NCBI RefSeq assembly: GCF_030295385.1
Contig: NZ_AP027079.1
Span: 1,674,001-1,738,000 of the forward strand
DNA: 64,000 nt
Direction: 5' to 3'
From: Geothrix oryzae
GTDB lineage: Bacteria > Acidobacteriota > Holophagae > Holophagales > Holophagaceae
Every line of letters starts with the position of its first letter. The stretch's first letter is position 1. The notes beneath the pieces were generated by a model, which saw nothing but the letters and a program-made list of their open reading frames with translations, had not been told where the DNA came from and did no database searches. A program made the translations under genes and the position numbers. This document shows positions 1 to 64,000 of this stretch, in pieces.

Positions 1-200
1 TGGCGGTGGCCATCCTGTCCTGGTTCCCGATCGACCCCGGGAACCGCTGGATCCGCCTGCTGCACGCGATCACCGACCCGATCCTCCACCCCATCCGGGC
101 CATCGTGCCGAGCATCGGGGGGTTCAGCTTCGACATCCTCGTCGCCGTGCTGCTGCTCGGCGTCATCCAGAGGGTCTTTCTGCGGGCCCTGGCCTCCTAG
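1..200 (+). CDS. YggT family membrane protein (5' end outside window)
   Basis: The reading frame is open from the window edge to the TAG at 198-200, so the visible 64-65 residues are the C-terminal part of a gene starting upstream. A GTG at position 6 could be read as a start but has no visible ribosome site. The fragment has an amphipathic stretch (DPILHPIRAIVP) followed by a hydrophobic segment (FDILVAVLLLGVI), the usual end of a YggT repeat. YggT proteins are small integral membrane proteins often next to cell-division or DivIVA genes, as here. Their biochemical role is not settled. Family assignment is by recognition of the PIR..P motif only. Confidence 0.65.
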   Translation, partial: AVAILSWFPIDPGNRWIRLLHAITDPILHPIRAIVPSIGGFSFDILVAVLLLGVIQRVFLRALAS

Positions 201-209
201 GAGCGTGTC

Positions 210-758
210 ATGAAGTACACCCCCCTCGACATCCAGCGCCGAGAATTCGAGAAGGTCTTCCGCGGCCTCGAGGAATCCGAGGTCCGTTCCTTCCTCCACG
301 AGGTGGCTGCCGAGTGGGAGGAGGTTCTGGCGGAGAACCAGAAGCTGAAGGAGGAGATCCTCGACAGCCGCGAGCGGCTGCGGCAGTACCAGGACCAGGA
401 CCGCATCTTCCGCGAGACCCTGCTCCAGGCCCAGCGCACCCGCGAGGATGTGCTGGACGGCGCCAGCCGCGAGAAGGAACTGATCATCCGCGAGGCCCAG
501 TTCAAGGCGGAGGAGATCATCCGCGAGGCCCAGCAGCATGTGGTCGAGATGGAGGTGCAGCTCCGCAACCTCAAGATGGAGCGCATCCGCTTCTTCCGGG
601 AGCTGGAGGCCCTCATGGACCGCACGCGCCGCCACATCCAGGAGGAGGCACCGGACATGTATGTGCCCGCGCCCCCGACCTTGAACCTGGAGAACCTCGA
701 CCTCACCGCGCTGGACGAGCCCGCCCTGCCCCCCCGCCGGCCCAGTCCCGCCCCCTGA
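210..758 (+). CDS. DivIVA domain-containing protein
   Basis: A 182-residue, mostly coiled-coil protein. The N-terminus (YTPLDIQRREFEKVFRG) matches the DivIVA lipid-binding head motif, in which a region near residues 5-20 senses curved membranes. Residues about 35-145 are heptad-rich and charged, consistent with a dimerising coiled coil, and the tail is a Pro-rich linker. The ATG is preceded by AGGAG at 7-nt spacing, which overlaps the stop of the YggT-type gene, so the two are probably cotranscribed. DivIVA-like proteins recruit division or polar factors. What this one recruits cannot be told from sequence. Confidence 0.85.
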   Translation: MKYTPLDIQRREFEKVFRGLEESEVRSFLHEVAAEWEEVLAENQKLKEEILDSRERLRQYQDQDRIFRETLLQAQRTREDVLDGASREKELIIREAQFKAEEIIREAQQHVVEMEVQLRNLKMERIRFFRELEALMDRTRRHIQEEAPDMYVPAPPTLNLENLDLTALDEPALPPRRPSPAP

Positions 759-802
759 GCCCCATCATCGGACCGCCCCCCATCTGAATCCCCGGAGTCC
801 CC

Positions 803-1975
<1,173 letters not shown>

Positions 1976-2018
1976 CACCGCCCCATCTGTACCCCAGCCG
2001 GGGTCACCCGAGACCGCC

Positions 2019-3353
2019 ATGCCGATGCCGCCGCCCCGCCCCTCCCTCGCCGACCGCCGTACCGCCGGCAAGGCGCTGCGGGATCGACTGAAGCGAACGG
2101 ACCAGGGGTACTGGCTGGCAGCCGGTGACCGGCCAGACCTGATCCCCCGGCTGAAGGCCGCCAATGAACTGCGCCTTCCGGACCTCCTGCCCCTCAAGTG
2201 GGGACGGATGTCGGCATCTCCCTTCGCCTTCTTCCGGGGTTCGGTCGCGTTGATGGCCGGGGACATCGCCCCCGGACCCACCACCGGGATGACGGTCCAG
2301 ATGTGCGGGGATGCCCACCTGCTGAATCTGGGGGCCTATGCCGCCCCAGACGGGCACCTGGTCTTCGACCTCAATGACTTTGACGAATCCATGCCCGGTC
2401 CCTGGGAATGGGATCTGAAGCGGCTTTGTGCCAGCGCTGTGCTGGGCGGCCGGGAGGCGGGCCAGTCCGAGGCGGAGGTCGGCGAGGCGGTCAAGGGGCT
2501 GGTGCGGGCCTACCGCGAGCACATGACCCGATTCTCCGAGATGAAGGGACTGGAGCTGGCCCGCTTTGAAGTGACTCCCCAGGGCGGCGGAGGCGTCCTG
2601 AAGGAGGTCCTGGCGAAGGCCAGGCGGGACACGCCCGACAAGCTCCTGGCCAAAGCCACGATGGATGACGGCCAGGGCGGCAGGCGGCTCCAGATCCGGC
2701 CCCCCCTGACCCGCCCGCTCGATCCGGCGGAACAGGAAGGGGTGTGGGAGGGGCTGCAGGCCTATCGGGAGACTGTGCTTCCCGGGCGCCGGCAGGTGCT
2801 GGAAGGCTACGCGCCGGTGGACGCGGTCTTCAGGGTGGTGGGCACCGGCAGCATCGGTCAGAGGAGCCTGCTGGTGCTCTGTCTGGGCCGCGACTCGGAG
2901 GACCCGCTCTTCCTCCAGCTCAAATCGGAAGAGCCTTCCGCCTGGGCCCCGCACCTGCGGGAGACGCCCCCCAGTCCCCATCAGGGACAGCGGGTCGCGC
3001 TGGGCCAACATCGCTCACAGACCTGGGTGGATCCCTTGCTCGGCTGGACCCGGTTCGGGGGCCAGGATTTCCTGGTGCGGCAATGGTCCGACCACAAGGC
3101 GGGCATCGATGGGGCTGCGCTGGGGGGGCCGGCGCTCGAGGACTACGCGGCCCTCTGCGGCGGCATCCTGGCCAAAGCTCACGCCCGGACCGGGGACGCG
3201 GTCATGCTCTCGGGCTATCTGGGCGATGCCGACAAGCTGGATGAGTCCCTGGCCGCCTTCGCCAAGGCCTATGCGGATCAAGTCACCCTGGACTACAAGC
3301 GGTTCAGGAACGCCATCCAGGCCGGGGATCTGCAGGCCGTCACGGAAATCTAG
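2019..3353 (+). CDS. DUF2252 family protein
   Basis: A 444-residue protein recognised as DUF2252 by its kinase-like-fold motifs: RLPDLLPLKWGRM, SPFAFFRGS, MCGDAHLLNLG and FDLNDFDE near the N-terminal third, and WDLKRL after them. The pattern resembles aminoglycoside-phosphotransferase or APH-type catalytic loops (GDAHLxN and DFDE in place of HGDxxxxN and DFD). A phosphotransferase activity is plausible but not established. The frame stays open further upstream through antisense of the thiolase end, so the first ATG after the thiolase stop (2019; another at 2025) is chosen. The gene ends just before a strong terminator. Confidence 0.8.
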   Translation: MPMPPPRPSLADRRTAGKALRDRLKRTDQGYWLAAGDRPDLIPRLKAANELRLPDLLPLKWGRMSASPFAFFRGSVALMAGDIAPGPTTGMTVQMCGDAHLLNLGAYAAPDGHLVFDLNDFDESMPGPWEWDLKRLCASAVLGGREAGQSEAEVGEAVKGLVRAYREHMTRFSEMKGLELARFEVTPQGGGGVLKEVLAKARRDTPDKLLAKATMDDGQGGRRLQIRPPLTRPLDPAEQEGVWEGLQAYRETVLPGRRQVLEGYAPVDAVFRVVGTGSIGQRSLLVLCLGRDSEDPLFLQLKSEEPSAWAPHLRETPPSPHQGQRVALGQHRSQTWVDPLLGWTRFGGQDFLVRQWSDHKAGIDGAALGGPALEDYAALCGGILAKAHARTGDAVMLSGYLGDADKLDESLAAFAKAYADQVTLDYKRFRNAIQAGDLQAVTEI

Positions 3354-3355
3354 GC

Positions 3356-3389
3356 AGAGAAAGGGCCCGGCATGCCGGGCCCTTTCTCT
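3356..3389. terminator. Bidirectional palindromic terminator
   Basis: A perfect 34-bp palindrome centred on CATG (arms 3356-3372 and 3373-3389), with the GC core GGGCCCGGC flanked by A-rich and T-rich outer arms. It lies 2 nt after the stop of the DUF2252 gene and 15 nt from the stop of the convergent fadL-type gene. It therefore probably terminates both transcripts. Confidence 0.85.
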
Positions 3390-3404
3390 TGGGGTGACGG
3401 AAGC

Positions 3405-4904
3405 CTAGAAGGAGTACCGAACCTGGGCGCCCAGGATCTCGATGGTGGCCTTCATGGTGCCGGTGAGGCTGCCCCGGGTCGTGTTGTCGCCCGCCGCGGT
3501 CAGATTGATCTTGGCGTCGCCGATGAACAGGTGGGTGTAGCCGACATCGATGGCCACCTTCTTGGAGACGGTGTAGGTCGCGCCGAGGGAGAGCCACTTG
3601 CGGTCGTTGTCGGGGATGCGGGGGGTGCGGTGGTTGTCGTCCACGGCGCCCTGATCAAAGCCCACACCACCGCGGAGCGTCCAGTCCTGGTTGACCTTGT
3701 AGGTGCCGCCCAGGGAGTAAAACCAGGTGTCCTTCCAGTTCTCGTCCGTGATGGAATCCGGGGCTCCGGTGTTGAACTTCACGCGGAGCTCCTTGAAGCG
3801 GGACCAGGTGCTCTGAGCCACTTCGCCCTGCAGGGAGAACGCGGAGGTCGCCTTCCAGTCGAAGCCCAGCGAGGCCGTGGCGGGGAGGGCGAGGTCAGCC
3901 TGCCCGCCGCCATTCTTGAGGCCGGCACCGTTCAGGGCCGCCAGGTCCGTGGGGGGTAGGTTGCCGGGGAACTCGAAGGAGGCGTCCCCCTTGAGCGTCA
4001 TGGTCATGGCGGCGGAGTAGGCACCGCCCAGGCGGAATTCCTTGGTCGGCTGCCAGGTGAAGCCGGCCTTCCAGCCGTAGCCCCAGCCATCGCCCTTCAG
4101 ACCGGCCTTGCCGTCCCAGGCGCCGGGGATGGCGTAGCCCGGCGTCCCGAAGACCGCGCTGGGAGCGCCCATGGCGATGTTCGCCACGGGGCTGTTCTGG
4201 CCGGGACCGGGAGACACGGTGGACAGGCCCGCCGCCGCCAGGCCGGACCCCACCTTCAGCGCGAGGGCCGTGCCGTAATCCACGGCGTTGGTCAGCTCCG
4301 CATCGGCCTTGCGGGCCACGAAGGCCACGCCGAAGGAGAACTGGTCATTCACCCGGTAGGCCAGGCTCGGCGCGACATCGATAGTCTTCAGGTCGGACTT
4401 CAGGCCGTGGTAGCGGCCGGCCCAATTGGCGTCGTACTCGGTGGTGAGACCGAAGGGCACATTCACGGAGAGCCCCACCTTCAGGTCCTTGCTGACGCTG
4501 TACATGATGTTGAACTCAGGCAGGACGGCCGAGATTCCGGAGTTCCCGTGGCTGGAGGCACCCGAGATCGGACCCAGGCTGGTGCCCGTGACCGGGGCCG
4601 TCTGGAAGCCCAGGGCAAGCAGGGCCGGCGTGCGGCTGGCCGAGAGGTCCTGCAGCTTCACATCCAGCCCGACATAGGTGCCGCCCAGCGAAAACTGCCA
4701 GCCGTCGAACTGGGTCATCGTCGCGGGGTTGAAGAAGAGGGCGCTGATGTCGTTGCCCCCCGCGCTGATGCCCGCGAAGGCGTTGCCCTGAGCGCTCGGG
4801 CTCTGCTCGCGGAGCTGGAAGCCGGAAGCCTGGGCCTGGGGAGCGAAGGCGCCGGCGGCGATGAGGGTCAAAGCCGTGAGGGTGAGGCGTGAGCGGTGGG
4901 TCAT
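3405..4904 (-). CDS. FadL/OmpP1-type outer-membrane transport protein
   Basis: A 499-residue outer-membrane beta-barrel of the FadL (long-chain fatty acid and hydrocarbon uptake) family. A signal peptide (residues 1-26, ending AQA) is followed by SGFQLREQSPSAQGNAFAG, the canonical FadL mature N-terminus and hatch start. NPATMTQF follows soon after, and the C-terminus is a beta strand ending VRYSF, with the terminal Phe typical of outer-membrane proteins. The frame is open another 26 codons upstream, but the ATG at 4904 has AGGAG upstream and begins the signal peptide, so it is preferred. Substrate is unknown; fatty acids or hydrophobic compounds are the family norm. Confidence 0.9.
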   Translation of the reverse strand: MTHRSRLTLTALTLIAAGAFAPQAQASGFQLREQSPSAQGNAFAGISAGGNDISALFFNPATMTQFDGWQFSLGGTYVGLDVKLQDLSASRTPALLALGFQTAPVTGTSLGPISGASSHGNSGISAVLPEFNIMYSVSKDLKVGLSVNVPFGLTTEYDANWAGRYHGLKSDLKTIDVAPSLAYRVNDQFSFGVAFVARKADAELTNAVDYGTALALKVGSGLAAAGLSTVSPGPGQNSPVANIAMGAPSAVFGTPGYAIPGAWDGKAGLKGDGWGYGWKAGFTWQPTKEFRLGGAYSAAMTMTLKGDASFEFPGNLPPTDLAALNGAGLKNGGGQADLALPATASLGFDWKATSAFSLQGEVAQSTWSRFKELRVKFNTGAPDSITDENWKDTWFYSLGGTYKVNQDWTLRGGVGFDQGAVDDNHRTPRIPDNDRKWLSLGATYTVSKKVAIDVGYTHLFIGDAKINLTAAGDNTTRGSLTGTMKATIEILGAQVRYSF

Positions 4905-4980
4905 GGGCGCATGGCTCCTAATCCCGGACTTCCCGGGGTGGGTGGCTGTTGCCAGCCGGTTCTGAAGGGCAAGATTGACC

Positions 4981-5008
4981 ACGATACCAAATCGTTACGC
5001 CCTTGCAA
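4981..5008 (-). promoter_or_regulatory. Candidate fadL promoter with overlapping inverted repeat
   Basis: On the minus strand TTGCAA (5008-5003) and TATCGT (4986-4981) are 16 bp apart, about 75 nt before the fadL-type start codon. The -10 lies inside the inverted repeat ACGAT-N5-ATCGT (4981-4995), which would suit a repressor site. Matches to consensus are partial, so this is a candidate only. Confidence 0.4.
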
Positions 5009-5057
5009 CCATCCTGGGGGTGGGCTGAAAACCCGCCAATTCACGATCTTAAGATCA

Positions 5058-5810
5058 TCAACGGAGTCCGCCGGCGAGGGCCTGCGACAGGGACTTGCCC
5101 GCGGCGAGAGCCTGCACGAGCGCCGAGCCGATGACGGGCGTGGCGTCCATGTCCCGCACCGCCGCCAGGCTGGCGGGATCGGAGAGGCCGAAGCCCACCG
5201 CCAGAGGTCGACTCGTGGCCGCGCGCAGGTAGGCCAGCCGCTCGCGCACGGGGGCCAGGTCGGTGCCCTGCCCCGTCCCCGTGACGCCCAGGCGAGCCAC
5301 CACATAGGCGAACCGCTGGGCGAAGGGTGCGGAGGGGCCGGGGTCCGGCCGTTCCGACAGCACCTGCCGGGCCCGGGCCAGGGTCGTGGTGGGCGCCAGC
5401 AGCGGCACCATCGGATAGCCCGCGGCACGCAGATCCGCTTCGAATTCGGGTTCCTCTCCAAAAGGCAGGTCCACCACCAGCAGCGCTTTCACCGGCGTGG
5501 GCGCCAGCAGCGCCTTCAGCCGATCCGCGCCGAGCTGGAACAGGGGATTCAGGTAGGTGAAGAGGATGAGGTCCGGACTTTCCGTGATTCCCGCGAGGGA
5601 TTGGAGCACCCGGAGGGGCGTGGCGCCCCGGGCGATGGCGCGCTGGGCCGCGGCTTGGAGCACGGGGCCGTCCGCGATGGGATCCGAGTGCGGCAGCCCC
5701 AGCTCGAGGGCCTCGATGCCGAGGGATCTGGCCTCAGAAAGCATAGCGGGCAGCGCTTCAAGGCTGGGATCACCGGCCATCAGGAAAGGGAGCAGCGGGT
5801 TCAGGTTCAT
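5058..5810 (-). CDS. trpA: Tryptophan synthase alpha subunit
   Basis: A 250-residue TIM barrel that cleaves indole-3-glycerol phosphate to indole and glyceraldehyde 3-phosphate, passing indole to TrpB. The catalytic pair is present in ELGLPHSDPIADGP as E36 and D47. The phosphate-binding GVTGTG and VGFGLSDP segments are also intact. The ATG at 5810 is one base after the trpB stop (TGAGATG), so translation is coupled. It is the last gene of the operon. A 12-bp palindrome, GATCTTAAGATC (5045-5056), follows the stop directly but has no T-run. Confidence 0.96.
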   Translation of the reverse strand: MNLNPLLPFLMAGDPSLEALPAMLSEARSLGIEALELGLPHSDPIADGPVLQAAAQRAIARGATPLRVLQSLAGITESPDLILFTYLNPLFQLGADRLKALLAPTPVKALLVVDLPFGEEPEFEADLRAAGYPMVPLLAPTTTLARARQVLSERPDPGPSAPFAQRFAYVVARLGVTGTGQGTDLAPVRERLAYLRAATSRPLAVGFGLSDPASLAAVRDMDATPVIGSALVQALAAGKSLSQALAGGLR

Positions 5811-5811
5811 C

Positions 5812-6996
5812 TCAGATCCCCAGGCGCGACTGATAGGTGGACAGGTCCTTGTCGCCCCGACCGCTGAGGCCCAGCAGGATGGTGGCGGCGCCTTCGGCAG
5901 CGAGGGCGGGCAGCAGGGCCAGGGCGTGGCTGCTCTCCAGGGCCGGCAGGATGCCCTCTCTTTCGCAGAGCAGGCGCGCCCCGGCCAGGGCTTCGTCATC
6001 GGAGGCGCGGCGCACCTCCACCTGACCGTCCAGCGCCAGGGCCGCGAGTTCAGGGCCCAGCGCCGGGTAGTCCAGCCCGGCGCTGATGCTTGCGGTTTCC
6101 GCCGTGTGGCCGTGCTCGTCCTGGAGCAGCAGGGTCTTGCAGCCATGCAGGACACCCATGCGGCCTCCGTCCAGCCGGGCCGCGTGCTCGCCCAGCGCCA
6201 GGCCATGCCCCCCGGCCTCGACGGCCACTCGGCGCAGGTCGTCGCCCAGGAAAGGCACCAGCAAACCCAGGCCGTTGCTGCCACCGCCGGCGCAGGCGAG
6301 GACGACCTCGGGCAAATGCCCGTATTGCTCCAGCACCTGCACCCGGGCTTCCTCGCCAATCACCGTCTGGAAGCTGCGCACCAGGGTCGGGAACGGATGG
6401 GGCCCCAGCGCGGACCCCAAGATGTAGTGGGCGCGGTCGCAGCGGCCGGCCCAGGCCCGCAGGGCCTCGTTCACCGCCTCCTTGAGCGTGCCCTGCCCGG
6501 CTTCCACGGGCACGACCTGCGTGCCGAAGAGCCGCATCCGCGCCACATTCGGCGCCTGGCGGGCCATGTCAGTGACGCCCATGTAGACGGTGCAGGACAA
6601 TCCCAGGCGGGCGCAGGCCGCCGCCGTGGCCACGCCGTGCTGACCCGCGCCGGTCTCCGCGATGATCTCCGTCTTGCCCATGCGCCGCGCCAGGAGGGCC
6701 TGGGCCAGGGCGTTGTTGATCTTGTGCGCGCCCGTGTGGGTGAGGTCCTCGCGCTTGAGGAAGAGTGCTTTCAGGCCCAGCTTCCCGGCCAGGCGCGGCG
6801 CAGCCGTGAGCGGCGTGGGCCGGCCCACGAAGTGGCGCAGCTCCACCTTCAGCTCGGCGAGGAAGGCCGGATCGTGGGAGGCCGCGAGAAAGGCCGCCTC
6901 CAGGTCGAGCAAGGGCTGCATGAGCGTTTCCGGCGCGTAGCAGCCGCCGAGGGCCTGCGTCCCGAACCGCGTGGGGAGTTCGAATCCGGTGGTCAT
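5812..6996 (-). CDS. trpB: Tryptophan synthase beta subunit
   Basis: A 394-residue PLP enzyme that joins indole and serine to make tryptophan. The Schiff-base lysine is K92 in GAHKINNAL. The ETGAGQHG loop, the GGGSNG phosphate-binding loop for PLP, and SAGLDYPALGPE are all typical of the TrpB1 family. Length matches the canonical form rather than the longer TrpB2. The start codon overlaps the trpF stop by 4 nt (ATGA), and trpA follows at once, as expected for an alpha2-beta2 complex. Confidence 0.97.
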   Translation of the reverse strand: MTTGFELPTRFGTQALGGCYAPETLMQPLLDLEAAFLAASHDPAFLAELKVELRHFVGRPTPLTAAPRLAGKLGLKALFLKREDLTHTGAHKINNALAQALLARRMGKTEIIAETGAGQHGVATAAACARLGLSCTVYMGVTDMARQAPNVARMRLFGTQVVPVEAGQGTLKEAVNEALRAWAGRCDRAHYILGSALGPHPFPTLVRSFQTVIGEEARVQVLEQYGHLPEVVLACAGGGSNGLGLLVPFLGDDLRRVAVEAGGHGLALGEHAARLDGGRMGVLHGCKTLLLQDEHGHTAETASISAGLDYPALGPELAALALDGQVEVRRASDDEALAGARLLCEREGILPALESSHALALLPALAAEGAATILLGLSGRGDKDLSTYQSRLGI

Positions 6997-7613
6997 GGGT
7001 GCTCCAGATGGTGGGCGGCGGCGATGAATGCGCCGACTTTCGCGGCGTCTTTGCGGCCCGGGGCCGACTCCAGTCGGCTGGCCGCGTCGAAGCCCCGCAA
7101 CTGGGGGCCGGCGGAGGGCGGCAGGGCCGCGGCGCGGGGAGCCAGAGAGGCCCCGTCCAGTCCGCCCGCGAGCAAGAAGGGGCCCGGCGGCGGGAAGGCC
7201 ATGCCGTGGCCCTGCCCCGAGCCCCCGACCACACCCGTTTGCGCGGGACTGGCCTCCCAGAGGTAGAGGTCCGCAGGAAGGGCCGCCTGGCCGGGCTCAT
7301 CCGGCCAGGGCAGCAGGACGAAGAGCCCGGCCTCCCGCAGCAGGGCCACACCGCACTCCCGTTCTGCGGCCGGCAGGTAGGGCTGCACGCGGCGGAACCC
7401 ATGGCGCCGTGCCACCTCGAGCAGGTCTTCAGCGCGTTCCGCCACGGACACGAGTACCGCGCGATCCAGATGGGCCTCCGCCACAGCGAGGTCCACGCAG
7501 TGACGCGGGCTGGGGGGATGCGCCACGAACCCCAGCAGGTCCGCGCCCTGGTCCGCGGCGAAGGCCGCATCCTCGGCCGTGGTGAGGCCGCAGACCTTGG
7601 CCAGCAGGCTCAT
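6993..7613 (-). CDS. trpF: Phosphoribosylanthranilate isomerase
   Basis: A 206-residue TIM-barrel isomerase converting phosphoribosylanthranilate to the carboxyphenylamino-deoxyribulose phosphate. KVCGLT carries the catalytic Cys (C8). LLAGGLDG and GFDAASRLES correspond to the usual LAGGL and GVDVSSGVE phosphate-binding segments, somewhat diverged. It overlaps trpC upstream and trpB downstream by 4 nt each. It is a separate gene, not fused to trpC as in enterics. Confidence 0.93.
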   Translation of the reverse strand: MSLLAKVCGLTTAEDAAFAADQGADLLGFVAHPPSPRHCVDLAVAEAHLDRAVLVSVAERAEDLLEVARRHGFRRVQPYLPAAERECGVALLREAGLFVLLPWPDEPGQAALPADLYLWEASPAQTGVVGGSGQGHGMAFPPPGPFLLAGGLDGASLAPRAAALPPSAGPQLRGFDAASRLESAPGRKDAAKVGAFIAAAHHLEHP

Positions 7614-8443
7614 CGGGCCTCCTGCCGGAGGTCGGCGAAGACCCGCTCCAGGAACCCCTTCGGATCCGGGCTCCGCATGAGCGCCTCGCCAATGAGCACC
7701 GCGTCGAAGCCGGTCCGCAGCGCGGTGCGCGCATCCTCCGGCGTGGCGAGTCCGGATTCGCGGATCAGCACCGCCTCCGGAAAGACCCGGCGCAGGGGCT
7801 CGGCCGTGGGCACGCCGAGGTTGAAGGTCGAGAGATCCCGGGCATTGATGCCCACCAGGCGGGCCTGGGCCTCCTGGGCGAAGGCCACCTCGGTGAGGTC
7901 GTGCAGCTCCACCAGGGGCTCCAGGCCGCGGGCGCGCGCCGCCTCCGCAAAGGCCGCCGTGTGGCCCTTGAGCACGCGGGCGATGAGCAGCACGGCCTCG
8001 GCGCCGCAGGCCTCCGCCTCGGCCAGCTGGGCCTCGGCGATCACGAAGCCCTTGTAGAGCCGGGGCCGGTCGAGTTCTGCCGCGAGGCGGATGTGGTTGG
8101 CGTCACCCCGGAAGAGGAAGGGCTCCGCGAGGATGGAGAAGGCCGCGGCACCGCCTTCGCGGTAGGCCTGGAGCTGGGCCAGCAGCGGGGTTCCGGCGGC
8201 GAAGGGGCCGAGAGAGGGCGAAGCCTGCTTGTATTCGGCGATGACCGCGCCGCCCTTTTCGATTCCATCGCGCCGCAGCGCGGCCTCGAAGGGACCGCCT
8301 CCGGCGAGCCGGGGCCGGACCGGGGAGGGCGTGGCGAGCCGGCCGACCCGCGCGAGCTCCGCGACCAGCACTCTCTGGAGGTGGGATCGAGAGGAGAGGC
8401 CCGTATCGCCCACCAGGAGGGCGGGATCGGGAAGGCGGCTCAT
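7610..8443 (-). CDS. trpC: Indole-3-glycerol phosphate synthase
   Basis: A 277-residue TIM barrel that closes the indole ring. AEYKQASPSLG replaces the more common AEIKxxSPSKG but keeps the catalytic Glu and Lys. YKGFVI supplies the strand-3 lysine, LVELHD the Glu, GINARDLSTF the Asn, and IRESGL the Ser of the phosphate site. All catalytic positions are therefore present despite drift around them. It is joined to trpD and trpF by 4-nt overlaps. Confidence 0.94.
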   Translation of the reverse strand: MSRLPDPALLVGDTGLSSRSHLQRVLVAELARVGRLATPSPVRPRLAGGGPFEAALRRDGIEKGGAVIAEYKQASPSLGPFAAGTPLLAQLQAYREGGAAAFSILAEPFLFRGDANHIRLAAELDRPRLYKGFVIAEAQLAEAEACGAEAVLLIARVLKGHTAAFAEAARARGLEPLVELHDLTEVAFAQEAQARLVGINARDLSTFNLGVPTAEPLRRVFPEAVLIRESGLATPEDARTALRTGFDAVLIGEALMRSPDPKGFLERVFADLRQEAR

Positions 8444-9498
8444 GGCTGCACCCCCGCGGCAGAGTCCGGGGTGGCGCCCGGGGTCGGGAATGGCAGTGCG
8501 AACCCGCGGTCCAGGGCAGCCCGGGTCTCCTGATAGGCCCGGGGCAGGCCCTCGAGCCCCTGATTCCGATGGAGCTGCAGGCCGAGTCCCGCCTGCAGGG
8601 CCACTGCGTCCGCCACGGCAGGTCTGAAGTCCGCGTGACCCGCCCCGCCGAAGATGCCCCGGGCCACGGCGAGGGCCTCGGCCCGGTCCGCGACGCGCAG
8701 GGCATGGCGCGGCGGTTGGCCGATGCCCAACTCCCGGGGCACCAGCACCTGGAGGGCCTGGACCCGCCCGTCCACCACCGACTGGACCGTGGTGGGCCCT
8801 TCGATGGAGGCTTCATCCAGCCCCTTCCCCTCGGCATCCTTGCCGTGGATCACGAAGGCCCGCCGCAGGGTCGGCCGCTGCGCCAGGGCCCCGGCCATGG
8901 GGGCCAGCAGTTCCTCGCGGGCCACGCCCAGCAGCTGCAGGGGCGGGTTCGCAGGATTCAGCAACGGGCCCAGCAGATTGAAGATGGTGGGAATCCCCAA
9001 CCGGCGGCGGATCTCCCGCAGGCGCCCCAGAAGCGGGTGGTAGGCCGGCGCGAAGAGGAAGGCGAAGCTGTGGGCCTGCAGGTCCTGCGACAGGTCGGCG
9101 CTGGCCCGGGCCAGGTCGTAGCCCAGGGCCTCCAGCAGGTCGGCGCTGCCGCAGACGCTGGTGGCGGCGCGGTTGCCGTGCTTGACGATGGGGACACCGA
9201 GGTGCGCCAGCAGCAGGGCCGCCAGGGTGCTGAGGTTGGCGGTGGAGGCCCCGTCGCCGCCGGTGCCGCAGGTGTCGAGCGCCCCTTCGGGCAGAGCCGG
9301 GAACGGCACGGCCACTTCGGAGAGGGCCCCGGCGAAGGCCGCCAGCTCGTGGGCTTCGGGCACCCGCTGGGCCAGGAGGGCCAGGCAGGCCCCCACCAGC
9401 AGGGCGTCCGTGTCCTGGTCGATGAAGATGCGCATGAGCTCCGAGGCCGTGGCCTCGGGCAACGGGCGGATGGGATTGTGGGTGGTGAGCAGGGTCAT
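8440..9498 (-). CDS. trpD: Anthranilate phosphoribosyltransferase
   Basis: A 352-residue transferase that attaches phosphoribose from PRPP to anthranilate. DTCGTGGDGASTANLST is the glycine-rich PRPP loop. KHGNRAATSVCGSAD supplies the anthranilate-site residues, and FNLLGPLLNPA is also characteristic. The frame is open far upstream across trpG, but the ATG at 9498 overlaps the trpG stop by 4 nt and gives the family length. It is an unfused TrpD. Confidence 0.95.
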   Translation of the reverse strand: MTLLTTHNPIRPLPEATASELMRIFIDQDTDALLVGACLALLAQRVPEAHELAAFAGALSEVAVPFPALPEGALDTCGTGGDGASTANLSTLAALLLAHLGVPIVKHGNRAATSVCGSADLLEALGYDLARASADLSQDLQAHSFAFLFAPAYHPLLGRLREIRRRLGIPTIFNLLGPLLNPANPPLQLLGVAREELLAPMAGALAQRPTLRRAFVIHGKDAEGKGLDEASIEGPTTVQSVVDGRVQALQVLVPRELGIGQPPRHALRVADRAEALAVARGIFGGAGHADFRPAVADAVALQAGLGLQLHRNQGLEGLPRAYQETRAALDRGFALPFPTPGATPDSAAGVQP

Positions 9499-10070
9499 CG
9501 GGATTCCTTGGCCATCCGGAGGAAGTTGGCGAGCATGGCCGGGCCGTCCGGCGTGAGGATGCTTTCGGGGTGGAACTGCACGCCCCAGCGGGGCAGCTGG
9601 CGGTGGGCCATGGCCATGATTTCGCCGCCGGGGCTGCGGCCCGTCACGCGCCAGCAGGAGGGCAGCGAGGCCGGCTCGGCGATGAGGCTGTGGTAGCGGC
9701 CCACGGGCAGGTCCGGCGCCAGCCCCAGGAAGAGGCCGGTGCCCTCGTGCTCCAGGGGCGTGGCCTCGCCGTGCAGGGGCTCGAGGGCGCGGATGACCCG
9801 GCCCCCCGTGGCCGCCGCCAGGGCCTGATGCCCCAGGCAGACGCCCAGCAGCGGGATGTCCCAATCCGAGCCCGCCAGGGCCATGTGGGCGGGGCTTTCC
9901 GTGGGGTGGCCCGGCCCCGGCGACAGCACCACGGCCTCGGGCCGGAGGGCCTTGGCCTCCTCGAGGCCGATGGCGTCGTGCCGCACCACGCGCACCGGCA
10001 TCCCCAGCGTCTCGAAGGCCTGCACCAGGTTGTAGGTGAAGGAATCCAGGGCATCAATCAGGAGGATCAT
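9495..10070 (-). CDS. trpG: Anthranilate synthase glutamine amidotransferase subunit
   Basis: A 191-residue class I glutamine amidotransferase that gives ammonia to TrpE. GVCLGHQA holds the nucleophilic Cys, and GVQFHPESILTPDG holds the catalytic His and Glu. DALDSFTYNLVQ and VVLSPGPGHP are the other family blocks. The same subunit can also serve PabB in folate synthesis; no pabB is visible here. The start at 10070 overlaps the trpE stop by 4 nt. Confidence 0.95.
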   Translation of the reverse strand: MILLIDALDSFTYNLVQAFETLGMPVRVVRHDAIGLEEAKALRPEAVVLSPGPGHPTESPAHMALAGSDWDIPLLGVCLGHQALAAATGGRVIRALEPLHGEATPLEHEGTGLFLGLAPDLPVGRYHSLIAEPASLPSCWRVTGRSPGGEIMAMAHRQLPRWGVQFHPESILTPDGPAMLANFLRMAKESR

Positions 10071-11452
10071 CGCGAGGCTCCGGGCAGCTGGACCCCGAGG
10101 GCCTGGGCGACAGCGCCCAGCTTGTGCAGGGTCTCGAAGTATTCGGATTCCGGTTTCGAGGCCCGCACCACGCCGGCCCCGGCCTGGAGGTAGGCGGCTC
10201 CCCCGGCGTAGACCGCCGTGCGGAGGATGAGGGCCGTGTCCAGGATCCCGTCCGTCCCCAGCCGCAGCAGGACGCCGCCGTAGGGTCCGCGGACCTCGCC
10301 TTCCAGCTCCGCGATGCGCTGGCAGGCCCGGAGTTTGGGAGCGCCGCTCACGGTGCCCGCGGGGAAGGCCGCCGCCAGCACATCCAGGGCATCCACGCCC
10401 GCCCGCAACTTCGCCTTCACCGTGGTGGTGAGGTGCAGGACATGGCTGGTGCGCTGGAGGGCCAGGGGCTTCTCCACCCGGACCCCGCCGGGCACGGCCA
10501 CGCGGCCCAGGTCGTTGCGGGCCAGGTCCACCAGCATCTGGTGCTCGGCCAACTCCTTCGGATCCCGCTTCAGGGCCTCGAAGCGGGAGGCGTCCTCCTC
10601 GGCGTTGGCGCCTCTGGGCACTGTGCCGGCGATGGGCAGGGTCTCGGCCTCGCCGTCCTGCACCCGCACCAGCATCTCCGGGGAGGCGCCCACCAGGGCG
10701 AAATTCCCCCATTCAAGCAGGAAGCCATAGGGGCTCGGATTCAATCGGCGCAGGCGGCGGTAGGCCTCCAGGGGAGGCGGCGGATCCTCCACACGGAAGC
10801 GCTGGCTGGGCACCAGCTGGTAGATGTCGCCATCGAGAATGCGCTCCTGGGCCTGAGTCACCGCGCGTTCGTAGGTTTCGCGGTCCGTCAGGGCCTGGGC
10901 CCTCGGGTGGGAGGTGCCGGGTCCCGGATCGCGCACGCCCGCCAGCAGCCGGGCCCGCAGCTCCCGCAGGCGCCGGAAACCGGCCTCGGCGTCGGCATCC
11001 ACGGTCTGAAGCTCGGCCACCTGGTGCAGGTGGTCGAAGACCAGGGCCGCGTCGAAGCGCTTCACCCAGAGGCCCGGCAAGCCCAGCCCGTCCCGGACGG
11101 GCAGCGGAAGGGTGGGCTCCTGGGCGCCCATGGCCTCGAAACCGAGATAGCCCGCGCACCCGATGCCGATGGGCAGGGGCTCCCGGAGCGCGGGGAGCTC
11201 GGCGCCCGGATCATGGATGGCCCCGGACGGCGGGGCTCCGGCCAGCCCCCGCAGGGCCTCGGTCCAACCCCGGGCGGGAGGGATCAGGCGGCATTCCGCC
11301 GGACCTTCCAGCAGCACGAAGCTGTGGCGGCCCACCCGTTCGCCCTGATCGCAGGACTCCAACAGGAGGCTGGCTCCGACCGGCCGCAGGGCCAGGTAGG
11401 CGGCCAGGGGCGTCAGCAGATCGGCGGGAAAGGGATGGCGGATCAGGTGCAT
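10067..11452 (-). CDS. trpE: Anthranilate synthase component I
   Basis: A 461-residue chorismate-using enzyme and the first committed step to tryptophan. The C-terminal chorismate-binding domain shows PIAGTVPRG, ELAEHQMLVDLARNDLGRV, the AAAFPAGTVSGAPK block and GGVLLRLG. The N-terminal LLES motif (residues about 29-33) matches the Trp feedback-inhibition site of TrpE. The frame extends to a TTG at 11470 inside the terminator U-tract, so the ATG at 11452 is preferred. It has only a weak GGATG upstream. The gene follows the attenuator directly, so its expression should fall when charged tRNA-Trp is plentiful. Confidence 0.95.
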   Translation of the reverse strand: MHLIRHPFPADLLTPLAAYLALRPVGASLLLESCDQGERVGRHSFVLLEGPAECRLIPPARGWTEALRGLAGAPPSGAIHDPGAELPALREPLPIGIGCAGYLGFEAMGAQEPTLPLPVRDGLGLPGLWVKRFDAALVFDHLHQVAELQTVDADAEAGFRRLRELRARLLAGVRDPGPGTSHPRAQALTDRETYERAVTQAQERILDGDIYQLVPSQRFRVEDPPPPLEAYRRLRRLNPSPYGFLLEWGNFALVGASPEMLVRVQDGEAETLPIAGTVPRGANAEEDASRFEALKRDPKELAEHQMLVDLARNDLGRVAVPGGVRVEKPLALQRTSHVLHLTTTVKAKLRAGVDALDVLAAAFPAGTVSGAPKLRACQRIAELEGEVRGPYGGVLLRLGTDGILDTALILRTAVYAGGAAYLQAGAGVVRASKPESEYFETLHKLGAVAQALGVQLPGASR

Positions 11453-11468
11453 GGGGTCATCCAAATGC

Positions 11469-11495
11469 AAAAAAGCCCGACCATGGGGTCGGGCT
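11469..11495 (-). terminator. trp operon attenuator (intrinsic terminator)
   Basis: On the minus strand a 9-bp GC-rich stem (11495-11487 with 11482-11474), with the loop CCAT (11486-11483), is followed by a run of six T (11474-11469), 16 nt before the trpE ATG. A terminator placed between the leader peptide and the first structural gene is the hallmark of transcription attenuation. A competing antiterminator may form between GGCTC just after the leader Trp codons (11542-11538) and GAGCC (11496-11492), which overlaps the terminator's left arm. Confidence 0.85.
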
Positions 11496-11521
11496 CGGAA
11501 GGTCCGGGGTGGCAGCGGCCG

Positions 11522-11614
11522 TCAGGCCTCGCCAAGGGAGCCGTCCGAACCCACGCGCCACCAATAGGCCCCGAAAAGGAGGCCCCGGCGCAGGGAGGGG
11601 AAGGACAGCAGCAT
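11522..11614 (-). CDS. trpL: trp leader peptide with tandem Trp codons
   Basis: A 30-codon ORF (ATG at 11614, TGA at 11524-11522) upstream of the attenuator. It encodes AYWWRV near its middle, with the two adjacent Trp codons TGG TGG at 11563-11558. Trp is rare, so a WW pair in a short ORF followed by a terminator and trpE is strong evidence for ribosome-mediated attenuation. A stall at WW leaves downstream RNA (GGCTC, 11542-11538) free to pair with the left arm of the terminator. Translation to the stop would mask it. No ribosome-binding site precedes the ATG, and the predicted transcription start falls at or within a few bases of it, so this may be a leaderless message. Confidence 0.85.
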   Translation of the reverse strand: MLLSFPSLRRGLLFGAYWWRVGSDGSLGEA

Positions 11615-11621
11615 GGATGCG

Positions 11622-11651
11622 ATGAAACCCCACCGGCCCCGGCCCTGTCAA
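11622..11651 (-). promoter_or_regulatory. trp operon promoter
   Basis: A perfect TTGACA -35 hexamer (11651-11646) and TTTCAT (11627-11622, 4 of 6 to TATAAT) are separated by 18 bp. The expected transcription start is at or just before the trpL ATG (11614). The region also lies upstream of the divergent gene at 11686. Confidence 0.65.
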
Positions 11652-11685
11652 GTGTGGTTTGATGAAGGATTGTTTGCGGACGGCC

Positions 11686-12609
11686 ATGAGCTTCGAGGAA
11701 GAGCCCCCCACCACCATCCACACCGAGGAAGCCCTGTCGCCCCGGGCGCCCTGGTCCTTCCTGGCCCCCGCCCTGCCCGGCGGCTTCGGCCGCTGGGGCT
11801 GGGGCCTCATGGCGGGCTGGGCGCTGGTCCTGCTGGGCCCCTCGCTGGGCTGGGCGGGCCATCTTCGTCGGGCCGCCGGCTGGAGCGCCCTGCCCAGCCA
11901 CTGGGGCGAAGGGATCAGCGCCCGTGACATCTGGGAGCTGTGGGTGAACGGCGGGCTCCAGCACCGTGCGGCCAATTCGCCGACGGTGCACCTGCTGGGC
12001 GTCGGCCTGGTGATCGTGCTCTGGTGCGGCTGGCGCCTCCAGGCGGAAGCCGGCGGACAGAAGGCCCGGCTGGGCTCCTGGCTGCTGGGCGCCCTGGACA
12101 CCCTGCTGATCGGCCTCCTGCCTGTGGGCCTGGTCGGCTGGGCGGCCTATTCTGCCCTGGCCTGGGCCGGGGGCCTGGGCATCGACGGGCTCGGCTGGAT
12201 GGCCTTCTTCGGGCGTCCGCTGGTGGTGATGGCGACCGTCGCCGCCCTGAACCTCCAGTGGTGGTTCTGTCGGCTCGGGCGCGCCGCGGGGCTCTCCCGA
12301 GGCTACTGGGCGCACCTGGCGGACTCCTTCCTGCGGCTCTGGCTGCATCCGATCCAGTGGGGCCTCGTGAATCTCGGGGGCGCCGCCCTGCGCGCCCTGC
12401 TCCCCTTCCTGGTGCTGCTGCTGGCCTGGCGCTTGGGGGGCGGCACCACCTTCCGGGTCTGGCTGTTCCTGCTGCTGCAACTGGCCGTCACCCTGATCAA
12501 CGGCTGGCTGATGGGCTGGTTGCTCCGCGTCGCCGCCCACTTCTGGACCCATGATGCCGCCGTGCGGGATGCCCTGGCGGCCTTGAAGGAAGATGCCCGT
12601 GAAGCCTGA
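11686..12609 (+). CDS. Multi-pass membrane protein of unknown function
   Basis: I do not recognise a named family. The 307-residue product has a soluble N-terminus rich in Glu and Pro. It then has about six hydrophobic segments (for example WGLMAGWALVLLGPSLG, VHLLGVGLVIVLWCGW, LLIGLLPVGLVGWAAY, LLPFLVLLLAW, WLFLLLQLAVTLI) and is rich in Trp and Gly. The start at 11686 is the ATG nearest the hydrophobic core; TTG and ATG codons at 11659 and 11662 are alternatives. Its end overlaps the next gene, so it is probably cotranscribed with the split 5'-nucleotidase genes and could anchor or serve them at the membrane. That link is inference from position. Confidence 0.7.
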   Translation: MSFEEEPPTTIHTEEALSPRAPWSFLAPALPGGFGRWGWGLMAGWALVLLGPSLGWAGHLRRAAGWSALPSHWGEGISARDIWELWVNGGLQHRAANSPTVHLLGVGLVIVLWCGWRLQAEAGGQKARLGSWLLGALDTLLIGLLPVGLVGWAAYSALAWAGGLGIDGLGWMAFFGRPLVVMATVAALNLQWWFCRLGRAAGLSRGYWAHLADSFLRLWLHPIQWGLVNLGGAALRALLPFLVLLLAWRLGGGTTFRVWLFLLLQLAVTLINGWLMGWLLRVAAHFWTHDAAVRDALAALKEDAREA

Positions 12610-13399
12610 TCCCGGCCGTGCCCTCCTCATCCTGTCCCTGCTTTCCCTTCCGCTGGCGGCACAGCCCCCCAGCGTGAAGACCGAGGTCATCCCCATCACC
12701 GAGGCGATTCCGGAGGATGCCGACATCCAGAAGGTCATCGCCCCCCTGGCGGCGGAGATCAAGGCCAGCTTCGGCCTGCCGCTGGTGGAGGCCCCCCAGG
12801 GTCTTTTCCGCGGGCGCCGCGGCGAGGAGAACCTGCTGGGCTACTGGGTTTCGGATGTCATGCGCCGCGCCGCCCAGCCCCTCGTGGGCGCGCCGGTCCC
12901 GTTCGCGATCACCAATGCCGGGGGCCTGCGCGCCAACCTGCGGCCGGGACAGCTCAAGGTGGGCGACATCTTCGAGCTGATGCCCTTCGAGAACGAGATG
13001 GTGGTGATCGAACTCACGGGCGCCGAGGTGATCCAGGTCGTGAAGGAGGGCCTGCTCCGCCGCGGCGGCGAGCCCTGCTCTGGCGTGAAGGCGAAGGTCG
13101 AAGGTCCCCCCGAGCAGGCCGTCCTCACCGTCACCTGGGAGGACGGCCGTCCCATCGATCCGGAGGCCACGGTCAAGGTGGCCACCACGGACTACCTTTA
13201 CGGCGGAGGCGATTCCATCCCCACGCTGAAGAAAGGACGCAAACCGTTCACCACGGGCGTCACGCTCCGGCAGATGCTGCTCGACGAGTGCACGGCCCTG
13301 GGCAAGGCGAAAAAGGAGCTCGTTTCCCCGGCCCCGGGCCGCTATGGGATCCCGGTTCCGATCCAGGAAGCCATCCGCGACAAGAAGTTGAAGCTGTAG
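12599..13399 (+). CDS. 5'-nucleotidase C-terminal-domain protein, secreted
   Basis: A 266-residue protein consisting of a signal peptide (LLILSLLSLPLAAQ) and a stand-alone UshA-type 5'-nucleotidase C-terminal domain. ITNAGGLRANLRPG, LMPFENEMVVIELTG and DYLYGGGDS match the substrate (nucleoside) binding domain of UshA/CD73-type enzymes. The metal-binding catalytic domain is missing here and is encoded by the next gene. The GTG at 12599 is preferred over the ATG at 12593 because AAGGAAG lies 6 nt before it. It overlaps the upstream membrane-protein gene by 11 nt. Confidence 0.85.
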   Translation: MKPDPGRALLILSLLSLPLAAQPPSVKTEVIPITEAIPEDADIQKVIAPLAAEIKASFGLPLVEAPQGLFRGRRGEENLLGYWVSDVMRRAAQPLVGAPVPFAITNAGGLRANLRPGQLKVGDIFELMPFENEMVVIELTGAEVIQVVKEGLLRRGGEPCSGVKAKVEGPPEQAVLTVTWEDGRPIDPEATVKVATTDYLYGGGDSIPTLKKGRKPFTTGVTLRQMLLDECTALGKAKKELVSPAPGRYGIPVPIQEAIRDKKLKL

Positions 13400-13407
13400 G
13401 GGCCCCC

Positions 13408-14352
13408 ATGGATCGCCGCGATTTCCTAGCCTCCCTCGGCGCCGCCGCTGCCGCCTCCCAGGTGTCCCCCCTGCGGGCCTCGATGGGGGCTGCCGAAGGG
13501 CCCGCCGCCGGCCGCGTCACCTTGCTCCACACCAACGACACCCACTCCCGCATCGAGCCTTTCGGGCCGGGCAATGGCGCCATCAGCGGCAAGGGCGGCA
13601 TGGCCCGCCGGGCCACCCTCGTACGGCAGCTGCGCCAGGAGCTGGGGGCCGTGCTGCTCCTGGACGCCGGCGACACCTTCCAGGGCACACCCTACTTCAA
13701 CCGCTACAAAGGCCGCCTGGACTACCAGCTCATGCGCATGGTGGGCTACGACGCGGGCACCTTGGGCAACCACGATTTCGACAACGGCGTGGCGATGCTG
13801 GTGGAGGCCATGGAATCCATGGAGCAGCTCAAGCACGCCAACCCGCCCTTCGCCTTCGTCAACTGCAACTTCGACTGCAAGGGCGCCCCCGCCCTCGAGA
13901 AGCGCCTCCGGCCCTACCTCGTCCGCAAGTTCCCGGGGCTGAAGGTGGGCATCACCGGCGTGGGCGTGGCCTTCGCGGGCCTGGTGGCCCCCAAGAACCA
14001 TGAAGGGATCGTCTGGAAGGACCCCTACGAGAGCCTGAAGCCCGTGGTGAAGCGGCTGCGCGAGGTCGAGAAGGTGGATCTGGTGGTGGTGCTCTCCCAC
14101 CTGGGCTACAGCAACAAGGATTCCGCCCACGACGACCTGCGCCTGCCCGGCGCGGTGGCGGGCATCGACGCCGTGATCGGCGGCCACAGCCACACCTTCC
14201 TGGAAACCCCCACCAAGCTTCCCCAGGCCCAGGGGGAGACCCTCGTGTTCCAGGTGGGTTTCGGCGGCGTGAACCTGGGACGCATGGACTTTGCCGTGAC
14301 CCGCGGCAGTGTCAGGGCCGCCTCTGGAGCTGCCATGCCGGTGGTGGGCTGA
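13408..14352 (+). CDS. Metallophosphatase, 5'-nucleotidase catalytic domain
   Basis: A 314-residue calcineurin-like phosphoesterase equal to the N-terminal catalytic domain of UshA-type 5'-nucleotidases. LLHTNDTHSRIEP gives the first metal ligands, LLDAGDTFQGTP the next Asp, LGNHDFDNG the Asn-His pair, VVLSHLG and IGGHSHTFLETP the remaining His ligands. The N-terminus MDRRDFLASLG followed by an Ala-rich segment looks like a Tat signal, so it may be exported folded with bound metals. It starts 8 nt after the separate C-terminal-domain gene, and the two probably form one periplasmic enzyme. Confidence 0.88.
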   Translation: MDRRDFLASLGAAAAASQVSPLRASMGAAEGPAAGRVTLLHTNDTHSRIEPFGPGNGAISGKGGMARRATLVRQLRQELGAVLLLDAGDTFQGTPYFNRYKGRLDYQLMRMVGYDAGTLGNHDFDNGVAMLVEAMESMEQLKHANPPFAFVNCNFDCKGAPALEKRLRPYLVRKFPGLKVGITGVGVAFAGLVAPKNHEGIVWKDPYESLKPVVKRLREVEKVDLVVVLSHLGYSNKDSAHDDLRLPGAVAGIDAVIGGHSHTFLETPTKLPQAQGETLVFQVGFGGVNLGRMDFAVTRGSVRAASGAAMPVVG

Positions 14353-14394
14353 AAACGCCCCGAGTGACCGAAGTCCCAAACCGCCGTCTCGACA

Positions 14395-14424
14395 GGGAAA
14401 GCCGCTTGAAGCAAGGCTTTTCCC
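14395..14424 (+). terminator. Possible terminator hairpin
   Basis: GGGAAAGCC (14395-14403) pairs with GGCTTTTCCC (14415-14424) with one bulged T, and an inner GCTT/AAGC stem. It lies 43 nt after the phosphatase stop. There is no clear T-run after it, so termination is uncertain. The rest of 14353-14518 shows nothing else except the AGGAG before icd. Confidence 0.35.
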
Positions 14425-14509
14425 GTGGGAGTCTGCCTTGATTACCCGTCGCCGGACAAACGCGATCTGCCTGCCGTTCTCGTTCGGGTCGAGCCGGGGA
14501 AGATTCTAA

Positions 14510-16741
<2,232 letters not shown>

Positions 16742-16774
16742 CTCAGACTCCGGAATGGCGTCCCGGAGAACGGT

Positions 16775-16800
16775 AAACGGCCCGCATTCGCGGGCCGTTT
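16775..16800 (+). terminator. Intrinsic terminator after icd
   Basis: An 11-bp perfect stem AAACGGCCCGC / GCGGGCCGTTT with the loop ATTC (16786-16789), 33 nt after the icd stop, ending in TTT. Confidence 0.8.
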
Positions 16801-16880
16801 GCATGGCCAAGCAACGGACTTTGAGGCGCCTGGCCCCTGGGTCATGATGGTCGAGCCAGCTTCTGATCGGGTGGATCGCC

Positions 16881-17939
16881 ATGGCTCATGCGCCGACATT
16901 CATTAGCCTGTTTCTGGCCGCAAGCTTGCTCGCCGAAGTACCTGCGCCGCCACCCAAGGCCGCTAATGCAGCCGTCGATGCCGCGTTCATTCGAACGACC
17001 CTAGCGGCCCTTCAGGACGCCCTGGGTCGCGAGTATTTTGATCCATCCGTGGCGGCCAAGGTTGCGGAAGGCCTGGGGAAGCGGCTTGCCGAAGGTCGCT
17101 ACCTGAAAGCTGCGGGAATCGAGGCGTTGGCTGGCGCCCTGACAGAGGATCTCTATGCCATGACGAAGGACAAGCACCTCCAGGTGACGCCTGCTGTGGA
17201 AGCACCCGTCGGCCTTGCCGGTGTGGCCTCAGCCGATGCCACACCACGCGAGGTGGCTGCGCGGAGAATCAACTTCGGTATCCAACGCATGGAAATCCTT
17301 CCGGGGAATGTTGGATACCTCCAGTTCACGGCCTTCTACCGTCCTGACGAGGCTCGCGAAGCTATCGCCTCCGCCATGGCCCTCCTACGCCACACCGATG
17401 CGCTCATCCTCGACCTGCGCGACAACGGCGGCGGCTCATCAGGAACCCTTGCATTGCTGGCGAGCTACTTCTACGAGACCCAGGGCCTCCCGCTCTTCGA
17501 AGTGGTTCCGAGACCACCCGCGAAGGTCGTCAAATTCACGACCGTAACCACGACGCTGCCGGACCGGAATCAGCAAAGACCGACCTATGTGCTGGTTTCT
17601 GGAAACACCTGGTCGGCCGGTGAGGGGCTCGCATGTCTCCTTCAGGACCGCCATCGGGCCGAGGTTATTGGCGAAACAACCCCTGGGGCGGGGAACCAAG
17701 CGCGGACGCACCGTCTCAACGCCCGGCTGGAAGTGACCATTCCGAACGGGATCGTCCGCACGGCCATTCGACAGCAGAGCTGGGAGGGTACCGGCGTGGT
17801 CCCTGACATTCCGGCCAAGGCCCCGGATGCGCTGCGCCTTGCCCACATGCGTGCGCTTCAGAACCTGTTGAAAACCACCCCCAGTGGGACCTGGCGCGAT
17901 GCCCTTGAGAAGCACCTGGCCTTGCTCATGAACGGATGA
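16881..17939 (+). CDS. S41 family peptidase (IRBP/CtpA-like), secreted
   Basis: A 352-residue protein with an N-terminal signal peptide (FISLFLAASLLAE). An N-terminal helical region is followed by a tail-specific-protease core: ILDLRDNGGGSSGT (residues about 176-189) and VSGNTWSAGEGLA, where S245 is the likely nucleophile in SAGE. GETTPGAG and VPDIPA complete the core. No PDZ domain is evident between the N-terminal region and the core, so it resembles the interphotoreceptor-retinoid-binding-protein-like branch. Codon use looks less GC3-rich than its neighbours (many tat, gtt, gaa, att codons), so a different history is possible. It stands alone between two terminally bounded units. Confidence 0.88.
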   Translation: MAHAPTFISLFLAASLLAEVPAPPPKAANAAVDAAFIRTTLAALQDALGREYFDPSVAAKVAEGLGKRLAEGRYLKAAGIEALAGALTEDLYAMTKDKHLQVTPAVEAPVGLAGVASADATPREVAARRINFGIQRMEILPGNVGYLQFTAFYRPDEAREAIASAMALLRHTDALILDLRDNGGGSSGTLALLASYFYETQGLPLFEVVPRPPAKVVKFTTVTTTLPDRNQQRPTYVLVSGNTWSAGEGLACLLQDRHRAEVIGETTPGAGNQARTHRLNARLEVTIPNGIVRTAIRQQSWEGTGVVPDIPAKAPDALRLAHMRALQNLLKTTPSGTWRDALEKHLALLMNG

Positions 17940-18008
17940 ATTGAACGAGAAGGCCCTTCCCGGAACAAGGTCGCATCTATGGATTCGGCAGAGCCGAATT
18001 CCGCCGCA

Positions 18009-19916
18009 TCAGAACAACCCCACCACCCTGCCCGTCTCCAGCTCGATGTCCACATCGTAGAACCCGGGTCTCGTGGGCAGGCCCGGCATGGTGGCCATCT
18101 TGCCGAGCAGGGGATAGAGGAAGCCCGCCCCGACGCTGGCCCGGATGTCGCGCACGGGAATGCGGAAGCCGGTGGGAGCGCCCTTCAGCGTGGGGTCATG
18201 GCTCAGGCTCAGGTGGGTCTTGGCCATGCAGATGGGGAGCCGGTCGTAGCCGAGGCGGGTGTAGGCCTCGATGCGGGCTTCGGCCTCGGGCGAGTAGTCC
18301 ACGCCGTCAGCGCCGTAGATCTCGCGGGCGATGGTCTCGATCTTCTGCTTGATGGGCTCGTCCAGGTCGTAGAGGAACCGGAAATTCGACGGCCGGTCGC
18401 AGACGCGCATGACCGCCTTCGCCAGATCCAGCGCCCCCTCCCCGCCCAGGGCCCAGTTCTGGCAGACCACGGCATCCTCGGCGCCGCTTTCCAGCGAGGC
18501 CCGGCGCACCAGGTCCAGCTCGGCGGGGCTGTCCGTGGCGAAGCCGTTGACCGCCACCACCACGGGGATGCCGAACTTCCGGGCGATGCGGATGTGGTGG
18601 AGCAGGTTCGGCAGGCCCTGCCGGAGGAGCTCCAGATTCTCCTCCACATAGACCGCATCCAGGGGCTTCCCGGCCACGACCTTGGGGCCGCCGCCGTGCA
18701 TCTTGAGGGCGCGCACCGTGGCCACCAGCACCACGGCATCCGGCACCAGGCCCGACACGCGGCACTTGATGTCGAAGAACTTCTCCATGCCCATGTCCGC
18801 CCCGAAGCCGGACTCCGTGATCACATAGTCGGCCAGCTTGAGGGCGATCCGATCCGCCAGGATGGAGCTGTTGCCGTGGGCGATGTTGGCGAAGGGCCCC
18901 GCGTGGACGAAGACGGGCGTGCCTTCGAGCGTCTGCATCAGGGTGGGTTTGAGCGCGTCCTTCATCAGCACGGTCATGGCACCGGCCACGCCGAGGTCCT
19001 CGGCCGTGACGGCCTCCCCCTTCCGGTTGAGGCCCACCACCATGGCCCCCAGACGGTGCCGCATGTCCTGGAGGCTGGTGGCCAGCGCCAGCACGGCCAT
19101 GATCTCGCTGGCCACGGCGATGTCGAAGCCCGTCGTCCGCGCGAAGCCCTGTTCCTCCTCGCCCAGGCCCACCGTGACGCCGCGGAGGAAGCGGTCGCTG
19201 GTATCCAGGACGCGGCGCCAGGTGAGGGCGGCCGGATCGAGGTCCAGGCGGCAGACGCAGCGCCGCTCCTCGGGCGTGAAGTCCTCTGGATTCCCCTTCG
19301 TGACGCCGAGCTTCGCGCAACGCAGCTGCAGCGACCGGGGGAACTTCCTCCCGGATTTCCCTTTCGGGAAAATCCGCTCGAACAGCTGTTCGTCCGAAGC
19401 GCCCGCCTCGTGCAGGATGCGGGCGTCGATGGCGGCCGCGCAGAGGTTGTGGGCCGCGGTGATGGCGTGGATGTCCCCTGTGAGGTGGAGGTTGAAGTCC
19501 TCCATGGGGATCACCTGGCTGTAGCCGCCCCCGGCCGCGCCGCCCTTGATGCCGAAGGTGGGGCCCTGGCTGGGCTGGCGGATGCAGGTGGCCACGCGCT
19601 GGCCCAGATGGGCGCCCAGGGCCTGGCTGAGGCCCACGGTGGTGGTGGTCTTGCCTTCGCCCAGGGGCGTGGGCGTGATGGCGGTGACATCGATGTAACG
19701 GCCATCCGGACGGTCCCGCAGGCGCTCCAGCACCTCCAGCCGGACCTTCGCCTTGGTGGGGCCATAGAGCTCGAGCTCGTCCTCGCGCAATCCCAGCTCC
19801 GCCGCCACCTGCCCGATGGGCTTGAGGGTGGCCGCCTGGGCGATGTCCAGATCCGAGGGTACCGGGGTCCTGCGCTGCAGGACCGTGGGTGAGAAGGGCC
19901 GCGCGACGGTATCCAT
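18009..19916 (-). CDS. fhs: Formate-tetrahydrofolate ligase, eukaryote-like long form
   Basis: A 635-residue enzyme making 10-formyl-THF from formate, THF and ATP. The P-loop is [13 protein letters not shown] (residues about 82-94). [46 protein letters not shown] and [15 protein letters not shown] are family blocks. Both the length and the sequence (N-terminal [14 protein letters not shown]-terminal [16 protein letters not shown]) are much closer to the synthetase domain of eukaryotic C1-THF synthase as I recall it than to the roughly 560-residue clostridial enzyme. No dehydrogenase/cyclohydrolase domain is attached. GAGGAGA precedes the ATG. It is divergent from yigZ. Confidence 0.95.
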
Positions 19917-20023
19917 GCCGTCTCCTCGAAAAGATCCACCCCAACTATAAGCAAATACGACTGAATGGTCGCTATTGTTCCCCCTTTGTTGATTCCCGTC
20001 ACAGCCGCACGCATGCTGGATTC

Positions 20024-20632
20024 ATGCGTCGGTTGAACGAAGTCGTGAGTCACCGTTTCCGCGAGAAGGCCTCGGTCTTCCTCACGGAGCTGCACCCGAC
20101 CCGGGAGGCGGCCGGACGGGCGGCAGTGCTGGCGGCCCTCAGGAAGCGCGACTTCGACGCCACCCACCACTGCAGCGCCTGGCGCGAGGGCGTTCCCGTG
20201 TCGGCCTTCGGCGCCGATGACGACGGCGAACCGTCCGGAACGGCCGGGCGGCCCATGCTGGCGGTGCTGGAGGGGGCGGAGGCCACCGATCTCCTGGCCG
20301 TCTGCATCCGCTGGTACGGCGGCACGAAGCTCGGCACCGGCGGCTTGGTGCGCGCCTACACCGAGGGCGTCCAGGGCGCCCTGGCCGCGGCCGATGCCGC
20401 AGGCTGCTGGGAGGAGGTCCGCGTCCTCCGCACCGGCGAGATCCGCGTGCCCGCCGCCCAGGCCCACCTTCCCTTCGCCCTGCTGGGCGCCTTCCCCGCC
20501 GCCCTCGTCCTGGAGCAGACCTTCGAGGGCGAGGGGGCCGTGGTGCGCTTTGAATGCCCTCCGGACCTGGTTCCCGCCCTGGATCACGCCTGGCAGGAAC
20601 GCAGCCGGGGCGGGACGATCGCCTGGGTCTGA
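20024..20632 (+). CDS. YigZ/IMPACT family protein
   Basis: A 202-residue protein with the UPF0029 N-terminal domain. DATHHCSAWR, DDDGEPSGTAGRPML, and IRWYGGTKLGTGGLVRAY are the signature of the YigZ/IMPACT family. The C-terminal ferredoxin-like domain (residues about 135-202) is also present. Family members have been linked to ribosome or translation stress, but the bacterial function is unclear. The frame is open back to 19889, but the ATG at 20024 starts the conserved region and avoids the divergent fhs promoter area. Confidence 0.88.
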   Translation: MRRLNEVVSHRFREKASVFLTELHPTREAAGRAAVLAALRKRDFDATHHCSAWREGVPVSAFGADDDGEPSGTAGRPMLAVLEGAEATDLLAVCIRWYGGTKLGTGGLVRAYTEGVQGALAAADAAGCWEEVRVLRTGEIRVPAAQAHLPFALLGAFPAALVLEQTFEGEGAVVRFECPPDLVPALDHAWQERSRGGTIAWV

Positions 20633-20636
20633 CCGC

Positions 20637-20674
20637 TCGCCGGTCCCCGCCCGCCATTCGCCGATCCCCGCCCG
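20637..20674 (+). repeat. 21-bp-period direct repeat, candidate LytTR binding site
   Basis: TCGCCGGTCCCCGCCCG (20637-20653) recurs with one mismatch as TCGCCGATCCCCGCCCG (20658-20674), start to start 21 bp, so both copies face the same side of the helix. LytTR regulators such as AgrA bind paired direct repeats with this spacing, and this operon ends in a LytTR regulator gene. A weak -10-like TAGCTT follows at 20695-20700. Binding is inferred. Confidence 0.5.
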
Positions 20675-20719
20675 ATTCCGGGAGGGAACGCCCGTAGCTT
20701 GGTCACACGGGAGGAAGGC

Positions 20720-20833
20720 ATGATCCACGCGGGATGGTTCCTCGACAGCCCCTGGTGGTGGCTGGCGTTGTGGCTCCCCACGCTGGCCTTCGTCGTCCCC
20801 TTTGGATCCGGCAGAAAGGAACACCGCTCATGA
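20720..20833 (+). CDS. 37-residue Trp-rich membrane peptide
   Basis: A short ORF with a strong ribosome-binding site (GGAGGAAGGC directly before the ATG) encoding 37 residues. It has the Trp-rich hydrophobic core SPWWWLALWLPTLAFVVPF and a basic tail (GRKEHRS), so a single membrane span is likely. Its stop overlaps the start of the next gene (ATGA, 20830-20833), and all downstream genes in this operon overlap the same way, which supports it being translated. I do not recognise a family. It could be a structural partner of the LiaF-like proteins or simply couple translation. Confidence 0.6.
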   Translation: MIHAGWFLDSPWWWLALWLPTLAFVVPFGSGRKEHRS

Positions 20834-21258
20834 ACGCCCAGGACACGCGCCCCCCGATCTTCTCGACCAAACTCGTCGTCGGCCTGGCGGTGATCGCCCT
20901 GGGCCTGATCCTCACGGCGGACAGCCTCCGCTGGTACGATGCCTGGCACCTGCTGACCTGGTGGCCGCTGGTGCTGGCCGCCCTCGGCCTCGCCCGGCTG
21001 GTCCAGGACGGGCCGCTCAGCCTCCGGGGGCATGTCTGGCTGTGCTTCTCCGTCGCGGGTTTCATCTCCCAGTTCGGTCCTTGGGGCCTGCTGGAGCGCT
21101 GGTGGCCCATCTTCCTGGTCTGGGGCGGCCTGATCGTCACCCTGCGGGCCATCTTCCCCCAGCCCAAGCGGGGGCGGAAAGGCAAGGATGCCCCCCCATC
21201 GCCAAGCCCCGCCGTTTCCTGTGATCCTGAAACCGACTCCGAACAGGTGAAGCCATGA
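20830..21258 (+). CDS. LiaF-type transmembrane-domain protein
   Basis: A 142-residue protein with a repeated pattern KLVVGLAVIALGLILTADSLRWYDAWHLLTWWPLVLAALGL, the transmembrane module found at the N-terminus of LiaF and DUF5668-type proteins. A second hydrophobic pair (residues about 75-115) and a charged Pro-rich cytoplasmic tail follow. The LiaF C-terminal domain is absent. The start at 20830 is fixed by the ATGA overlap with the small upstream ORF. The gene overlaps the next by 4 nt. It is probably a membrane stress sensor component; this is inferred from the neighbours. Confidence 0.75.
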   Translation: MNAQDTRPPIFSTKLVVGLAVIALGLILTADSLRWYDAWHLLTWWPLVLAALGLARLVQDGPLSLRGHVWLCFSVAGFISQFGPWGLLERWWPIFLVWGGLIVTLRAIFPQPKRGRKGKDAPPSPSPAVSCDPETDSEQVKP

Positions 21259-21965
21259 CTGCCCCCGACGACGCCAAGGCCCCCAGCCCCTTCAGCCCCA
21301 AGCTGGTGGTGGGCGTGGCCATCATCGTGGCGGGCCTCGTCCTCACCCTGGACAACCTCGGCCTCATCCAGGCCCACACGATCTTCAAGCTCTGGCCCCT
21401 GGTGCTGGTCGCCATGGGCGTGGCCAAAATCCGCCAGGAGGGCAGCGGCGGGGGCATGGGCGGCTGGTTCCTCGTGCTCGGCGGCGCCTTCCTCCTGCTC
21501 TTCACCTTCGCCCGGGGTCACCTGGCCGAGGCCCTGGCACCCATGCTGGTGGTGGGCGTGGGCATCCTCATCGTGGTCAAGGCGCTCAAGCAGAACCGCG
21601 GCGTGCCGCCCGAGCTGGCCCGCTCCGAGGACTTCCTCCAGGGCACGGCCATCTTCGGTGGGTTCAAGCGGCGCGTCCTCACCCAGGCCTTCAAGGGCGG
21701 CGAGCTGACGGCCATCTTCGGCGGCTATGAGGTGGATCTCCGCCAGGCGGCCCTGGAGAACGGCCAGGCCCGCATCGATGTCTTCGTGCTCTTCGGGGGC
21801 GGCGAGATCCGCGTGCCCGATGGCTGGGAGATCGCCAACCGCGCCACGGCCGTGGCCGGGGCCCTGAACGACAACACCCACCATGGCCCCGGTCCCGTGG
21901 AAGGCCGTCCCCGCCTGGTGGTCACGGGGCTCATCCTCTTCGGCGGCACCGAGGTCAAGAGCTGA
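21255..21965 (+). CDS. LiaF-like protein with C-terminal cell-envelope-response domain
   Basis: A 236-residue protein. The N-terminal 100 residues are the same transmembrane module as the preceding gene (KLVVGVAIIVAGLVLTLDNLGLI, FKLWPLVLVAMGV). The C-terminal 110 residues carry the LiaF-type glycine-rich repeats AIFGGFKR, AIFGGYEVDLR, VFVLFGGGEIRVP and LILFGGTEV, predicted to form a right-handed beta helix. LiaF proteins modulate a partner histidine kinase in the membrane, and here the partner is plausibly the LytS-type kinase encoded next. Confidence 0.85.
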   Translation: MTAPDDAKAPSPFSPKLVVGVAIIVAGLVLTLDNLGLIQAHTIFKLWPLVLVAMGVAKIRQEGSGGGMGGWFLVLGGAFLLLFTFARGHLAEALAPMLVVGVGILIVVKALKQNRGVPPELARSEDFLQGTAIFGGFKRRVLTQAFKGGELTAIFGGYEVDLRQAALENGQARIDVFVLFGGGEIRVPDGWEIANRATAVAGALNDNTHHGPGPVEGRPRLVVTGLILFGGTEVKS

Positions 21966-23029
21966 TGCACCCGCTCCTGGCCAGCCGGGCCCGGTTGGGG
22001 GCCTACCTCCTGGGGTGGGCCCCCATCGCGCTGTTGCTCACAGGCATCGCCCGGAGCCAGGGCTGGACCTGGGCCGAGGCGGGCTCCCTGGCCTTGCCCC
22101 TCTGCCTGCTGGCGGCCTTCCTGTTCCTGTCGGCCTGGTTCCTCTGCCGGGCCCTGCCCCTGGGCCGCACGGTCGAGGGGCTCGGCGCGCACGGGGCGGC
22201 CTGGGGCATGGCGGCCGTGCTCATGGGCGGCCTGTGGGCCGGCCTCGCCTGGATGCTGGCCCGGATGCTGGCGTGGGTGCCCGGGCTGGGCGCCCTGCCC
22301 CAGCGTGTGAACACGGCCCTGCCCGTGCTCACGGGCCTGGGCATCCTGCTCTACCTCGCCTCGGTCGCGCTCAGTTACCTGATGCTGGCCCAGGACCGGG
22401 CCCTCGAGGCCGAACGGAAGGGCGCCGAGCTGCAGCTGCTGGCCCAGGAATCCGAGCTGAAGGCCCTGCGCGCCCAGCTGAATCCCCACTTCCTGTTCAA
22501 CAGCCTGAACTCGCTGTCGGCGCTCACCGCCGTGGACCCGGCCCGGGCGCGGGAGATGTGCGTCCTCCTGTCGGATTTCCTCCGCCGCAGCCTCGGCCTG
22601 GGCGAGCGCCGCCTGGTGCCGCTGCGGGAGGAACTCGATCTGGCGCGGGCCTACCTCGCCATCGAGCAGATCCGCTTCGGCCGCCGCCTGCAGCTGGCCT
22701 GGGCCGTGGATCCGGCAGCCGAGCCCGCCCTGCTGCCGACCCTGCTGCTGCAGCCGCTGGTGGAGAACGCCATCAAGCACGGCATCGCGGCACTGCCGGA
22801 AGGCGGCACCCTGTCCCTCAGCGCAGAGGTCACCGAAGGCCATGTGATCCTGCGCGTGGAGAACCCGATGGATGAAGATGCCCCGACCCCCCAGGGCCTG
22901 GGCATCGGCCTGCGGCAGGTCCGCCAGCGGCTGCTGGGCCGCTTCGGCAGCCGCGCCCGCTTCGAGGCCGGCGTGCAGGAGGCCCTCCATCGCGTGACCC
23001 TGGTATTCCCCCTGGAGACCGAACCATGA
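21965..23029 (+). CDS. LytS/YehU-type sensor histidine kinase
   Basis: A 354-residue kinase. Four transmembrane segments occupy residues about 10-140, followed by a short coiled coil and the His_kinase (PF06580-type) domain. LRAQLNPHFLFNSLNSL holds the phosphoacceptor H175. LLQPLVENAIKHGI is the ATPase N box, and GLGIGLRQVRQRL the G box. There is no extracellular sensor domain, so sensing is likely intramembrane, possibly through the LiaF-like proteins. The start overlaps the previous stop by one base (TGATG), and the end overlaps the regulator gene by 4 nt. Confidence 0.92.
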   Translation: MHPLLASRARLGAYLLGWAPIALLLTGIARSQGWTWAEAGSLALPLCLLAAFLFLSAWFLCRALPLGRTVEGLGAHGAAWGMAAVLMGGLWAGLAWMLARMLAWVPGLGALPQRVNTALPVLTGLGILLYLASVALSYLMLAQDRALEAERKGAELQLLAQESELKALRAQLNPHFLFNSLNSLSALTAVDPARAREMCVLLSDFLRRSLGLGERRLVPLREELDLARAYLAIEQIRFGRRLQLAWAVDPAAEPALLPTLLLQPLVENAIKHGIAALPEGGTLSLSAEVTEGHVILRVENPMDEDAPTPQGLGIGLRQVRQRLLGRFGSRARFEAGVQEALHRVTLVFPLETEP

Positions 23030-23784
23030 AAGCCCTGATCATCGACGACGAGGATCTGGCCCGCGCCGTGGTGCGCGAGCACTTGGCGGCCCACCCGGAT
23101 GTCGAGGTCGCGGCGGAGTGCGCCAACGGCTTCGAGGCCCTGAAGGCCGCGGCCCAGCACCAGCCCGATCTGATCTTCCTGGACATCCAGATGCCCAAGC
23201 TGGACGGCTTCGAGGTGCTGGAGCTCCTGGAGGCCGAGGGCCGGCGGCCCGCCGTGGTCTTCGTGACCGCCTACGACCAGCACGCCCTCCGGGCCTTCGA
23301 GGCCCACGCCGTGGACTACCTCCTGAAACCCTTCTCGAAGGAACGGTTCGATGCGGCCCTGGCCAAGGCCCGGGCCCTGCAAGCGGCCCAGCCGGCCGCG
23401 CCGCCGCCGCCCGCCTCCGAGCTCGCCGCCGCCGCCCGCCAGGGGAAGCCCCTGGAGCGCATCGTGGTGAAGGATGGCCCCAAGGTCACCGTGGTCCACC
23501 TCGATCGGCTCGATTGGGTGCAGGCCCAGGACGACTATGTCCTGCTGCGCACGGAGGGCAAGAACCTGCTCAAGCAGCAGACCCTGGCCAACCTGGAATC
23601 GCAGCTCGATTCGAGCCGTTTCATCCGCATTCACCGTAGTTACATCCTAAATCTCGACCGCCTTATCCGGGTTGAACAGGACACCAAGGAACACCGTGAT
23701 GCCATCCTGCGGGACGGCACCCGCCTGCCGGTGAGCCGGGCGGGCTACCAGCGCTTGCGGGAGCTGTGGGAAGGCGCCGTCTGA
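23026..23784 (+). CDS. LytTR-type response regulator
   Basis: A 252-residue regulator. The receiver domain (residues 1-120) has the acidic pair DDED near the start, phosphoacceptor D53 in LIFLDIQMPKLDG, and the conserved Lys in LLKPFSKER. An Ala/Pro linker (about 125-145) leads to a LytTR DNA-binding domain with LDWVQAQDDYVLLRTEG, FIRIHRSYILNL and RLPVSRAGYQRL. Its partner is the LytS-type kinase just upstream. The direct repeats at 20637-20674 are a candidate target, which would make the operon autoregulated. Confidence 0.93.
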   Translation: MKALIIDDEDLARAVVREHLAAHPDVEVAAECANGFEALKAAAQHQPDLIFLDIQMPKLDGFEVLELLEAEGRRPAVVFVTAYDQHALRAFEAHAVDYLLKPFSKERFDAALAKARALQAAQPAAPPPPASELAAAARQGKPLERIVVKDGPKVTVVHLDRLDWVQAQDDYVLLRTEGKNLLKQQTLANLESQLDSSRFIRIHRSYILNLDRLIRVEQDTKEHRDAILRDGTRLPVSRAGYQRLRELWEGAV

Positions 23785-23798
23785 TCGAGGCCGCGGGG

Positions 23799-24044
23799 TC
23801 AGATCGGCCCGTGCAGCCGGCAGGGATGGCAGTCGCAGTGCCCGCACCGCCCTGAACAGGGCAGGTCCATGGTCTGACCCACGGCTGGGCCCAGGGCTTG
23901 GCCGCACGGAGTCTGGGGGTCGGGAAGACCCGCAACGGGCTTCACCAGAGTGGGGATGAGCTTGGTGGAGCGTACCACGCCATCCCCTGCCGGGAGTGGC
24001 TTCCGGGCTTCGTGGCCCTTGTGGTGGTCGCCCCCCCTGGTCAC
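23799..24044 (-). CDS. Small Cys/His-containing protein of unknown function
   Basis: An 81-codon ORF with a GTG start at 24044 preceded by a very strong TGAGGAGG at 5-nt spacing. That ribosome site overlaps the stop codon of the SCP2-like gene, so coupled expression is likely. The product has a His-rich N-terminus and ends in LPCSGRCGHCDCHPCRLHG, a cluster of five Cys and two His that could bind a metal. I do not recognise the family. The ORF ends 15 nt from the convergent LytTR gene. Were it not coding, the 270-nt gap would hold nothing else I can identify. Confidence 0.55.
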   Translation of the reverse strand: MTRGGDHHKGHEARKPLPAGDGVVRSTKLIPTLVKPVAGLPDPQTPCGQALGPAVGQTMDLPCSGRCGHCDCHPCRLHGPI

Positions 24045-24054
24045 CTGCGCCTCC

Positions 24055-25266
24055 TCAGGCCTCCGGCCGCTTGAAGCTCTTCGCCACTTTCTGCATGAGC
24101 AGGGGGTCGCCCTCGATCTGGATCTTGCCGGTCATGAAAGCCTCCTGGGCATTCAGCGTTCCGGTACTCATGGCGATGAAATCGTCAGCCTTGGCTTTGA
24201 GGAGCGTATCACAGGGTTTCAGCAGGCGCGGGAAGACCATGCAGGTCCCGTTTCGGATTAACAGAGTGTAAGCCATATCCTCGATCTGGTAGCCCACCAC
24301 GGCCTCGAGATCGCCGGCCTTTTCCGCATTGAAACGCTCGGGCATGGATTCCAGGAGCCCCTGGGCCGGGTTCACATCCACCTCGAAATGGGCGGTGTAG
24401 GCCGCCACCTGGCTCATGTCGCCTTTCACGGTGATGCCGCCGCCCAGCAGGGCCGCCACCAGGTTCAGCTTGCCCGCGTTGAGGGCCGCGAAATCGGCAT
24501 CGGAAATGCCCAGGGCCGCGCCGCCCTCCACCTCGCCCGGCCGCACGGCCAGTCCTTCGGGGCTGAAGTCCAGGCGGTAGGGCACCCCATCCACCTTCAC
24601 TTCCAGGGTGCCACTGGCCCCACCCTTGTACCGCTTCCTCAGGGTGGCCAGGGCCTTGCCGCCCGGCGTGTCCGGGAAGCTAATCTCCGGTTCGGCGGAC
24701 CAGGTCTTCCAGGCCCTGCGGAGCAGCGCCATGTCGCCGGAGAACCGGATCTGGCCCCCCAGCAGCGCGGGCCCGGGATCGGAAAGGCCGCAGACCAGAC
24801 CACGGACGGCGGCCTCGTCGCCCGCCACTTCCGCACCCTCGCCCCAGCTCTCGGACCCCACAGTCACCTTGACCCCGGTCGCCAGGGCCAGGCGCGCGGG
24901 CACCAGTTCCTTCAGCGGCTTCACCGGGCCGCCCTGCTTCTGGGGCTTCTTGAAGAACTTGGGGAATTTCTGGAGCAGGCCCAGGTCGCCGGTGCCTTTG
25001 AGCTTGCCGGTCATGAAGGCCTGCATGGGATCGAGCTTGCCCTCATTGAGGGCGATCCAGTCCTCCGCCCCGATGACCACCACGGAGGTGGCATCGGGCT
25101 TGGGCTCCCGCTTGAGGGAGAAGGCGCCGTTCTCAATGAGGCAGGTGTAGTCGCCACCCCCTTCCCCCGTCACCTGGTAGTAGACGGAGACCGTCAGGCC
25201 CTGCGCCTTCTCGGGCAGGAAGAGTTCGGGCATGAGCGCAAAGATGCCATCCACCGTCAAAGCCAT
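24055..25266 (-). CDS. Protein with three SCP2-like lipid-binding units
   Basis: A 403-residue soluble protein with no signal peptide, built from three SCP2-like units. The first spans about residues 1-105 (IFALMPELFLPEKAQGL ... MQAFMTGKLKGTGDLGLLQKFPKFF). The middle, more diverged unit spans about 125-300 (LNLVAALLGGGITVKGDMSQVA). The third is about 305-403 (LLESMPERFNAEKAGDL ... QEAFMTGKIQIEGDPLLMQKV). The pattern of a x-x-F-M-x-G-K-(I/L)-x-(I/V)-x-G-D motif after a short hydrophobic strand is the SCP2 signature. SCP2 domains bind lipids or acyl chains. A triple arrangement suggests a lipid carrier or a scaffold. Cargo is unknown. Confidence 0.8.
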   Translation of the reverse strand: MALTVDGIFALMPELFLPEKAQGLTVSVYYQVTGEGGGDYTCLIENGAFSLKREPKPDATSVVVIGAEDWIALNEGKLDPMQAFMTGKLKGTGDLGLLQKFPKFFKKPQKQGGPVKPLKELVPARLALATGVKVTVGSESWGEGAEVAGDEAAVRGLVCGLSDPGPALLGGQIRFSGDMALLRRAWKTWSAEPEISFPDTPGGKALATLRKRYKGGASGTLEVKVDGVPYRLDFSPEGLAVRPGEVEGGAALGISDADFAALNAGKLNLVAALLGGGITVKGDMSQVAAYTAHFEVDVNPAQGLLESMPERFNAEKAGDLEAVVGYQIEDMAYTLLIRNGTCMVFPRLLKPCDTLLKAKADDFIAMSTGTLNAQEAFMTGKIQIEGDPLLMQKVAKSFKRPEA

Positions 25267-25370
25267 GATCCACCTCGGAATGTGGAACGAGCATGGCCAG
25301 GCGTTCCGGCTTCGCGCAACGGTTACCGGAGGTCAAGCTCCTTCATGCCCGGAGTCCGCCGAGAGCCAGG

Positions 25371-26480
25371 CTATTCGTGATCCCGGAAGAGCGTCTCCAG
25401 GACGGCCGCGGCATCCGGGTTTCCCGCCTGGATCGCCCGCGTCATCCAGGCCTTCGCCCCTTCCCGGTCCATCGGGGCCGAGAGCCCGTGGAAGAGCAGA
25501 ACCCCCACGCGAAGCATGGCCTCGGGGCTGCCCTTTTCGGCTGCCTTCAGAAACCAGGTGAACGCCTCCCGGTCGGCCGCTTCCCCCATGCCGCTGAGCT
25601 TCCGGGCCACGGCCAGGCAGTCGGGGACGGTCCCCGACTCCGCCGTCTTCCGGAGGGCCGCCAGCGAGCGCTGGAACTCGGGTTCGTTGAAGGCCCGGAG
25701 GACTTCCTTCTGGTAGCTCTCCCAATCCAGCGAGCGGGTCGGTTCATGCGGCACCGCGGGCTGCGTGCGGAGGATCTCCCCCGTGTCCACATCCAGAGCG
25801 AGGGCCCGGCCACCTCGGGTCTCCACCCAGAGCGCGCGCTCTGAAAGCCCGATCCATGCCGGAGGTTCCGCATCGCCCCAGGCCCGCCAGGTGCGCCGCC
25901 ACGGGAATCCCCGTTCCTGGCAGGCCCAGGCCACCAGGCCCGGCGCCCACAGGAACCGTACCGTCTTCGCCCCTTGGCCGAGGGGCTGGGTCTCTTTCCC
26001 CGGCTGGAAGGAAGTCCACTCCCTCGGGAGCGAGATCCCGGGGACGGGCCGGATCAGACCCTGGCCCACGGCGGACAATGCCCAGCCGAACCCGTCCACC
26101 TGGCCCTCGGCAAAGGGGGATCCCTTGGCTCCGCTGGCGGCGATCAGGACGAGCCCCGTGGCTGGATCCACCTCAGAGGCAGGGTCGAAGACCCCGGCCT
26201 GAACGCCTGCGGGAGGAGCGCTCCACCCGCGAAGCGGTTGCGCCGGCAGCGACCGCGTGGGTTGGTAGGGTCTGATGCCGGCCTTCTGCGCTTCGTGGAG
26301 CATGGTGGCGCCGTTGAGGAACCCCGCCTGGTAGTCCGCCCGGGCGCTCTCCGACCGCCCCTCCAGCCGGCTCGCCAGGGCCGCATTCATCTGCCTCGGC
26401 CAAGGGTCCACCTGCGGCCGGGCGCAAGCCCCCAGCAGCATCAGCAGCGACCCGCCGAACCCAAGCCCCCACCTGCGCAC
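25371..26480 (-). CDS. Lipoprotein with C-terminal Sel1-like repeats
   Basis: A 369-residue predicted lipoprotein. With the GTG at 26480 as start, the N-terminus MRRWGLGFGG plus a hydrophobic stretch ends in the lipobox LLGAC (C19). GGGGAGGGAGC precedes this GTG closely, whereas the ATG at 26504 has a poor site. Residues about 30-250 are a unique region with several Trp-rich segments (for example FGWALSAVG, WRRTWRAWGDA). The C-terminal 75 residues carry two Sel1-like repeats (DREAFTWFLKAAEKGSPEAMLRVG, DREGAKAWMTRAIQAGNPDAA) for protein binding. Function unknown. Confidence 0.8.
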   Translation of the reverse strand: MRRWGLGFGGSLLMLLGACARPQVDPWPRQMNAALASRLEGRSESARADYQAGFLNGATMLHEAQKAGIRPYQPTRSLPAQPLRGWSAPPAGVQAGVFDPASEVDPATGLVLIAASGAKGSPFAEGQVDGFGWALSAVGQGLIRPVPGISLPREWTSFQPGKETQPLGQGAKTVRFLWAPGLVAWACQERGFPWRRTWRAWGDAEPPAWIGLSERALWVETRGGRALALDVDTGEILRTQPAVPHEPTRSLDWESYQKEVLRAFNEPEFQRSLAALRKTAESGTVPDCLAVARKLSGMGEAADREAFTWFLKAAEKGSPEAMLRVGVLLFHGLSAPMDREGAKAWMTRAIQAGNPDAAAVLETLFRDHE

Positions 26481-26539
26481 GCTCCCTCCCCGGAAGACCG
26501 TCATCGAAAACCCCCATCCGACGCCTGCCGATGAACCGC

Positions 26540-27703
26540 CTAAAGCTGGGCCTGGGCCAGCACCTTGACGCCCTTCCGCTTGACGGTGATCTCCAGCGCG
26601 GGCGAAGCGGCGGTGGCGCCATCGTCGGCCCAGCGGAGGAGGTAGCGGGATCCGAACACCTGGATGCCCTGCCCGAACTGCGTGTCCAGGCCATTGCCCA
26701 GCGGGAAGGCGAACCCTCCGGTGGCGGCGGTGATGTTCCCGATGCCGCCGAGGATGTTCTGGCCAGCGCCCGCCACGGAGTAGAGGGTGACGCCCGAAGC
26801 CACCGCCTTCGCCTTGACCGACATCTGGAGGATGGTCATGTCGCGGTTGGCCAGGGTGGCCGACTCGGCCGGTCCCCCGCCATCACCCCGTTCCCGCTTG
26901 AAGGACTGGGTCGCCGCGCGCTTCACGCTCGGGTGGGCCATGTCGTCGGATTCGCAGCGGGAGAAGACCACCATGTGCTTCTGTCCGGCCAGCGGCGCCA
27001 CATGGGCCATCACGGATTCCAGCGCCTTCATCTCGCGGCTGATGGTGGCGAGCATCCCGGCCACGAGCATGGGGTTGTTGAAATTCAGGCGATCCAGGAC
27101 ATTGACGCCCCGCTGGTCGGTCGTGCCCTTGGCCCATGCCGGGGTTCCGGACCTGAAGCGGTTCAGCAGGGCCGTCAGGGCCTCCTGCCCGGCAGGGGTA
27201 TCGGAAGCATCCGCATAGGCGGCATTGAAGCCGGAGCCCTGCAGGGTCTCCTGCGGGGAGCCCACCAGGCTTTCCGGGAGCAGGTCCGGCACCTTCGCCA
27301 GGGCCTCGGCCCACAGGCTCCGGCGGAGCGAGAAGCCGGGCATCAGCGATTCCAGGGAGTCCTTGCCCCGGGCGATGATCAGCACCCGGTCGCCCTCCGG
27401 CACGCGGGTCAGGAAGTCCGCGGCGGCCGTGAAGGCGATCGCCCGCATGGCCGTGTCGCGGATGGGCTCGAACACAAGCACCCACGACTGGGCCGCGTCG
27501 GCCGTCTGGGCGGGCGTCTTCAGCTCGACGACCGGACGCACCTTGCCGCCCACCTTCACCTCGAGGTCCCCGGCCTTCAGGTCCCCCACCATCCCGCCCT
27601 GTCCATCCAGGGCCAGCACCCAGGCCTGGGTGCGGACGGGCGCGGGCGGAGCGGCCACCAGGCCCGCCCCGAGGATCAATCCGATGCACCAGCGGTGGAA
27701 CAT
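26540..27703 (-). CDS. VWFA-related domain protein, secreted
   Basis: A 387-residue protein with a signal peptide (CIGLILGAGLVAAPP). It resembles the VWFA-related proteins abundant in Acidobacteriota: an N-terminal strand region (VLALDGQGGMVGDLKAGDLEVKVGGK), then a von Willebrand A-like fold with SWVLVFEPIRDT, DRVLIIARG and HMVVFSRCES. It ends with a beta-rich tail (YLLRWADDG..LEITVKRKGVKV). The classical DxSxS metal site is not preserved (VFEPIRDT), so metal binding may be lost. The start at 27703 has AAGGAG at 7-nt spacing; the longer frame is antisense to the divergent gene. Confidence 0.78.
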   Translation of the reverse strand: MFHRWCIGLILGAGLVAAPPAPVRTQAWVLALDGQGGMVGDLKAGDLEVKVGGKVRPVVELKTPAQTADAAQSWVLVFEPIRDTAMRAIAFTAAADFLTRVPEGDRVLIIARGKDSLESLMPGFSLRRSLWAEALAKVPDLLPESLVGSPQETLQGSGFNAAYADASDTPAGQEALTALLNRFRSGTPAWAKGTTDQRGVNVLDRLNFNNPMLVAGMLATISREMKALESVMAHVAPLAGQKHMVVFSRCESDDMAHPSVKRAATQSFKRERGDGGGPAESATLANRDMTILQMSVKAKAVASGVTLYSVAGAGQNILGGIGNITAATGGFAFPLGNGLDTQFGQGIQVFGSRYLLRWADDGATAASPALEITVKRKGVKVLAQAQL

Positions 27704-27855
27704 GCGCGGCTCCTTGTTTGGGGATGAATGGATCTCCATTGCACCACGCCGGCCCCCGCGTTCCCAGCCCCGATCCCAGCCCCGGTCCAAGCGCCCGTCG
27801 GGCCACCCGCCAAGATTCCGCTGGCCAGGGGGGTCGCCTCCGCCACAATCGTCCC

Positions 27856-29352
27856 ATGCGGATCGCAGCGGTCGATGTCGGATCGAACTCCATCCACCTG
27901 GTGGTGGTGGAGGCCGATCCCCTCGGCGGGCAGCGGGTCCTGGCGCGGGAGAAGGCCATGGTCCGCCTCGCCCTGGGCGAGGCGAAATCCGGTGAGATCG
28001 GCCCCGAAGCCTACCGGGCCGGGCTGGAGGCTCTGGCCCACATGGCGAAAGTCATCGGGGACCTGGGCTGCGACACGGTCATGGCCTGTGGCACCGCCGC
28101 TCTGCGGGACGCCCGAAATGCCCAGGCCTTCGTCCTGGAGGCCGAGGCTCTGGGCATCCCCATTCAGGTGATCTCGGGCGAGGAGGAGGCCCGGCTCATC
28201 CACCAGGCCGTCTCCCACGCCATCCCCTTCCCCCAGGAACCCGTGGCCCTGATCGACATCGGCGGCGGAAGCACCGAGATGACCTGGGTGCAGGGGGGAC
28301 GCGTGGCCGCGAGCATCTCCCTGCCTTGGGGCCTCCAGCGGCTGGCGGATGCGGCCCAGACGGCCGACCCGCCCACGGCCGGCGACCTCAAGCGCCTGCG
28401 GCGGATGATCCGGCGCATCCTCAAGAAGGCCCGCAAGGACCTGCCCTCGGAACTGCCGGAACCCGCGCTGGCCCTCGGCACCTCGGGCACCCTGGAGGAC
28501 CTGGCCAGGGGCGCGGGCGACGGCCGGGCGTTCACTGTTCCGCAGCTCCGGGCCCTTGCCTTGAGGCTGTGGCGGTCCGACGCGGCCCAGCGCATCGAGC
28601 GGCTGGGTGTGGATCCCAAGCGGGCCGAGGTCCTCCATGTGGGGGCCATTTGGGCCCTGTCGCTCCTGGAGTGGCTGGGGGCCCCGCCCCTGCGCCACCT
28701 CCCCGTGGGCCTGCGGGAAGGCATGATCTGGGAGGCCCTCAAGCACGGAGGGGCCGCCATCCCGCCGCTCGCGGATCGGCGTCGCGCCTCCATCGAGCAG
28801 CTGGCCTCCCGCCTCGATCCCGATCCCGGGCACAGCCGCCAGGTGGCGCGTCTGGCCGATCAGCTCTTCCTGGCTCTGCAGCCCCACTTCGAGCTGGGGG
28901 ATACGGAGCGCCAGTGGCTCGCCTTCGCGGCCCGGGTGCATGACATCGGATTTTCCATCTCCGAGAAGGGCCACCACAAGCACGGCGAGTACCTGGTGCG
29001 CAACGCCACCCTGCCCGGCTTCTGGCCCGACGAGGTGGACCTGCTGGCCCAGGTGGTGCGCTTCCACCGGGGCAAGCCCCCCCATCACGCCAAGCACGAG
29101 GCCTTTCGCGCCCTGGCACCCTGGCATCGCCAGGTGGTGAGGAAGCTGGCCGCCATCCTCCGGGCGGCCGATGCCCTGGACCGGCGGCGGCGCCAGGCCG
29201 TCCGGAACCTCTCCGTCGCCATCGACGAGGGGGCCCTCCTGGTGCGCCTGGAGGCCCAGGGAGAGGTGGAAGCGGAGATGGAGGCCTTTCTCGAGAAGGG
29301 GACGCTCCTGGGAACCCTGCTGGACCGCAGGATTGAAGTCACCTTAGGCTAG
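27856..29352 (+). CDS. Exopolyphosphatase / GppA phosphatase family protein
   Basis: A 498-residue protein. The N-terminal 300 residues form the actin-like Ppx/GppA fold: VDVGSNSIHLVV (phosphate 1 loop), CGTAALRDARN, EEEARL with the catalytic Glu, and LIDIGGGSTEM (phosphate 2). The C-terminal 190 residues are an HD-type domain (AARVHDIGFSISEKGHHKHGEYL). This is the layout of long Ppx enzymes that hydrolyse polyphosphate or pppGpp. Sequence alone does not separate the two activities. No clear ribosome site precedes the ATG. It is followed 7 nt later by a DRE-TIM gene. Confidence 0.9.
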   Translation: MRIAAVDVGSNSIHLVVVEADPLGGQRVLAREKAMVRLALGEAKSGEIGPEAYRAGLEALAHMAKVIGDLGCDTVMACGTAALRDARNAQAFVLEAEALGIPIQVISGEEEARLIHQAVSHAIPFPQEPVALIDIGGGSTEMTWVQGGRVAASISLPWGLQRLADAAQTADPPTAGDLKRLRRMIRRILKKARKDLPSELPEPALALGTSGTLEDLARGAGDGRAFTVPQLRALALRLWRSDAAQRIERLGVDPKRAEVLHVGAIWALSLLEWLGAPPLRHLPVGLREGMIWEALKHGGAAIPPLADRRRASIEQLASRLDPDPGHSRQVARLADQLFLALQPHFELGDTERQWLAFAARVHDIGFSISEKGHHKHGEYLVRNATLPGFWPDEVDLLAQVVRFHRGKPPHHAKHEAFRALAPWHRQVVRKLAAILRAADALDRRRRQAVRNLSVAIDEGALLVRLEAQGEVEAEMEAFLEKGTLLGTLLDRRIEVTLG

Positions 29353-29359
29353 GAGGGAG

Positions 29360-30562
29360 ATGACCCTCGACGAGCTGATCAACGACTGGAACGGCCCTCT
29401 GGCGGAAGGCGCCCGGGTCCCGCTGCTTCTCGACGAGACCTTGCGCGACGGGCTCCAGAGCCCCTCAGTACGCGACCCGGACATCGCAGCCAAGCGGGAC
29501 CTCATCCACCGCCTGGCCCGCCTGGGTGTGGACGCCGTGGACCTCGGCATGCCCGGAGCCGGCCCGAAGGCGATGGCCGCCGTGCGGGCGCTCATGGTGG
29601 AGATCCGCGACCACCGCCTGCCCATCTCGCCCAATGTGGCTGTGCGCACGCTGGAAGGGGACCTGGCCCAGGTGGCCGAGATCCAGCAGCGCGCGGGCAT
29701 CCCGTTGGAGGCCGGGGCCTTCCTGGGGTCGAGCCCCATCCGCATGGATGTGGAAGGCTGGGACCTGGCCTTCCTGGTGGATGCCACCCGCAAGGCCGTG
29801 GCCTTCTGCTGCCGGCATGAGGTGCCCGTGATGATGGTGACCGAGGACAGCACCCGGGCCCGCCCGGAGGTGCTGGAAGCCATCTATGGAGCGGCCCTGG
29901 ACGAAGGGGCCCATGCCATCTGCCTGTCGGATACCTGCGGCCACGCCACGCCGGATGGCGTGCGGCGCCTGATCCGCTTCATCCGGGAGAAGGTCATCGA
30001 CGGCCGCGCCGTCCGCATCGACTGGCACGGCCACAATGATCGGGGCCTGGGCGTGGCGAACGCCATCGCGGCCTTCGAGGCCGGGGCGGACCGCCTCCAC
30101 GGCAGCATCCTGGGCATTGGCGAGCGCTGCGGCAATGTGGCCCTGGATCAGCTCATGATCAACCTGCATCTCATGGGCTTCCCCAAGGGCGACCTGTCGG
30201 GCCTGCCCGCCCTGGCCGAGCGCGTGGCCGAGCTCTGCGATGTGGAGATCCCCGCCAACTACCCGGTGCTGGGGCGGGATGCCTTCCGCACGGGCACCGG
30301 CGTCCATGCCGCGGCCATCGTGAAGGCCCTCCACCGCGGCGATGTGGAGCTGGCCGATGCGGTCTATTCCGGCGTTCCCGCGGCCCTGGTGGGACGCCGC
30401 CAGGAGATCGAGATCGGCCCCCTGGCCGGCCACAGCAATGTCGTCTACTGGCTCGAGATGAACGGCTACGACCCCAGCCCCGAGCGGGTGGACCGCATCC
30501 TCCAGGCCGCCAAGAACAGCCCCCGGATTCTCAAGGAGGCGGAGATCCGGTCAGTGCTTTAG
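29360..30562 (+). CDS. DRE-TIM acyltransferase (isopropylmalate/homocitrate synthase-like)
   Basis: A 400-residue protein of the DRE-TIM metallolyase superfamily. DETLRDGLQSPSV supplies the catalytic Arg and metal Asp, and DWHGHNDRGLGVANAI provides the HxH metal ligands. SILGIGERCGNVALD, NYPVLGRDAFRTGTGVHAAA complete the pattern. It lacks the C-terminal leucine-feedback domain of LeuA, so homocitrate synthase, citramalate-like synthase, re-type citrate synthase or a regulatory-domain-free isopropylmalate synthase are all possible. The acceptor cannot be assigned by eye. AGGAGGGAG precedes the ATG, and it shares a transcript with the Ppx-type gene. Confidence 0.85.
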   Translation: MTLDELINDWNGPLAEGARVPLLLDETLRDGLQSPSVRDPDIAAKRDLIHRLARLGVDAVDLGMPGAGPKAMAAVRALMVEIRDHRLPISPNVAVRTLEGDLAQVAEIQQRAGIPLEAGAFLGSSPIRMDVEGWDLAFLVDATRKAVAFCCRHEVPVMMVTEDSTRARPEVLEAIYGAALDEGAHAICLSDTCGHATPDGVRRLIRFIREKVIDGRAVRIDWHGHNDRGLGVANAIAAFEAGADRLHGSILGIGERCGNVALDQLMINLHLMGFPKGDLSGLPALAERVAELCDVEIPANYPVLGRDAFRTGTGVHAAAIVKALHRGDVELADAVYSGVPAALVGRRQEIEIGPLAGHSNVVYWLEMNGYDPSPERVDRILQAAKNSPRILKEAEIRSVL

Positions 30563-30576
30563 GTCCGGGCGATGTT

Positions 30577-31872
30577 CTAGGAACGGAGGTCCCGCTTCCC
30601 GAGGATGAGCCGGGCCCGGGGCTGGGTCGTCAGGTAGGCCCACAGCCACTCGAAGAAGACGAACACCCGGCTTCGGAAGTCCACCAGCAGCATCAGGTGG
30701 ATGAAGAGCCAGGCCAGCCAGGCCGGGTAGCCGGTGAAACTCAGGCGGCCGATGTGCGCCACGGCCTTGCCCCGGCCCAGGGTCGCCATGCTGCCCTTGT
30801 CCCGGTAGCGGAAGACCCGCCGCGGCCGACCCGCCAGGGTCGCCAGGAGGTTCGCCGCCGCCGCCGCGCCCTGCTGGATGGCGACCGGGGCCACGCCCGG
30901 CAGGGGGCCTTCGGGCCCATGCGCGAAGGCGGCCAGGTCGCCCACCACGAAGACCTCCGGGTGGCCGGCGAGGCTGAGGTCCGGCTCCACGACCACCCGC
31001 CCGAGACGATCCAGGGGCGCGCCGAGGCCTGCGCCCAGCGGCACGGCTGAGACGCCAGCCGCCCACAACACCGTCCGGGTCGGAATGCGCTCCCCGCCCA
31101 GCTCGACGGCCCGCGCATCGATGGCCGTGATGGGCTGTCCGAGCCGGACTTCGACGCCGATGCGCTCCAGTCCCTGCACCGCCTTCTCGGACAGCCCGGA
31201 GCCAAAATTCGCCAGGATGCAGGGGCCCGCCTCCACCAGGATCACCCGGGCGCGATCCGTGCGGATGCGCCGGAATTCCCGCGGCAGGGACAGCCTGGCC
31301 ATCTCCTTCAGGGTTCCTGCGAGTTCCACGCCGGTCGGGCCCCCGCCCACGATGACGAAAGTCAGCCACTCCCGGCGGATCTCCGGATCCTCCTCCTGCT
31401 CGGCCCGCTCGAAGGTCAGCAGGAAGCGCCGCCGCATCTCCAGGGCATCGTCCAGGGTCTTGAGGCCCGGGGCCAGCTCGGCCCAGGCATCGCGGCCGAA
31501 GTAAGAGCTGCGAGAGCCCGCGGCCAGGATCAGGAAGTCGTAGGCCAGGGGCGCGCCTTCCCGCAGCTGGACCTGCCGGGCTTCCAGGTCCACGGACGCG
31601 ACCTCCGCCAGCACCACCTCGGCGTTCCCCTGGGTGCGGAGGACATGGCGGATGGGTGCGGCGATATCGGCGGGAGAGAGCGTGGCCGAGGCCACCTGGT
31701 ACAGCAGCGGCTGGAACAGATGGTGGTTCTGCCGGTCCACCAGAACGACCCGCACGGGCGCACCGGCCAGAGCCCGGGCCGCCCGCAGCCCCCCGAACCC
31801 GCCGCCGACGATGAGGACGGTGGGGAGGACCGTGGGAAGGGCTGCGGAATGGACGGGACCTGGCTCTGCCAC
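30577..31872 (-). CDS. ndh: Type II NADH:quinone dehydrogenase (NDH-2)
   Basis: A 431-residue FAD enzyme passing electrons from NADH to quinone without pumping. VLIVGGGFGGLRAARAL is the FAD Rossmann motif, FVIVGGGPTGVELAG the NADH motif, FVVGDLAAF the FAD ribityl motif, and AIQQGAAAAANL the quinone-site AQxA-like segment (here AIQQ). The C-terminus has a hydrophobic amphipathic segment (LAWLFIHLMLLVDF) for membrane attachment. The GTG at 31872 is 5 nt after the cupin stop, so it is part of the norZ-cupin-ndh unit and can supply quinol to NorZ. Confidence 0.92.
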   Translation of the reverse strand: MAEPGPVHSAALPTVLPTVLIVGGGFGGLRAARALAGAPVRVVLVDRQNHHLFQPLLYQVASATLSPADIAAPIRHVLRTQGNAEVVLAEVASVDLEARQVQLREGAPLAYDFLILAAGSRSSYFGRDAWAELAPGLKTLDDALEMRRRFLLTFERAEQEEDPEIRREWLTFVIVGGGPTGVELAGTLKEMARLSLPREFRRIRTDRARVILVEAGPCILANFGSGLSEKAVQGLERIGVEVRLGQPITAIDARAVELGGERIPTRTVLWAAGVSAVPLGAGLGAPLDRLGRVVVEPDLSLAGHPEVFVVGDLAAFAHGPEGPLPGVAPVAIQQGAAAAANLLATLAGRPRRVFRYRDKGSMATLGRGKAVAHIGRLSFTGYPAWLAWLFIHLMLLVDFRSRVFVFFEWLWAYLTTQPRARLILGKRDLRS

Positions 31873-31877
31873 CGTTC

Positions 31878-32186
31878 CTAGCCCCGCAGGTGGGTCACGA
31901 GGACATAGGATGACTCGATGCCGGTCAAGGCGTGGGGCTGGTCCTTGTCGAAGACCACCCGGTCCCCGGGAGCCATGGGGATCCAGGTCTCGCCTTTGAG
32001 CACTTCGATGCTCCCGGTCAGGAGCTGGGCGCTGGCCACATAGGGCGCCTTGTGCGGCGCGATCTTGACGCCCTTCGGCAAGGCCACGAGGATCACCTTG
32101 GTGCCGTGCTCCACATCGATGAGCGGCAGATTGGCCCGCTGGGACTCGGGCATCGGAAGGGCTTCCTGCAGGTTCGTGATGGTCAT
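31878..32186 (-). CDS. Small cupin-domain protein
   Basis: A 102-residue single-domain cupin (PKGVKIAPHKAPYVASAQLLTGSIEVLKGE in the first motif and MAPGDRVVFDKDQPHAL in the second). Only some of the usual metal ligands are kept: one His in the first motif and one in the second, so metal binding is uncertain. AGGAG lies about 8 nt before the ATG. It sits between norZ and ndh, 23 and 5 nt away, so it may sense or modulate NO or redox conditions. This is inference from position. Confidence 0.85.
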   Translation of the reverse strand: MTITNLQEALPMPESQRANLPLIDVEHGTKVILVALPKGVKIAPHKAPYVASAQLLTGSIEVLKGETWIPMAPGDRVVFDKDQPHALTGIESSYVLVTHLRG

Positions 32187-32209
32187 GACGATCTCCTGGA
32201 TGGCGCGGT

Positions 32210-34498
32210 TCAGACCGCGTCCTTCGGTTCAGGGGTGAACACCAGCTTCAGGGTGCCGTAGGCGATGGGCAGGGCCCCGGCGAGGAGGAACACCATGTCG
32301 GCCACGATGCGCACCCACTCCAGCGCATGGAAGGTGCCCCCCATGAGGAAGGTGAGGCGCCGGGCGTGCCAGTAGCCGTTGGAGAGCACATCCCAGAGCT
32401 GGATCACGCCGCCGGGGAACAGATCCAGGACCATCATCAGCCCCAGGCCGATGTTGAGCCCCCAGAAGCCCGTGCGGATGAACTTCTCCGCCCCGTCCCA
32501 GGCCCGGTCGTTCTTGAGCTCCCGCAGGCAGAACACCAGGACGGCCAGGGCCAGCATGCCGAAGACGCCGAACATCGCCGCGTGCCCATGGTTGGCCGTC
32601 AGCGTCGTGCCCACCTCGAAGTAGGAGACAATGGGCAGGTTGATGAGGAACCCGAAGACGCCCGCCCCCACGAAGTTCCAGACGCCCACGGCGATGAGGA
32701 ACTTGATGGCCCAGCGCTGTTTCGCCGCCAGGGGCCGACCGCAGTCATCGCAGTTCCGGTCCTGCAGGCGGATGAAATCCCAGGCGTCCAGCGTCAGCAG
32801 CGTGAGCGGCACCACCTCCAGGGCGGAGAAACTGGCCGCGAGACCCATGTTCAGGGTCCCCTGCCCCGTGAAGTACCAGTGGTGGCCGATGCCCATGATG
32901 CCGCCGGCCAGGTAGAGGATGGCGTCGAGGTAGACCAGCCGAGTGGCGGATTTCGCCGTGACGAGGCCCAGCTGGTAGAACATCACGGCCACCAGCACCG
33001 TGGCGAAAAGCTCGAAGAAGCCTTCCACCCAGAGGTGGATGATCCAGAAACGCCAGTTGTCGATGACGGCGAAGTTCGTGCGCGGCCCATAGAACAGGGC
33101 GGGGACATAGAACAGCGGGATGGCGATGGCGGCATAGAAGAAGAGCGAGGGGAGCTCGCCCTGCTCACCGCCCTTCATGGCCGGACGCAGGGCCCGGAAC
33201 ATGAGGAAGAGCCAGAAGATGAGCCCGACAGCCAGCAGCAGCTGCCAGAAGCGGCCCAGGTCGAGGTATTCGCTGCCCTGATGGCCCAGCCAGAACCACA
33301 GGCTGCCCAGATAGCCGTTGATGCCCGCGAACTCGCCGAACAAGCTGCCGAAGACCACGATGGCCAGGGCACCCAGCAGGACCAGCACGCCGGCCCTCTG
33401 CCCCTTGGGTTCCGAACCGCCCACCAGAGGCGCCAGGAAGAGGCCGCCGCCCACCCAGGCCGTGGCGATCCAGAAGATCGCCAGCTGCAGGTGCCAGGTC
33501 CGGGCCAGGTTGTAGGGGAGGATGCGCGCCAGGTCGAACCCGTAGAACCCATCCGGCTCCACGCGATAGTGGGCCAGCACGCCGCCCAGGGCCGCCTGGC
33601 CCAGGAAGAGCACCGCCACCACGGCGAAGAAGAGGGCCACGGCCTTCTGGCTGGGGGTGAGGGTCCAGGCGTGGAGCCGGCCCTCCTCCGCGTGCTTCCA
33701 GCCTGCCGCGCCGCCCCAGCCCAGGTAGTTGAACTTCCCGAAGATGAAGAGGATCAGGCCGAGGCCCCCCAGCAGGGTGATGAGGCTCAGGGCGCTCCAC
33801 AAGTAGGTCGAGGCCGTGGGGCCATTGCCCACGAGGGGCTCGTAGGGCCAGTTGTTCGTGTAGGAGTAGTCCTTCCCCGGGCGGGGCGCCACGGTGGCCC
33901 AGGTGGCCCATGCGAAGTAGGCCGTGAGGTGGGTCAGCTCCCGTTCGTCCTGGATGAACTTCGCGGGCAGACCCACCGCGGCCTTGCTGCCGGAGAAGTA
34001 GGTCCGCCATTCCTCCACCTGGAGGCGGTAGGAGGCCGCCTCGACCTCGGTGAACTGGAGGGCGTCCGTTCCTGGGTCGTAGCGGTTCTGCTTGATCTGG
34101 CTCTTCAGCAGGGCCCCGATCTCGAGGGCCTGGCCCTCGCTCAGATCCTGGAAGGCTCTGCCGTACTGCGCCCGGGCCAGGGTGTCCCGCCCGATCTCAG
34201 CCAGGCGATGCAGATACTCGGCGGTGTAGTCGGGTCCCAGGTAGGCCCCGTGCCCCCAAAGGGTGCCGTGCTCCATGAGGCCGTACTTCAGGAAGACCTC
34301 CTGGCCATCCTTGATCTCCTCTCCCGTGAAGAGCACCTGCCCCGAGGTTCCGATCACCCGGGCCGGGATGGGCGGCGCACCGGTGTAGGTCTTGGCCGTG
34401 ATCCAGATCAGCAGGCTGAAGCCGAAGATCATCACGAGGATGACCGCCTGGCGCCAGCGCGGAGAGAGGGGAGTCGTGTCCGTGACGGCACTGCTCAT
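32210..34498 (-). CDS. norZ: Quinol-dependent nitric oxide reductase (qNOR)
   Basis: A 762-residue single-subunit NO reductase reducing two NO to N2O with quinol. The N-terminal region (about 1-250) is the NorC-like extracytoplasmic part without a haem c motif. The NorB-like core has about 14 membrane spans with WHLQLAIFW, WRFWIIHLWVEGFFELFA (FeB His and Glu), GIGHHWYFTGQGT (paired FeB His) and NHGHAAMFGVFGM (haem ligands). A cytoplasmic loop carries CDDC (RNCDDCGRP), which I do not recall from other qNORs. The start at 34498 has AAGGGA 7 nt upstream. It is first in an operon with the cupin and NDH-2. Confidence 0.95.
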   Translation of the reverse strand: MSSAVTDTTPLSPRWRQAVILVMIFGFSLLIWITAKTYTGAPPIPARVIGTSGQVLFTGEEIKDGQEVFLKYGLMEHGTLWGHGAYLGPDYTAEYLHRLAEIGRDTLARAQYGRAFQDLSEGQALEIGALLKSQIKQNRYDPGTDALQFTEVEAASYRLQVEEWRTYFSGSKAAVGLPAKFIQDERELTHLTAYFAWATWATVAPRPGKDYSYTNNWPYEPLVGNGPTASTYLWSALSLITLLGGLGLILFIFGKFNYLGWGGAAGWKHAEEGRLHAWTLTPSQKAVALFFAVVAVLFLGQAALGGVLAHYRVEPDGFYGFDLARILPYNLARTWHLQLAIFWIATAWVGGGLFLAPLVGGSEPKGQRAGVLVLLGALAIVVFGSLFGEFAGINGYLGSLWFWLGHQGSEYLDLGRFWQLLLAVGLIFWLFLMFRALRPAMKGGEQGELPSLFFYAAIAIPLFYVPALFYGPRTNFAVIDNWRFWIIHLWVEGFFELFATVLVAVMFYQLGLVTAKSATRLVYLDAILYLAGGIMGIGHHWYFTGQGTLNMGLAASFSALEVVPLTLLTLDAWDFIRLQDRNCDDCGRPLAAKQRWAIKFLIAVGVWNFVGAGVFGFLINLPIVSYFEVGTTLTANHGHAAMFGVFGMLALAVLVFCLRELKNDRAWDGAEKFIRTGFWGLNIGLGLMMVLDLFPGGVIQLWDVLSNGYWHARRLTFLMGGTFHALEWVRIVADMVFLLAGALPIAYGTLKLVFTPEPKDAV

Positions 34499-34550
34499 GG
34501 CGTATCCCTTTCTGCTTGAGAGTTTTAAAAAACAATCAAACAGTGCTCCC

Positions 34551-34568
34551 TTCAGCATCAATGCTCAA
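34551..34568 (-). promoter_or_regulatory. Candidate operator upstream of norZ
   Basis: An 18-bp near-palindrome, TTGAGCAT-TG-ATGCTGAA on the minus strand (7 of 8 arm positions match), centred about 62 nt before the norZ ATG, in an otherwise AT-richer stretch. TTGA and TCAA half-sites recur nearby (34576-34585, TTGAACTCAA). A dyad here suits an NO- or oxygen-responsive regulator (FNR/DNR-type or NsrR-type), but it does not fit any consensus well. Confidence 0.4.
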
Positions 34569-34619
34569 GGTGTGTTTTGAGTTCAAGTCTCTATTTCCAT
34601 CAAGGGCGGCACGCCGGGG

Positions 34620-34648
34620 CATCTTGCTGAAGTTTCTCCAGCAAGATG
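34620..34648 (-). terminator. Hairpin after birA
   Basis: CATCTTGCTG (34620-34629) pairs perfectly with CAGCAAGATG (34639-34648) around a 9-nt loop, 22 nt past the birA stop. It probably ends the coaX-birA transcript before the norZ promoter. No T-run follows on the minus strand. Confidence 0.5.
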
Positions 34649-34670
34649 GGACCGGCACTCCCCCGGGGGC

Positions 34671-35342
34671 CTACCCGAGCCCCGAAACCTCTCCTGCGCT
34701 GAGCCGCCGGATGCCGTCGGCCGTGGCCACCTTCAGCCGGCCATCGGGCTCCCAGCCCAGGCAGGTGCCCTGCCCCTCCTCCCAGCGCATCGCGGCGCCG
34801 GGGGCCGGCCATCGGAAAAGAGGTTGAAATTCTTGCTTCAAATTCTTCCAAAAAATGGTGATGCAAATCGCAAGCTCCGCACTCGATGGCGTTTCCAACC
34901 CGAGATCCCTCAGGCTCGCCGGGGGAATGGCGCGGCCAGGCAGGTCCGGGGCCGCCGTCAGGTTCACGCCGAGCCCCAGGATGAGGCGCCCTCCGGCCTG
35001 TTCGCCCAGGATGCCTCCCACCTTGACGAGGCGGCCATCCCGCCAGGCCACCAGGTCGTTGGGCCACTTCAAGCCCAGGGTGCGGCCCCCGGGGTCCAGC
35101 ACCCGGGCCGCGGCGCTCATGGCGCGCTGGAGCACCACGCCCGGGGTCACGCCGGCCGGGGAAGGCAGGGCCGCCGACATCCAGAGCCCGGCCCCGGCGG
35201 CGCTTTCCCAGCGGTTGCCCTGGCGCCCCCGCCCCTGGCTCTGCTGGTCCGCCAGCACGACGCAAGAGCCCAGGTGGGGATTCCGCCGCAGGAAGGCCTG
35301 GGTGGAGTCCACCACGGCCAGCCGGATCAGCGGCAGCTCCAT
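34671..35342 (-). CDS. birA: Biotin-[acetyl-CoA carboxylase] ligase
   Basis: A 223-residue class I biotin protein ligase that activates biotin and attaches it to the carboxylase carrier protein. ADQQSQGRGRQGNRW is the biotinoyl-AMP loop, GLKWPNDL the ATP and biotin site, and GVNLT follows. There is no N-terminal winged-helix domain, so it should not act as a repressor. It starts 4 nt after coaX, a pairing seen in many bacteria. A stretch with markedly more A and T (LAICITIFWKNLKQEFQ, about 34830-34870) contrasts with the flanking sequence. Confidence 0.92.
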   Translation of the reverse strand: MELPLIRLAVVDSTQAFLRRNPHLGSCVVLADQQSQGRGRQGNRWESAAGAGLWMSAALPSPAGVTPGVVLQRAMSAAARVLDPGGRTLGLKWPNDLVAWRDGRLVKVGGILGEQAGGRLILGLGVNLTAAPDLPGRAIPPASLRDLGLETPSSAELAICITIFWKNLKQEFQPLFRWPAPGAAMRWEEGQGTCLGWEPDGRLKVATADGIRRLSAGEVSGLG

Positions 35343-35346
35343 CCGG

Positions 35347-36144
35347 CTATTTCCGACCGCTGCCCTGGTTGCGGAACCAGAGGATGCGCAGGCCGTCCAG
35401 GGTGAGATCCGGCGCGATCTGGCGGATGTGCTTGGTGTGGGGTGCGATCACATGCCCCAGCCCGCCCGTCGCGGCGATCTTGGCCTCCGGGCATTCGTCG
35501 AGCAGGCGGTCCAGAATGCCGTCGACCATGCCCACATACCCGTAGAAGATGCCGGACTGCATGGCCTGGACAGTGTTGCGGCCCACCAGGCGCTCCGGCT
35601 CGGCGATCTCCACGCGTGGCAGGCGGCTGGCCCGCTGGAACAGGGCATCCGCGCTGATCTTCAGGCCCGGGCAGATCAGCCCACCCAGGTATTCCTTCTT
35701 CGCATTGATGACATCGAAGGTAGTGGCGGTGCCGAAATCCACCACGATGAGCGGGGCTCCGTACTTCTCGATGCCCGCCACGGCGTTCACCAGGCGGTCG
35801 GCCCCCAACTCGGCCGGGTTGTCGATGAGCACCTTCACGCCGGTCTTCACGCCGGGCTCGATGTAGAAGGCGTCCACGCCGAAGTAGTTCTTCGCCAGGC
35901 TCATGAGGATGGGATGGAGCGGCGGGACCACGCAGGAGATGGCCACATGCTTGATCTGGCCGGCCTCGATGCCCTGGTGGCGCATCAGGGCCAGCGCGGA
36001 GACGCCGTACTCGTCCGCCGTGCGCTCGCGGCTGGTGGCCAGTCGCCAGGAACAGACCAGGGGCGAATCCGGTCCTTTTGACAGATCGTAGATTCCCAGC
36101 ACCACATTGGTGTTGCCCACATCGACGGCCAACAGAAGACTCAT
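35347..36144 (-). CDS. coaX: Type III pantothenate kinase
   Basis: A 265-residue ASKHA-fold kinase for the first step of CoA synthesis. LAVDVGNTNVVLGIYD is the phosphate loop, LGADRLVNAVAG the pantothenate-binding block, IVVDFGTATTFDVI and GGLICPGL the catalytic and dimer blocks, and ATGGLG the adenosine motif. The ATG at 36144 has GGAG at 5-nt spacing and is preferred to the GTG at 36150. It is cotranscribed with birA and divergent from tnaA. Confidence 0.95.
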   Translation of the reverse strand: MSLLLAVDVGNTNVVLGIYDLSKGPDSPLVCSWRLATSRERTADEYGVSALALMRHQGIEAGQIKHVAISCVVPPLHPILMSLAKNYFGVDAFYIEPGVKTGVKVLIDNPAELGADRLVNAVAGIEKYGAPLIVVDFGTATTFDVINAKKEYLGGLICPGLKISADALFQRASRLPRVEIAEPERLVGRNTVQAMQSGIFYGYVGMVDGILDRLLDECPEAKIAATGGLGHVIAPHTKHIRQIAPDLTLDGLRILWFRNQGSGRK

Positions 36145-36254
36145 GCGCACTCCGAGCCATCCAGGATCGCCTGACGCGCGCCGGGCCGCCAGCCCCTTGT
36201 GATGTCCATCCCGGTCACCTCCGGTACTCTGGGGGTTCCGTCTCTGGAGCCTCC

Positions 36255-37625
36255 ATGCCCCGCACGATGATCGAACCCTTCCGCATCAAGTCCGTCGAGC
36301 CCATCCGCATGACCACTCCGCAGGAGCGCCTGCAGATGCTGGAGGCCGCGAAGCTGAATGTGTTCAAGCTGAGGGCGGAGGATGTGCTGCTCGATTGGCT
36401 GACGGATTCCGGCACCGGCGCCATGAGCTCGGCCCAGTGGGGCGCCATCATGGTCGGCGACGAGAGCTACGCCGGCGCCCGGAGCTTCTTCCGGCTGGAG
36501 GCCGTGCTGCAGGGCATCACCGGCATGGCCCACTTCATTCCCACCCACCAGGGCCGGGCCGCCGAGAAGGTGCTGTTCAGCTCCGTCTGCAAGCAGGGAG
36601 ACCTGGTGCCCAACAACTGCCACTTCGACACCACCCGCGCCAACCTGGAGTTCAACGGGGTCGAGGCCCTGGACCTCGTGATCGTCGAAGGGCTCCAGCC
36701 CAGCCTCATCCACCCCTTCAAGGGCAACATCGACCTGGCCCGCGTCGAGGAAGTGCTGAAGAAGGACGGTCACCGCGTGCCCTTCGGCATGCTCACCGTG
36801 ACCAACAACACCGGCGGCGGCCAGCCCGTCTCCATGGCCAACATTCGCGCCTACGCCCAGCTCCTCAAGAAGTACGGCAAGCCGCTCATCATGGATGTCT
36901 GCCGCTTCGCGGAAAACGCCATGTTCATCAAGCTCCGCGAGCCGGGCTACGAGAACACGCCCATCAAGGCCATCTGCCAGGAGATGTTCAGCTACGCCGA
37001 CGGCTGCACCATGAGCGCCAAGAAGGACGGCATGGTGAACATCGGAGGCTTCATCATGCTGCGCAGCGACGAATGGCTGGATCCCGTCCGCAACATGCTC
37101 ATCCTCACCGAGGGGTTCCCCACCTACGGCGGCCTGGCCGGGCGCGACCTGGAGGCTCTGGCCGTGGGCCTCGAGGAGGGCATGGACGAGTCCTACCTGC
37201 GCTACCGCCTCCGCACGGCCGAATACCTGGGCGAAAAGCTGGAGGCCGCGGGGGTCGGTTTCGTGAAGCCCACCGGCGGCCACGCGGTCTACATCGACGC
37301 CAAGACCGTGCTGCCGGACATGCCCGTGGAGCACTACCCGGCCTGGGCCCTCTGCAACGCCCTCTATCTCGAAGGCGGCATCCGGGGCGTGGAGATCGGC
37401 TCCGTCATGTTCGGCAAGCGGCTCGAGGACGGCACCGAGACCTACCACAGCATGGAGCTGGTGAGGCTGGCCTTCCCCCGCCGCATGTACACCCAGAGCC
37501 ACTTCGACTTCGCCGCCGAGGTGATCGCCGATGTGAAGGCCAAGGCCAGGGAGATCCGCGGCGTGAAGATCGTGAAGCAGAGCAAGTACCTGCGCCACTT
37601 CACCGCCGAGATGGCCTGGGTCTGA
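36255..37625 (+). CDS. tnaA: Tryptophanase
   Basis: A 456-residue PLP beta-eliminating lyase cleaving tryptophan to indole, pyruvate and ammonia. The N-terminus EPFRIKSVEPI, LLTDSGTGAMS, IPTHQGRAAE and SYADGCTMSAKKD (with K257 as the PLP lysine) define the tryptophanase/tyrosine phenol-lyase family. Residue 381, Arg in tyrosine phenol-lyase, is Ile here (GIRGVEIGS), as in tryptophanases, so indole release is the better call. I see no TnaC-type leader peptide or boxA site in the 110-nt gap to coaX. The upstream open frame is antisense to coaX and not used. Confidence 0.9.
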   Translation: MPRTMIEPFRIKSVEPIRMTTPQERLQMLEAAKLNVFKLRAEDVLLDWLTDSGTGAMSSAQWGAIMVGDESYAGARSFFRLEAVLQGITGMAHFIPTHQGRAAEKVLFSSVCKQGDLVPNNCHFDTTRANLEFNGVEALDLVIVEGLQPSLIHPFKGNIDLARVEEVLKKDGHRVPFGMLTVTNNTGGGQPVSMANIRAYAQLLKKYGKPLIMDVCRFAENAMFIKLREPGYENTPIKAICQEMFSYADGCTMSAKKDGMVNIGGFIMLRSDEWLDPVRNMLILTEGFPTYGGLAGRDLEALAVGLEEGMDESYLRYRLRTAEYLGEKLEAAGVGFVKPTGGHAVYIDAKTVLPDMPVEHYPAWALCNALYLEGGIRGVEIGSVMFGKRLEDGTETYHSMELVRLAFPRRMYTQSHFDFAAEVIADVKAKAREIRGVKIVKQSKYLRHFTAEMAWV

Positions 37626-37685
37626 CCTTCGGCGCATCCCCCCGCGGGCGTAAGATGGGCGGACCCCCGTCCGTCAGGAGCGCCC

Positions 37686-39089
37686 GTGCCCCAGCCTGAT
37701 CTGGAAGCTCTCTTCGCCCGCCAGCAGGCGGCCCGGTGGCGGGTGGCGGCCACCTCGGCCCGGGAGCGCAGGGCCAAGCTCCAGGCGCTTCTGGATGCCC
37801 TCATGGCCCGCCGGGCCGAGGCCCAGGCGGCCCTGGCGGCGGACTTCCGGAAATCGCCGGAGGAGGTGGACCTCACGGAACTCTACCCCGTCATCTCGGA
37901 GATCAAGGAGGCCCTGCGCCACCTGCCCCGCTGGATGAAGCCCCGCCGGGTGCCCACCCCCATCGGCCTCTTCGGCAGCGCGGGCACCATCCGGCATGAG
38001 CCCAAGGGCCTGGCGCTCATCATCAGCCCCTGGAACTACCCCATCTACCTCGCGCTCGGACCTCTGGTCTCGGCCCTGGCCGCGGGCAACTGCGCCATCC
38101 TCAAGCCCTCGGAGTCCACCCCCCACGCCAACGCCTTCCTGGGGAAGCTGCTGGCCGGCCTCTTTCCCGAGGATGAAGTCGCGCTGGTGGAAGGCGAGGC
38201 CGACATCGCCCAGGCCCTGCTCGCCCTGCCCTTCGACCACATCTTCTTCACGGGCAGCCCGGCCGTGGGCAAGGCCGTGATGAAAGCCGCCGCCGAGCAT
38301 CTGGCCTCCGTCACCCTGGAGCTGGGCGGCAAGTCCCCGGTGCTGGTGGACGCGGACGCCGACCTGCGCATGGCCGCCCGCAAGATCGCCTGGGGCAAGG
38401 GCCTCAACGGCGGCCAGACCTGCGTGGCGCCGGATTATGTGCTGGTTCATGCCAGCGTCCACGATGCGCTGGTGACCCATCTGAAGGAGGCCTTCTCCAG
38501 CTTCTACGGCGTCGATGCCGCCGCGCGCCAGGCCAGTCCTGATCTGGCCCGCGTCATCAACGACCGGCATTTTGCGCGGCTCCAGGGCCTGTTGAATGGC
38601 TCCGCGGCCCAGGTCGCCTTCGGCGGCGAGACCGAGGCGGCCTCGCGTTACATCGGCCCGACCCTGCTGACCGGCGTGGATCCGGCCTCGCCGGTCATGC
38701 AGGAGGAGATCTTCGGCCCCCTGCTGCCGATCCTGAAGGTGAAGGACATGGACGAGGCCGTGACCTTCGTGAACGCCCGGCCCAAGCCGCTGGCGCTCTA
38801 TGTCTTCAGCGGCAGCCGCCGGACCTCGGAGGACCTCCTGGCCCGCACCACGGCCGGCGGCGGCTGCATCAACGACACGATCCTGCACTTCGCCCACACG
38901 GGCCTGCCCACCGGCGGCGTGAACGCCTCCGGCTTCGGCAAGGCCCACGGCCGCCACGGGTTCGAGGCCTTCTCCAACGCCCGGGGCATCCTGCGCCAGC
39001 GCACCCGCTTCTCGGCCATCCAGCTCATGTATCCGCCCTACACAGGCTTCGTCCGCAGGATGGTGGATCTCACCCTGAAATACTTCTAG
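37686..39089 (+). CDS. Aldehyde dehydrogenase, class 3-like
   Basis: A 467-residue NAD(P)-dependent aldehyde dehydrogenase. LIISPWNYPIYLALGPL, FFTGSPAVGKAVMKAA (cofactor loop), the catalytic Glu E212 in LELGGKSPV and nucleophile C246 in GGQTCVAPDY are all present. The hydrophobic C-terminus (RFSAIQLMYPPYTGFVRRMVDLTLKYF) resembles fatty aldehyde dehydrogenases of the class 3 group. The GTG at 37686 has AGGAG at 5-6 nt. It follows tnaA by 60 nt, and a common role in aromatic or aldehyde metabolism is possible but not shown. Confidence 0.92.
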   Translation: MPQPDLEALFARQQAARWRVAATSARERRAKLQALLDALMARRAEAQAALAADFRKSPEEVDLTELYPVISEIKEALRHLPRWMKPRRVPTPIGLFGSAGTIRHEPKGLALIISPWNYPIYLALGPLVSALAAGNCAILKPSESTPHANAFLGKLLAGLFPEDEVALVEGEADIAQALLALPFDHIFFTGSPAVGKAVMKAAAEHLASVTLELGGKSPVLVDADADLRMAARKIAWGKGLNGGQTCVAPDYVLVHASVHDALVTHLKEAFSSFYGVDAAARQASPDLARVINDRHFARLQGLLNGSAAQVAFGGETEAASRYIGPTLLTGVDPASPVMQEEIFGPLLPILKVKDMDEAVTFVNARPKPLALYVFSGSRRTSEDLLARTTAGGGCINDTILHFAHTGLPTGGVNASGFGKAHGRHGFEAFSNARGILRQRTRFSAIQLMYPPYTGFVRRMVDLTLKYF

Positions 39090-39160
39090 GGGCTCACGCC
39101 GGAACGAAGCATGGGCTAAACCCGCGGCCCGGAGAACCCGTACCTTGCCGTGAGGTTCCC

Positions 39161-39982
39161 ATGCGCCTTGCCAATGTCCTGTTCATCTCCGCCTTCATCT
39201 CCGTCAGCCTCGGCGCCCAGGCCCTGTCCCCCACGGAGGCCGGCCGCACCCTGGACGCGCCCGGTACGGTGCCCGCGCGGGTGGGCCGCCTGGTGACCCA
39301 CTTGAACCGCGCCATGCCCTTTGTGGCCACGGACTACCGGAATCGCACCGTGGAGGAGATCCTGCAGCGCGGTGCCGGGAATTGCGCGGACCACGCGCGG
39401 GTGCTCCGAAGTTTGCTGGAATCCCGGGGCATCCAGGTGCGGTGGGTGCAGGAGATCAACCTTCAGGCGCCTTCAGAGCGGCGCCAGGCGAATGCCGCGG
39501 CCATGGTCCAGAAACGGGGGGCGCAGGCCAGCGTCTTCGGGCGGAGCCACAACGACCACCGCTGGCTGGAGGTATGGGATCCCCAGACAGAGTCCTGGTT
39601 TCCCGCCGATTCGAGCATCGGCGTTTCGGGAGTCGATGCCTGGATCCACCGGCGCCTGGGCTTTTCAGACCGACCGGCCGCCGTGGCCGAGATGATCGCC
39701 CCGGTGTTCGTGGAGGCCCTGACTGCGGACAAGGCGCAGGTGCCTCGCAGCTCGGCCTACCTGATCGAGGGCTTCAACCAGGCCTACGGCGGACGCCTGG
39801 CGGGTCTCCCGGCGTGGCCGGCCTGGGTCGCCTCCGTGAAGGCCCTGGAGCCCCTCGCATCGGGCGCCTTCAGGTCCGAAGTGGACCTCCATGGCCAGGG
39901 CCGCCTCTTCGAGGAGCTGGCCCTGGCCTACAGCCGACTCGCGGCCGAGGCTCAGGCCCTGAACCTGGTCCCCCGCCCCTGA
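39161..39982 (+). CDS. Secreted transglutaminase-like cysteine peptidase-fold protein
   Basis: A 273-residue protein with a signal peptide (VLFISAFISVSLGAQA). The transglutaminase-like core has the triad Cys in GAGNCADHARVL, His in DHRWLEVWD and Asp in WFPADSS. Members hydrolyse or crosslink peptides. The C-terminal 100 residues have no motif I recognise. GAGG lies 6 nt before the ATG. Substrate unknown. It converges with the SDR gene 13 nt later. Confidence 0.82.
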   Translation: MRLANVLFISAFISVSLGAQALSPTEAGRTLDAPGTVPARVGRLVTHLNRAMPFVATDYRNRTVEEILQRGAGNCADHARVLRSLLESRGIQVRWVQEINLQAPSERRQANAAAMVQKRGAQASVFGRSHNDHRWLEVWDPQTESWFPADSSIGVSGVDAWIHRRLGFSDRPAAVAEMIAPVFVEALTADKAQVPRSSAYLIEGFNQAYGGRLAGLPAWPAWVASVKALEPLASGAFRSEVDLHGQGRLFEELALAYSRLAAEAQALNLVPRP

Positions 39983-39995
39983 GACCGTTCCCGCC

Positions 39996-40805
39996 CTAGT
40001 GCCGTCCCACGAACTCGTCCATGCTCCGGTTCACGCCGAAAAAGGCCAGCACCGCATCGAAGAGGAAGGGCGGCAGCACCCGCACCACGGGGACGGTCAT
40101 CACGAAGCGGGGCATGATCAGCCGGGCGCGGTTCCCTTCGATGGCCCCCATGATGCGGCCGACGACATAGCCGGGCTGGAGGATCGGCAGCAGCCAGGCG
40201 AAGCGGGTCTTGACGCCCTCGAACATGCCCGTGTCGATGAAGAAGGGGCACACCACGGTGGTGCGCACCGGACTGCCCAGGCGCTTCAGTTCCATGCGCA
40301 GGGATTCGTCGAAGCCCACCGCGGCGAATTTCGAGGCCGAGTAATCCACCAGCCGCGCGGTGCCCGCCAGGCCGGCGGCGGAGGCCACGGTGACGATGTG
40401 GCCCTTCCCCGTCTTCGTCATACCGGGAAGGAAGGCGCGCACCGTCCAGAAGAGCGCCAGGGCATTCACCTGGAAGGTCCGTTCGATGGCCTCGTCGCTG
40501 CACTCCAGCAGGGGCTTGCCCGAGACGACGCCCGCGTTGTTGATGAGGATGTCCACGCCACCCCGGGTCTCCAGCACCTCTGCGCAGGTGGCCTGGATGG
40601 CCGCCCGGTCCGAAAGGTCCACCACGAAGTCCCTGGCATCCCCCTTCTCCCCTTGGATGGCCGCGCAGACCTCCGCCAGCCCCGTAGCATCCCGGTCCAC
40701 CAGGCTCACGCGGGCCCCCCGCCGGGCGGCCTCCAGGGCCATGAGGCGGCCCAAGCCGCTGGCCGCACCGGTGATGAAGACATGGGCGCCGCGGAACTGC
40801 GTCAT
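39996..40805 (-). CDS. Short-chain dehydrogenase/reductase
   Basis: A 269-residue classical SDR. TGAASGLG (NAD(P) loop), ILINNAGVV, VTVASAAG (catalytic Ser region) and the catalytic pair in YSASK are intact. The C-terminal extension after residue 200 is hydrophobic (LLPILQPGYVVGRIMGAI, VPVVRVLPPFLFDAV), as in retinol dehydrogenase 10/DHRS-type SDRs that act on lipophilic alcohols at membranes. The ATG at 40805 starts directly before the fold; the frame beyond it is not conserved. Substrate unknown. Confidence 0.88.
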   Translation of the reverse strand: MTQFRGAHVFITGAASGLGRLMALEAARRGARVSLVDRDATGLAEVCAAIQGEKGDARDFVVDLSDRAAIQATCAEVLETRGGVDILINNAGVVSGKPLLECSDEAIERTFQVNALALFWTVRAFLPGMTKTGKGHIVTVASAAGLAGTARLVDYSASKFAAVGFDESLRMELKRLGSPVRTTVVCPFFIDTGMFEGVKTRFAWLLPILQPGYVVGRIMGAIEGNRARLIMPRFVMTVPVVRVLPPFLFDAVLAFFGVNRSMDEFVGRH

Positions 40806-40844
40806 GGAAGGCCTCGGATGGGGTGGCCCCATCCTATCAGCGGC

Positions 40845-41621
40845 TCAGAGGAAGAAGGTCCCCTCCAGCACTTTCACGGCGCGGCCGCCGATGGCGACCC
40901 GGTCCCCGCGCAGCTCGCAGTGGAGTTCGCCGCCCCGGGGGGAGACCTGCAGCGCCCGCAGCTTCGTGCGCCCCAGGCGCGATGCCCAGAAGGGCACGAG
41001 GGTGCTGTGGGCGCTCCCGGTGACGGGGTCCTCCGGAACCCCCACCCGCGGACCGAAGAACCGCGAGACGAAATCGGCCTCTTCCCCCGGGGCCGTGACC
41101 ACCACGGCGAAGTCGTCCATCCCGGCCAGGGCCGCGAGGTCAGGCTTCAGGCCCCGTACGGTGGCTTCGTCGTCCAGCACGGCCACCAGGTCCCGGGCCT
41201 TCCAGACTTCCCGCACGCGGGCCCCCAGGGCCTCGGACAGCCCCGGAACGGGGGCCATGGCCGCAGGCGGGCGGCTGGGAAAGTCCAGGACCAGCCGCTC
41301 GCCCTCGCGGTCCACTGCCAGCGACCCGCTCCGGGACTGGAAGGCAATCCGCGGCAGAAGGGGATCCCGCTCGAACAGCACGAAGGCCGAGGCCAAGGTG
41401 GCATGGCCGCAGAGGTCCACTTCACAGGCCGGTGTGAACCAGCGGATGCGCCAACCTGCGGGCTCGTGCACCAGGAAGGCGGTCTCCGCCAGGTTGTTCT
41501 CACCGGCGATGGCCTGCATCACCGGTTCCGGCAGCCACTGGTCCAGAAGCACCACGGCCGCCGGGTTGCCCGTAAAGGTGCGGTCGGCAAAGGCATCGAT
41601 TTGATAAATGGGAAGGCGCAT
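40845..41621 (-). CDS. PhzF family isomerase-like protein
   Basis: A 258-residue protein of the PhzF fold (related to diaminopimelate epimerase). QIDAFADRTFTGNPAAVV is the N-terminal block, ENNLAETAFLV holds the catalytic Glu, DLCGHATLASA the substrate-phosphate block, and EDPVTGSAHSTLVPFW the C-terminal counterpart. No phenazine genes are near, so it is probably one of the many PhzF paralogues of unknown substrate. AGGGGG precedes the ATG at 41621. The SDR downstream is 39 nt away. Confidence 0.9.
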   Translation of the reverse strand: MRLPIYQIDAFADRTFTGNPAAVVLLDQWLPEPVMQAIAGENNLAETAFLVHEPAGWRIRWFTPACEVDLCGHATLASAFVLFERDPLLPRIAFQSRSGSLAVDREGERLVLDFPSRPPAAMAPVPGLSEALGARVREVWKARDLVAVLDDEATVRGLKPDLAALAGMDDFAVVVTAPGEEADFVSRFFGPRVGVPEDPVTGSAHSTLVPFWASRLGRTKLRALQVSPRGGELHCELRGDRVAIGGRAVKVLEGTFFL

Positions 41622-41649
41622 GCCCCCTGGATAGCACAAACGGCCCGGC

Positions 41650-43641
41650 CTACCGCTGGGCTTCCTCCAAGGCGGTCTGCGCTGCCTCCCAGTCGCTCAT
41701 GGCATAGGCCAGATCCGCCTCCAGCGCCTTCTGGCCATCCAGGCGGGCGTTGAAGGCCTGCCAGTCGGAAGGGTCCATGGCGGCCATGTCCTTCTGCAGC
41801 TCGGCCAGCTTCGCCTCCAGGTCGGCCACCTTGGACTCGGCTTCGGCCACCTGCTTCTCGAAACGCTTGATGGCCCGCTGTTTGTCCTTGTCGATGGCGG
41901 CGGACTTGCTGGACGGGGCGGGACCAGCAGCGGGGCCCGGAGCCTTCCCGGTCGCAGGTTGCTTCGGTTGCGGCGCTGACGATCTCTTCGGGGATTCGGG
42001 CTCCGGACTTCCGGATCCCTCGTCCGCGCTCAAGTCCAGATCCACCCAGGCCTGGTGATCCTCGTAGCCGCCTTCGCGGAACTCGGCCTTGCCCTCGTGG
42101 ATGCGCAGCAGGGAATCCGCCACCCGGCCCAGCAGGTAGCGATCGTGGGTCACCACGATGGCCGCGCCGGTGAAGCTCAGGATCGTGTCTTCCATGGCCT
42201 CCATGCTGGGGATGTCCATGTGGTTGGTGGGCTCGTCCAGCAGCAGCAGGTTCACGCCGTGACGGATGAGCGTGGCGATGCTCAGGCGGGCCCGCTCGCC
42301 GCCGGACAGCGCCGTGACGGGCTTGTCCACCTCGTCGCCGCGGAACTGGAACTTCGCCAGGAAGCCCAGCACATCCTGCTTCAGCGCCTGGGGATTCACG
42401 GCGTGGATCTGCTGGAACACCGTGTTGCGGGGGTCCAGGTTCCGATGATGCTGGTCGAAGTAGCCGAGCTTCACCTGGCTGCCCAGGCGGGCCTGACCCG
42501 TGATGAAGGGGATCTCTTCGCAGATGGCCTTGAGCAGGGTGGATTTGCCCGTGCCGTTGAGGCCCACGATGCCGACCTTCTGGCCCCGCTTGATCTGCAG
42601 CTGCTCCAGAGGCGCATAGAGGGCCTGCCCACCCCAGCCCACACTGGCGTTCTCCAGTACCAGCGCGACATCGCCGCCGCGCTGGGTCTCCGGAAAACTG
42701 AACTTCACCTTGCGGCGGTCACGCAGGGGTTTCTGGATGCGGTCGAGCTTGGCGAGGTGGGTGCGGCGGCCCCGGGCCTGCTTGGTGTTCTGTCCGGCGA
42801 TGTTCCGGCGGATGTACTCTTCCTGGTTCTTGATGTAGGCCTGCTGCTGCTCGTAGTGCCGTTCCAGCAGCTCCAGCTCCTGTTCCTTCTTCTCCATGAA
42901 CTCCGAGTAGTTGCCCTCGTAGACCCGCGAGCGGCCGAGATCCAGCTCGAGGATCTCGGTGGCGATCTTGTCCAGGAAGTAGCGGTCGTGGCTGATGATG
43001 GCCACCGTGGCGTCCGTGTCCTGGATGAAGTCCTCCAGCCAGCGCAGGCTGGGCAGATCCAGGTGGTTGGTGGGCTCGTCCAGCAGCAGCAGATCCTGGC
43101 CCTGGAGAATGGCCTTGGCCAGCATCACGCGGCTCTTCTGGCCGCCCGAGAGGGTCTCCACCGAGCGCTCGAAATCCGTGGCCGCGAATCCCAGGGACTG
43201 CAGGATGCTTTCCGCGCGGGCCCGGATGCTGAAGCCGTCGAGGTGCTCGAAGGTCTCCGTGACCTTCTGGTAGCGCGCCATCACCAGCTCGAGATCCGCG
43301 CCGGCCTCGCCCATGCGGTGTTCCAGCTCGCGCATCTCGTGCTGCAGGCGCTCCACATCGCCGAAGGCCGCCAGCGCCTCTTCCAGCACGCTCCCGTGCG
43401 TCTCGGGCACCAGGTCCTGGGCGTAGTGGCCCATGCGGATGCCGCGCTCCTTCGTGGGGCGCACGACGGTGCCGCTGTCCGCCTCGAGCTGGCCCAGCAG
43501 CAGTTTGAAGACCGTGCTCTTGCCCGCGCCGTTGCGGCCGATGACGCCCCAGCACTCGCCTTCCTGGATGGCCCAGGTGACATCCTTCAGCACCTCTTGC
43601 GGGCCGAAGCGAAGATCCACATGGTTGAGGGAAGCGAGCAT
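41650..43641 (-). CDS. ABC-F family ATPase (Uup-like)
   Basis: A 663-residue twin-ATPase of the ABC-F translation-factor family. Domain 1 has GRNGAGKST, LSGGQKSRV and LLLLDEPTNHLD, and domain 2 has GLNGTGKST, LSGGERARL and LLLLDEPTNHMD. The linker between them (residues about 240-310) holds charged helices (EKKEQELELLERHYEQQQAY), the P-site-tRNA-interaction region. The last about 120 residues are a Pro/Ser linker and a coiled coil, as in Uup. There are no membrane segments. These proteins act on stalled ribosomes, and some confer antibiotic protection. It lies just after the tRNA-Ala gene on the same strand. Confidence 0.93.
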   Translation of the reverse strand: MLASLNHVDLRFGPQEVLKDVTWAIQEGECWGVIGRNGAGKSTVFKLLLGQLEADSGTVVRPTKERGIRMGHYAQDLVPETHGSVLEEALAAFGDVERLQHEMRELEHRMGEAGADLELVMARYQKVTETFEHLDGFSIRARAESILQSLGFAATDFERSVETLSGGQKSRVMLAKAILQGQDLLLLDEPTNHLDLPSLRWLEDFIQDTDATVAIISHDRYFLDKIATEILELDLGRSRVYEGNYSEFMEKKEQELELLERHYEQQQAYIKNQEEYIRRNIAGQNTKQARGRRTHLAKLDRIQKPLRDRRKVKFSFPETQRGGDVALVLENASVGWGGQALYAPLEQLQIKRGQKVGIVGLNGTGKSTLLKAICEEIPFITGQARLGSQVKLGYFDQHHRNLDPRNTVFQQIHAVNPQALKQDVLGFLAKFQFRGDEVDKPVTALSGGERARLSIATLIRHGVNLLLLDEPTNHMDIPSMEAMEDTILSFTGAAIVVTHDRYLLGRVADSLLRIHEGKAEFREGGYEDHQAWVDLDLSADEGSGSPEPESPKRSSAPQPKQPATGKAPGPAAGPAPSSKSAAIDKDKQRAIKRFEKQVAEAESKVADLEAKLAELQKDMAAMDPSDWQAFNARLDGQKALEADLAYAMSDWEAAQTALEEAQR

Positions 43642-43666
43642 GACGGGCGGCTTTCAGCTTTCAGCA

Positions 43667-43692
43667 AGAAGGCCACCTTGCGGTGGCCTTCT
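43667..43692 (-). terminator. Hairpin after tRNA-Ala
   Basis: An 11-bp perfect stem AGAAGGCCACC / GGTGGCCTTCT with the loop TTGC (43678-43681), 3 nt beyond the tRNA 3' end. It probably ends the tRNA transcript, although no long T-run follows. Confidence 0.65.
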
Positions 43693-43695
43693 GTT

Positions 43696-43771
<76 letters not shown>

Positions 43772-43821
43772 ATTCGGGAAAACCTAGTATCACACTCCTT
43801 TTGCGCTTCTGCAAGCACAGA

Positions 43822-45843
43822 TCAGCGGGGGGACAACCGGAGCCGCTGGCCCGCCTGGATCCGGTCCCTCTTCATCCGGTTCCAGACCTTGAGATCCTTG
43901 GGATCCAGGCCGTACTTCCGGCCGATGGCGGCCAGAGTCTCGCCCTTCTGGACCACATGGACGCGTGGGGTGGTCGAGGCCGAACCCGAGGCCGCCCCCG
44001 AGGCCGGGGACGGGGCCGAAGCCCGCGCTGAGGCCGAGGCCGCCGGTGTCGCTGAGCCCGGCAGCCGCACGGGATCGCCGGGGCGAAGGGTCTTCACCGC
44101 CTGGGGGTTCAGCCGCATGAGCGCTCCCAGGGGAACGCCGCGGGCCCGGGAAATCTTGGCCAGGGTGTCGCCGGGCCGGGCGCGGTACAGGGTGCCAGAA
44201 GCGGCCTCCGGCTCGCCGCCGGGCGGATGGGAGGGGACTTCCACCGGGCGGACAGGGCTTTCACGGGGCGGTGCCGCCGCGGCAGGCGCCAGCCCGGGTG
44301 CGGCCGCCGGCTCAGGCGGCGCGGGCTTCTCCGCTGCGAGCGGAGGTTCGGCGCCCGGAGAGGTGGCCGTCTCCGAAGCCGTCGGAACGGGCGTCAGCGC
44401 GGGGAGCGGCTCCAGGGGCCGGTCTCCGAGCAGCTTCACGCGTTCGACCTTGGGGGCCAGGTCCCGATCATCCAGCGCGAGGGTGGGGGGAGGCGGCACC
44501 AGCAGGCGCTTGCCCGGCTTGAACTGCTTCGCCGTCAAGTCGTTGGCATCCAGCAGGTCATCCGGCGTCAGCCGGAAGCGCCGGGCCACCTTGGCCAGCG
44601 TGTCGCCCTTCCGGACGGTGTAGTGCTGGAAGTCCAGCCGCTTGCCGGCGGGCATGCGGGCGAGCTGGCGCAGGCACTCACCGGCCTTGCCCGGGGGCAC
44701 GCGCAGCATATAGGCGCCCGGCGGTGTGGAACCCCGCAGCAGCTCCGGATTCAGGGCCTTCAAGGTGTTCGAATCCGTACCGGCGCAGCGGGCGAGCACC
44801 GTGAGGCTGGTCATGCTGGGCACGGCCACCGTCTCGTAGGCGTACGGAGGCAGCGGCAGGATGCGCAGGCCGTAGCGCTCGGGGTTGCGCCCGACCAGGA
44901 TCGCGGCGCACAGTTCGGGCACATAGTTCTTGGTCTCGGTGCGCAGCCAACGGGAGCGGGCCAGATCCCAGAAATTCCGGGTCCCGATGTTCTGGATGGC
45001 GCGCTCCAGGGTCAGGGGACCGGCGTTGTAGCCGGAGGAAGCCAGATACCAGTCGCCGGAGATCTCGTACAGCCGCTTGAGGTAGCGGGCCGCCGCGCGG
45101 GTGGCCTTCACCGGGTCGCGCCGCTCCTCGATCCAGGCGTTGCCCGTGAGGCCGTAGATGCGGCCCGTGGAACGGATGAACTGCCACATGCCCACGGCCT
45201 TGGCGTGGCTCTTGGCCTCGTTGCGGAAGCCCGATTCGATCACAGCCAGGTAGGCCAGATCCTGCGGCACCCCTTCCTCCGCGAAGACCTGCCGGATCAT
45301 CGGCATGTACATCGAGGCGCGACCCAGGGCGTTCTCCATGAAGCCGCGCTTGGTGGTGGTGAAGAGGCTCACCCAGGTGAGCACCTTGTCGTTCAGATCG
45401 ATGGGGAAATCGTAGGTGGCGCCCTGCTCTGCGGCCCGGACCCGCTCCAGTTCCGCCCGCAGTTCCTCGCCGCTGATGGACACCACCTCGCCAGTGGTCT
45501 TGAGGCCGGGCTCGGCCTCGGGGGCCTCCTCCTCGGCGAGCTGGTCCTGGACCTCCTTCAGCCGCTGCAAAAGGCTCTGCACATCGGCGTTCCGCAGCAG
45601 TTCCGCAGGCCAGTCCGCCGTGAGGACATCCGCCTCGTCGGCACGATCGGCCGCCGCCGTTTCGTCTTCGGCCTCCAGGGCCTGCTCCGCCGCTTCCACG
45701 AGGCTCCGGAGGCGCGCGATGCGGGTCGAGTCGGATTCAGGCGCCCGGGGAGGAGCGACCGCCACATGCGCCTGGGGGGACGACGCCGGCAGCTGCACCG
45801 GCATCGTCCCCCAGAGGAGGGCGGTCAGAAGCGGCAGCGCCAT
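43822..45843 (-). CDS. MltD-like lytic transglycosylase with three LysM domains
   Basis: A 673-residue cell-wall enzyme. A hydrophobic signal sequence (LPLLTALLWGTMPVQLPA) precedes a coiled region (about 45-110). The lytic transglycosylase domain (residues about 185-340) has VIESGFRNEAKSHAKAVGMWQFI with the catalytic Glu, SSGYNAGP and YVPELCAAILV. Three LysM modules follow (YTVRKGDTLAKVA near 415, YRARPGDTLAKIS near 560, HVVQKGETLAAIG near 630) joined by Pro/Ala linkers. It cleaves peptidoglycan glycan strands. The ATG at 45843 is 4 nt after gcvH; a GTG at 45864 is an alternative. Confidence 0.92.
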   Translation of the reverse strand: MALPLLTALLWGTMPVQLPASSPQAHVAVAPPRAPESDSTRIARLRSLVEAAEQALEAEDETAAADRADEADVLTADWPAELLRNADVQSLLQRLKEVQDQLAEEEAPEAEPGLKTTGEVVSISGEELRAELERVRAAEQGATYDFPIDLNDKVLTWVSLFTTTKRGFMENALGRASMYMPMIRQVFAEEGVPQDLAYLAVIESGFRNEAKSHAKAVGMWQFIRSTGRIYGLTGNAWIEERRDPVKATRAAARYLKRLYEISGDWYLASSGYNAGPLTLERAIQNIGTRNFWDLARSRWLRTETKNYVPELCAAILVGRNPERYGLRILPLPPYAYETVAVPSMTSLTVLARCAGTDSNTLKALNPELLRGSTPPGAYMLRVPPGKAGECLRQLARMPAGKRLDFQHYTVRKGDTLAKVARRFRLTPDDLLDANDLTAKQFKPGKRLLVPPPPTLALDDRDLAPKVERVKLLGDRPLEPLPALTPVPTASETATSPGAEPPLAAEKPAPPEPAAAPGLAPAAAAPPRESPVRPVEVPSHPPGGEPEAASGTLYRARPGDTLAKISRARGVPLGALMRLNPQAVKTLRPGDPVRLPGSATPAASASARASAPSPASGAASGSASTTPRVHVVQKGETLAAIGRKYGLDPKDLKVWNRMKRDRIQAGQRLRLSPR

Positions 45844-45847
45844 GGGT

Positions 45848-46234
45848 CTAGTGGCTCTCGGCACTCACCAGGGCTTCATAGGCGGCCGCGTCCAGAAGAT
45901 CGCCCGCCAGACCGCCCGTCAGCTTGATCTTGACCATCCAGCCCTTGCCGTAGGGATCTTCGTTCACGGCTTCCGGATGATCGGCCAGGGAGGCGTTCAC
46001 ATCGAGCACCTCGCCGGCGGAGGGCATGTTCAGCTCAGACACCGTCTTCACGGATTCCACCGTCCCGAATTCCTCGCCCTGGGCGAAGGTGGCGCCGGCC
46101 TCCGGCAGGTCCACGAAGACCACATCGCCGAGCGCATCCTGCGCGTACTGGGTGATGCCCACCAGCGCGGTGCCGTCGCCCGCGGGCTTCAGCCATTCGT
46201 GGTCCTTGGTGTACTTCAGGTCGGCAGGAAACAT
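45848..46234 (-). CDS. gcvH: Glycine cleavage system H protein
   Basis: A 128-residue lipoyl carrier. The lipoylated lysine is K63 in VESVKTVSE. DHEWLKPAGDGTALVGITQYAQDALGD and NEDPYGKGWMVKIKL are standard blocks. GGAGG lies 5 nt before the ATG. It shuttles the aminomethyl group between P, T and L proteins. gcvT is 41 nt upstream in the same direction, but no gcvP is in this window. Confidence 0.96.
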   Translation of the reverse strand: MFPADLKYTKDHEWLKPAGDGTALVGITQYAQDALGDVVFVDLPEAGATFAQGEEFGTVESVKTVSELNMPSAGEVLDVNASLADHPEAVNEDPYGKGWMVKIKLTGGLAGDLLDAAAYEALVSAESH

Positions 46235-46275
46235 GGATCCTCCATGGGAGTGTGGGATGTGCGGGTGAGGCGGGG

Positions 46276-47391
46276 CTACTTCGTCCGCTTGTAGAACGGC
46301 GTGGGGATGATCTCGGCGGGCACGGCGCGGCCGCGGATCTCGATCTCGATGCGGTTGCCGGTCTTGGCCAGCTCCGTGGGGACATAGGCCAGGCCGAGGT
46401 TGATGCCACAGGTGGGCGAAGGCGCGGCGCTGGTGACGAAGCCGATCTGCTTCCCGCCCTGCACCACGGGCATGTGGTCCCGGGCGATATCGCGCTTCTC
46501 GAGGGTCTTGAAGCCCACGAGCTTCCGGGGCGCAGGCGCCGCCTTGGCGGCCAGCAGGGCGTCGCGGCCGATGAAATCGCCCTTGTCGAGCTTCACGATC
46601 CAGCCCAGCCCGGCTTCCAGCGCGTGGATGCTGTCGTCGATCTCGTGGCCGTAGAGGGCCATCTTGCACTCGAGTCGCAGGGTGTTGCGGCAGCCCAGGC
46701 CCGCAGGCAGCAGGCCCTGGGGCGTGCCGGCGGCCATCACGGCGTTCCAGAGGCGCTCGGTGTCGCCCGCGGCGCAGTAGAGCTCGAAGCCATCCTCGCC
46801 CGTATAGCCCGTCCGGCTGATGAGGCACTTGACCCCGGCGACTTCGCCATGGGTGAAGAAGTAGTAGCCGATGGGATCGAGCGGGGTCTTGGTGAGGGGC
46901 TGGAGGATCTGGACCGCGAGGGGGCCCTGGAGGGCGATCTGGCCCGTGGCGGGACTTTCGTTCACCACCGTACAGTCGAAGGCCGGGGCGTGCTTCTGCA
47001 CCCAGGCGAAATCCTTGTCCGAGTTGCCGGCGTTCACCACCAGCAGGAACTCCTCCTCGGCCTCGCGGTAGACCAGGAGATCATCCACGAAGGTGCCGTT
47101 CTCGTAGAGGAAGGCGGTGTAGTGCACTTGGCCGATGGCCAGCTTCGACACGGCGTTGGGCGTCAGATGCTCCACCAGCGCCAGGGCGCCGGGGCCCTTC
47201 ACGCGGATCTCGCCCATGTGGCTCACATCGAAGAGACCGGCCTTGGTCCGCACGGCCTCGTGCTCGGCGAGGATTCCGGCGGGGTACTGCACCGGCATGT
47301 CCCAGCCGCCGAAATCCACCATCTTGGCGTTCAGGGCCCGATGCGCGGCGTTCAGGGGGGTCTTCATGAGCTCAGACACAGTGGCGGACAT
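46276..47391 (-). CDS. gcvT: Glycine cleavage system T protein (aminomethyltransferase)
   Basis: A 371-residue THF-dependent enzyme that moves the methylene group from GcvH to THF, releasing ammonia. MVDFGGWDMPVQYPAGI carries the folate-site motif, VSHMGEIRVKGP, ISRTGYTGEDGFELYC and PAGLGCRNTLRLECKM are family blocks. AGGAG precedes the ATG at 47391 by 7 nt. Only 29 nt separate it from sfsA, so there is no room for a glycine riboswitch here. Confidence 0.96.
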   Translation of the reverse strand: MSATVSELMKTPLNAAHRALNAKMVDFGGWDMPVQYPAGILAEHEAVRTKAGLFDVSHMGEIRVKGPGALALVEHLTPNAVSKLAIGQVHYTAFLYENGTFVDDLLVYREAEEEFLLVVNAGNSDKDFAWVQKHAPAFDCTVVNESPATGQIALQGPLAVQILQPLTKTPLDPIGYYFFTHGEVAGVKCLISRTGYTGEDGFELYCAAGDTERLWNAVMAAGTPQGLLPAGLGCRNTLRLECKMALYGHEIDDSIHALEAGLGWIVKLDKGDFIGRDALLAAKAAPAPRKLVGFKTLEKRDIARDHMPVVQGGKQIGFVTSAAPSPTCGINLGLAYVPTELAKTGNRIEIEIRGRAVPAEIIPTPFYKRTK

Positions 47392-47420
47392 GCGGGACTC
47401 CTGAGGAGGAAAACCCCAGT

Positions 47421-48161
47421 CTAGCCACGCCGAACCCAGGGCAGAAGGCCCGGCACTTCCCACCCAAGGCTCCAGAGACCATCCCCTTCCCGCCTTGTGA
47501 CGAGACGCACAGCCAGCGGAAGGATCCGTACCCCGGTTTCCGCGGCCCGGTCCAGCTCCGTCGCATAGACCGGATCGATCTCCCGCGCCGCGTCGAAGCG
47601 ATCCACATCCGTCCGGTGCACGAACAGGGCGATGGCGGCCCGGTGGCCTTCGCGCACCATGGCCTGGAGCTCCCGCAGGTGCTTGGTTCCGCGCTCCGTC
47701 ACCGCGTCAGGGAACAGGGCCCAGTCGCCCTCCTTCAGCGTGGTGTTCTTCACTTCGATGAACACCTGGCGACCCTCGCCGTCCAGGGCCAGCACATCGA
47801 TGCAGCTGTTCTCGGCCCCGTATTTCACCTCGGTGCGGACGCCGTGCAGACCGGACAGACCAGGCAGGACATCCTTCCGGGCGGCTGCGGCCACCACGCG
47901 GTTGGGCATGCCCGTCTCCACCCCCACCCAGCCTCCGGGGCGTTCCACCGTCAGCCAGGTGAACTTCAGCTTACGGTCTGGATTGACGGCCGGCTCGAGC
48001 AGCACCCGGTCGCCGGGCTCCCAGCAGGTCTTCATAGAACCCGTGTTGGTGGTGTGAGCGGTGACGACACGGCCATCGTCCAGCCGGACATCCGCCAGAA
48101 AGCGCTTGTACCGCTGGATCAGCGTGCCGGGCACCAGACCGGTCTTCTCGACCAGGATCAT
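47421..48161 (-). CDS. sfsA: SfsA family protein
   Basis: A 246-residue SfsA (sugar fermentation stimulation) homologue. GTLIQRYKRFLADVRLDDG is the N-terminal OB-like domain. HTTNTGSMKTCWEPGD, EVKYGAENSCIDVLA and FIEVKNTTLKEG give the PD-(D/E)xK nuclease-like core. The biochemical role is not known with certainty; DNA binding and a nuclease fold are family statements. It overlaps the GmhB-like gene by 4 nt. Confidence 0.93.
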   Translation of the reverse strand: MILVEKTGLVPGTLIQRYKRFLADVRLDDGRVVTAHTTNTGSMKTCWEPGDRVLLEPAVNPDRKLKFTWLTVERPGGWVGVETGMPNRVVAAAARKDVLPGLSGLHGVRTEVKYGAENSCIDVLALDGEGRQVFIEVKNTTLKEGDWALFPDAVTERGTKHLRELQAMVREGHRAAIALFVHRTDVDRFDAAREIDPVYATELDRAAETGVRILPLAVRLVTRREGDGLWSLGWEVPGLLPWVRRG

Positions 48162-48715
48162 GGCCACTGGGCCAGGATGCGGTCCACGGCTCCGCCAAGG
48201 TCCGGCGCCACCAGGTCCGCCGCGGAACCGTCCACCTGGGCGCCGTAGCCCGTCCGGACGAGCGCCACGCGGCAACCGGCCCGGCGACCCGCCTCCAGGT
48301 CGATGTCCTTGTCGCCCACCATCCATGAGCGGGCCAGGTCGAGGCCCAGCTCCTCCGCGGCCCTCACCAGCATCCCCGGGTTGGGTTTGCGCTCCGGATG
48401 GTCCGCCACGGCGTAGGCCCCCTGCCCCTGCTCGTGATGGGGCGAGGCATAGACCGCGTCGATGCGGCCGTTCTCCAGGGCCAGCAGCGCGCCCATCCGG
48501 CTCATGACGGCGGCGAAATCGTCCCACCCGTACCTGCCGCGGCCGATGCCGCTCTGGTTGGTCACCACCACGACGGGGATCCCCCGGGCATTGAGCCGGG
48601 CCACGGCGGCCGCCGCACCGGGGATCATCACCAGCTGCTCGGGGTCGGACAGGTAATCGACCTCCTCGTTGAGGGTGCCGTCCCGGTCGAGAAAGATCGC
48701 GGGTTTTGCGCTCAC
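48158..48715 (-). CDS. GmhB-like HAD-IIIA phosphatase lacking the zinc cysteines
   Basis: A 185-residue HAD phosphatase resembling D-glycero-D-manno-heptose-1,7-bisphosphate 7-phosphatase. FLDRDGTLNEEVDYLSDP holds the nucleophile and acid Asp, VVTNQSGIGRG the Thr/Ser motif, ERKPNPGM the lysine motif, and MVGDKDIDLEAG the metal Asps. In typical GmhB a Cys-His-Cys-Cys zinc loop precedes CRKP. Here the loop is SPHHEQGQGAYAVADHPERKP, without any Cys. The GTG at 48715 overlaps the upstream stop (GTGA) and has GGAG at 8 nt, so it is chosen over 48724. Histidinol-phosphatase-type specificity is possible. Confidence 0.82.
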   Translation of the reverse strand: MSAKPAIFLDRDGTLNEEVDYLSDPEQLVMIPGAAAAVARLNARGIPVVVVTNQSGIGRGRYGWDDFAAVMSRMGALLALENGRIDAVYASPHHEQGQGAYAVADHPERKPNPGMLVRAAEELGLDLARSWMVGDKDIDLEAGRRAGCRVALVRTGYGAQVDGSAADLVAPDLGGAVDRILAQWP

Positions 48716-49776
48716 GGGAGCCACTCCGCCACGCAGACATCGAACTGGCGCGGGCCCCGGGGGGCCCGGCCGCTCACCCAGAGCAGCTTCCGGCCATCGG
48801 GGCTGAAGTGGGGGAAGGAGTTGAACACGCCGGTCCAGGTGAGGCGCTCCAGACCCGTGCCGTCCAGATTGATGCGGAAGAGGTCGAACCCCCGCCCCCT
48901 GCCCTGGTTGTCATGGTGGTTGGTGGCGAAGACGAGGCCCTTGCCATCCGGCGTGAAGATGGGCGCGAAGGCCGCCCCCGGGAGTTTCGTGACCTGCCGC
49001 TTGGCGCTGCCGTCGGCATTCATCACCCAGATGTCCATCTCCATGGGTTCGACAAGGTGGCGCTTGAGCAGCTCCTGGTACTTCGCCGTGGCGGCCTCGC
49101 CCTTCGGGTAATTGGTGCGCCAGGCGATGAGCTTGGAATCCGGGCTGAACACGCCGCCGCCGTCGTAGCCCACACCATCGGTCAGGCGCACGAGGTGCTT
49201 CCCATCGAGGTCCACCCGCCAGAGATCCACATCACCGCCGCGCTCGCTCGTGAAGACGATCCACTTGCCGTTGGGCGCCGCGGTGGCCTCGGCGTCGTAG
49301 CCTGGAGCGGGCAGGAACGGCTTCGCATCACGAGCGTCGGCGCCGGCGATGTAGAGGTCATAGCCCTGGAACACGGGCCACTGGTACTTGCCGGGCGTGA
49401 AGGGCGGCCCCTCGGGGCACTCCGGGCCGGCCCCATGGGTGCTGGCATAGATGATCTTCCGATCCCCGGGCAGGAACCAGCCGCAGGTGACCCGGCCCTT
49501 GCCCGAGCTGACCCGCTTCTGGTCGGAACCGTCGGCGTTCATGGTGTAGAGCTGATCACAGGGATGGCCGTCGCGGGTGCTCTGGAAGATGATCTTCCGG
49601 CCGTCGTTCGACCAGTAGGCCTCGGCGTTGGAGCCGGTGTCCGTGAGCTTCTTCACGCCCCGGAGATGGGTCTCCCGGACATCGTGCAGGGCGTCGTGCA
49701 GGCTGTCCGGGGGTGGTGTCGGCGCCTGAGCACCAAGGCTCAGCGCCCACAGGACGGCCAGGAACCTCCTCCTCAT
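48712..49776 (-). CDS. TolB/WD40-like beta-propeller protein, secreted
   Basis: A 354-residue protein with a signal peptide (RRRFLAVLWALSLGAQA). It holds at least five PD40-type propeller repeats: AYWSNDGRKIIFQSTRDG, GWFLPGDRKIIYAS, AAPNGKWIVFTSERGGDVDLWRVDLDG, FSPDSKLIAWRTN, APIFTPDGKGLVFATNHH and PHFSPDGRKLLWVSGR. It probably acts in the periplasm as a binding propeller, like the C-terminal part of TolB. AAGGGGG precedes the ATG at 49776 at 7 nt. Confidence 0.88.
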   Translation of the reverse strand: MRRRFLAVLWALSLGAQAPTPPPDSLHDALHDVRETHLRGVKKLTDTGSNAEAYWSNDGRKIIFQSTRDGHPCDQLYTMNADGSDQKRVSSGKGRVTCGWFLPGDRKIIYASTHGAGPECPEGPPFTPGKYQWPVFQGYDLYIAGADARDAKPFLPAPGYDAEATAAPNGKWIVFTSERGGDVDLWRVDLDGKHLVRLTDGVGYDGGGVFSPDSKLIAWRTNYPKGEAATAKYQELLKRHLVEPMEMDIWVMNADGSAKRQVTKLPGAAFAPIFTPDGKGLVFATNHHDNQGRGRGFDLFRINLDGTGLERLTWTGVFNSFPHFSPDGRKLLWVSGRAPRGPRQFDVCVAEWLP

Positions 49777-49860
49777 GATCAACCCCCTTCCGGTTCAAAC
49801 AGGAACTGGAGCAGGATGCCAGAGATGGCACACTGAAGGGACATTCCGAGGTTCCCCTTC

Positions 49861-50553
49861 ATGATCGACAAGCGCGTCAGCAGTGCCCTGGAAGCGGTGC
49901 AGGACATCCCGGACGGAGCCCACCTCGCGGTGGGCGGATTCGGCCTCTGCGGGATCCCCGAGCACCTCATCGCCGCGCTGGTTCGGACCGGCGTGAAGGA
50001 TCTCACCTGCTATTCCAACAATGCCGGGGTGGATGACTTCGGGCTCGGCCTTCTCCTGAAGAACCGCCAGATCCGGAAGATGGTCAGCAGCTATGTGGGC
50101 GAAAACGCCGAGTTCGAGCGGCAGTTCCTCCACGGCGAGCTGGAGGTCGAGCTGGTGCCCCAGGGCACGCTGGCCGAGCGCATGCGGGCGGGCGGCGCGG
50201 GCATCCCGGCCTTCTTCACCCCCACCGGCGCCGGCACGAAGGTGGCCGAGGGCAAGGAGACTCGCCAGTTCCACGGCCGGGAGTGCGTCCTGGAATCCGG
50301 CATCTTCGCCGACTTCGCCCTGGTGAAGGCCTGGAAGGCCGACCGCCTCGGGAACCTGGTCTTCCGCAAGACCGCCCGGAACTTCAACCCCATGGCGGCC
50401 ACCTGCGGGAAGGTCTGCATCGCCGAGGTGGAGGAGATCGTCGAGGTCGGCGCGCTGGATCCCGATGCGATCCACACGCCGGGCATCTTCGTCCACCGGC
50501 TGGTGCTGGGCACGGCCTTCGAGAAGCGCATCGAGAAGGTCGTCACCCGGTAG
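49861..50553 (+). CDS. scoA: 3-oxoacid CoA-transferase, subunit A
   Basis: A 230-residue alpha subunit of a class I CoA transferase. [21 protein letters not shown] is the subunit A signature. [26 protein letters not shown] and [12 protein letters not shown] are further family blocks. The beta subunit, which holds the catalytic Glu, would normally follow at once, but the next gene is on the other strand and no B subunit occurs in this window. Either B lies elsewhere or the enzyme is incomplete. Succinyl-CoA:acetoacetate transfer is the likely reaction and would fit the thiolase at 803-1975. Confidence 0.9.
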
Positions 50554-50558
50554 GGGGC

Positions 50559-52373
50559 TCACTCCATCGGAAGGCTGATCCTCACGACGGTCCCCCGCTC
50601 CGTGGCCGCCAGGTGGGCGGTGCCCCCATAGGCGTTCAGCAGCTGCGCGCAATGGGGGAGCTCCGTCCCCGGCTGCCGGGCCGGGCCGGGTTCCGCGGGC
50701 CGCAGCTGCGAGAAGGGCTCGAAGGCCTGGTCGACCCGCTCCCGGGAGATGGTCCCGCCCTCATCTTCGAGTTCCAGCCGGAAGTGGCGGTTCCCTCCCC
50801 AGGAGCGGATCTGGATCCGGCCGGGTTCGCCCTGGCGGGCATGGGCCAGGAGGTGCCCCAGGATTTCGGAGAAATCCGTATAGACGCCGTAGATGAGATC
50901 CCGGGGGGCCTGCAGGTTGAGCTCGAGGGGATGGGCCTCCGAAAGCGTTCCGTCGGCCTGGAGGAACTCCAGCTCCTGGTTCAGCAGGTCATGCAGATGA
51001 ATCCATTCGGGGGCGCTGGCTTCCCCCTGGCCCGCCCGGCGGAGGAGGGCCCGGACCAGGCTGTCCACTTGCGCGGTGGCCCGATGGATCTGTTCCATGG
51101 CCCGGTGGCAGGCCTGCCGGGCTTCAAGAGGGGGCAGCGCCCCTTCCTGGTCGATGGATAGGGACAGGGCCTGGCTCTCCGTCTTCAGGGTCTGGACCGG
51201 AACCTGGAGGCGCTGGGCCATCTGCAGGAAAAGTCCGCCCAGGGTGGCCTTCCGGTCCTGGGCGCCCAGGGCCCGCTGAGCCTCCTTCAGGGCCTCGTAG
51301 GCGGATTCCAGGCCTTCGTAGCTGGTGCCCAGGGCCTGGCTGGTCTCGTCGAGATGGGCGATCAGCTCGGCGTTCTCAAGGCTCACCTGCAGGGTGCCGG
51401 CATACAGGGCGGCCAGCTCGGTTTCGAAAGGCTGATAGGGCCGGTCGGCGCGATCCGCGGCGAGGAACCCCCAGAGGCGGTCTTCCCCGGAGCGGCTGCG
51501 GAGGGGGAGCAGGAACGCCTGGGCCCGGGGATTCCACAGCTGCAGCTCGATGCCCTGTTCCCAGGCGGCGGTCTGCCGGAGATCCGCATCGATGAGCACG
51601 CCCCCCGAAGGAAGGGTCTCGGCCTTGGTCACGAGCGGGTGGTCCAGAGGCAGCACCGCCGTGTCCTGGAACCCGGCGGGTCCCCAGACCAGTCCCTGGA
51701 AATAGGCGCCGCTCGGATGGAGGCGATAGGCGCTCAGGCGGTCGAGCTGCAGCTCCTCGCGGAACTGTCCCAGCACCCGGGTCAGGATCTCGCCGGCATC
51801 CCGCACGGGGATGATCTCCTTGCTGAGGGACAGCAGCCGGGACAGGTGGTTGCTGCGCTGCTCCAGGGCGCCCTGCGCCTCCAGGAGCTTCTGGTTGCCC
51901 TCCTGGGCTTCCCGCAGCTGGGCCTCCAGGTGCGCGACGACCTTCTGGCTGAACTGCCGCAGGGCCTCGCCTTCCCGCCCCTGCTCCAGGCGGTCCCGCT
52001 GGCCGCCAAGGTAGGACTCCACCTGCCCCACGAAGAGGAAGGGATCGATGGGCTTGGAAATGAACCCGTCGCATCCCGTCACCAGCGCGGTTTCGCGGTC
52101 GCTCCGCATGGTCTTGGCCGTGAGCGCGACGATCACGGTGTCCTTCAGATCGGCGTTCTGCCGGAGCTTGGTGGCGACCTCGAAACCCGACAGCCCCGGC
52201 AGGTTGATGTCCAGCAGGATCAGGGCGGGTTTGAGCCGGGAGGCCGCCTCGAAGCCCTTGAGGCCGTCTTCGGCCCAATGCATGTCGTACCCCGCCTGGG
52301 AGAGCAGCCGCTGCACCAGCCGCCAATTCATGGCGTTGTCCTCGATGCAGAGGATCTTGAGCGAGGCGGTCAT
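50559..52373 (-). CDS. REC-GAF-ATPase signalling protein with degenerate kinase core
   Basis: A 604-residue cytoplasmic protein. Residues 1-120 are a receiver domain with D55 (LILLDINLPG), Thr in VALTAK and Lys in SKPIDP. A coiled coil (about 130-185) leads to a GAF-like domain (about 190-345) and a second coiled coil. The C-terminal 210 residues resemble a histidine kinase, but the DHp segment (LFLQMAQRLQVPVQTL) has no phosphoacceptor His and the N box (LLAHARQ) lacks the Asn. It therefore looks catalytically dead and probably acts as a phosphate-controlled output or scaffold. The start overlaps the kinase stop by 4 nt. Confidence 0.85.
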   Translation of the reverse strand: MTASLKILCIEDNAMNWRLVQRLLSQAGYDMHWAEDGLKGFEAASRLKPALILLDINLPGLSGFEVATKLRQNADLKDTVIVALTAKTMRSDRETALVTGCDGFISKPIDPFLFVGQVESYLGGQRDRLEQGREGEALRQFSQKVVAHLEAQLREAQEGNQKLLEAQGALEQRSNHLSRLLSLSKEIIPVRDAGEILTRVLGQFREELQLDRLSAYRLHPSGAYFQGLVWGPAGFQDTAVLPLDHPLVTKAETLPSGGVLIDADLRQTAAWEQGIELQLWNPRAQAFLLPLRSRSGEDRLWGFLAADRADRPYQPFETELAALYAGTLQVSLENAELIAHLDETSQALGTSYEGLESAYEALKEAQRALGAQDRKATLGGLFLQMAQRLQVPVQTLKTESQALSLSIDQEGALPPLEARQACHRAMEQIHRATAQVDSLVRALLRRAGQGEASAPEWIHLHDLLNQELEFLQADGTLSEAHPLELNLQAPRDLIYGVYTDFSEILGHLLAHARQGEPGRIQIRSWGGNRHFRLELEDEGGTISRERVDQAFEPFSQLRPAEPGPARQPGTELPHCAQLLNAYGGTAHLAATERGTVVRISLPME

Positions 52374-54040
52374 GCGGAGGCCTCCCCGCACAGCGGCATC
52401 TCCACGACGAAGGTGCTGCCCTCGCCCTTGCGGCTGGTCACGCGGATCTGGCCGTTCATGAGCCCCATGAACCGCTGGCTGATGGCCAACCCCAGGCCCG
52501 TGCCGCCGAAACGCCGGGTGATGCTGCCGTCCACCTGCTGGAAGGGCTTGAAGAGGCGCTCCAATTCCGCGGTGGTCATGCCGATGCCCGTGTCCTCGAT
52601 GCTGATCTGGAGCGACCCGGCGCCAAGGACCGCGGAGATGCGCACCGACCCGGCCTCCGTGAACTTGATGGCGTTGCCCACGAGGTTCGTGAATACCTGC
52701 CGGAGGCGGTTCCGGTCGCCCATGACGCAGGCTGCACCCTGGGGCCGCTGGTACACGAGGCTGATGGGGCGGTCCTGGATGAGGCCCGCCGCCATGGCCT
52801 TCACTTCGTCCAGCAGCAGCAAGGGATCCACCTCCTCCAGTTCCAGCTCCATCTTGCCCGCCTCGATCTTCGAAAGGTCGAGGATGGAATCGATGAGCCC
52901 CAGGAGCGAGCGGCCGTTCTGGTAGATGATCTGGAGATCCTCCTTCCCTTCCCGGCTCAGGCGGCCCTCCGGATCCTGCATCAGCATCCCCGAGAACCCG
53001 ATGATGGAATTCAGCGGGGTGCGGAGTTCATGGCTCATGTTCGCCAGGAACTCATCCTTCAGCCGGTCGACTTCCTTCAACCGCTGGTAGCTGGTCAGCA
53101 GGCTGTCGTTCAGTTCCCGCAATTCCTGGGTCTTCTCCTGGACCTTCTCCTCCAGCGTGCTGGCCCAGGCGCGGAGCTCCTCCTGGCTCTGCTCCAGACC
53201 GCGGGTGCGCTCCTGGACCAGGCGTTCGAGGTTGGCCCGGATCTCCTCCAGTTCCCAGATGGTCTCCATGAGCTGCCGTGTGCGTTCCTGGACCCGGTAT
53301 TCCAGCAGCCGGTTCTGCCGCTCGATCTCGTCCCGGGAGACCCGGAGCTTGTCGGTCATCACCTCGAAGGACTGGCTCAGATCCTGGATTTCGTCCCGGG
53401 TGGAGACCTTCACCGAAACGGTCTCGAAATTCCCCTGGGCCACCTTCTGGGCCGCCTCCGTCAGCTGGATCACGGGACGGAGGTAGCGGTTCGACAGGAA
53501 GACGGCGACGCCGATGCCCACCACCAGCGTCACCAGGCCCACCGCGAGGCTGGCCCGGATGTTCTCCCGCACGGCGCGCTGGGTCCCTTCGGTGGTGAAG
53601 CCGATGACCAGGCTGCCGACCTGGTCGGCCCGCGGCTCCTCGTAGAAGACCGGGGCCACGACCACGAGCATGTTGCTCTCGCCGCGGGTGTAGGTCTGGG
53701 ACACGCCATCCTTGAGCATCTGCCCCATGACCCAGTCGGGCGTCGTGGGCGTGCTGTCCAGGGCCTCCCCTCCGGCCCCGTAGACGGCGCTGAACCGGAA
53801 GGAGGGGATGTTCTGGACGCCCTGGAGCACCCTGGCGATGTCCCGGGTGTTGCCCGTGCTCACCGCCGGGCTCAGGGCATAGCTGGCGGTCTCGGCCACC
53901 TGGCGGGCGCTCAGTTCCGCCTGGATTCGGATCTGCTGCTCCACCCAGCGCGGGTAGTACAGCAGGTTGAAGGCGATGAACGAGAGGACCAGGGTGCTGA
54001 TGACTGCGCTCAGCTTGGTCTTGATGGAGAGACGGTACAT
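52370..54040 (-). CDS. Membrane sensor histidine kinase with HAMP
   Basis: A 556-residue kinase. A membrane span at about 10-30, a periplasmic sensor (about 35-160), a second span (about 163-183), HAMP (NRYLRPVIQLTEAAQKVAQGNF), a long coiled coil (about 235-325), HisKA with H337 in MSHELRTPLNS, and an ATPase domain with VGNAIKFTE (N box), DTGIGM and RFGGTGLGLAIS. All catalytic motifs are intact, unlike its downstream partner, to which it probably passes phosphate. No transcription-factor regulator is nearby. It follows the MCP by 57 nt. Confidence 0.93.
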   Translation of the reverse strand: MYRLSIKTKLSAVISTLVLSFIAFNLLYYPRWVEQQIRIQAELSARQVAETASYALSPAVSTGNTRDIARVLQGVQNIPSFRFSAVYGAGGEALDSTPTTPDWVMGQMLKDGVSQTYTRGESNMLVVVAPVFYEEPRADQVGSLVIGFTTEGTQRAVRENIRASLAVGLVTLVVGIGVAVFLSNRYLRPVIQLTEAAQKVAQGNFETVSVKVSTRDEIQDLSQSFEVMTDKLRVSRDEIERQNRLLEYRVQERTRQLMETIWELEEIRANLERLVQERTRGLEQSQEELRAWASTLEEKVQEKTQELRELNDSLLTSYQRLKEVDRLKDEFLANMSHELRTPLNSIIGFSGMLMQDPEGRLSREGKEDLQIIYQNGRSLLGLIDSILDLSKIEAGKMELELEEVDPLLLLDEVKAMAAGLIQDRPISLVYQRPQGAACVMGDRNRLRQVFTNLVGNAIKFTEAGSVRISAVLGAGSLQISIEDTGIGMTTAELERLFKPFQQVDGSITRRFGGTGLGLAISQRFMGLMNGQIRVTSRKGEGSTFVVEMPLCGEASA

Positions 54041-54097
54041 GAAGGGGCGTCCGGGATCGGCTCCAGCCTAGCAGCCCGGCTGCCTGGCTCCATCCCG

Positions 54098-56644
54098 CTA
54101 TAACTTGAAGATGTTCACTTCCCGGTTGAGCATGTGGACCTGCACGCCCAGCTGCTCCACCGCCCCGCTGGAGGCCTCGATGGCGCGCTCGCTCTCCACG
54201 GCCTTGCCCAGCACCCGGTTCATGGTCTCCTTCAGCGACAGGACATGGTCCTCCTGCCGCGCCAGGATCTCGTGGAGGCTGCTGGCGAGGGCGCGGACCT
54301 GCTCTGTGGCCCGGGCGATCTCGTCGCTGCCGGTGCTCTGCTCCTTGGTGGAGTCGCGCACCACGCTGGTGGCCTGCTGGACATTCATGGCCAGGGAGAG
54401 GATGTAGTTGCTGGTCTGCTGCTGTTCGGCGATGACCGAGCGGATGGTTTCCACCTGGTTGTGGATGTTGCGGTTGGCCTCGTGGATGAGCGAAGCCTGG
54501 CCCGCCTGCTGCAGGGTCTCGTTGAGGATGCTCTCCACCACGCTGTCGGTCTCGCTGATGGACTCCAGGATGGCCTGCAGGGCCTCCTCGCTCTGCCCCA
54601 CGGACTCCGCCCCGTCCCGGACGGCGTCGAGCCCCAGTTCCACCTGCTGGTAGGCCTTCCGGATCTCGGCCTGGAGGGTGCCGATGATCTGCTGGATCTC
54701 CTGGGTGGAGCGGCCCGTCTGCTCAGCCAGCTGCTTGATCTCGTCCGCCACCACCGAGAAGCCCTTGGCCTGCCCGTCCCCGCCCGCATCGCCCTGGGAG
54801 GCGATGATGGCCGCGTTGAGCGCCAGCAGGTTGGTCTGCTGCGCGTGGTCTCCAATGTAGTCGAGGATCTTGGCGATGTCGGCCCCGAGCTGCAGCAGGG
54901 TCCGCGTGGTGCCGTGGAAGTCCTGGACGACCCGCTCGATGACCTGGATCTTCTCCCGGTTCCGTCCCACCAGCTCCATGCCGCGGGCGGCGTTGTGGAT
55001 CACCTTCTTGGTGTAGCGCTGGGCGATCTTCACGCTGTCGTCGATGGCGGAGGTGCTCTGCTCCAGGTTTTCGGCGAACTCCTTGGTGTGGATGGCGTGG
55101 CCCGCGAGGTGGTCCACATTCTTGCCCACATTCTTGATGGCGCTGTCGAAGTCGCGGATGGCCGAGGTGATGCCCTCCACCACCATCAGCAGCTCGTCCA
55201 TGCTCTGGTTGATCTGCTGCACGCTGGCGGCCATCTCCACGATGGTGGCGTTGGTGCTTTCGGAGGCCAGGCTGAGCTCCATCGAACTGGCGCTGATGCT
55301 GATGGAGGTATCCGTCAGCTCGTTGATCTCCTGGTGGAAGGATTCGATGAGCTCGCGCTGGCCGTGGCTGGACTGGCGGACGCCGTCCGCGGACTCCCGG
55401 ATGGCGCTGGAGGCCTTGGCCAGATCCCGACTTGCCGAGCGGATCTGCACCACCATGCCCCGGAGGCTGCCGACCATGCGGCCGAAGCCCTGGCTGAGGG
55501 CCGCCACCTCGTCGTCGCTGTACACCGCCTCCAGGCTGTCGATGTGGCCTTCGCCCACCTGTCGGGCGTTGCGGCTCAGCAGCAGCAGCGGCTGCTGGAC
55601 ATCGCGCAGGATCAGCTGGATGAAGTAGATCAGGAAGATGGAGGACAGCACGAGGATGGCGAGGTTGGGCCGCAGGGCCTTCCAGACCGCGTCGGCATAC
55701 TCGGCCTCGGGAATCACGGCCCTCAGCTCGGACCCGTCCGGCAGGGGCTGGACCACCAGAATGTCGCCGGCGCCGGCGATGCGGGTGCGGGAGCCGAGCA
55801 CGGCGCCGCCCCGGCTGGCCGGCAACCGGAGGGACACGCCCCCGCCCGCGCCCAGCTTCAGGGTTCCCAGGAAGGCCTGGAGATCCTCGGGGGTGGTGTT
55901 CATCTCCTGGACGAAGGCCACGGAATCGGCTAGGTTCACCAGCTCGTTTTTTGCGTAACTGGTGACTTTGGTTCGGATGGAAGACTGGAGAGTAAGGCCG
56001 GACACCAGGATGGACAGGAGGACCACCCCGCCCGTCATCGCCATGATGCCGAAGCCGAACTTGGCCCGCAGGCTGGTGGAGAACCGCGCCAGCGATTCGT
56101 TGAACCCGGGCTCCCGCGCCAGCAGCTGGTAGACCTTCATCAGGTTCTGCTTGGCGAGGAAATACTGGCTGATGGCCGCCAGGGCGGCCATCACCACGAA
56201 CATCAGCATGATGAGGAAGCTGACCCAGATGCTCTGTCCGAGGTAGAGCTTCACCCACAGGTAGGCGCCCACGCTGATGCAGGCCGCGAGGTAGAAGAAC
56301 AGCAGGGACGAGGTCTGGGGGAACCGGGTCAGCGGGCGGTAGAGCTCGGGGCTGAGGGGCCCGTCGGCAAGGGACCGGCGGAGGTGCTCGATCTGGAGAT
56401 AGGACCCCCCGATGGCCAGGGCGAGCAGCCCCAGGGCCCCGACCCCTCCCAGGAGGGAGAACCGGAAGTCCGGAAGCGAGGCGAAGAGGAACAGGAGCCC
56501 GATGGTGAACCCGAGGAACCAGATGAGCCCGGTGGCCAGGCGCAGTCGGGTGACGACCAGCGCGCGCACGGAGGCACTGAGCTGAACGGGGGTCTCCGTC
56601 CTGAGCTCAGGCCGGGGTCCAGAGATGGAATCGTGCCGCACCAT
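54098..56644 (-). CDS. Methyl-accepting chemotaxis protein with six membrane spans
   Basis: An 848-residue chemoreceptor. Four spans occur within residues about 38-165, a fifth near 200-220, then an extracytoplasmic stretch to about 325 and a sixth span (LAILVLSSIFLIYFIQLIL) followed by HAMP. The signalling tip is IGDHAQQTNLLALNAAIIASQG..GQAKGFSVVADEIKQLAEQTGRS, a diverged form of the usual hairpin with a Gly-Asp insertion after IIAS. No CheR-tether pentapeptide ends the protein. The ATG at 56644 overlaps rsmD by 38 nt; V24 (GTG, 56641) is another option. It should work with the CheA and CheW upstream. Confidence 0.9.
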   Translation of the reverse strand: MVRHDSISGPRPELRTETPVQLSASVRALVVTRLRLATGLIWFLGFTIGLLFLFASLPDFRFSLLGGVGALGLLALAIGGSYLQIEHLRRSLADGPLSPELYRPLTRFPQTSSLLFFYLAACISVGAYLWVKLYLGQSIWVSFLIMLMFVVMAALAAISQYFLAKQNLMKVYQLLAREPGFNESLARFSTSLRAKFGFGIMAMTGGVVLLSILVSGLTLQSSIRTKVTSYAKNELVNLADSVAFVQEMNTTPEDLQAFLGTLKLGAGGGVSLRLPASRGGAVLGSRTRIAGAGDILVVQPLPDGSELRAVIPEAEYADAVWKALRPNLAILVLSSIFLIYFIQLILRDVQQPLLLLSRNARQVGEGHIDSLEAVYSDDEVAALSQGFGRMVGSLRGMVVQIRSASRDLAKASSAIRESADGVRQSSHGQRELIESFHQEINELTDTSISISASSMELSLASESTNATIVEMAASVQQINQSMDELLMVVEGITSAIRDFDSAIKNVGKNVDHLAGHAIHTKEFAENLEQSTSAIDDSVKIAQRYTKKVIHNAARGMELVGRNREKIQVIERVVQDFHGTTRTLLQLGADIAKILDYIGDHAQQTNLLALNAAIIASQGDAGGDGQAKGFSVVADEIKQLAEQTGRSTQEIQQIIGTLQAEIRKAYQQVELGLDAVRDGAESVGQSEEALQAILESISETDSVVESILNETLQQAGQASLIHEANRNIHNQVETIRSVIAEQQQTSNYILSLAMNVQQATSVVRDSTKEQSTGSDEIARATEQVRALASSLHEILARQEDHVLSLKETMNRVLGKAVESERAIEASSGAVEQLGVQVHMLNREVNIFKL

Positions 56645-57137
56645 ACTCGCGTGTTTCGGCCAGAGCCCACCCTGTCTGTAATTCCAACATGGTCTGCCGG
56701 TCCGTTTCAAAGACCAGGACCCCGTCCGGGGCCATCCAGCCCCTCAACCGGCCTGCCATCCGACCCCAGAGGGCCGAGGCCTGATCGTAGGGCGGATCCA
56801 GGAAAATCACGGCCTGCCCGGTGAAAGCGGCCTCCGGAAGGCGCTGAAGGTCCGTCCGCAGCGGTTTGACCTCGGTACCTCCGGCATTGCGGAGCAGGCA
56901 GGACCAGCCAGGATCGGCGGCTTCCACGCAGGTGACGGGCGCATAGCCTCGGGAATGGGCTTCCAGGCCCACGGCCCCGGTCCCCGCACAGAGATCCAGG
57001 AAGGGGCCGGACGGCCACCGCTGGAGGATGGAGAACAGCGCCTCCCGCGCCCGGTCCGAGGTGGGCCGCACGCGCAGGTCGACCGGCGGCGGGGCCGTCA
57101 GGCGTCGCCCCTTCAGGGTTCCGGCGATGATCCGCAC
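56607..57137 (-). CDS. rsmD: 16S rRNA (guanine(966)-N(2))-methyltransferase RsmD
   Basis: A 176-residue SAM-dependent methyltransferase. MRIIAGTLKGRRL, RPTSDRAREALFSIL, FLDLCAGTGAVGLEA (SAM motif I) and FLDPPYDQ (catalytic DPPY in place of NPPY) identify RsmD. It is placed between fabH (16 nt) and the MCP (overlap), which is an odd location for an rRNA modifier and suggests a mixed transcript. Confidence 0.93.
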   Translation of the reverse strand: MRIIAGTLKGRRLTAPPPVDLRVRPTSDRAREALFSILQRWPSGPFLDLCAGTGAVGLEAHSRGYAPVTCVEAADPGWSCLLRNAGGTEVKPLRTDLQRLPEAAFTGQAVIFLDPPYDQASALWGRMAGRLRGWMAPDGVLVFETDRQTMLELQTGWALAETREYGAARFHLWTPA

Positions 57138-57153
57138 GGCCCCGGGCGCCGGC

Positions 57154-58185
57154 TCAGTAGGCCCAGCGCAGGAGCGTCGAACCCCAGGTGAAGCCGGCGC
57201 CGAAGGCCGACAGCACCACCAGGTCGCCCTTGGCCACGCGCTTCTCCTCCACCGCCTGATGCAGGGCCGTGGGGATGGTCGCCGTGGTGGTGTTGGCGTA
57301 GCGGTCGATGTTCACCATCATGCGGGCGGGATCCAGCTCCAGCCGCTTGGCGGCGGCATCCATGATGCGGATGTTGGCCTGGTGCGGGACGAAGAGCTTG
57401 AGCTCGTCGCCGCGGAAGCCGTTCCGGTCCATCAGCAGCCTGCTGTTGTCGGCCATCTCGCGTACGGCGTTCTTGAAGACCTCGCTCCCGGCCTGGTGGA
57501 TGTAGTGCTCCTTCGCGGCCACGGTCTCGGCCGAGGCGGGCTTCAGGGAACCGCCGGCGGGCATGTAGAGGAAACAGCCGCCCGAGCCGTCCACCTTGTG
57601 CTCGAAGTCGAGGATGCCCAGGCCCTCCTCCACCCGCTCGACGATGACGGCGCCCGCGCCATCACCGAACAGCACGGAGGTAGCCCGATCCTCCAGGTTG
57701 ATGATGGTGGACATGATGTCCACGCCCACCACGCCCACCCGGCGGACGCCACCCGCGGCCACGAGGCTGGAGGCCGTGGTGAGGGCGTAGAGGAAGCCCG
57801 AGCAGGCGGCGTTCAGGTCAAAGCCGAAAGCATTGGTCGCGCCCACCATGTCCTGGATGCGACAGGCCGTGGCCGGGAACAGGGTGTCGGGGGTCACGGT
57901 GGTGACCAGGATCAGATCCAGTTCCGTGGCCTTGATGCCGCGGTTGTCCAGGGCCATCTGGAGGGCCGGGGCCCCCAGCTGCGAGGCGCCGGTGCCAGGC
58001 TCCACCCAGCGGCGTTCCCGGATGCCGGTGCGGGTCCGGATCCACTCGTCGTTGGTCTCCATGATCTTGGAGAGATCGTCGTTGGTGACCACCCTTGGGG
58101 GAAAACATTGCCCAGTAGCAGTGATTCCAACGGGGGCGGCAAGGCGACGGTTCAAAGGAGCCTCCGATGACGAAACAGCCATCAT
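57154..58185 (-). CDS. fabH: Beta-ketoacyl-ACP synthase III
   Basis: Starts fatty acid chains by condensing acetyl-CoA with malonyl-ACP. The triad is complete: Cys C128 in NAACSGFLY, His in VPHQANIRI and Asn in YANTTTATIP. TRTGIRERRW and FGDGAGAVIVE are also typical. From the ATG at 58185 the protein has 343 residues, a little long. The ATGs at 58185 and 58182 have no ribosome site, while TTG at 58155 has GGAGG 4 nt upstream and would give 333 residues, so the true start may be that TTG. It lies between cheW and rsmD, apart from other fab genes. Confidence 0.93.
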   Translation of the reverse strand: MMAVSSSEAPLNRRLAAPVGITATGQCFPPRVVTNDDLSKIMETNDEWIRTRTGIRERRWVEPGTGASQLGAPALQMALDNRGIKATELDLILVTTVTPDTLFPATACRIQDMVGATNAFGFDLNAACSGFLYALTTASSLVAAGGVRRVGVVGVDIMSTIINLEDRATSVLFGDGAGAVIVERVEEGLGILDFEHKVDGSGGCFLYMPAGGSLKPASAETVAAKEHYIHQAGSEVFKNAVREMADNSRLLMDRNGFRGDELKLFVPHQANIRIMDAAAKRLELDPARMMVNIDRYANTTTATIPTALHQAVEEKRVAKGDLVVLSAFGAGFTWGSTLLRWAY

Positions 58186-58225
58186 CGCACGGACGGCCCC
58201 GCTCGTCAGCGCCTGTCAGTGCCCG

Positions 58226-58657
58226 TCAGCGCTCGGCGCGGAGGCGGTGCAGCAGCGCCAGCAGCCGATCCACATCCAGCAAGGGCAGGTCGCGTCCCTC
58301 CAGGCTGCACACCCCGGCGGTGAAGGCGCTGCAGGGATCCTCCTCGGACGAGGAACGCCAGCCCTCCTCCGGGGGGTCCAGCGTTCCGAACAGCCGCTCG
58401 AGGGGCACGCCCAGCCTCCGCCGGAAGACCGCCACCGCCGTGATGTCTCCGCCGGCCTCGGCGCAGTCCGGAAGGTCCTTCCAGGCCAGCACGGGCAGGA
58501 ATTCGCCCTGGTGGATCACCACGCCCTGGATGCCCGGGGGGCCACCGGGGAGCCGGGTCACGGGCGCCGGGGCCACCACCTCCCAGAGGTCGGCGACGGA
58601 GAGCAGCATGTCCCGGCCCGCGGCCCGGACATGGAGAAGGGAGGAGTGCTCAGACAC
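58226..58657 (-). CDS. cheW: CheW-like chemosensory coupling protein
   Basis: A 143-residue single CheW domain (LLHVRAAGRDMLLSVADLWEVVAPAPVTRLPGGPPGIQGVVIHQGEFLPVLAW, and LPLLDVDRLLALL at the end). It links the receptor to CheA. It is diverged: the central part has an Arg-rich loop (FRRRLGVPLERLFGTLD). The GTG at 58657 overlaps the cheA stop by 8 nt. The name rests on fold and context. Confidence 0.82.
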   Translation of the reverse strand: MSEHSSLLHVRAAGRDMLLSVADLWEVVAPAPVTRLPGGPPGIQGVVIHQGEFLPVLAWKDLPDCAEAGGDITAVAVFRRRLGVPLERLFGTLDPPEEGWRSSSEEDPCSAFTAGVCSLEGRDLPLLDVDRLLALLHRLRAER

Positions 58658-60680
58658 GGGCCACCCGCCGCATGAGGGAATCCATGGCCAAGCCCATGAC
58701 GGCCTCCGGGTCCAGCACCCACAAGATGCCCTCGCCCTGGAGGCTGCCGCCCATGATCCCCTGGGCATGGGCCAGTTCCGGCAGGCTGCGCAGCAGGAGC
58801 TCCGTGCGGCCAGCCACTTCGTCCACCCCCAGGGCGATCTCCACCCCGTTGGCGGAGGAGGCGCCCTGCTGGCGGAGCACCACCACGAGGCGCTGGCCCG
58901 TGGAGGGCTCGGGCTGGGCCAGACAGGCCTGCAGGGATTCCATCGGCAGCTTCATGCCCAGCACCTCCACCCGGTCGCCCCCGTGGAGGGGGACTGGGCT
59001 GGCCTGGACGCGGACCACGCTGCCCAGCGGGATCCCAAAGGTCTGCCCGCCGCTGCGGACCTTCAGGCAGCTGATCACGGCACGGGATAGCGGGAGGGTC
59101 AGGCGGACCAGGCTGCCGCGTCTGGGCTCGCTGGAGATCTGGATCTCCCCGCCCAGGCCCTCGATCTCGGCCCGGACCACATCCATCCCGACGCCGCGGC
59201 CCGAGATCTCCGAGGCCTGCTCCTGGGTGGAGAACCCCGGCTCGAGGGTCAGGCGGTGCAGGCGCTCGGGGGTGTGGACCTGCCCCTCCTTGAGCAGCCC
59301 CATGGCGATGCCGCGAGCCTCGATGCGGGCCAGGTCGAAGCCGCGTCCGTCGTCCCGGAGGTCGAAGCGCAGGTTCCGCCCCCGCTGGGAGGCCGAGATC
59401 CTCAGGGACCCGCTTTCGCTCTTGCCCTGGGCCGCCCGCTCCGAAGGGGTCTCCAGGCCGTGGTCGAGGGAATTGCGGATCAGGTGCAGGAAGGGTTCCG
59501 TGAGGCGTCCGAGCAGGTTGCGCTCCAGCTCGAGATCCCCGCCATAGAAGGCCAGCCGGACGGGCTTGCCCGTATCCCGGCTGAGGGTCTTCACCATGGG
59601 CTCGATGCGGGAGAAGAGGCTCTCCACCTTCACCATGCGCATCTGGAGCAGGGATTTCTGGACTTCCAGGAGCCCGGCCTCCATTTCCCCCATGATCCCC
59701 AGGGGACGCTCCCGATCCGCGCCGCTGCCCTGGCGCATGATCTGGCTGACGGAATCCCGCAGCTGCGCCACCTCCATGAGGCGGGCCTCCAGGGCCTCCA
59801 CCCGCTGCGCCGGGAGCCTCAGCACCTCCATGTCCGGGATCGGGGGCGCCGAGGGCATCGGCTCCGGCCCCGATTCGACGGGCGGAGGTTCCGGGGCCGG
59901 AGCGGCTGCGGCGGCCCGGACGCTGGCCGGCACCCGCTCGGGGTCGGCCAGCCGCCGGGTGCCGATGAACTCCTCGGCCGGGATGCCCAGGGCCTGGTCC
60001 TCGACGGAGGGCGCGGCGACCAGCAGCAGGAAGGCCAGCCCCTCCCTTCCTTCCGGCACCTCCCAGGGCAGCGTGGAAATGAGCTCGCCGCTGGCCGCCG
60101 CCGCCTCGCTCAGCGCCCGCAGGCGCTCGTCGAAGGTGGCGAAGTCCAGGCAGACGGCGAGGCTGTGGATCGGCGTACCGGCCAGCAGCACGGCCGTCAC
60201 CCGGGTGCGCTCATAGTCCGACAGGCCCTTCAGGACCTCGGGCGGCAGGTCCAGCAGGGAGGTCAGATCCTGGGTCCCGCCTTCCGAGGGGCGCGCCAGG
60301 GCCTCCAGTTCACCCAGCTGCCGCCGGAGCCCGCGCAGGTAGTCCTCGGGCTCCGGCCGCCCGCGCCGGAGCCCGGCCAGGCCGGACTCCAGGGCCTGGA
60401 TGCCCGATTCGAGCGTCTCGATCAGGGAATCCGTGGACCGGAGGCGGCCCTTGCGCATCAGGTCGAAAATGTCTTCCATGCGATGGGCGGCCCGGCTGAA
60501 GCTTGGGAAACCCAGCATCCCGGCCATGCCCTTGAGCGTGTGGGTCGTCCGGAACAGGGCATTGACCGAGGTCTGCACCACATGCGGCGGCTGGGGGGTC
60601 TTCAGCGTACCGAGGGTCTTCCGGGCCTGCGCGAACAGGTCCTCCCACTCTGCCCAGACATCGTCGAAGGATGGATCCAA
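58650..60680 (-). CDS. cheA: Chemotaxis-type histidine kinase CheA
   Basis: A 676-residue CheA. Hpt domain with phosphorylated H47 (FRTTHTLKGMAGMLG), then a region about 145-250 with a LPPEVLKGLSDYERTRV and STLPWEVPEG pattern seen in some FrzE-like CheAs instead of a CheY-binding P2. After a Pro/Ala linker come a dimerisation helix pair (about 310-385), the ATPase domain (HLIRNSLDHGLE, DDGRGFD, GRGVGMDVV) and a CheW-like domain (about 540-676). TTG at 60680 is chosen because AGGAG lies 6 nt before it. No receiver domain is fused and no cheY, cheR or cheB is nearby. Confidence 0.92.
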   Translation of the reverse strand: MDPSFDDVWAEWEDLFAQARKTLGTLKTPQPPHVVQTSVNALFRTTHTLKGMAGMLGFPSFSRAAHRMEDIFDLMRKGRLRSTDSLIETLESGIQALESGLAGLRRGRPEPEDYLRGLRRQLGELEALARPSEGGTQDLTSLLDLPPEVLKGLSDYERTRVTAVLLAGTPIHSLAVCLDFATFDERLRALSEAAAASGELISTLPWEVPEGREGLAFLLLVAAPSVEDQALGIPAEEFIGTRRLADPERVPASVRAAAAAPAPEPPPVESGPEPMPSAPPIPDMEVLRLPAQRVEALEARLMEVAQLRDSVSQIMRQGSGADRERPLGIMGEMEAGLLEVQKSLLQMRMVKVESLFSRIEPMVKTLSRDTGKPVRLAFYGGDLELERNLLGRLTEPFLHLIRNSLDHGLETPSERAAQGKSESGSLRISASQRGRNLRFDLRDDGRGFDLARIEARGIAMGLLKEGQVHTPERLHRLTLEPGFSTQEQASEISGRGVGMDVVRAEIEGLGGEIQISSEPRRGSLVRLTLPLSRAVISCLKVRSGGQTFGIPLGSVVRVQASPVPLHGGDRVEVLGMKLPMESLQACLAQPEPSTGQRLVVVLRQQGASSANGVEIALGVDEVAGRTELLLRSLPELAHAQGIMGGSLQGEGILWVLDPEAVMGLAMDSLMRRVARV

Positions 60681-60803
60681 ACGCAACTCCTGACACCCCG
60701 ATTCGGCACCGGGCCGCCGAATCTGGAATCTGGTCGGGATGGCCCGATCCGCCTTCCCGGATCTTCTCGTGATCCCGGTCCGCGACCATCCGATACTGTC
60801 CGG

Positions 60804-61589
60804 ATGCGCACCCTCGCCGTTCTCCCCTCCCGCTTCCAGGCCTCCCGGTTCCCCGGGAAGCCCCTGGCCCCCATCGCCGGGAAGCCCATGATCCAGTGGG
60901 TTTTCGAGGCCGCCCAGCGGGCCGCCGGGGTGGACCGGGTGGTGGTGGCCACGGATGACGACCGCATCGCGGCGGCCGTGCGCGGCTTCGGGGGGGAGGC
61001 CGTGATGACGGACCCTGCCCTGCCCTCCGGCACGGACCGCACGGCGGCGGCCCTGGAGGCCCTCGGCGAGCCCTTCGATTGCGTGCTGAACATCCAGGGC
61101 GACGAGCCCGCCATGCACCCCGACACCGTCGCCGCAGTGGTGGCCCTCATGCGCGCCCAGCCGGACCTGCCCATGGGCACCGCCGCCTGCCCCTTCGCCC
61201 ACGCGGACGACCTGTTCAACCCCAATGCAGTGAAGGTGGTGGTGGACGACCGCCAGCGGGCCCTCTACTTCAGCCGCAGCCCCATTCCCTACCTGCGCCA
61301 TTCCTCGATCTTCGAGGCGGACTTCCGGCCCTGGCTGAAGCCGGACCAGCTGCGCCACTTCAAGCGGCACCTGGGGCTCTACGCCTACCGGCCCGACGCC
61401 CTGCGGGCCTTCACGGCCCTGCCGCCCCACCCCCTCGAGCAGCTGGAGATGCTGGAGCAGCTCCGGGCCCTGGCCGCCGGCATCCCCATCGGCGTGGCCC
61501 AGACGCCTTTCCTGAGCCTGGGCGTGGATGTCCTCAGCGATGTGGCCGCCGTGGAAGCCCTGCTCCGGGAGCGGGGCCTCGCGCGCTAG
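60804..61589 (+). CDS. kdsB: 3-deoxy-manno-octulosonate cytidylyltransferase
   Basis: A 261-residue CMP-Kdo synthetase, activating Kdo for LPS core assembly. LPSRFQASRFPGKPLAPIAGKPMI is the CTP-binding block. ATDDDRI, NIQGDEP and YFSRSPIPY, with GLYAYRPDAL, complete the family pattern. It shows that the cell makes LPS and so has an outer membrane. The ATG at 60804 is divergent from cheA with a 123-nt gap that could hold both promoters; I see no clear hexamers there. Confidence 0.95.
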   Translation: MRTLAVLPSRFQASRFPGKPLAPIAGKPMIQWVFEAAQRAAGVDRVVVATDDDRIAAAVRGFGGEAVMTDPALPSGTDRTAAALEALGEPFDCVLNIQGDEPAMHPDTVAAVVALMRAQPDLPMGTAACPFAHADDLFNPNAVKVVVDDRQRALYFSRSPIPYLRHSSIFEADFRPWLKPDQLRHFKRHLGLYAYRPDALRAFTALPPHPLEQLEMLEQLRALAAGIPIGVAQTPFLSLGVDVLSDVAAVEALLRERGLAR

Positions 61590-61652
61590 CCGGTCCAGAC
61601 GCGCTAGACTCGAAAGCCGGGACGCGTGCCCGTTCCTTGCCAGGAGAAGCCT

Positions 61653-62621
61653 GTGAGCCACCATAAAGTCGTCGTCGTCGGAACCGGCCCCGCCGGCTAC
61701 ACCGCCGCCCTCTACGCCTCCCGCGCCAACCTCGCCCCCCTGGTGTTCGAAGGCGCCCAGCCCGGTGGCCAGCTCACCATCACCACCGAAGTCGAGAACT
61801 TCCCCGGCTTCCGCCAGGGCATCGCCGGTCCGGCCCTGATGGACGAGATGCGCGAGCAGGTCCTCCGGTTCGGCACCACCATCAAGTCCGAGACCGTGCT
61901 GAAGGCCGACCTCCAGAGCCGCCCCTTCAAGCTCACCACCGACAAGGGGGACTACACGGCCGATGCCGTGATCATCGCCACGGGTGCCTCCGCCAAGTGG
62001 CTGGGCATCGGCAAGGACGAGGCCCTCTCCCGCTCCGGCGGCGGCGTCAGCGCCTGCGCCACCTGCGACGGTTTCTTCTTCCGCGGCAAGGAGATCGCCG
62101 TGGTCGGTGGCGGTGATACGGCCATCGAGGAGGCCACCTTCCTCACCAAGTTCGCCACCAAAGTCCACCTCATCCACCGCCGGGACAAGCTCCGCGCCTC
62201 CAAGGCCATGCAGGACCGCGCCCTCAAGAACGAGAAGATCCAGCCCCACTGGAACCAGACCGTGCTGGATGTGGTCACGGCCACCCACGAGACGCCCATG
62301 GGCGAGAAGGTGGAGAAGATCCGCGCCCTGAAGCTCAAGGACACCGCGAACGGCGCCGAGTCCGAACTCCCGGTCGAAGGGCTCTTCGTGGCCATCGGAC
62401 ACCAACCCAACACCGGCCTCTTCGCGGGCCAGCTGCCCATGGATGAGACCGGCTACCTCCAGGTGGAGAAGGGCTCCAGCCGCACCTCCATCCCCGGCGT
62501 CTTCGCCTGCGGCGATGTGCAGGACCATGTCTACCGCCAGGCCATCACGGCCGCCGGCAGCGGCTGCATGGCCGCCATCGACGCCGAACGCTGGCTGGTC
62601 GAGCAGGGTTTGGCCGAGTGA
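61653..62621 (+). CDS. trxB: Thioredoxin-disulfide reductase
   Basis: A 322-residue FAD/NADPH disulfide reductase. VVGTGPAGYTAALYASRA is the FAD motif, CATCDG the redox-active CxxC, VVGGGDTAIEEATFL the NADPH motif, and FACGDVQD the second FAD motif. It keeps thioredoxin reduced. GTG at 61653 has AGGAG at 6-7 nt and begins just before the FAD motif, so it is preferred over upstream in-frame codons. alr follows 12 nt later. Confidence 0.96.
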   Translation: MSHHKVVVVGTGPAGYTAALYASRANLAPLVFEGAQPGGQLTITTEVENFPGFRQGIAGPALMDEMREQVLRFGTTIKSETVLKADLQSRPFKLTTDKGDYTADAVIIATGASAKWLGIGKDEALSRSGGGVSACATCDGFFFRGKEIAVVGGGDTAIEEATFLTKFATKVHLIHRRDKLRASKAMQDRALKNEKIQPHWNQTVLDVVTATHETPMGEKVEKIRALKLKDTANGAESELPVEGLFVAIGHQPNTGLFAGQLPMDETGYLQVEKGSSRTSIPGVFACGDVQDHVYRQAITAAGSGCMAAIDAERWLVEQGLAE

Positions 62622-62633
62622 AGGCCCCCTGGC

Positions 62634-63773
62634 GTGAATGAACAGCACCTCGAACCCCTGAAGCCGCACCCGGAGGGGCGATCCCTCCGGGCCGAGGTGC
62701 ACCTGGGGCGCATCGCGCGGAACCTGGATCGCATCCGCTCTGCCTCCGGGGGCCGGGAGATCTGGGGCGTGGTGAAGGCCAATGCCTACGGCCATGGCGC
62801 CGTGCCCGTGGGCCGGGCCCTGGAGGAAGCGGGCGTCCACGGCCTCGCCGTCTCCAACCTGGAGGAGGGGCTTGAACTGCGCCAGGGCGGCATCGAATGC
62901 CCCATCCTCGTGCTGGGCGGCCTCCGGCCTGAGGCTCTCCCCGCCGCCAGCGCCGAGGCCCTCACCATCGCCGTGGTAGGACCCGAGCATCTGGCCGACT
63001 ATGCGCGGATCCTCCCCCAGCATCCGGTCCGGCTCCACCTGAAGCTGGATACAGGCATGGGGCGGTTCGGCCTGCTGCCTTCTGAGCTGGGGGACTGCCT
63101 GCCCGACCTGCGGCGGCTGGGCGCCTGGATCGAAGGCGTCATGGGCCACTTTGCCACGGCGGACGACCCGGACCAGGGCTTCGCCCACCGCCAGCGCCGG
63201 ATCTTCGATGCCTGCCTGGCACAGCTCGCGGACGCGGGTATCCATCCGGCCCAGCGTCACCATGGCAACAGCGATGCCTGCCTGCGTGGCCTGCTCGACC
63301 AGGACACCCATCTGCGGCCCGGCCTGGCCCTGTTCGGCCTCACCACGATTCCCGAGGGGCACGCCCTGGGGCTGGAACCCGCCCTGGAGCTGGTGGCGGA
63401 GGTGGCCCGGGTGAAGGCCATGCCCGCCGGCGCCACCGTGGGCTACGGCCGGACCTTCGTGGCTCCCCACCCCCTCCAGATCGCTACGCTGGCCTGCGGC
63501 TACGCCGACGGCTACCGGCGGGACCTCGGGAACCGGGCCATGGTGGGCTTCCAGGGGCGAACCTTCCCCGTGGTGGGCCGGGTCTCCATGGATTACCTCA
63601 CCGTGGCCCTGCCCCTGGATGTGCCCATCGCCCCCGGGGATCCCATGGTGCTCTACAGCGCCGACCCTTCCGCTCCCCACGGGCTGGAGCGCCTGGCCCA
63701 GACCCTCGGCACCATCCCCTACGAGCTGACCTGCGCCCTCCACCGCCGCATCACTCGTCGTTTTTTTCCCTAA
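62634..63773 (+). CDS. alr: Alanine racemase
   Basis: A 379-residue fold-type III PLP racemase producing D-Ala for peptidoglycan. K48 in WGVVKANAYGHG is the PLP lysine. GYGRTF holds the catalytic Tyr of the second base, and HLKLDTGMGRFG and CGYADGYRR are also typical. The GTG at 62634 is 12 nt after trxB and has no good ribosome site, so translation may be coupled. The gene ends with a T-run (TTTTTTT at 63763-63769) inside the coding end. Confidence 0.95.
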   Translation: MNEQHLEPLKPHPEGRSLRAEVHLGRIARNLDRIRSASGGREIWGVVKANAYGHGAVPVGRALEEAGVHGLAVSNLEEGLELRQGGIECPILVLGGLRPEALPAASAEALTIAVVGPEHLADYARILPQHPVRLHLKLDTGMGRFGLLPSELGDCLPDLRRLGAWIEGVMGHFATADDPDQGFAHRQRRIFDACLAQLADAGIHPAQRHHGNSDACLRGLLDQDTHLRPGLALFGLTTIPEGHALGLEPALELVAEVARVKAMPAGATVGYGRTFVAPHPLQIATLACGYADGYRRDLGNRAMVGFQGRTFPVVGRVSMDYLTVALPLDVPIAPGDPMVLYSADPSAPHGLERLAQTLGTIPYELTCALHRRITRRFFP

Positions 63774-63795
63774 TCGATCGATGAACTGCACTACC

Positions 63796-63822
63796 ATGGG
63801 GGCTTCCGCCTACGGCCCCCAT
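63796..63822 (+). promoter_or_regulatory. Hairpin covering the start of the response regulator gene
   Basis: ATGGGGGC (63796-63803) pairs perfectly with GCCCCCAT (63815-63822) around an 11-nt loop. The right arm includes the first two bases of the regulator's ATG, and no Shine-Dalgarno sequence precedes it. It could limit translation or end the alr transcript. Confidence 0.35.
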
Positions 63823-64000
63823 GAACCTGCTGGTCATCTCCCGCCATGACGATCTCGTCGAGCGCCTTCGCATGGCCTTCGAAGGGGCCGGGCACCGCAT
63901 CCTGCATGTCGGCGACCCCCTGGAGGCCCTGGCGAAGGATGCCTGGAGCGAAGCCCATGTCCTGCTGGTGGATGCCGGCGGGGACCCCATGGACGGCTAT
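63821..64000 (+). CDS. Response regulator receiver domain (3' end outside window)
   Basis: The first 60 codons are visible. MNLLVISRHDDLVERLRMAFEG is the start of a receiver-like fold with two Asp (HDD) in the acidic pair position. VLLVDAGGDPMDGY, near residue 50, aligns with the phosphoacceptor strand (xxxxDxxxPxxxG), with Asp at residue 51. It could be a stand-alone or multi-domain regulator. It lies beyond alr and may be a target of the chemosensory CheA nearby, which is inference. Confidence 0.65.
   Translation, partial: MNLLVISRHDDLVERLRMAFEGAGHRILHVGDPLEALAKDAWSEAHVLLVDAGGDPMDGY

Follow-up and report, generated by a model that had tools for sequence, protein, structure and literature searches.

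A tryptophan-codon leader precedes the trp operon

The window, the whole stretch of DNA analysed here, comprises 64,000 nucleotides of the genome of Geothrix oryzae, whose genus belongs to the Holophagaceae (Acidobacteriota) and is typical of soils and sediments. Its minus strand carries a seven-gene tryptophan biosynthesis operon whose order, trpE-G-D-C-F-B-A, was confirmed by family matches and stop-free translations and agrees with the operon named in the original prediction for this DNA. The ATG of trpE lies at 11452, 16 nt 3′ of a T6 run on the same strand. The features of the locus are as follows, in the order of transcription.

11646–11651, minus strand: −35 box TTGACA, read from the sequence
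11622–11627, minus strand: probable −10 box TTTCAT, read from the sequence, after a spacer of 18 nt and with the ATG 7 nt further on
11522–11614, minus strand: leader peptide ORF from the ORF list, 30 amino acids (MLLSFPSLRRGLLFGAYWWRVGSDGSLGEA), ATG start, stop TGA, probably leaderless
11603–11609, minus strand: region 1, GCUGUCC, with GGACGGC as partner
11550–11595, minus strand: predicted hairpin P1 (from the predicted fold), enclosed by the 1:2 helix, with the Trp codons in its 3′ side
11558–11563, minus strand: tandem Trp codons 18 and 19 (TGG TGG), from the sequence and the ORF
11541–11552, minus strand: region 2, 5′ arm of the antiterminator, GGGUUCGGACGG, from the alignment; overlaps the 1:2 partner at 11546–11540
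11517–11528, minus strand: small GGCC-UGAC-GGCC stem within the loop of the antiterminator, its own loop holding the stop codon
11491–11502, minus strand: region 3, 3′ arm of the antiterminator, CCUUCCGAGCCC, from the alignment; its GAGCCC is common to the terminator
11473–11496, minus strand: intrinsic terminator hairpin, regions 3:4, GAGCCCGACC-CCAU-GGUCGGGCUU, from a mechanical terminator scan and the alignment
11469–11474, minus strand: T run of the terminator, read from the sequence
10070–11452, minus strand: trpE, family match
9498–10070, minus strand: trpG, family match and translation
8443–9498, minus strand: trpD, family match and translation
7613–8443, minus strand: trpC, family match and translation
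6996–7613, minus strand: trpF, family match with weak scores and translation
5815–6996, minus strand: trpB, family match and translation
5061–5810, minus strand: trpA, family match and translation

The original prediction had proposed a ribosome-mediated attenuator made of a 30-codon ORF with TGG TGG at 11563–11558, a GC stem with a T6 run 16 nt before trpE and an upstream TTGACA promoter. The ORF and its Trp codons were borne out at these coordinates on the minus strand, TTGACA is present at 11651–11646, and the hairpin was also picked up by the mechanical scan, which gives its DNA form as GAGCCCGACC-CCAT-GGTCGGGCTT followed by Ts to 11469. Of 20,000 resamplings that randomised the region dinucleotide-style, none placed a perfect terminator after a short ORF containing WW; the leader arrangement is not a chance product. 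The −10 box is a weak match that fell below detection in a generic promoter scan. Its position is kept among congeners, with the variants TTACAT, TTTTAT, TTTGAT, and TCTGAT.

A genome search found no further copies of the element, apart from the same terminator echoed on the reverse strand. Another place in the genome matches over 34 bp; this match is on the side of the divergent gene and outside the leader, and was rejected as a leader copy. The divergent ORF itself (316 amino acids, window 11659–12609, plus strand) is hydrophobic, gave no NCBIfam match and has its intergenic region in common with the trp promoter.

Conservation of the leader in Geothrix and the Holophagaceae

A close trpE match was present in 46 of 47 Geothrix genomes, named records of which include G. 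fermentans DSM 14018 and G. paludis, and the same leader layout was found in all 46. The leader ORF, presumably translated, has 30 codons in 45 of these congeners and 31 in one, and each carries at least two Trp within codons 17–19 (17–20 in L028), in the form WW, WWW, WRW, WYW, or WFW, 5′ of the trp operon. An intrinsic terminator lies between the leader ORF and the first structural gene, and the distance from the stop codon to the terminator end is 54–57 nt throughout the 46. Conservation of the WW codons and the terminator in relatives had been named as a check on the original prediction, which passed it in every congener with trpE. The residues flanking the Trp cluster are variable (AYWWR, AWWWR, GSWWR, AWRWR, AWYWR). 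A very similar GC-rich insert, apparently a REP-like repeat, is located between the attenuator and trpE in L010, L013, L014, L015, L016, and L020 (e.g. GGTGGTTCCGCGCTTCGC...CACCCCATCCCGGCAAAGCCGG).

Judged by sequence, an analogous putative leader is carried by most other trpE-bearing genera of the Holophagaceae. Genera g3, g4, g5, g6, g7, g9, and g10 all have a Trp-rich leader and a terminator before trpE, and in the same seven genera a segment that begins 0–10 nt past the final Trp codon is able to pair into the region of the terminator 5′ arm. Genus g11 gave no trpE match, and the trpE matches in g2 and g8 were weak only. Among other families of the class, four genomes of family f2 had no comparable leader ahead of their best trpE; two genomes of the f2 genus g14 (L069 and L070) carry analogous, leaderless-looking WW/WWW leaders before trpE (MEFRSVNHKCWWHTHFLGWASV; MMTNVVTHKWWWKTQRNRWASV). 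In L069 and L070, region 2 resembles the terminator 3′ arm (GGGTGGGC / GCCCACCC).

The leader ORF appears leaderless

A feature missed in the original prediction is that the leader ORF appears to be translated as a leaderless message. TTGACA lies 30–31 nt 5′ of the leader ATG in all 46 congeners and transcription is therefore expected to start at the ATG; leaderless translation is proposed because the expected start falls at this codon or within about 1–2 nt of it. An SD-like 4-mer is suitably placed in only 2 of the 46 leaders. Similar TTGACA-ATG spacing (about 29–33 nt) occurs in genera g4–g6 and in the transferred copies described below, and leaders of the Geothrix layout all begin with ATG. 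In contrast, a GGA/GGAG-type motif stands at SD distance in leaders of the distant genera g3, g7, g9, and g10, which start mostly with GTG or TTG and sometimes with ATG. This contrast supports the leaderless reading, and the Holophagaceae look to hold the same type of switch in both leaderless and SD-led forms.

The alternative is that the leader ORF has a conventional 5′ UTR transcribed from a start further upstream, which would alter the mode of initiation only and leave attenuation unaffected. The weak −10 match and the SD-led leaders elsewhere in the family speak for such a UTR. The constant spacing, which places the start at the ATG, the scarcity of SD-like motifs and the strict use of ATG in this layout all run against it, and we consider it improbable.

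Three covarying helices with exclusive pairing

The helices were analysed on alignment A1, which contains 45 leaders. The antiterminator 2:3 is formed by GGGUUCGGA (11552–11544) and UCCGAGCCC (11499–11491), with two extra pairs extending to 11541, and begins 3′ of the Trp codons. Across the 45 leaders 97.2% of its cells are paired. Seven cells are altered on both sides, from C-G to U-A, and neither this count nor the covariation score was matched in any of 500 shuffles. An A in column 123 is accompanied by a U in column 71 in seven of seven leaders, and parsimony on a short-DNA tree gives about five changes of that column. Among the congeners, covariation of the antiterminator is confined to a single base pair. 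An independent-pairs test of 71/123 had too few pairs to have power. A second antiterminator pair is changed from A-U to G-C in Lysobacter. The 5′-side change in column 71 replaces Ser by Leu in the peptide, and a compensatory change at the cost of an amino acid indicates that the RNA rather than the peptide is being kept.

In place of this helix, the original prediction had paired GGCTC (11542–11538) with GAGCC (11496–11492). That pairing has a C-A mismatch, without compensation, in 7 of the 45 leaders, and these are exactly the seven that keep the antiterminator as U-A. We therefore replaced it; on the alignment evidence GGGCUCGGA/UCCGAGCCC is the better conserved candidate antiterminator and is kept by compensatory change.

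The 1:2 helix consists of GCUGUCC (11609–11603) and GGACGGC (11546–11540) and would sequester region 2 throughout the genus, with 97.8% of cells paired in the genus alignment. Two of its seven pairs are altered on both sides (in L020 and in L032/L042), in L032/L042 by way of amino-acid changes. The terminator 3:4 is nearly invariant within the genus; three of its pairs are altered on both sides across genera and phyla, so covariation was observed in the 1:2, 2:3, and 3:4 helices alike. Since the pairing segments overlap, helix 2:3 excludes both 1:2 and 3:4. The leader ORF crosses region 2, another point that had been overlooked.

At 11517–11528 a near-invariant GGCC-UGAC/UAGC-GGCC stem holds the stop codon in its loop. 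The inner three pairs of this stem are invariant in the 45 leaders and the outermost pair is kept in 43. The predicted hairpin P1 was considered as a conserved, extra-stable pause hairpin and rejected, since genus-wide its stability does not exceed that of shuffled sequences (mean z −0.77).

Proposed attenuation mechanism and alternative explanations

Ribosome-mediated attenuation is the only reading that fits the Trp clusters, the terminator, the mutually exclusive covarying helices and the lack of a detected TRAP or Trp-repressor gene in the window genome together. We put the probability that the leader is a Trp-codon-dependent, ribosome-mediated transcription attenuator of trpEGDCFBA at about 0.92. 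The attenuation claimed in the original prediction is well supported by the comparative data, although the antiterminator arms that it named did not hold.

From these parts we infer where transcription starts, that the ribosome stalls, how the steps follow one another and that tryptophan governs them. Transcription would begin at the leader ATG or within about 1–2 nt of it. When charged tRNA-Trp is scarce, the ribosome would stall at the Trp codons and melt both P1 and the 1:2 helix, freeing region 2 (GGGUUCGGA), which lies a few nucleotides beyond these codons. Free region 2 would pair with region 3 (UCCGAGCCC) once RNA polymerase has made the latter; because region 3 includes the terminator 5′ arm, this pairing should permit read-through into trpE. 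With ample tryptophan, the ribosome would cover region 2, which the ORF crosses, and halt at the TGA. The 1:2 helix would re-form behind the ribosome at the stop codon, and the terminator GCCCGACC/GGUCGGGC could then form, ending transcription with a leader RNA of about 145 nt.

Folding, another check named with the original prediction, agreed partly with this scheme. If region 2 is free, the antiterminator is predicted as the best structure when RNA polymerase has reached nt 125 (−38.1 kcal/mol), but once the whole leader has been made the minimum-energy fold in the window species keeps the terminator, as GGUUCGG in region 2 can pair instead with CCGGACC. The antiterminator is thus predicted to be optimal only before the terminator 3′ arm is transcribed. 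Because the full-leader fold retains the terminator, the switch must act kinetically, as attenuators do. Ribosome-free RNA to nt 125 is also predicted to fold into the antiterminator and not into the 1:2 helix.

Terminators ahead of operons can be constitutive, and a partial terminator of this kind beside an incidental or housekeeping short ORF would lower trp expression without any sensing of tryptophan. The Trp cluster is nevertheless kept in 46 of 46 congeners despite variable neighbouring residues, compensatory changes preserve a competing helix that abolishes the terminator, and the other genera examined that have trpE likewise carry Trp-rich leaders ahead of this gene, all of which makes a constitutive terminator very unlikely. 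Slightly less likely still is that another tryptophan sensor acts on the leader, namely TRAP (MtrB), a Trp T-box or the Trp repressor, which govern trp operons elsewhere: searches gave no TRAP match in 21 genomes including the window genome and no Trp-repressor match in the window genome while recovering their positive controls, an Rfam scan of the whole window at the gathering score returned a tRNA only and no trp leader, T-box or riboswitch, and none of the three sensors needs a Trp-codon ORF. Two other genomes of the genus, G036 and G043, have matches to the Trp-repressor family PF01371 above cut-off.

We give an equally slight chance to TnaC-like nascent-peptide arrest that senses free tryptophan instead of a shortage of charged tRNA-Trp, since the peptide does contain Trp and a recurrent GSDG segment downstream of it, but the residues around the Trp cluster are variable, the GSDG codons coincide with region 2 and vary in step with the RNA segments that they pair with (Ser to Leu in column 71, Asp to Val in column 74), so that RNA pairing explains the GSDG conservation, and a location before a biosynthetic operon suits shortage sensing too.

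Comparison with known trp attenuators

The trpL leader of E. coli has tandem Trp codons and operates by 1:2 / 2:3 / 3:4 logic; it possesses a 5′ UTR with a ribosome-binding site and a 14-residue peptide whose stop codon precedes region 2, and it acts beside the TrpR repressor. Ribosome-mediated attenuation as proposed for Geothrix shares with it the tandem Trp codons, the helix logic and the identity of the operon. The Geothrix leader differs in that its ORF crosses region 2 and looks leaderless and in that its genome has no detected repressor.

The trpL of Sinorhizobium meliloti is leaderless; transcription is attenuated between this ORF and trpE, and the leader RNA set free begins at the ATG. 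This trpL encodes a 14-residue peptide and its attenuator governs trpE(G), the other trp genes being in a second operon, and both the rnTrpL RNA and the peptide act in trans (PMC7298713). The likeness, drawn from descriptions and not from an alignment of the RNAs, lies in a leaderless-looking Trp leader ORF with attenuation before trpE, whereas the Geothrix leader has 30 residues and stands ahead of a complete seven-gene operon. Attenuators of Streptomyces and Corynebacterium trp genes contain double or triple UGG, an antiterminator and a GC-rich terminator (PMC1262725), and the Geothrix leader, compared without alignment, has clustered UGG, an antiterminator and a GC-rich terminator as well. 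Streptomyces lividans TrpL1 is leaderless, contains WWW, has 18 residues and precedes a monocistronic trpE (PMC8079986), in contrast to the longer leader and full operon in Geothrix, which belongs to another lineage.

Each of the three elements involved, namely trp attenuation, trp leaders that are leaderless and the lateral transfer of trp operons, has precedents. The switch looks undescribed in Acidobacteriota, in line with the original prediction: the open papers searched for trp attenuation in Acidobacteria or Geothrix held no description of this element. It provides a leader element with a clear predicted function across a whole Acidobacteriota family, with helices that are supported by covariation and testable. 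The presence of leaderless and SD-led leaders within one family also makes the effect of initiation mode on the timing of attenuation testable.

Occurrence of the operon and its probable attenuator in other phyla

A search of named genomes identified TrpE proteins 67–68% identical to that of the window in Lysobacter silvestris (an isolate, on a 1.18 Mb contig) and in several Lysobacterales/Pseudomonadota MAGs, and proteins 62–63% identical in two Opitutaceae/Opitutia MAGs (Verrucomicrobiota). The same attenuator lies upstream in the Lysobacterales and Opitutales-type copies, e.g. MHHLPAPCAFPATPRAWWWCRGSGDSPGA with GGCUCGGG/CCCGAGCC and GCCCGGUC/GACCGGGC. The Lysobacterales carriers are L116–L118, L120, L121, and L155, the Opitutales-type carriers L123 and L125, with the operons in L166 and L167. 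L. silvestris has all seven trp genes in the same order, at 55–76% identity; in the Opitutaceae copy the genes run E-G-D-C-B-A, and trpF is missing from its place between C and B. Of 61 genomes sampled from the Lysobacter family, only 2 have Geothrix-type TrpE, and among the remaining Opitutaceae that gave a match the identity of TrpE does not exceed 49%.

In a phylogeny that uses TrpE out of the seven Trp proteins, the Lysobacterales copies are nested among the Holophagaceae (95/89 with L115), and those of Opitutales type fall outside this family. A plasmid carrier of the operon was rejected for the lack of any TrpE match at E ≤ 1e-60 among 72,556 plasmids. The patchy presence of the same trp operon and attenuator in Lysobacterales and Opitutales-type genomes argues for transfer between phyla, and the whole operon seems to have spread together with its switch.

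Movement of whole trp operons between bacteria has precedent in the transfers of Xie et al. 2003 and 2004, as cited in PMC1173090, and is the point of likeness here. No account of a Geothrix-type operon and attenuator in Lysobacterales or Opitutales-type genomes turned up in the papers searched; what is new here is the corrected anatomy of the switch and its unexpected spread across phyla. We see an even chance that the trp operon and its leaderless attenuator form a transferable, self-regulating unit that has moved between Acidobacteriota, Pseudomonadota and Verrucomicrobiota. Such a unit would work in new hosts because it needs neither a dedicated regulator protein nor a host-specific ribosome-binding site, and its occurrence in phyla so far apart suggests that operons carry their attenuators along when they move.

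WWW leaders before trpE were also seen in MAG contigs of Actinomycetota (Thermoleophilia), L129–L131 (e.g. MQGIRNEAWWWLMSGRDPVR). L146, a close relative of these contigs, bears the label Bifidobacterium breve, perhaps through misassignment.
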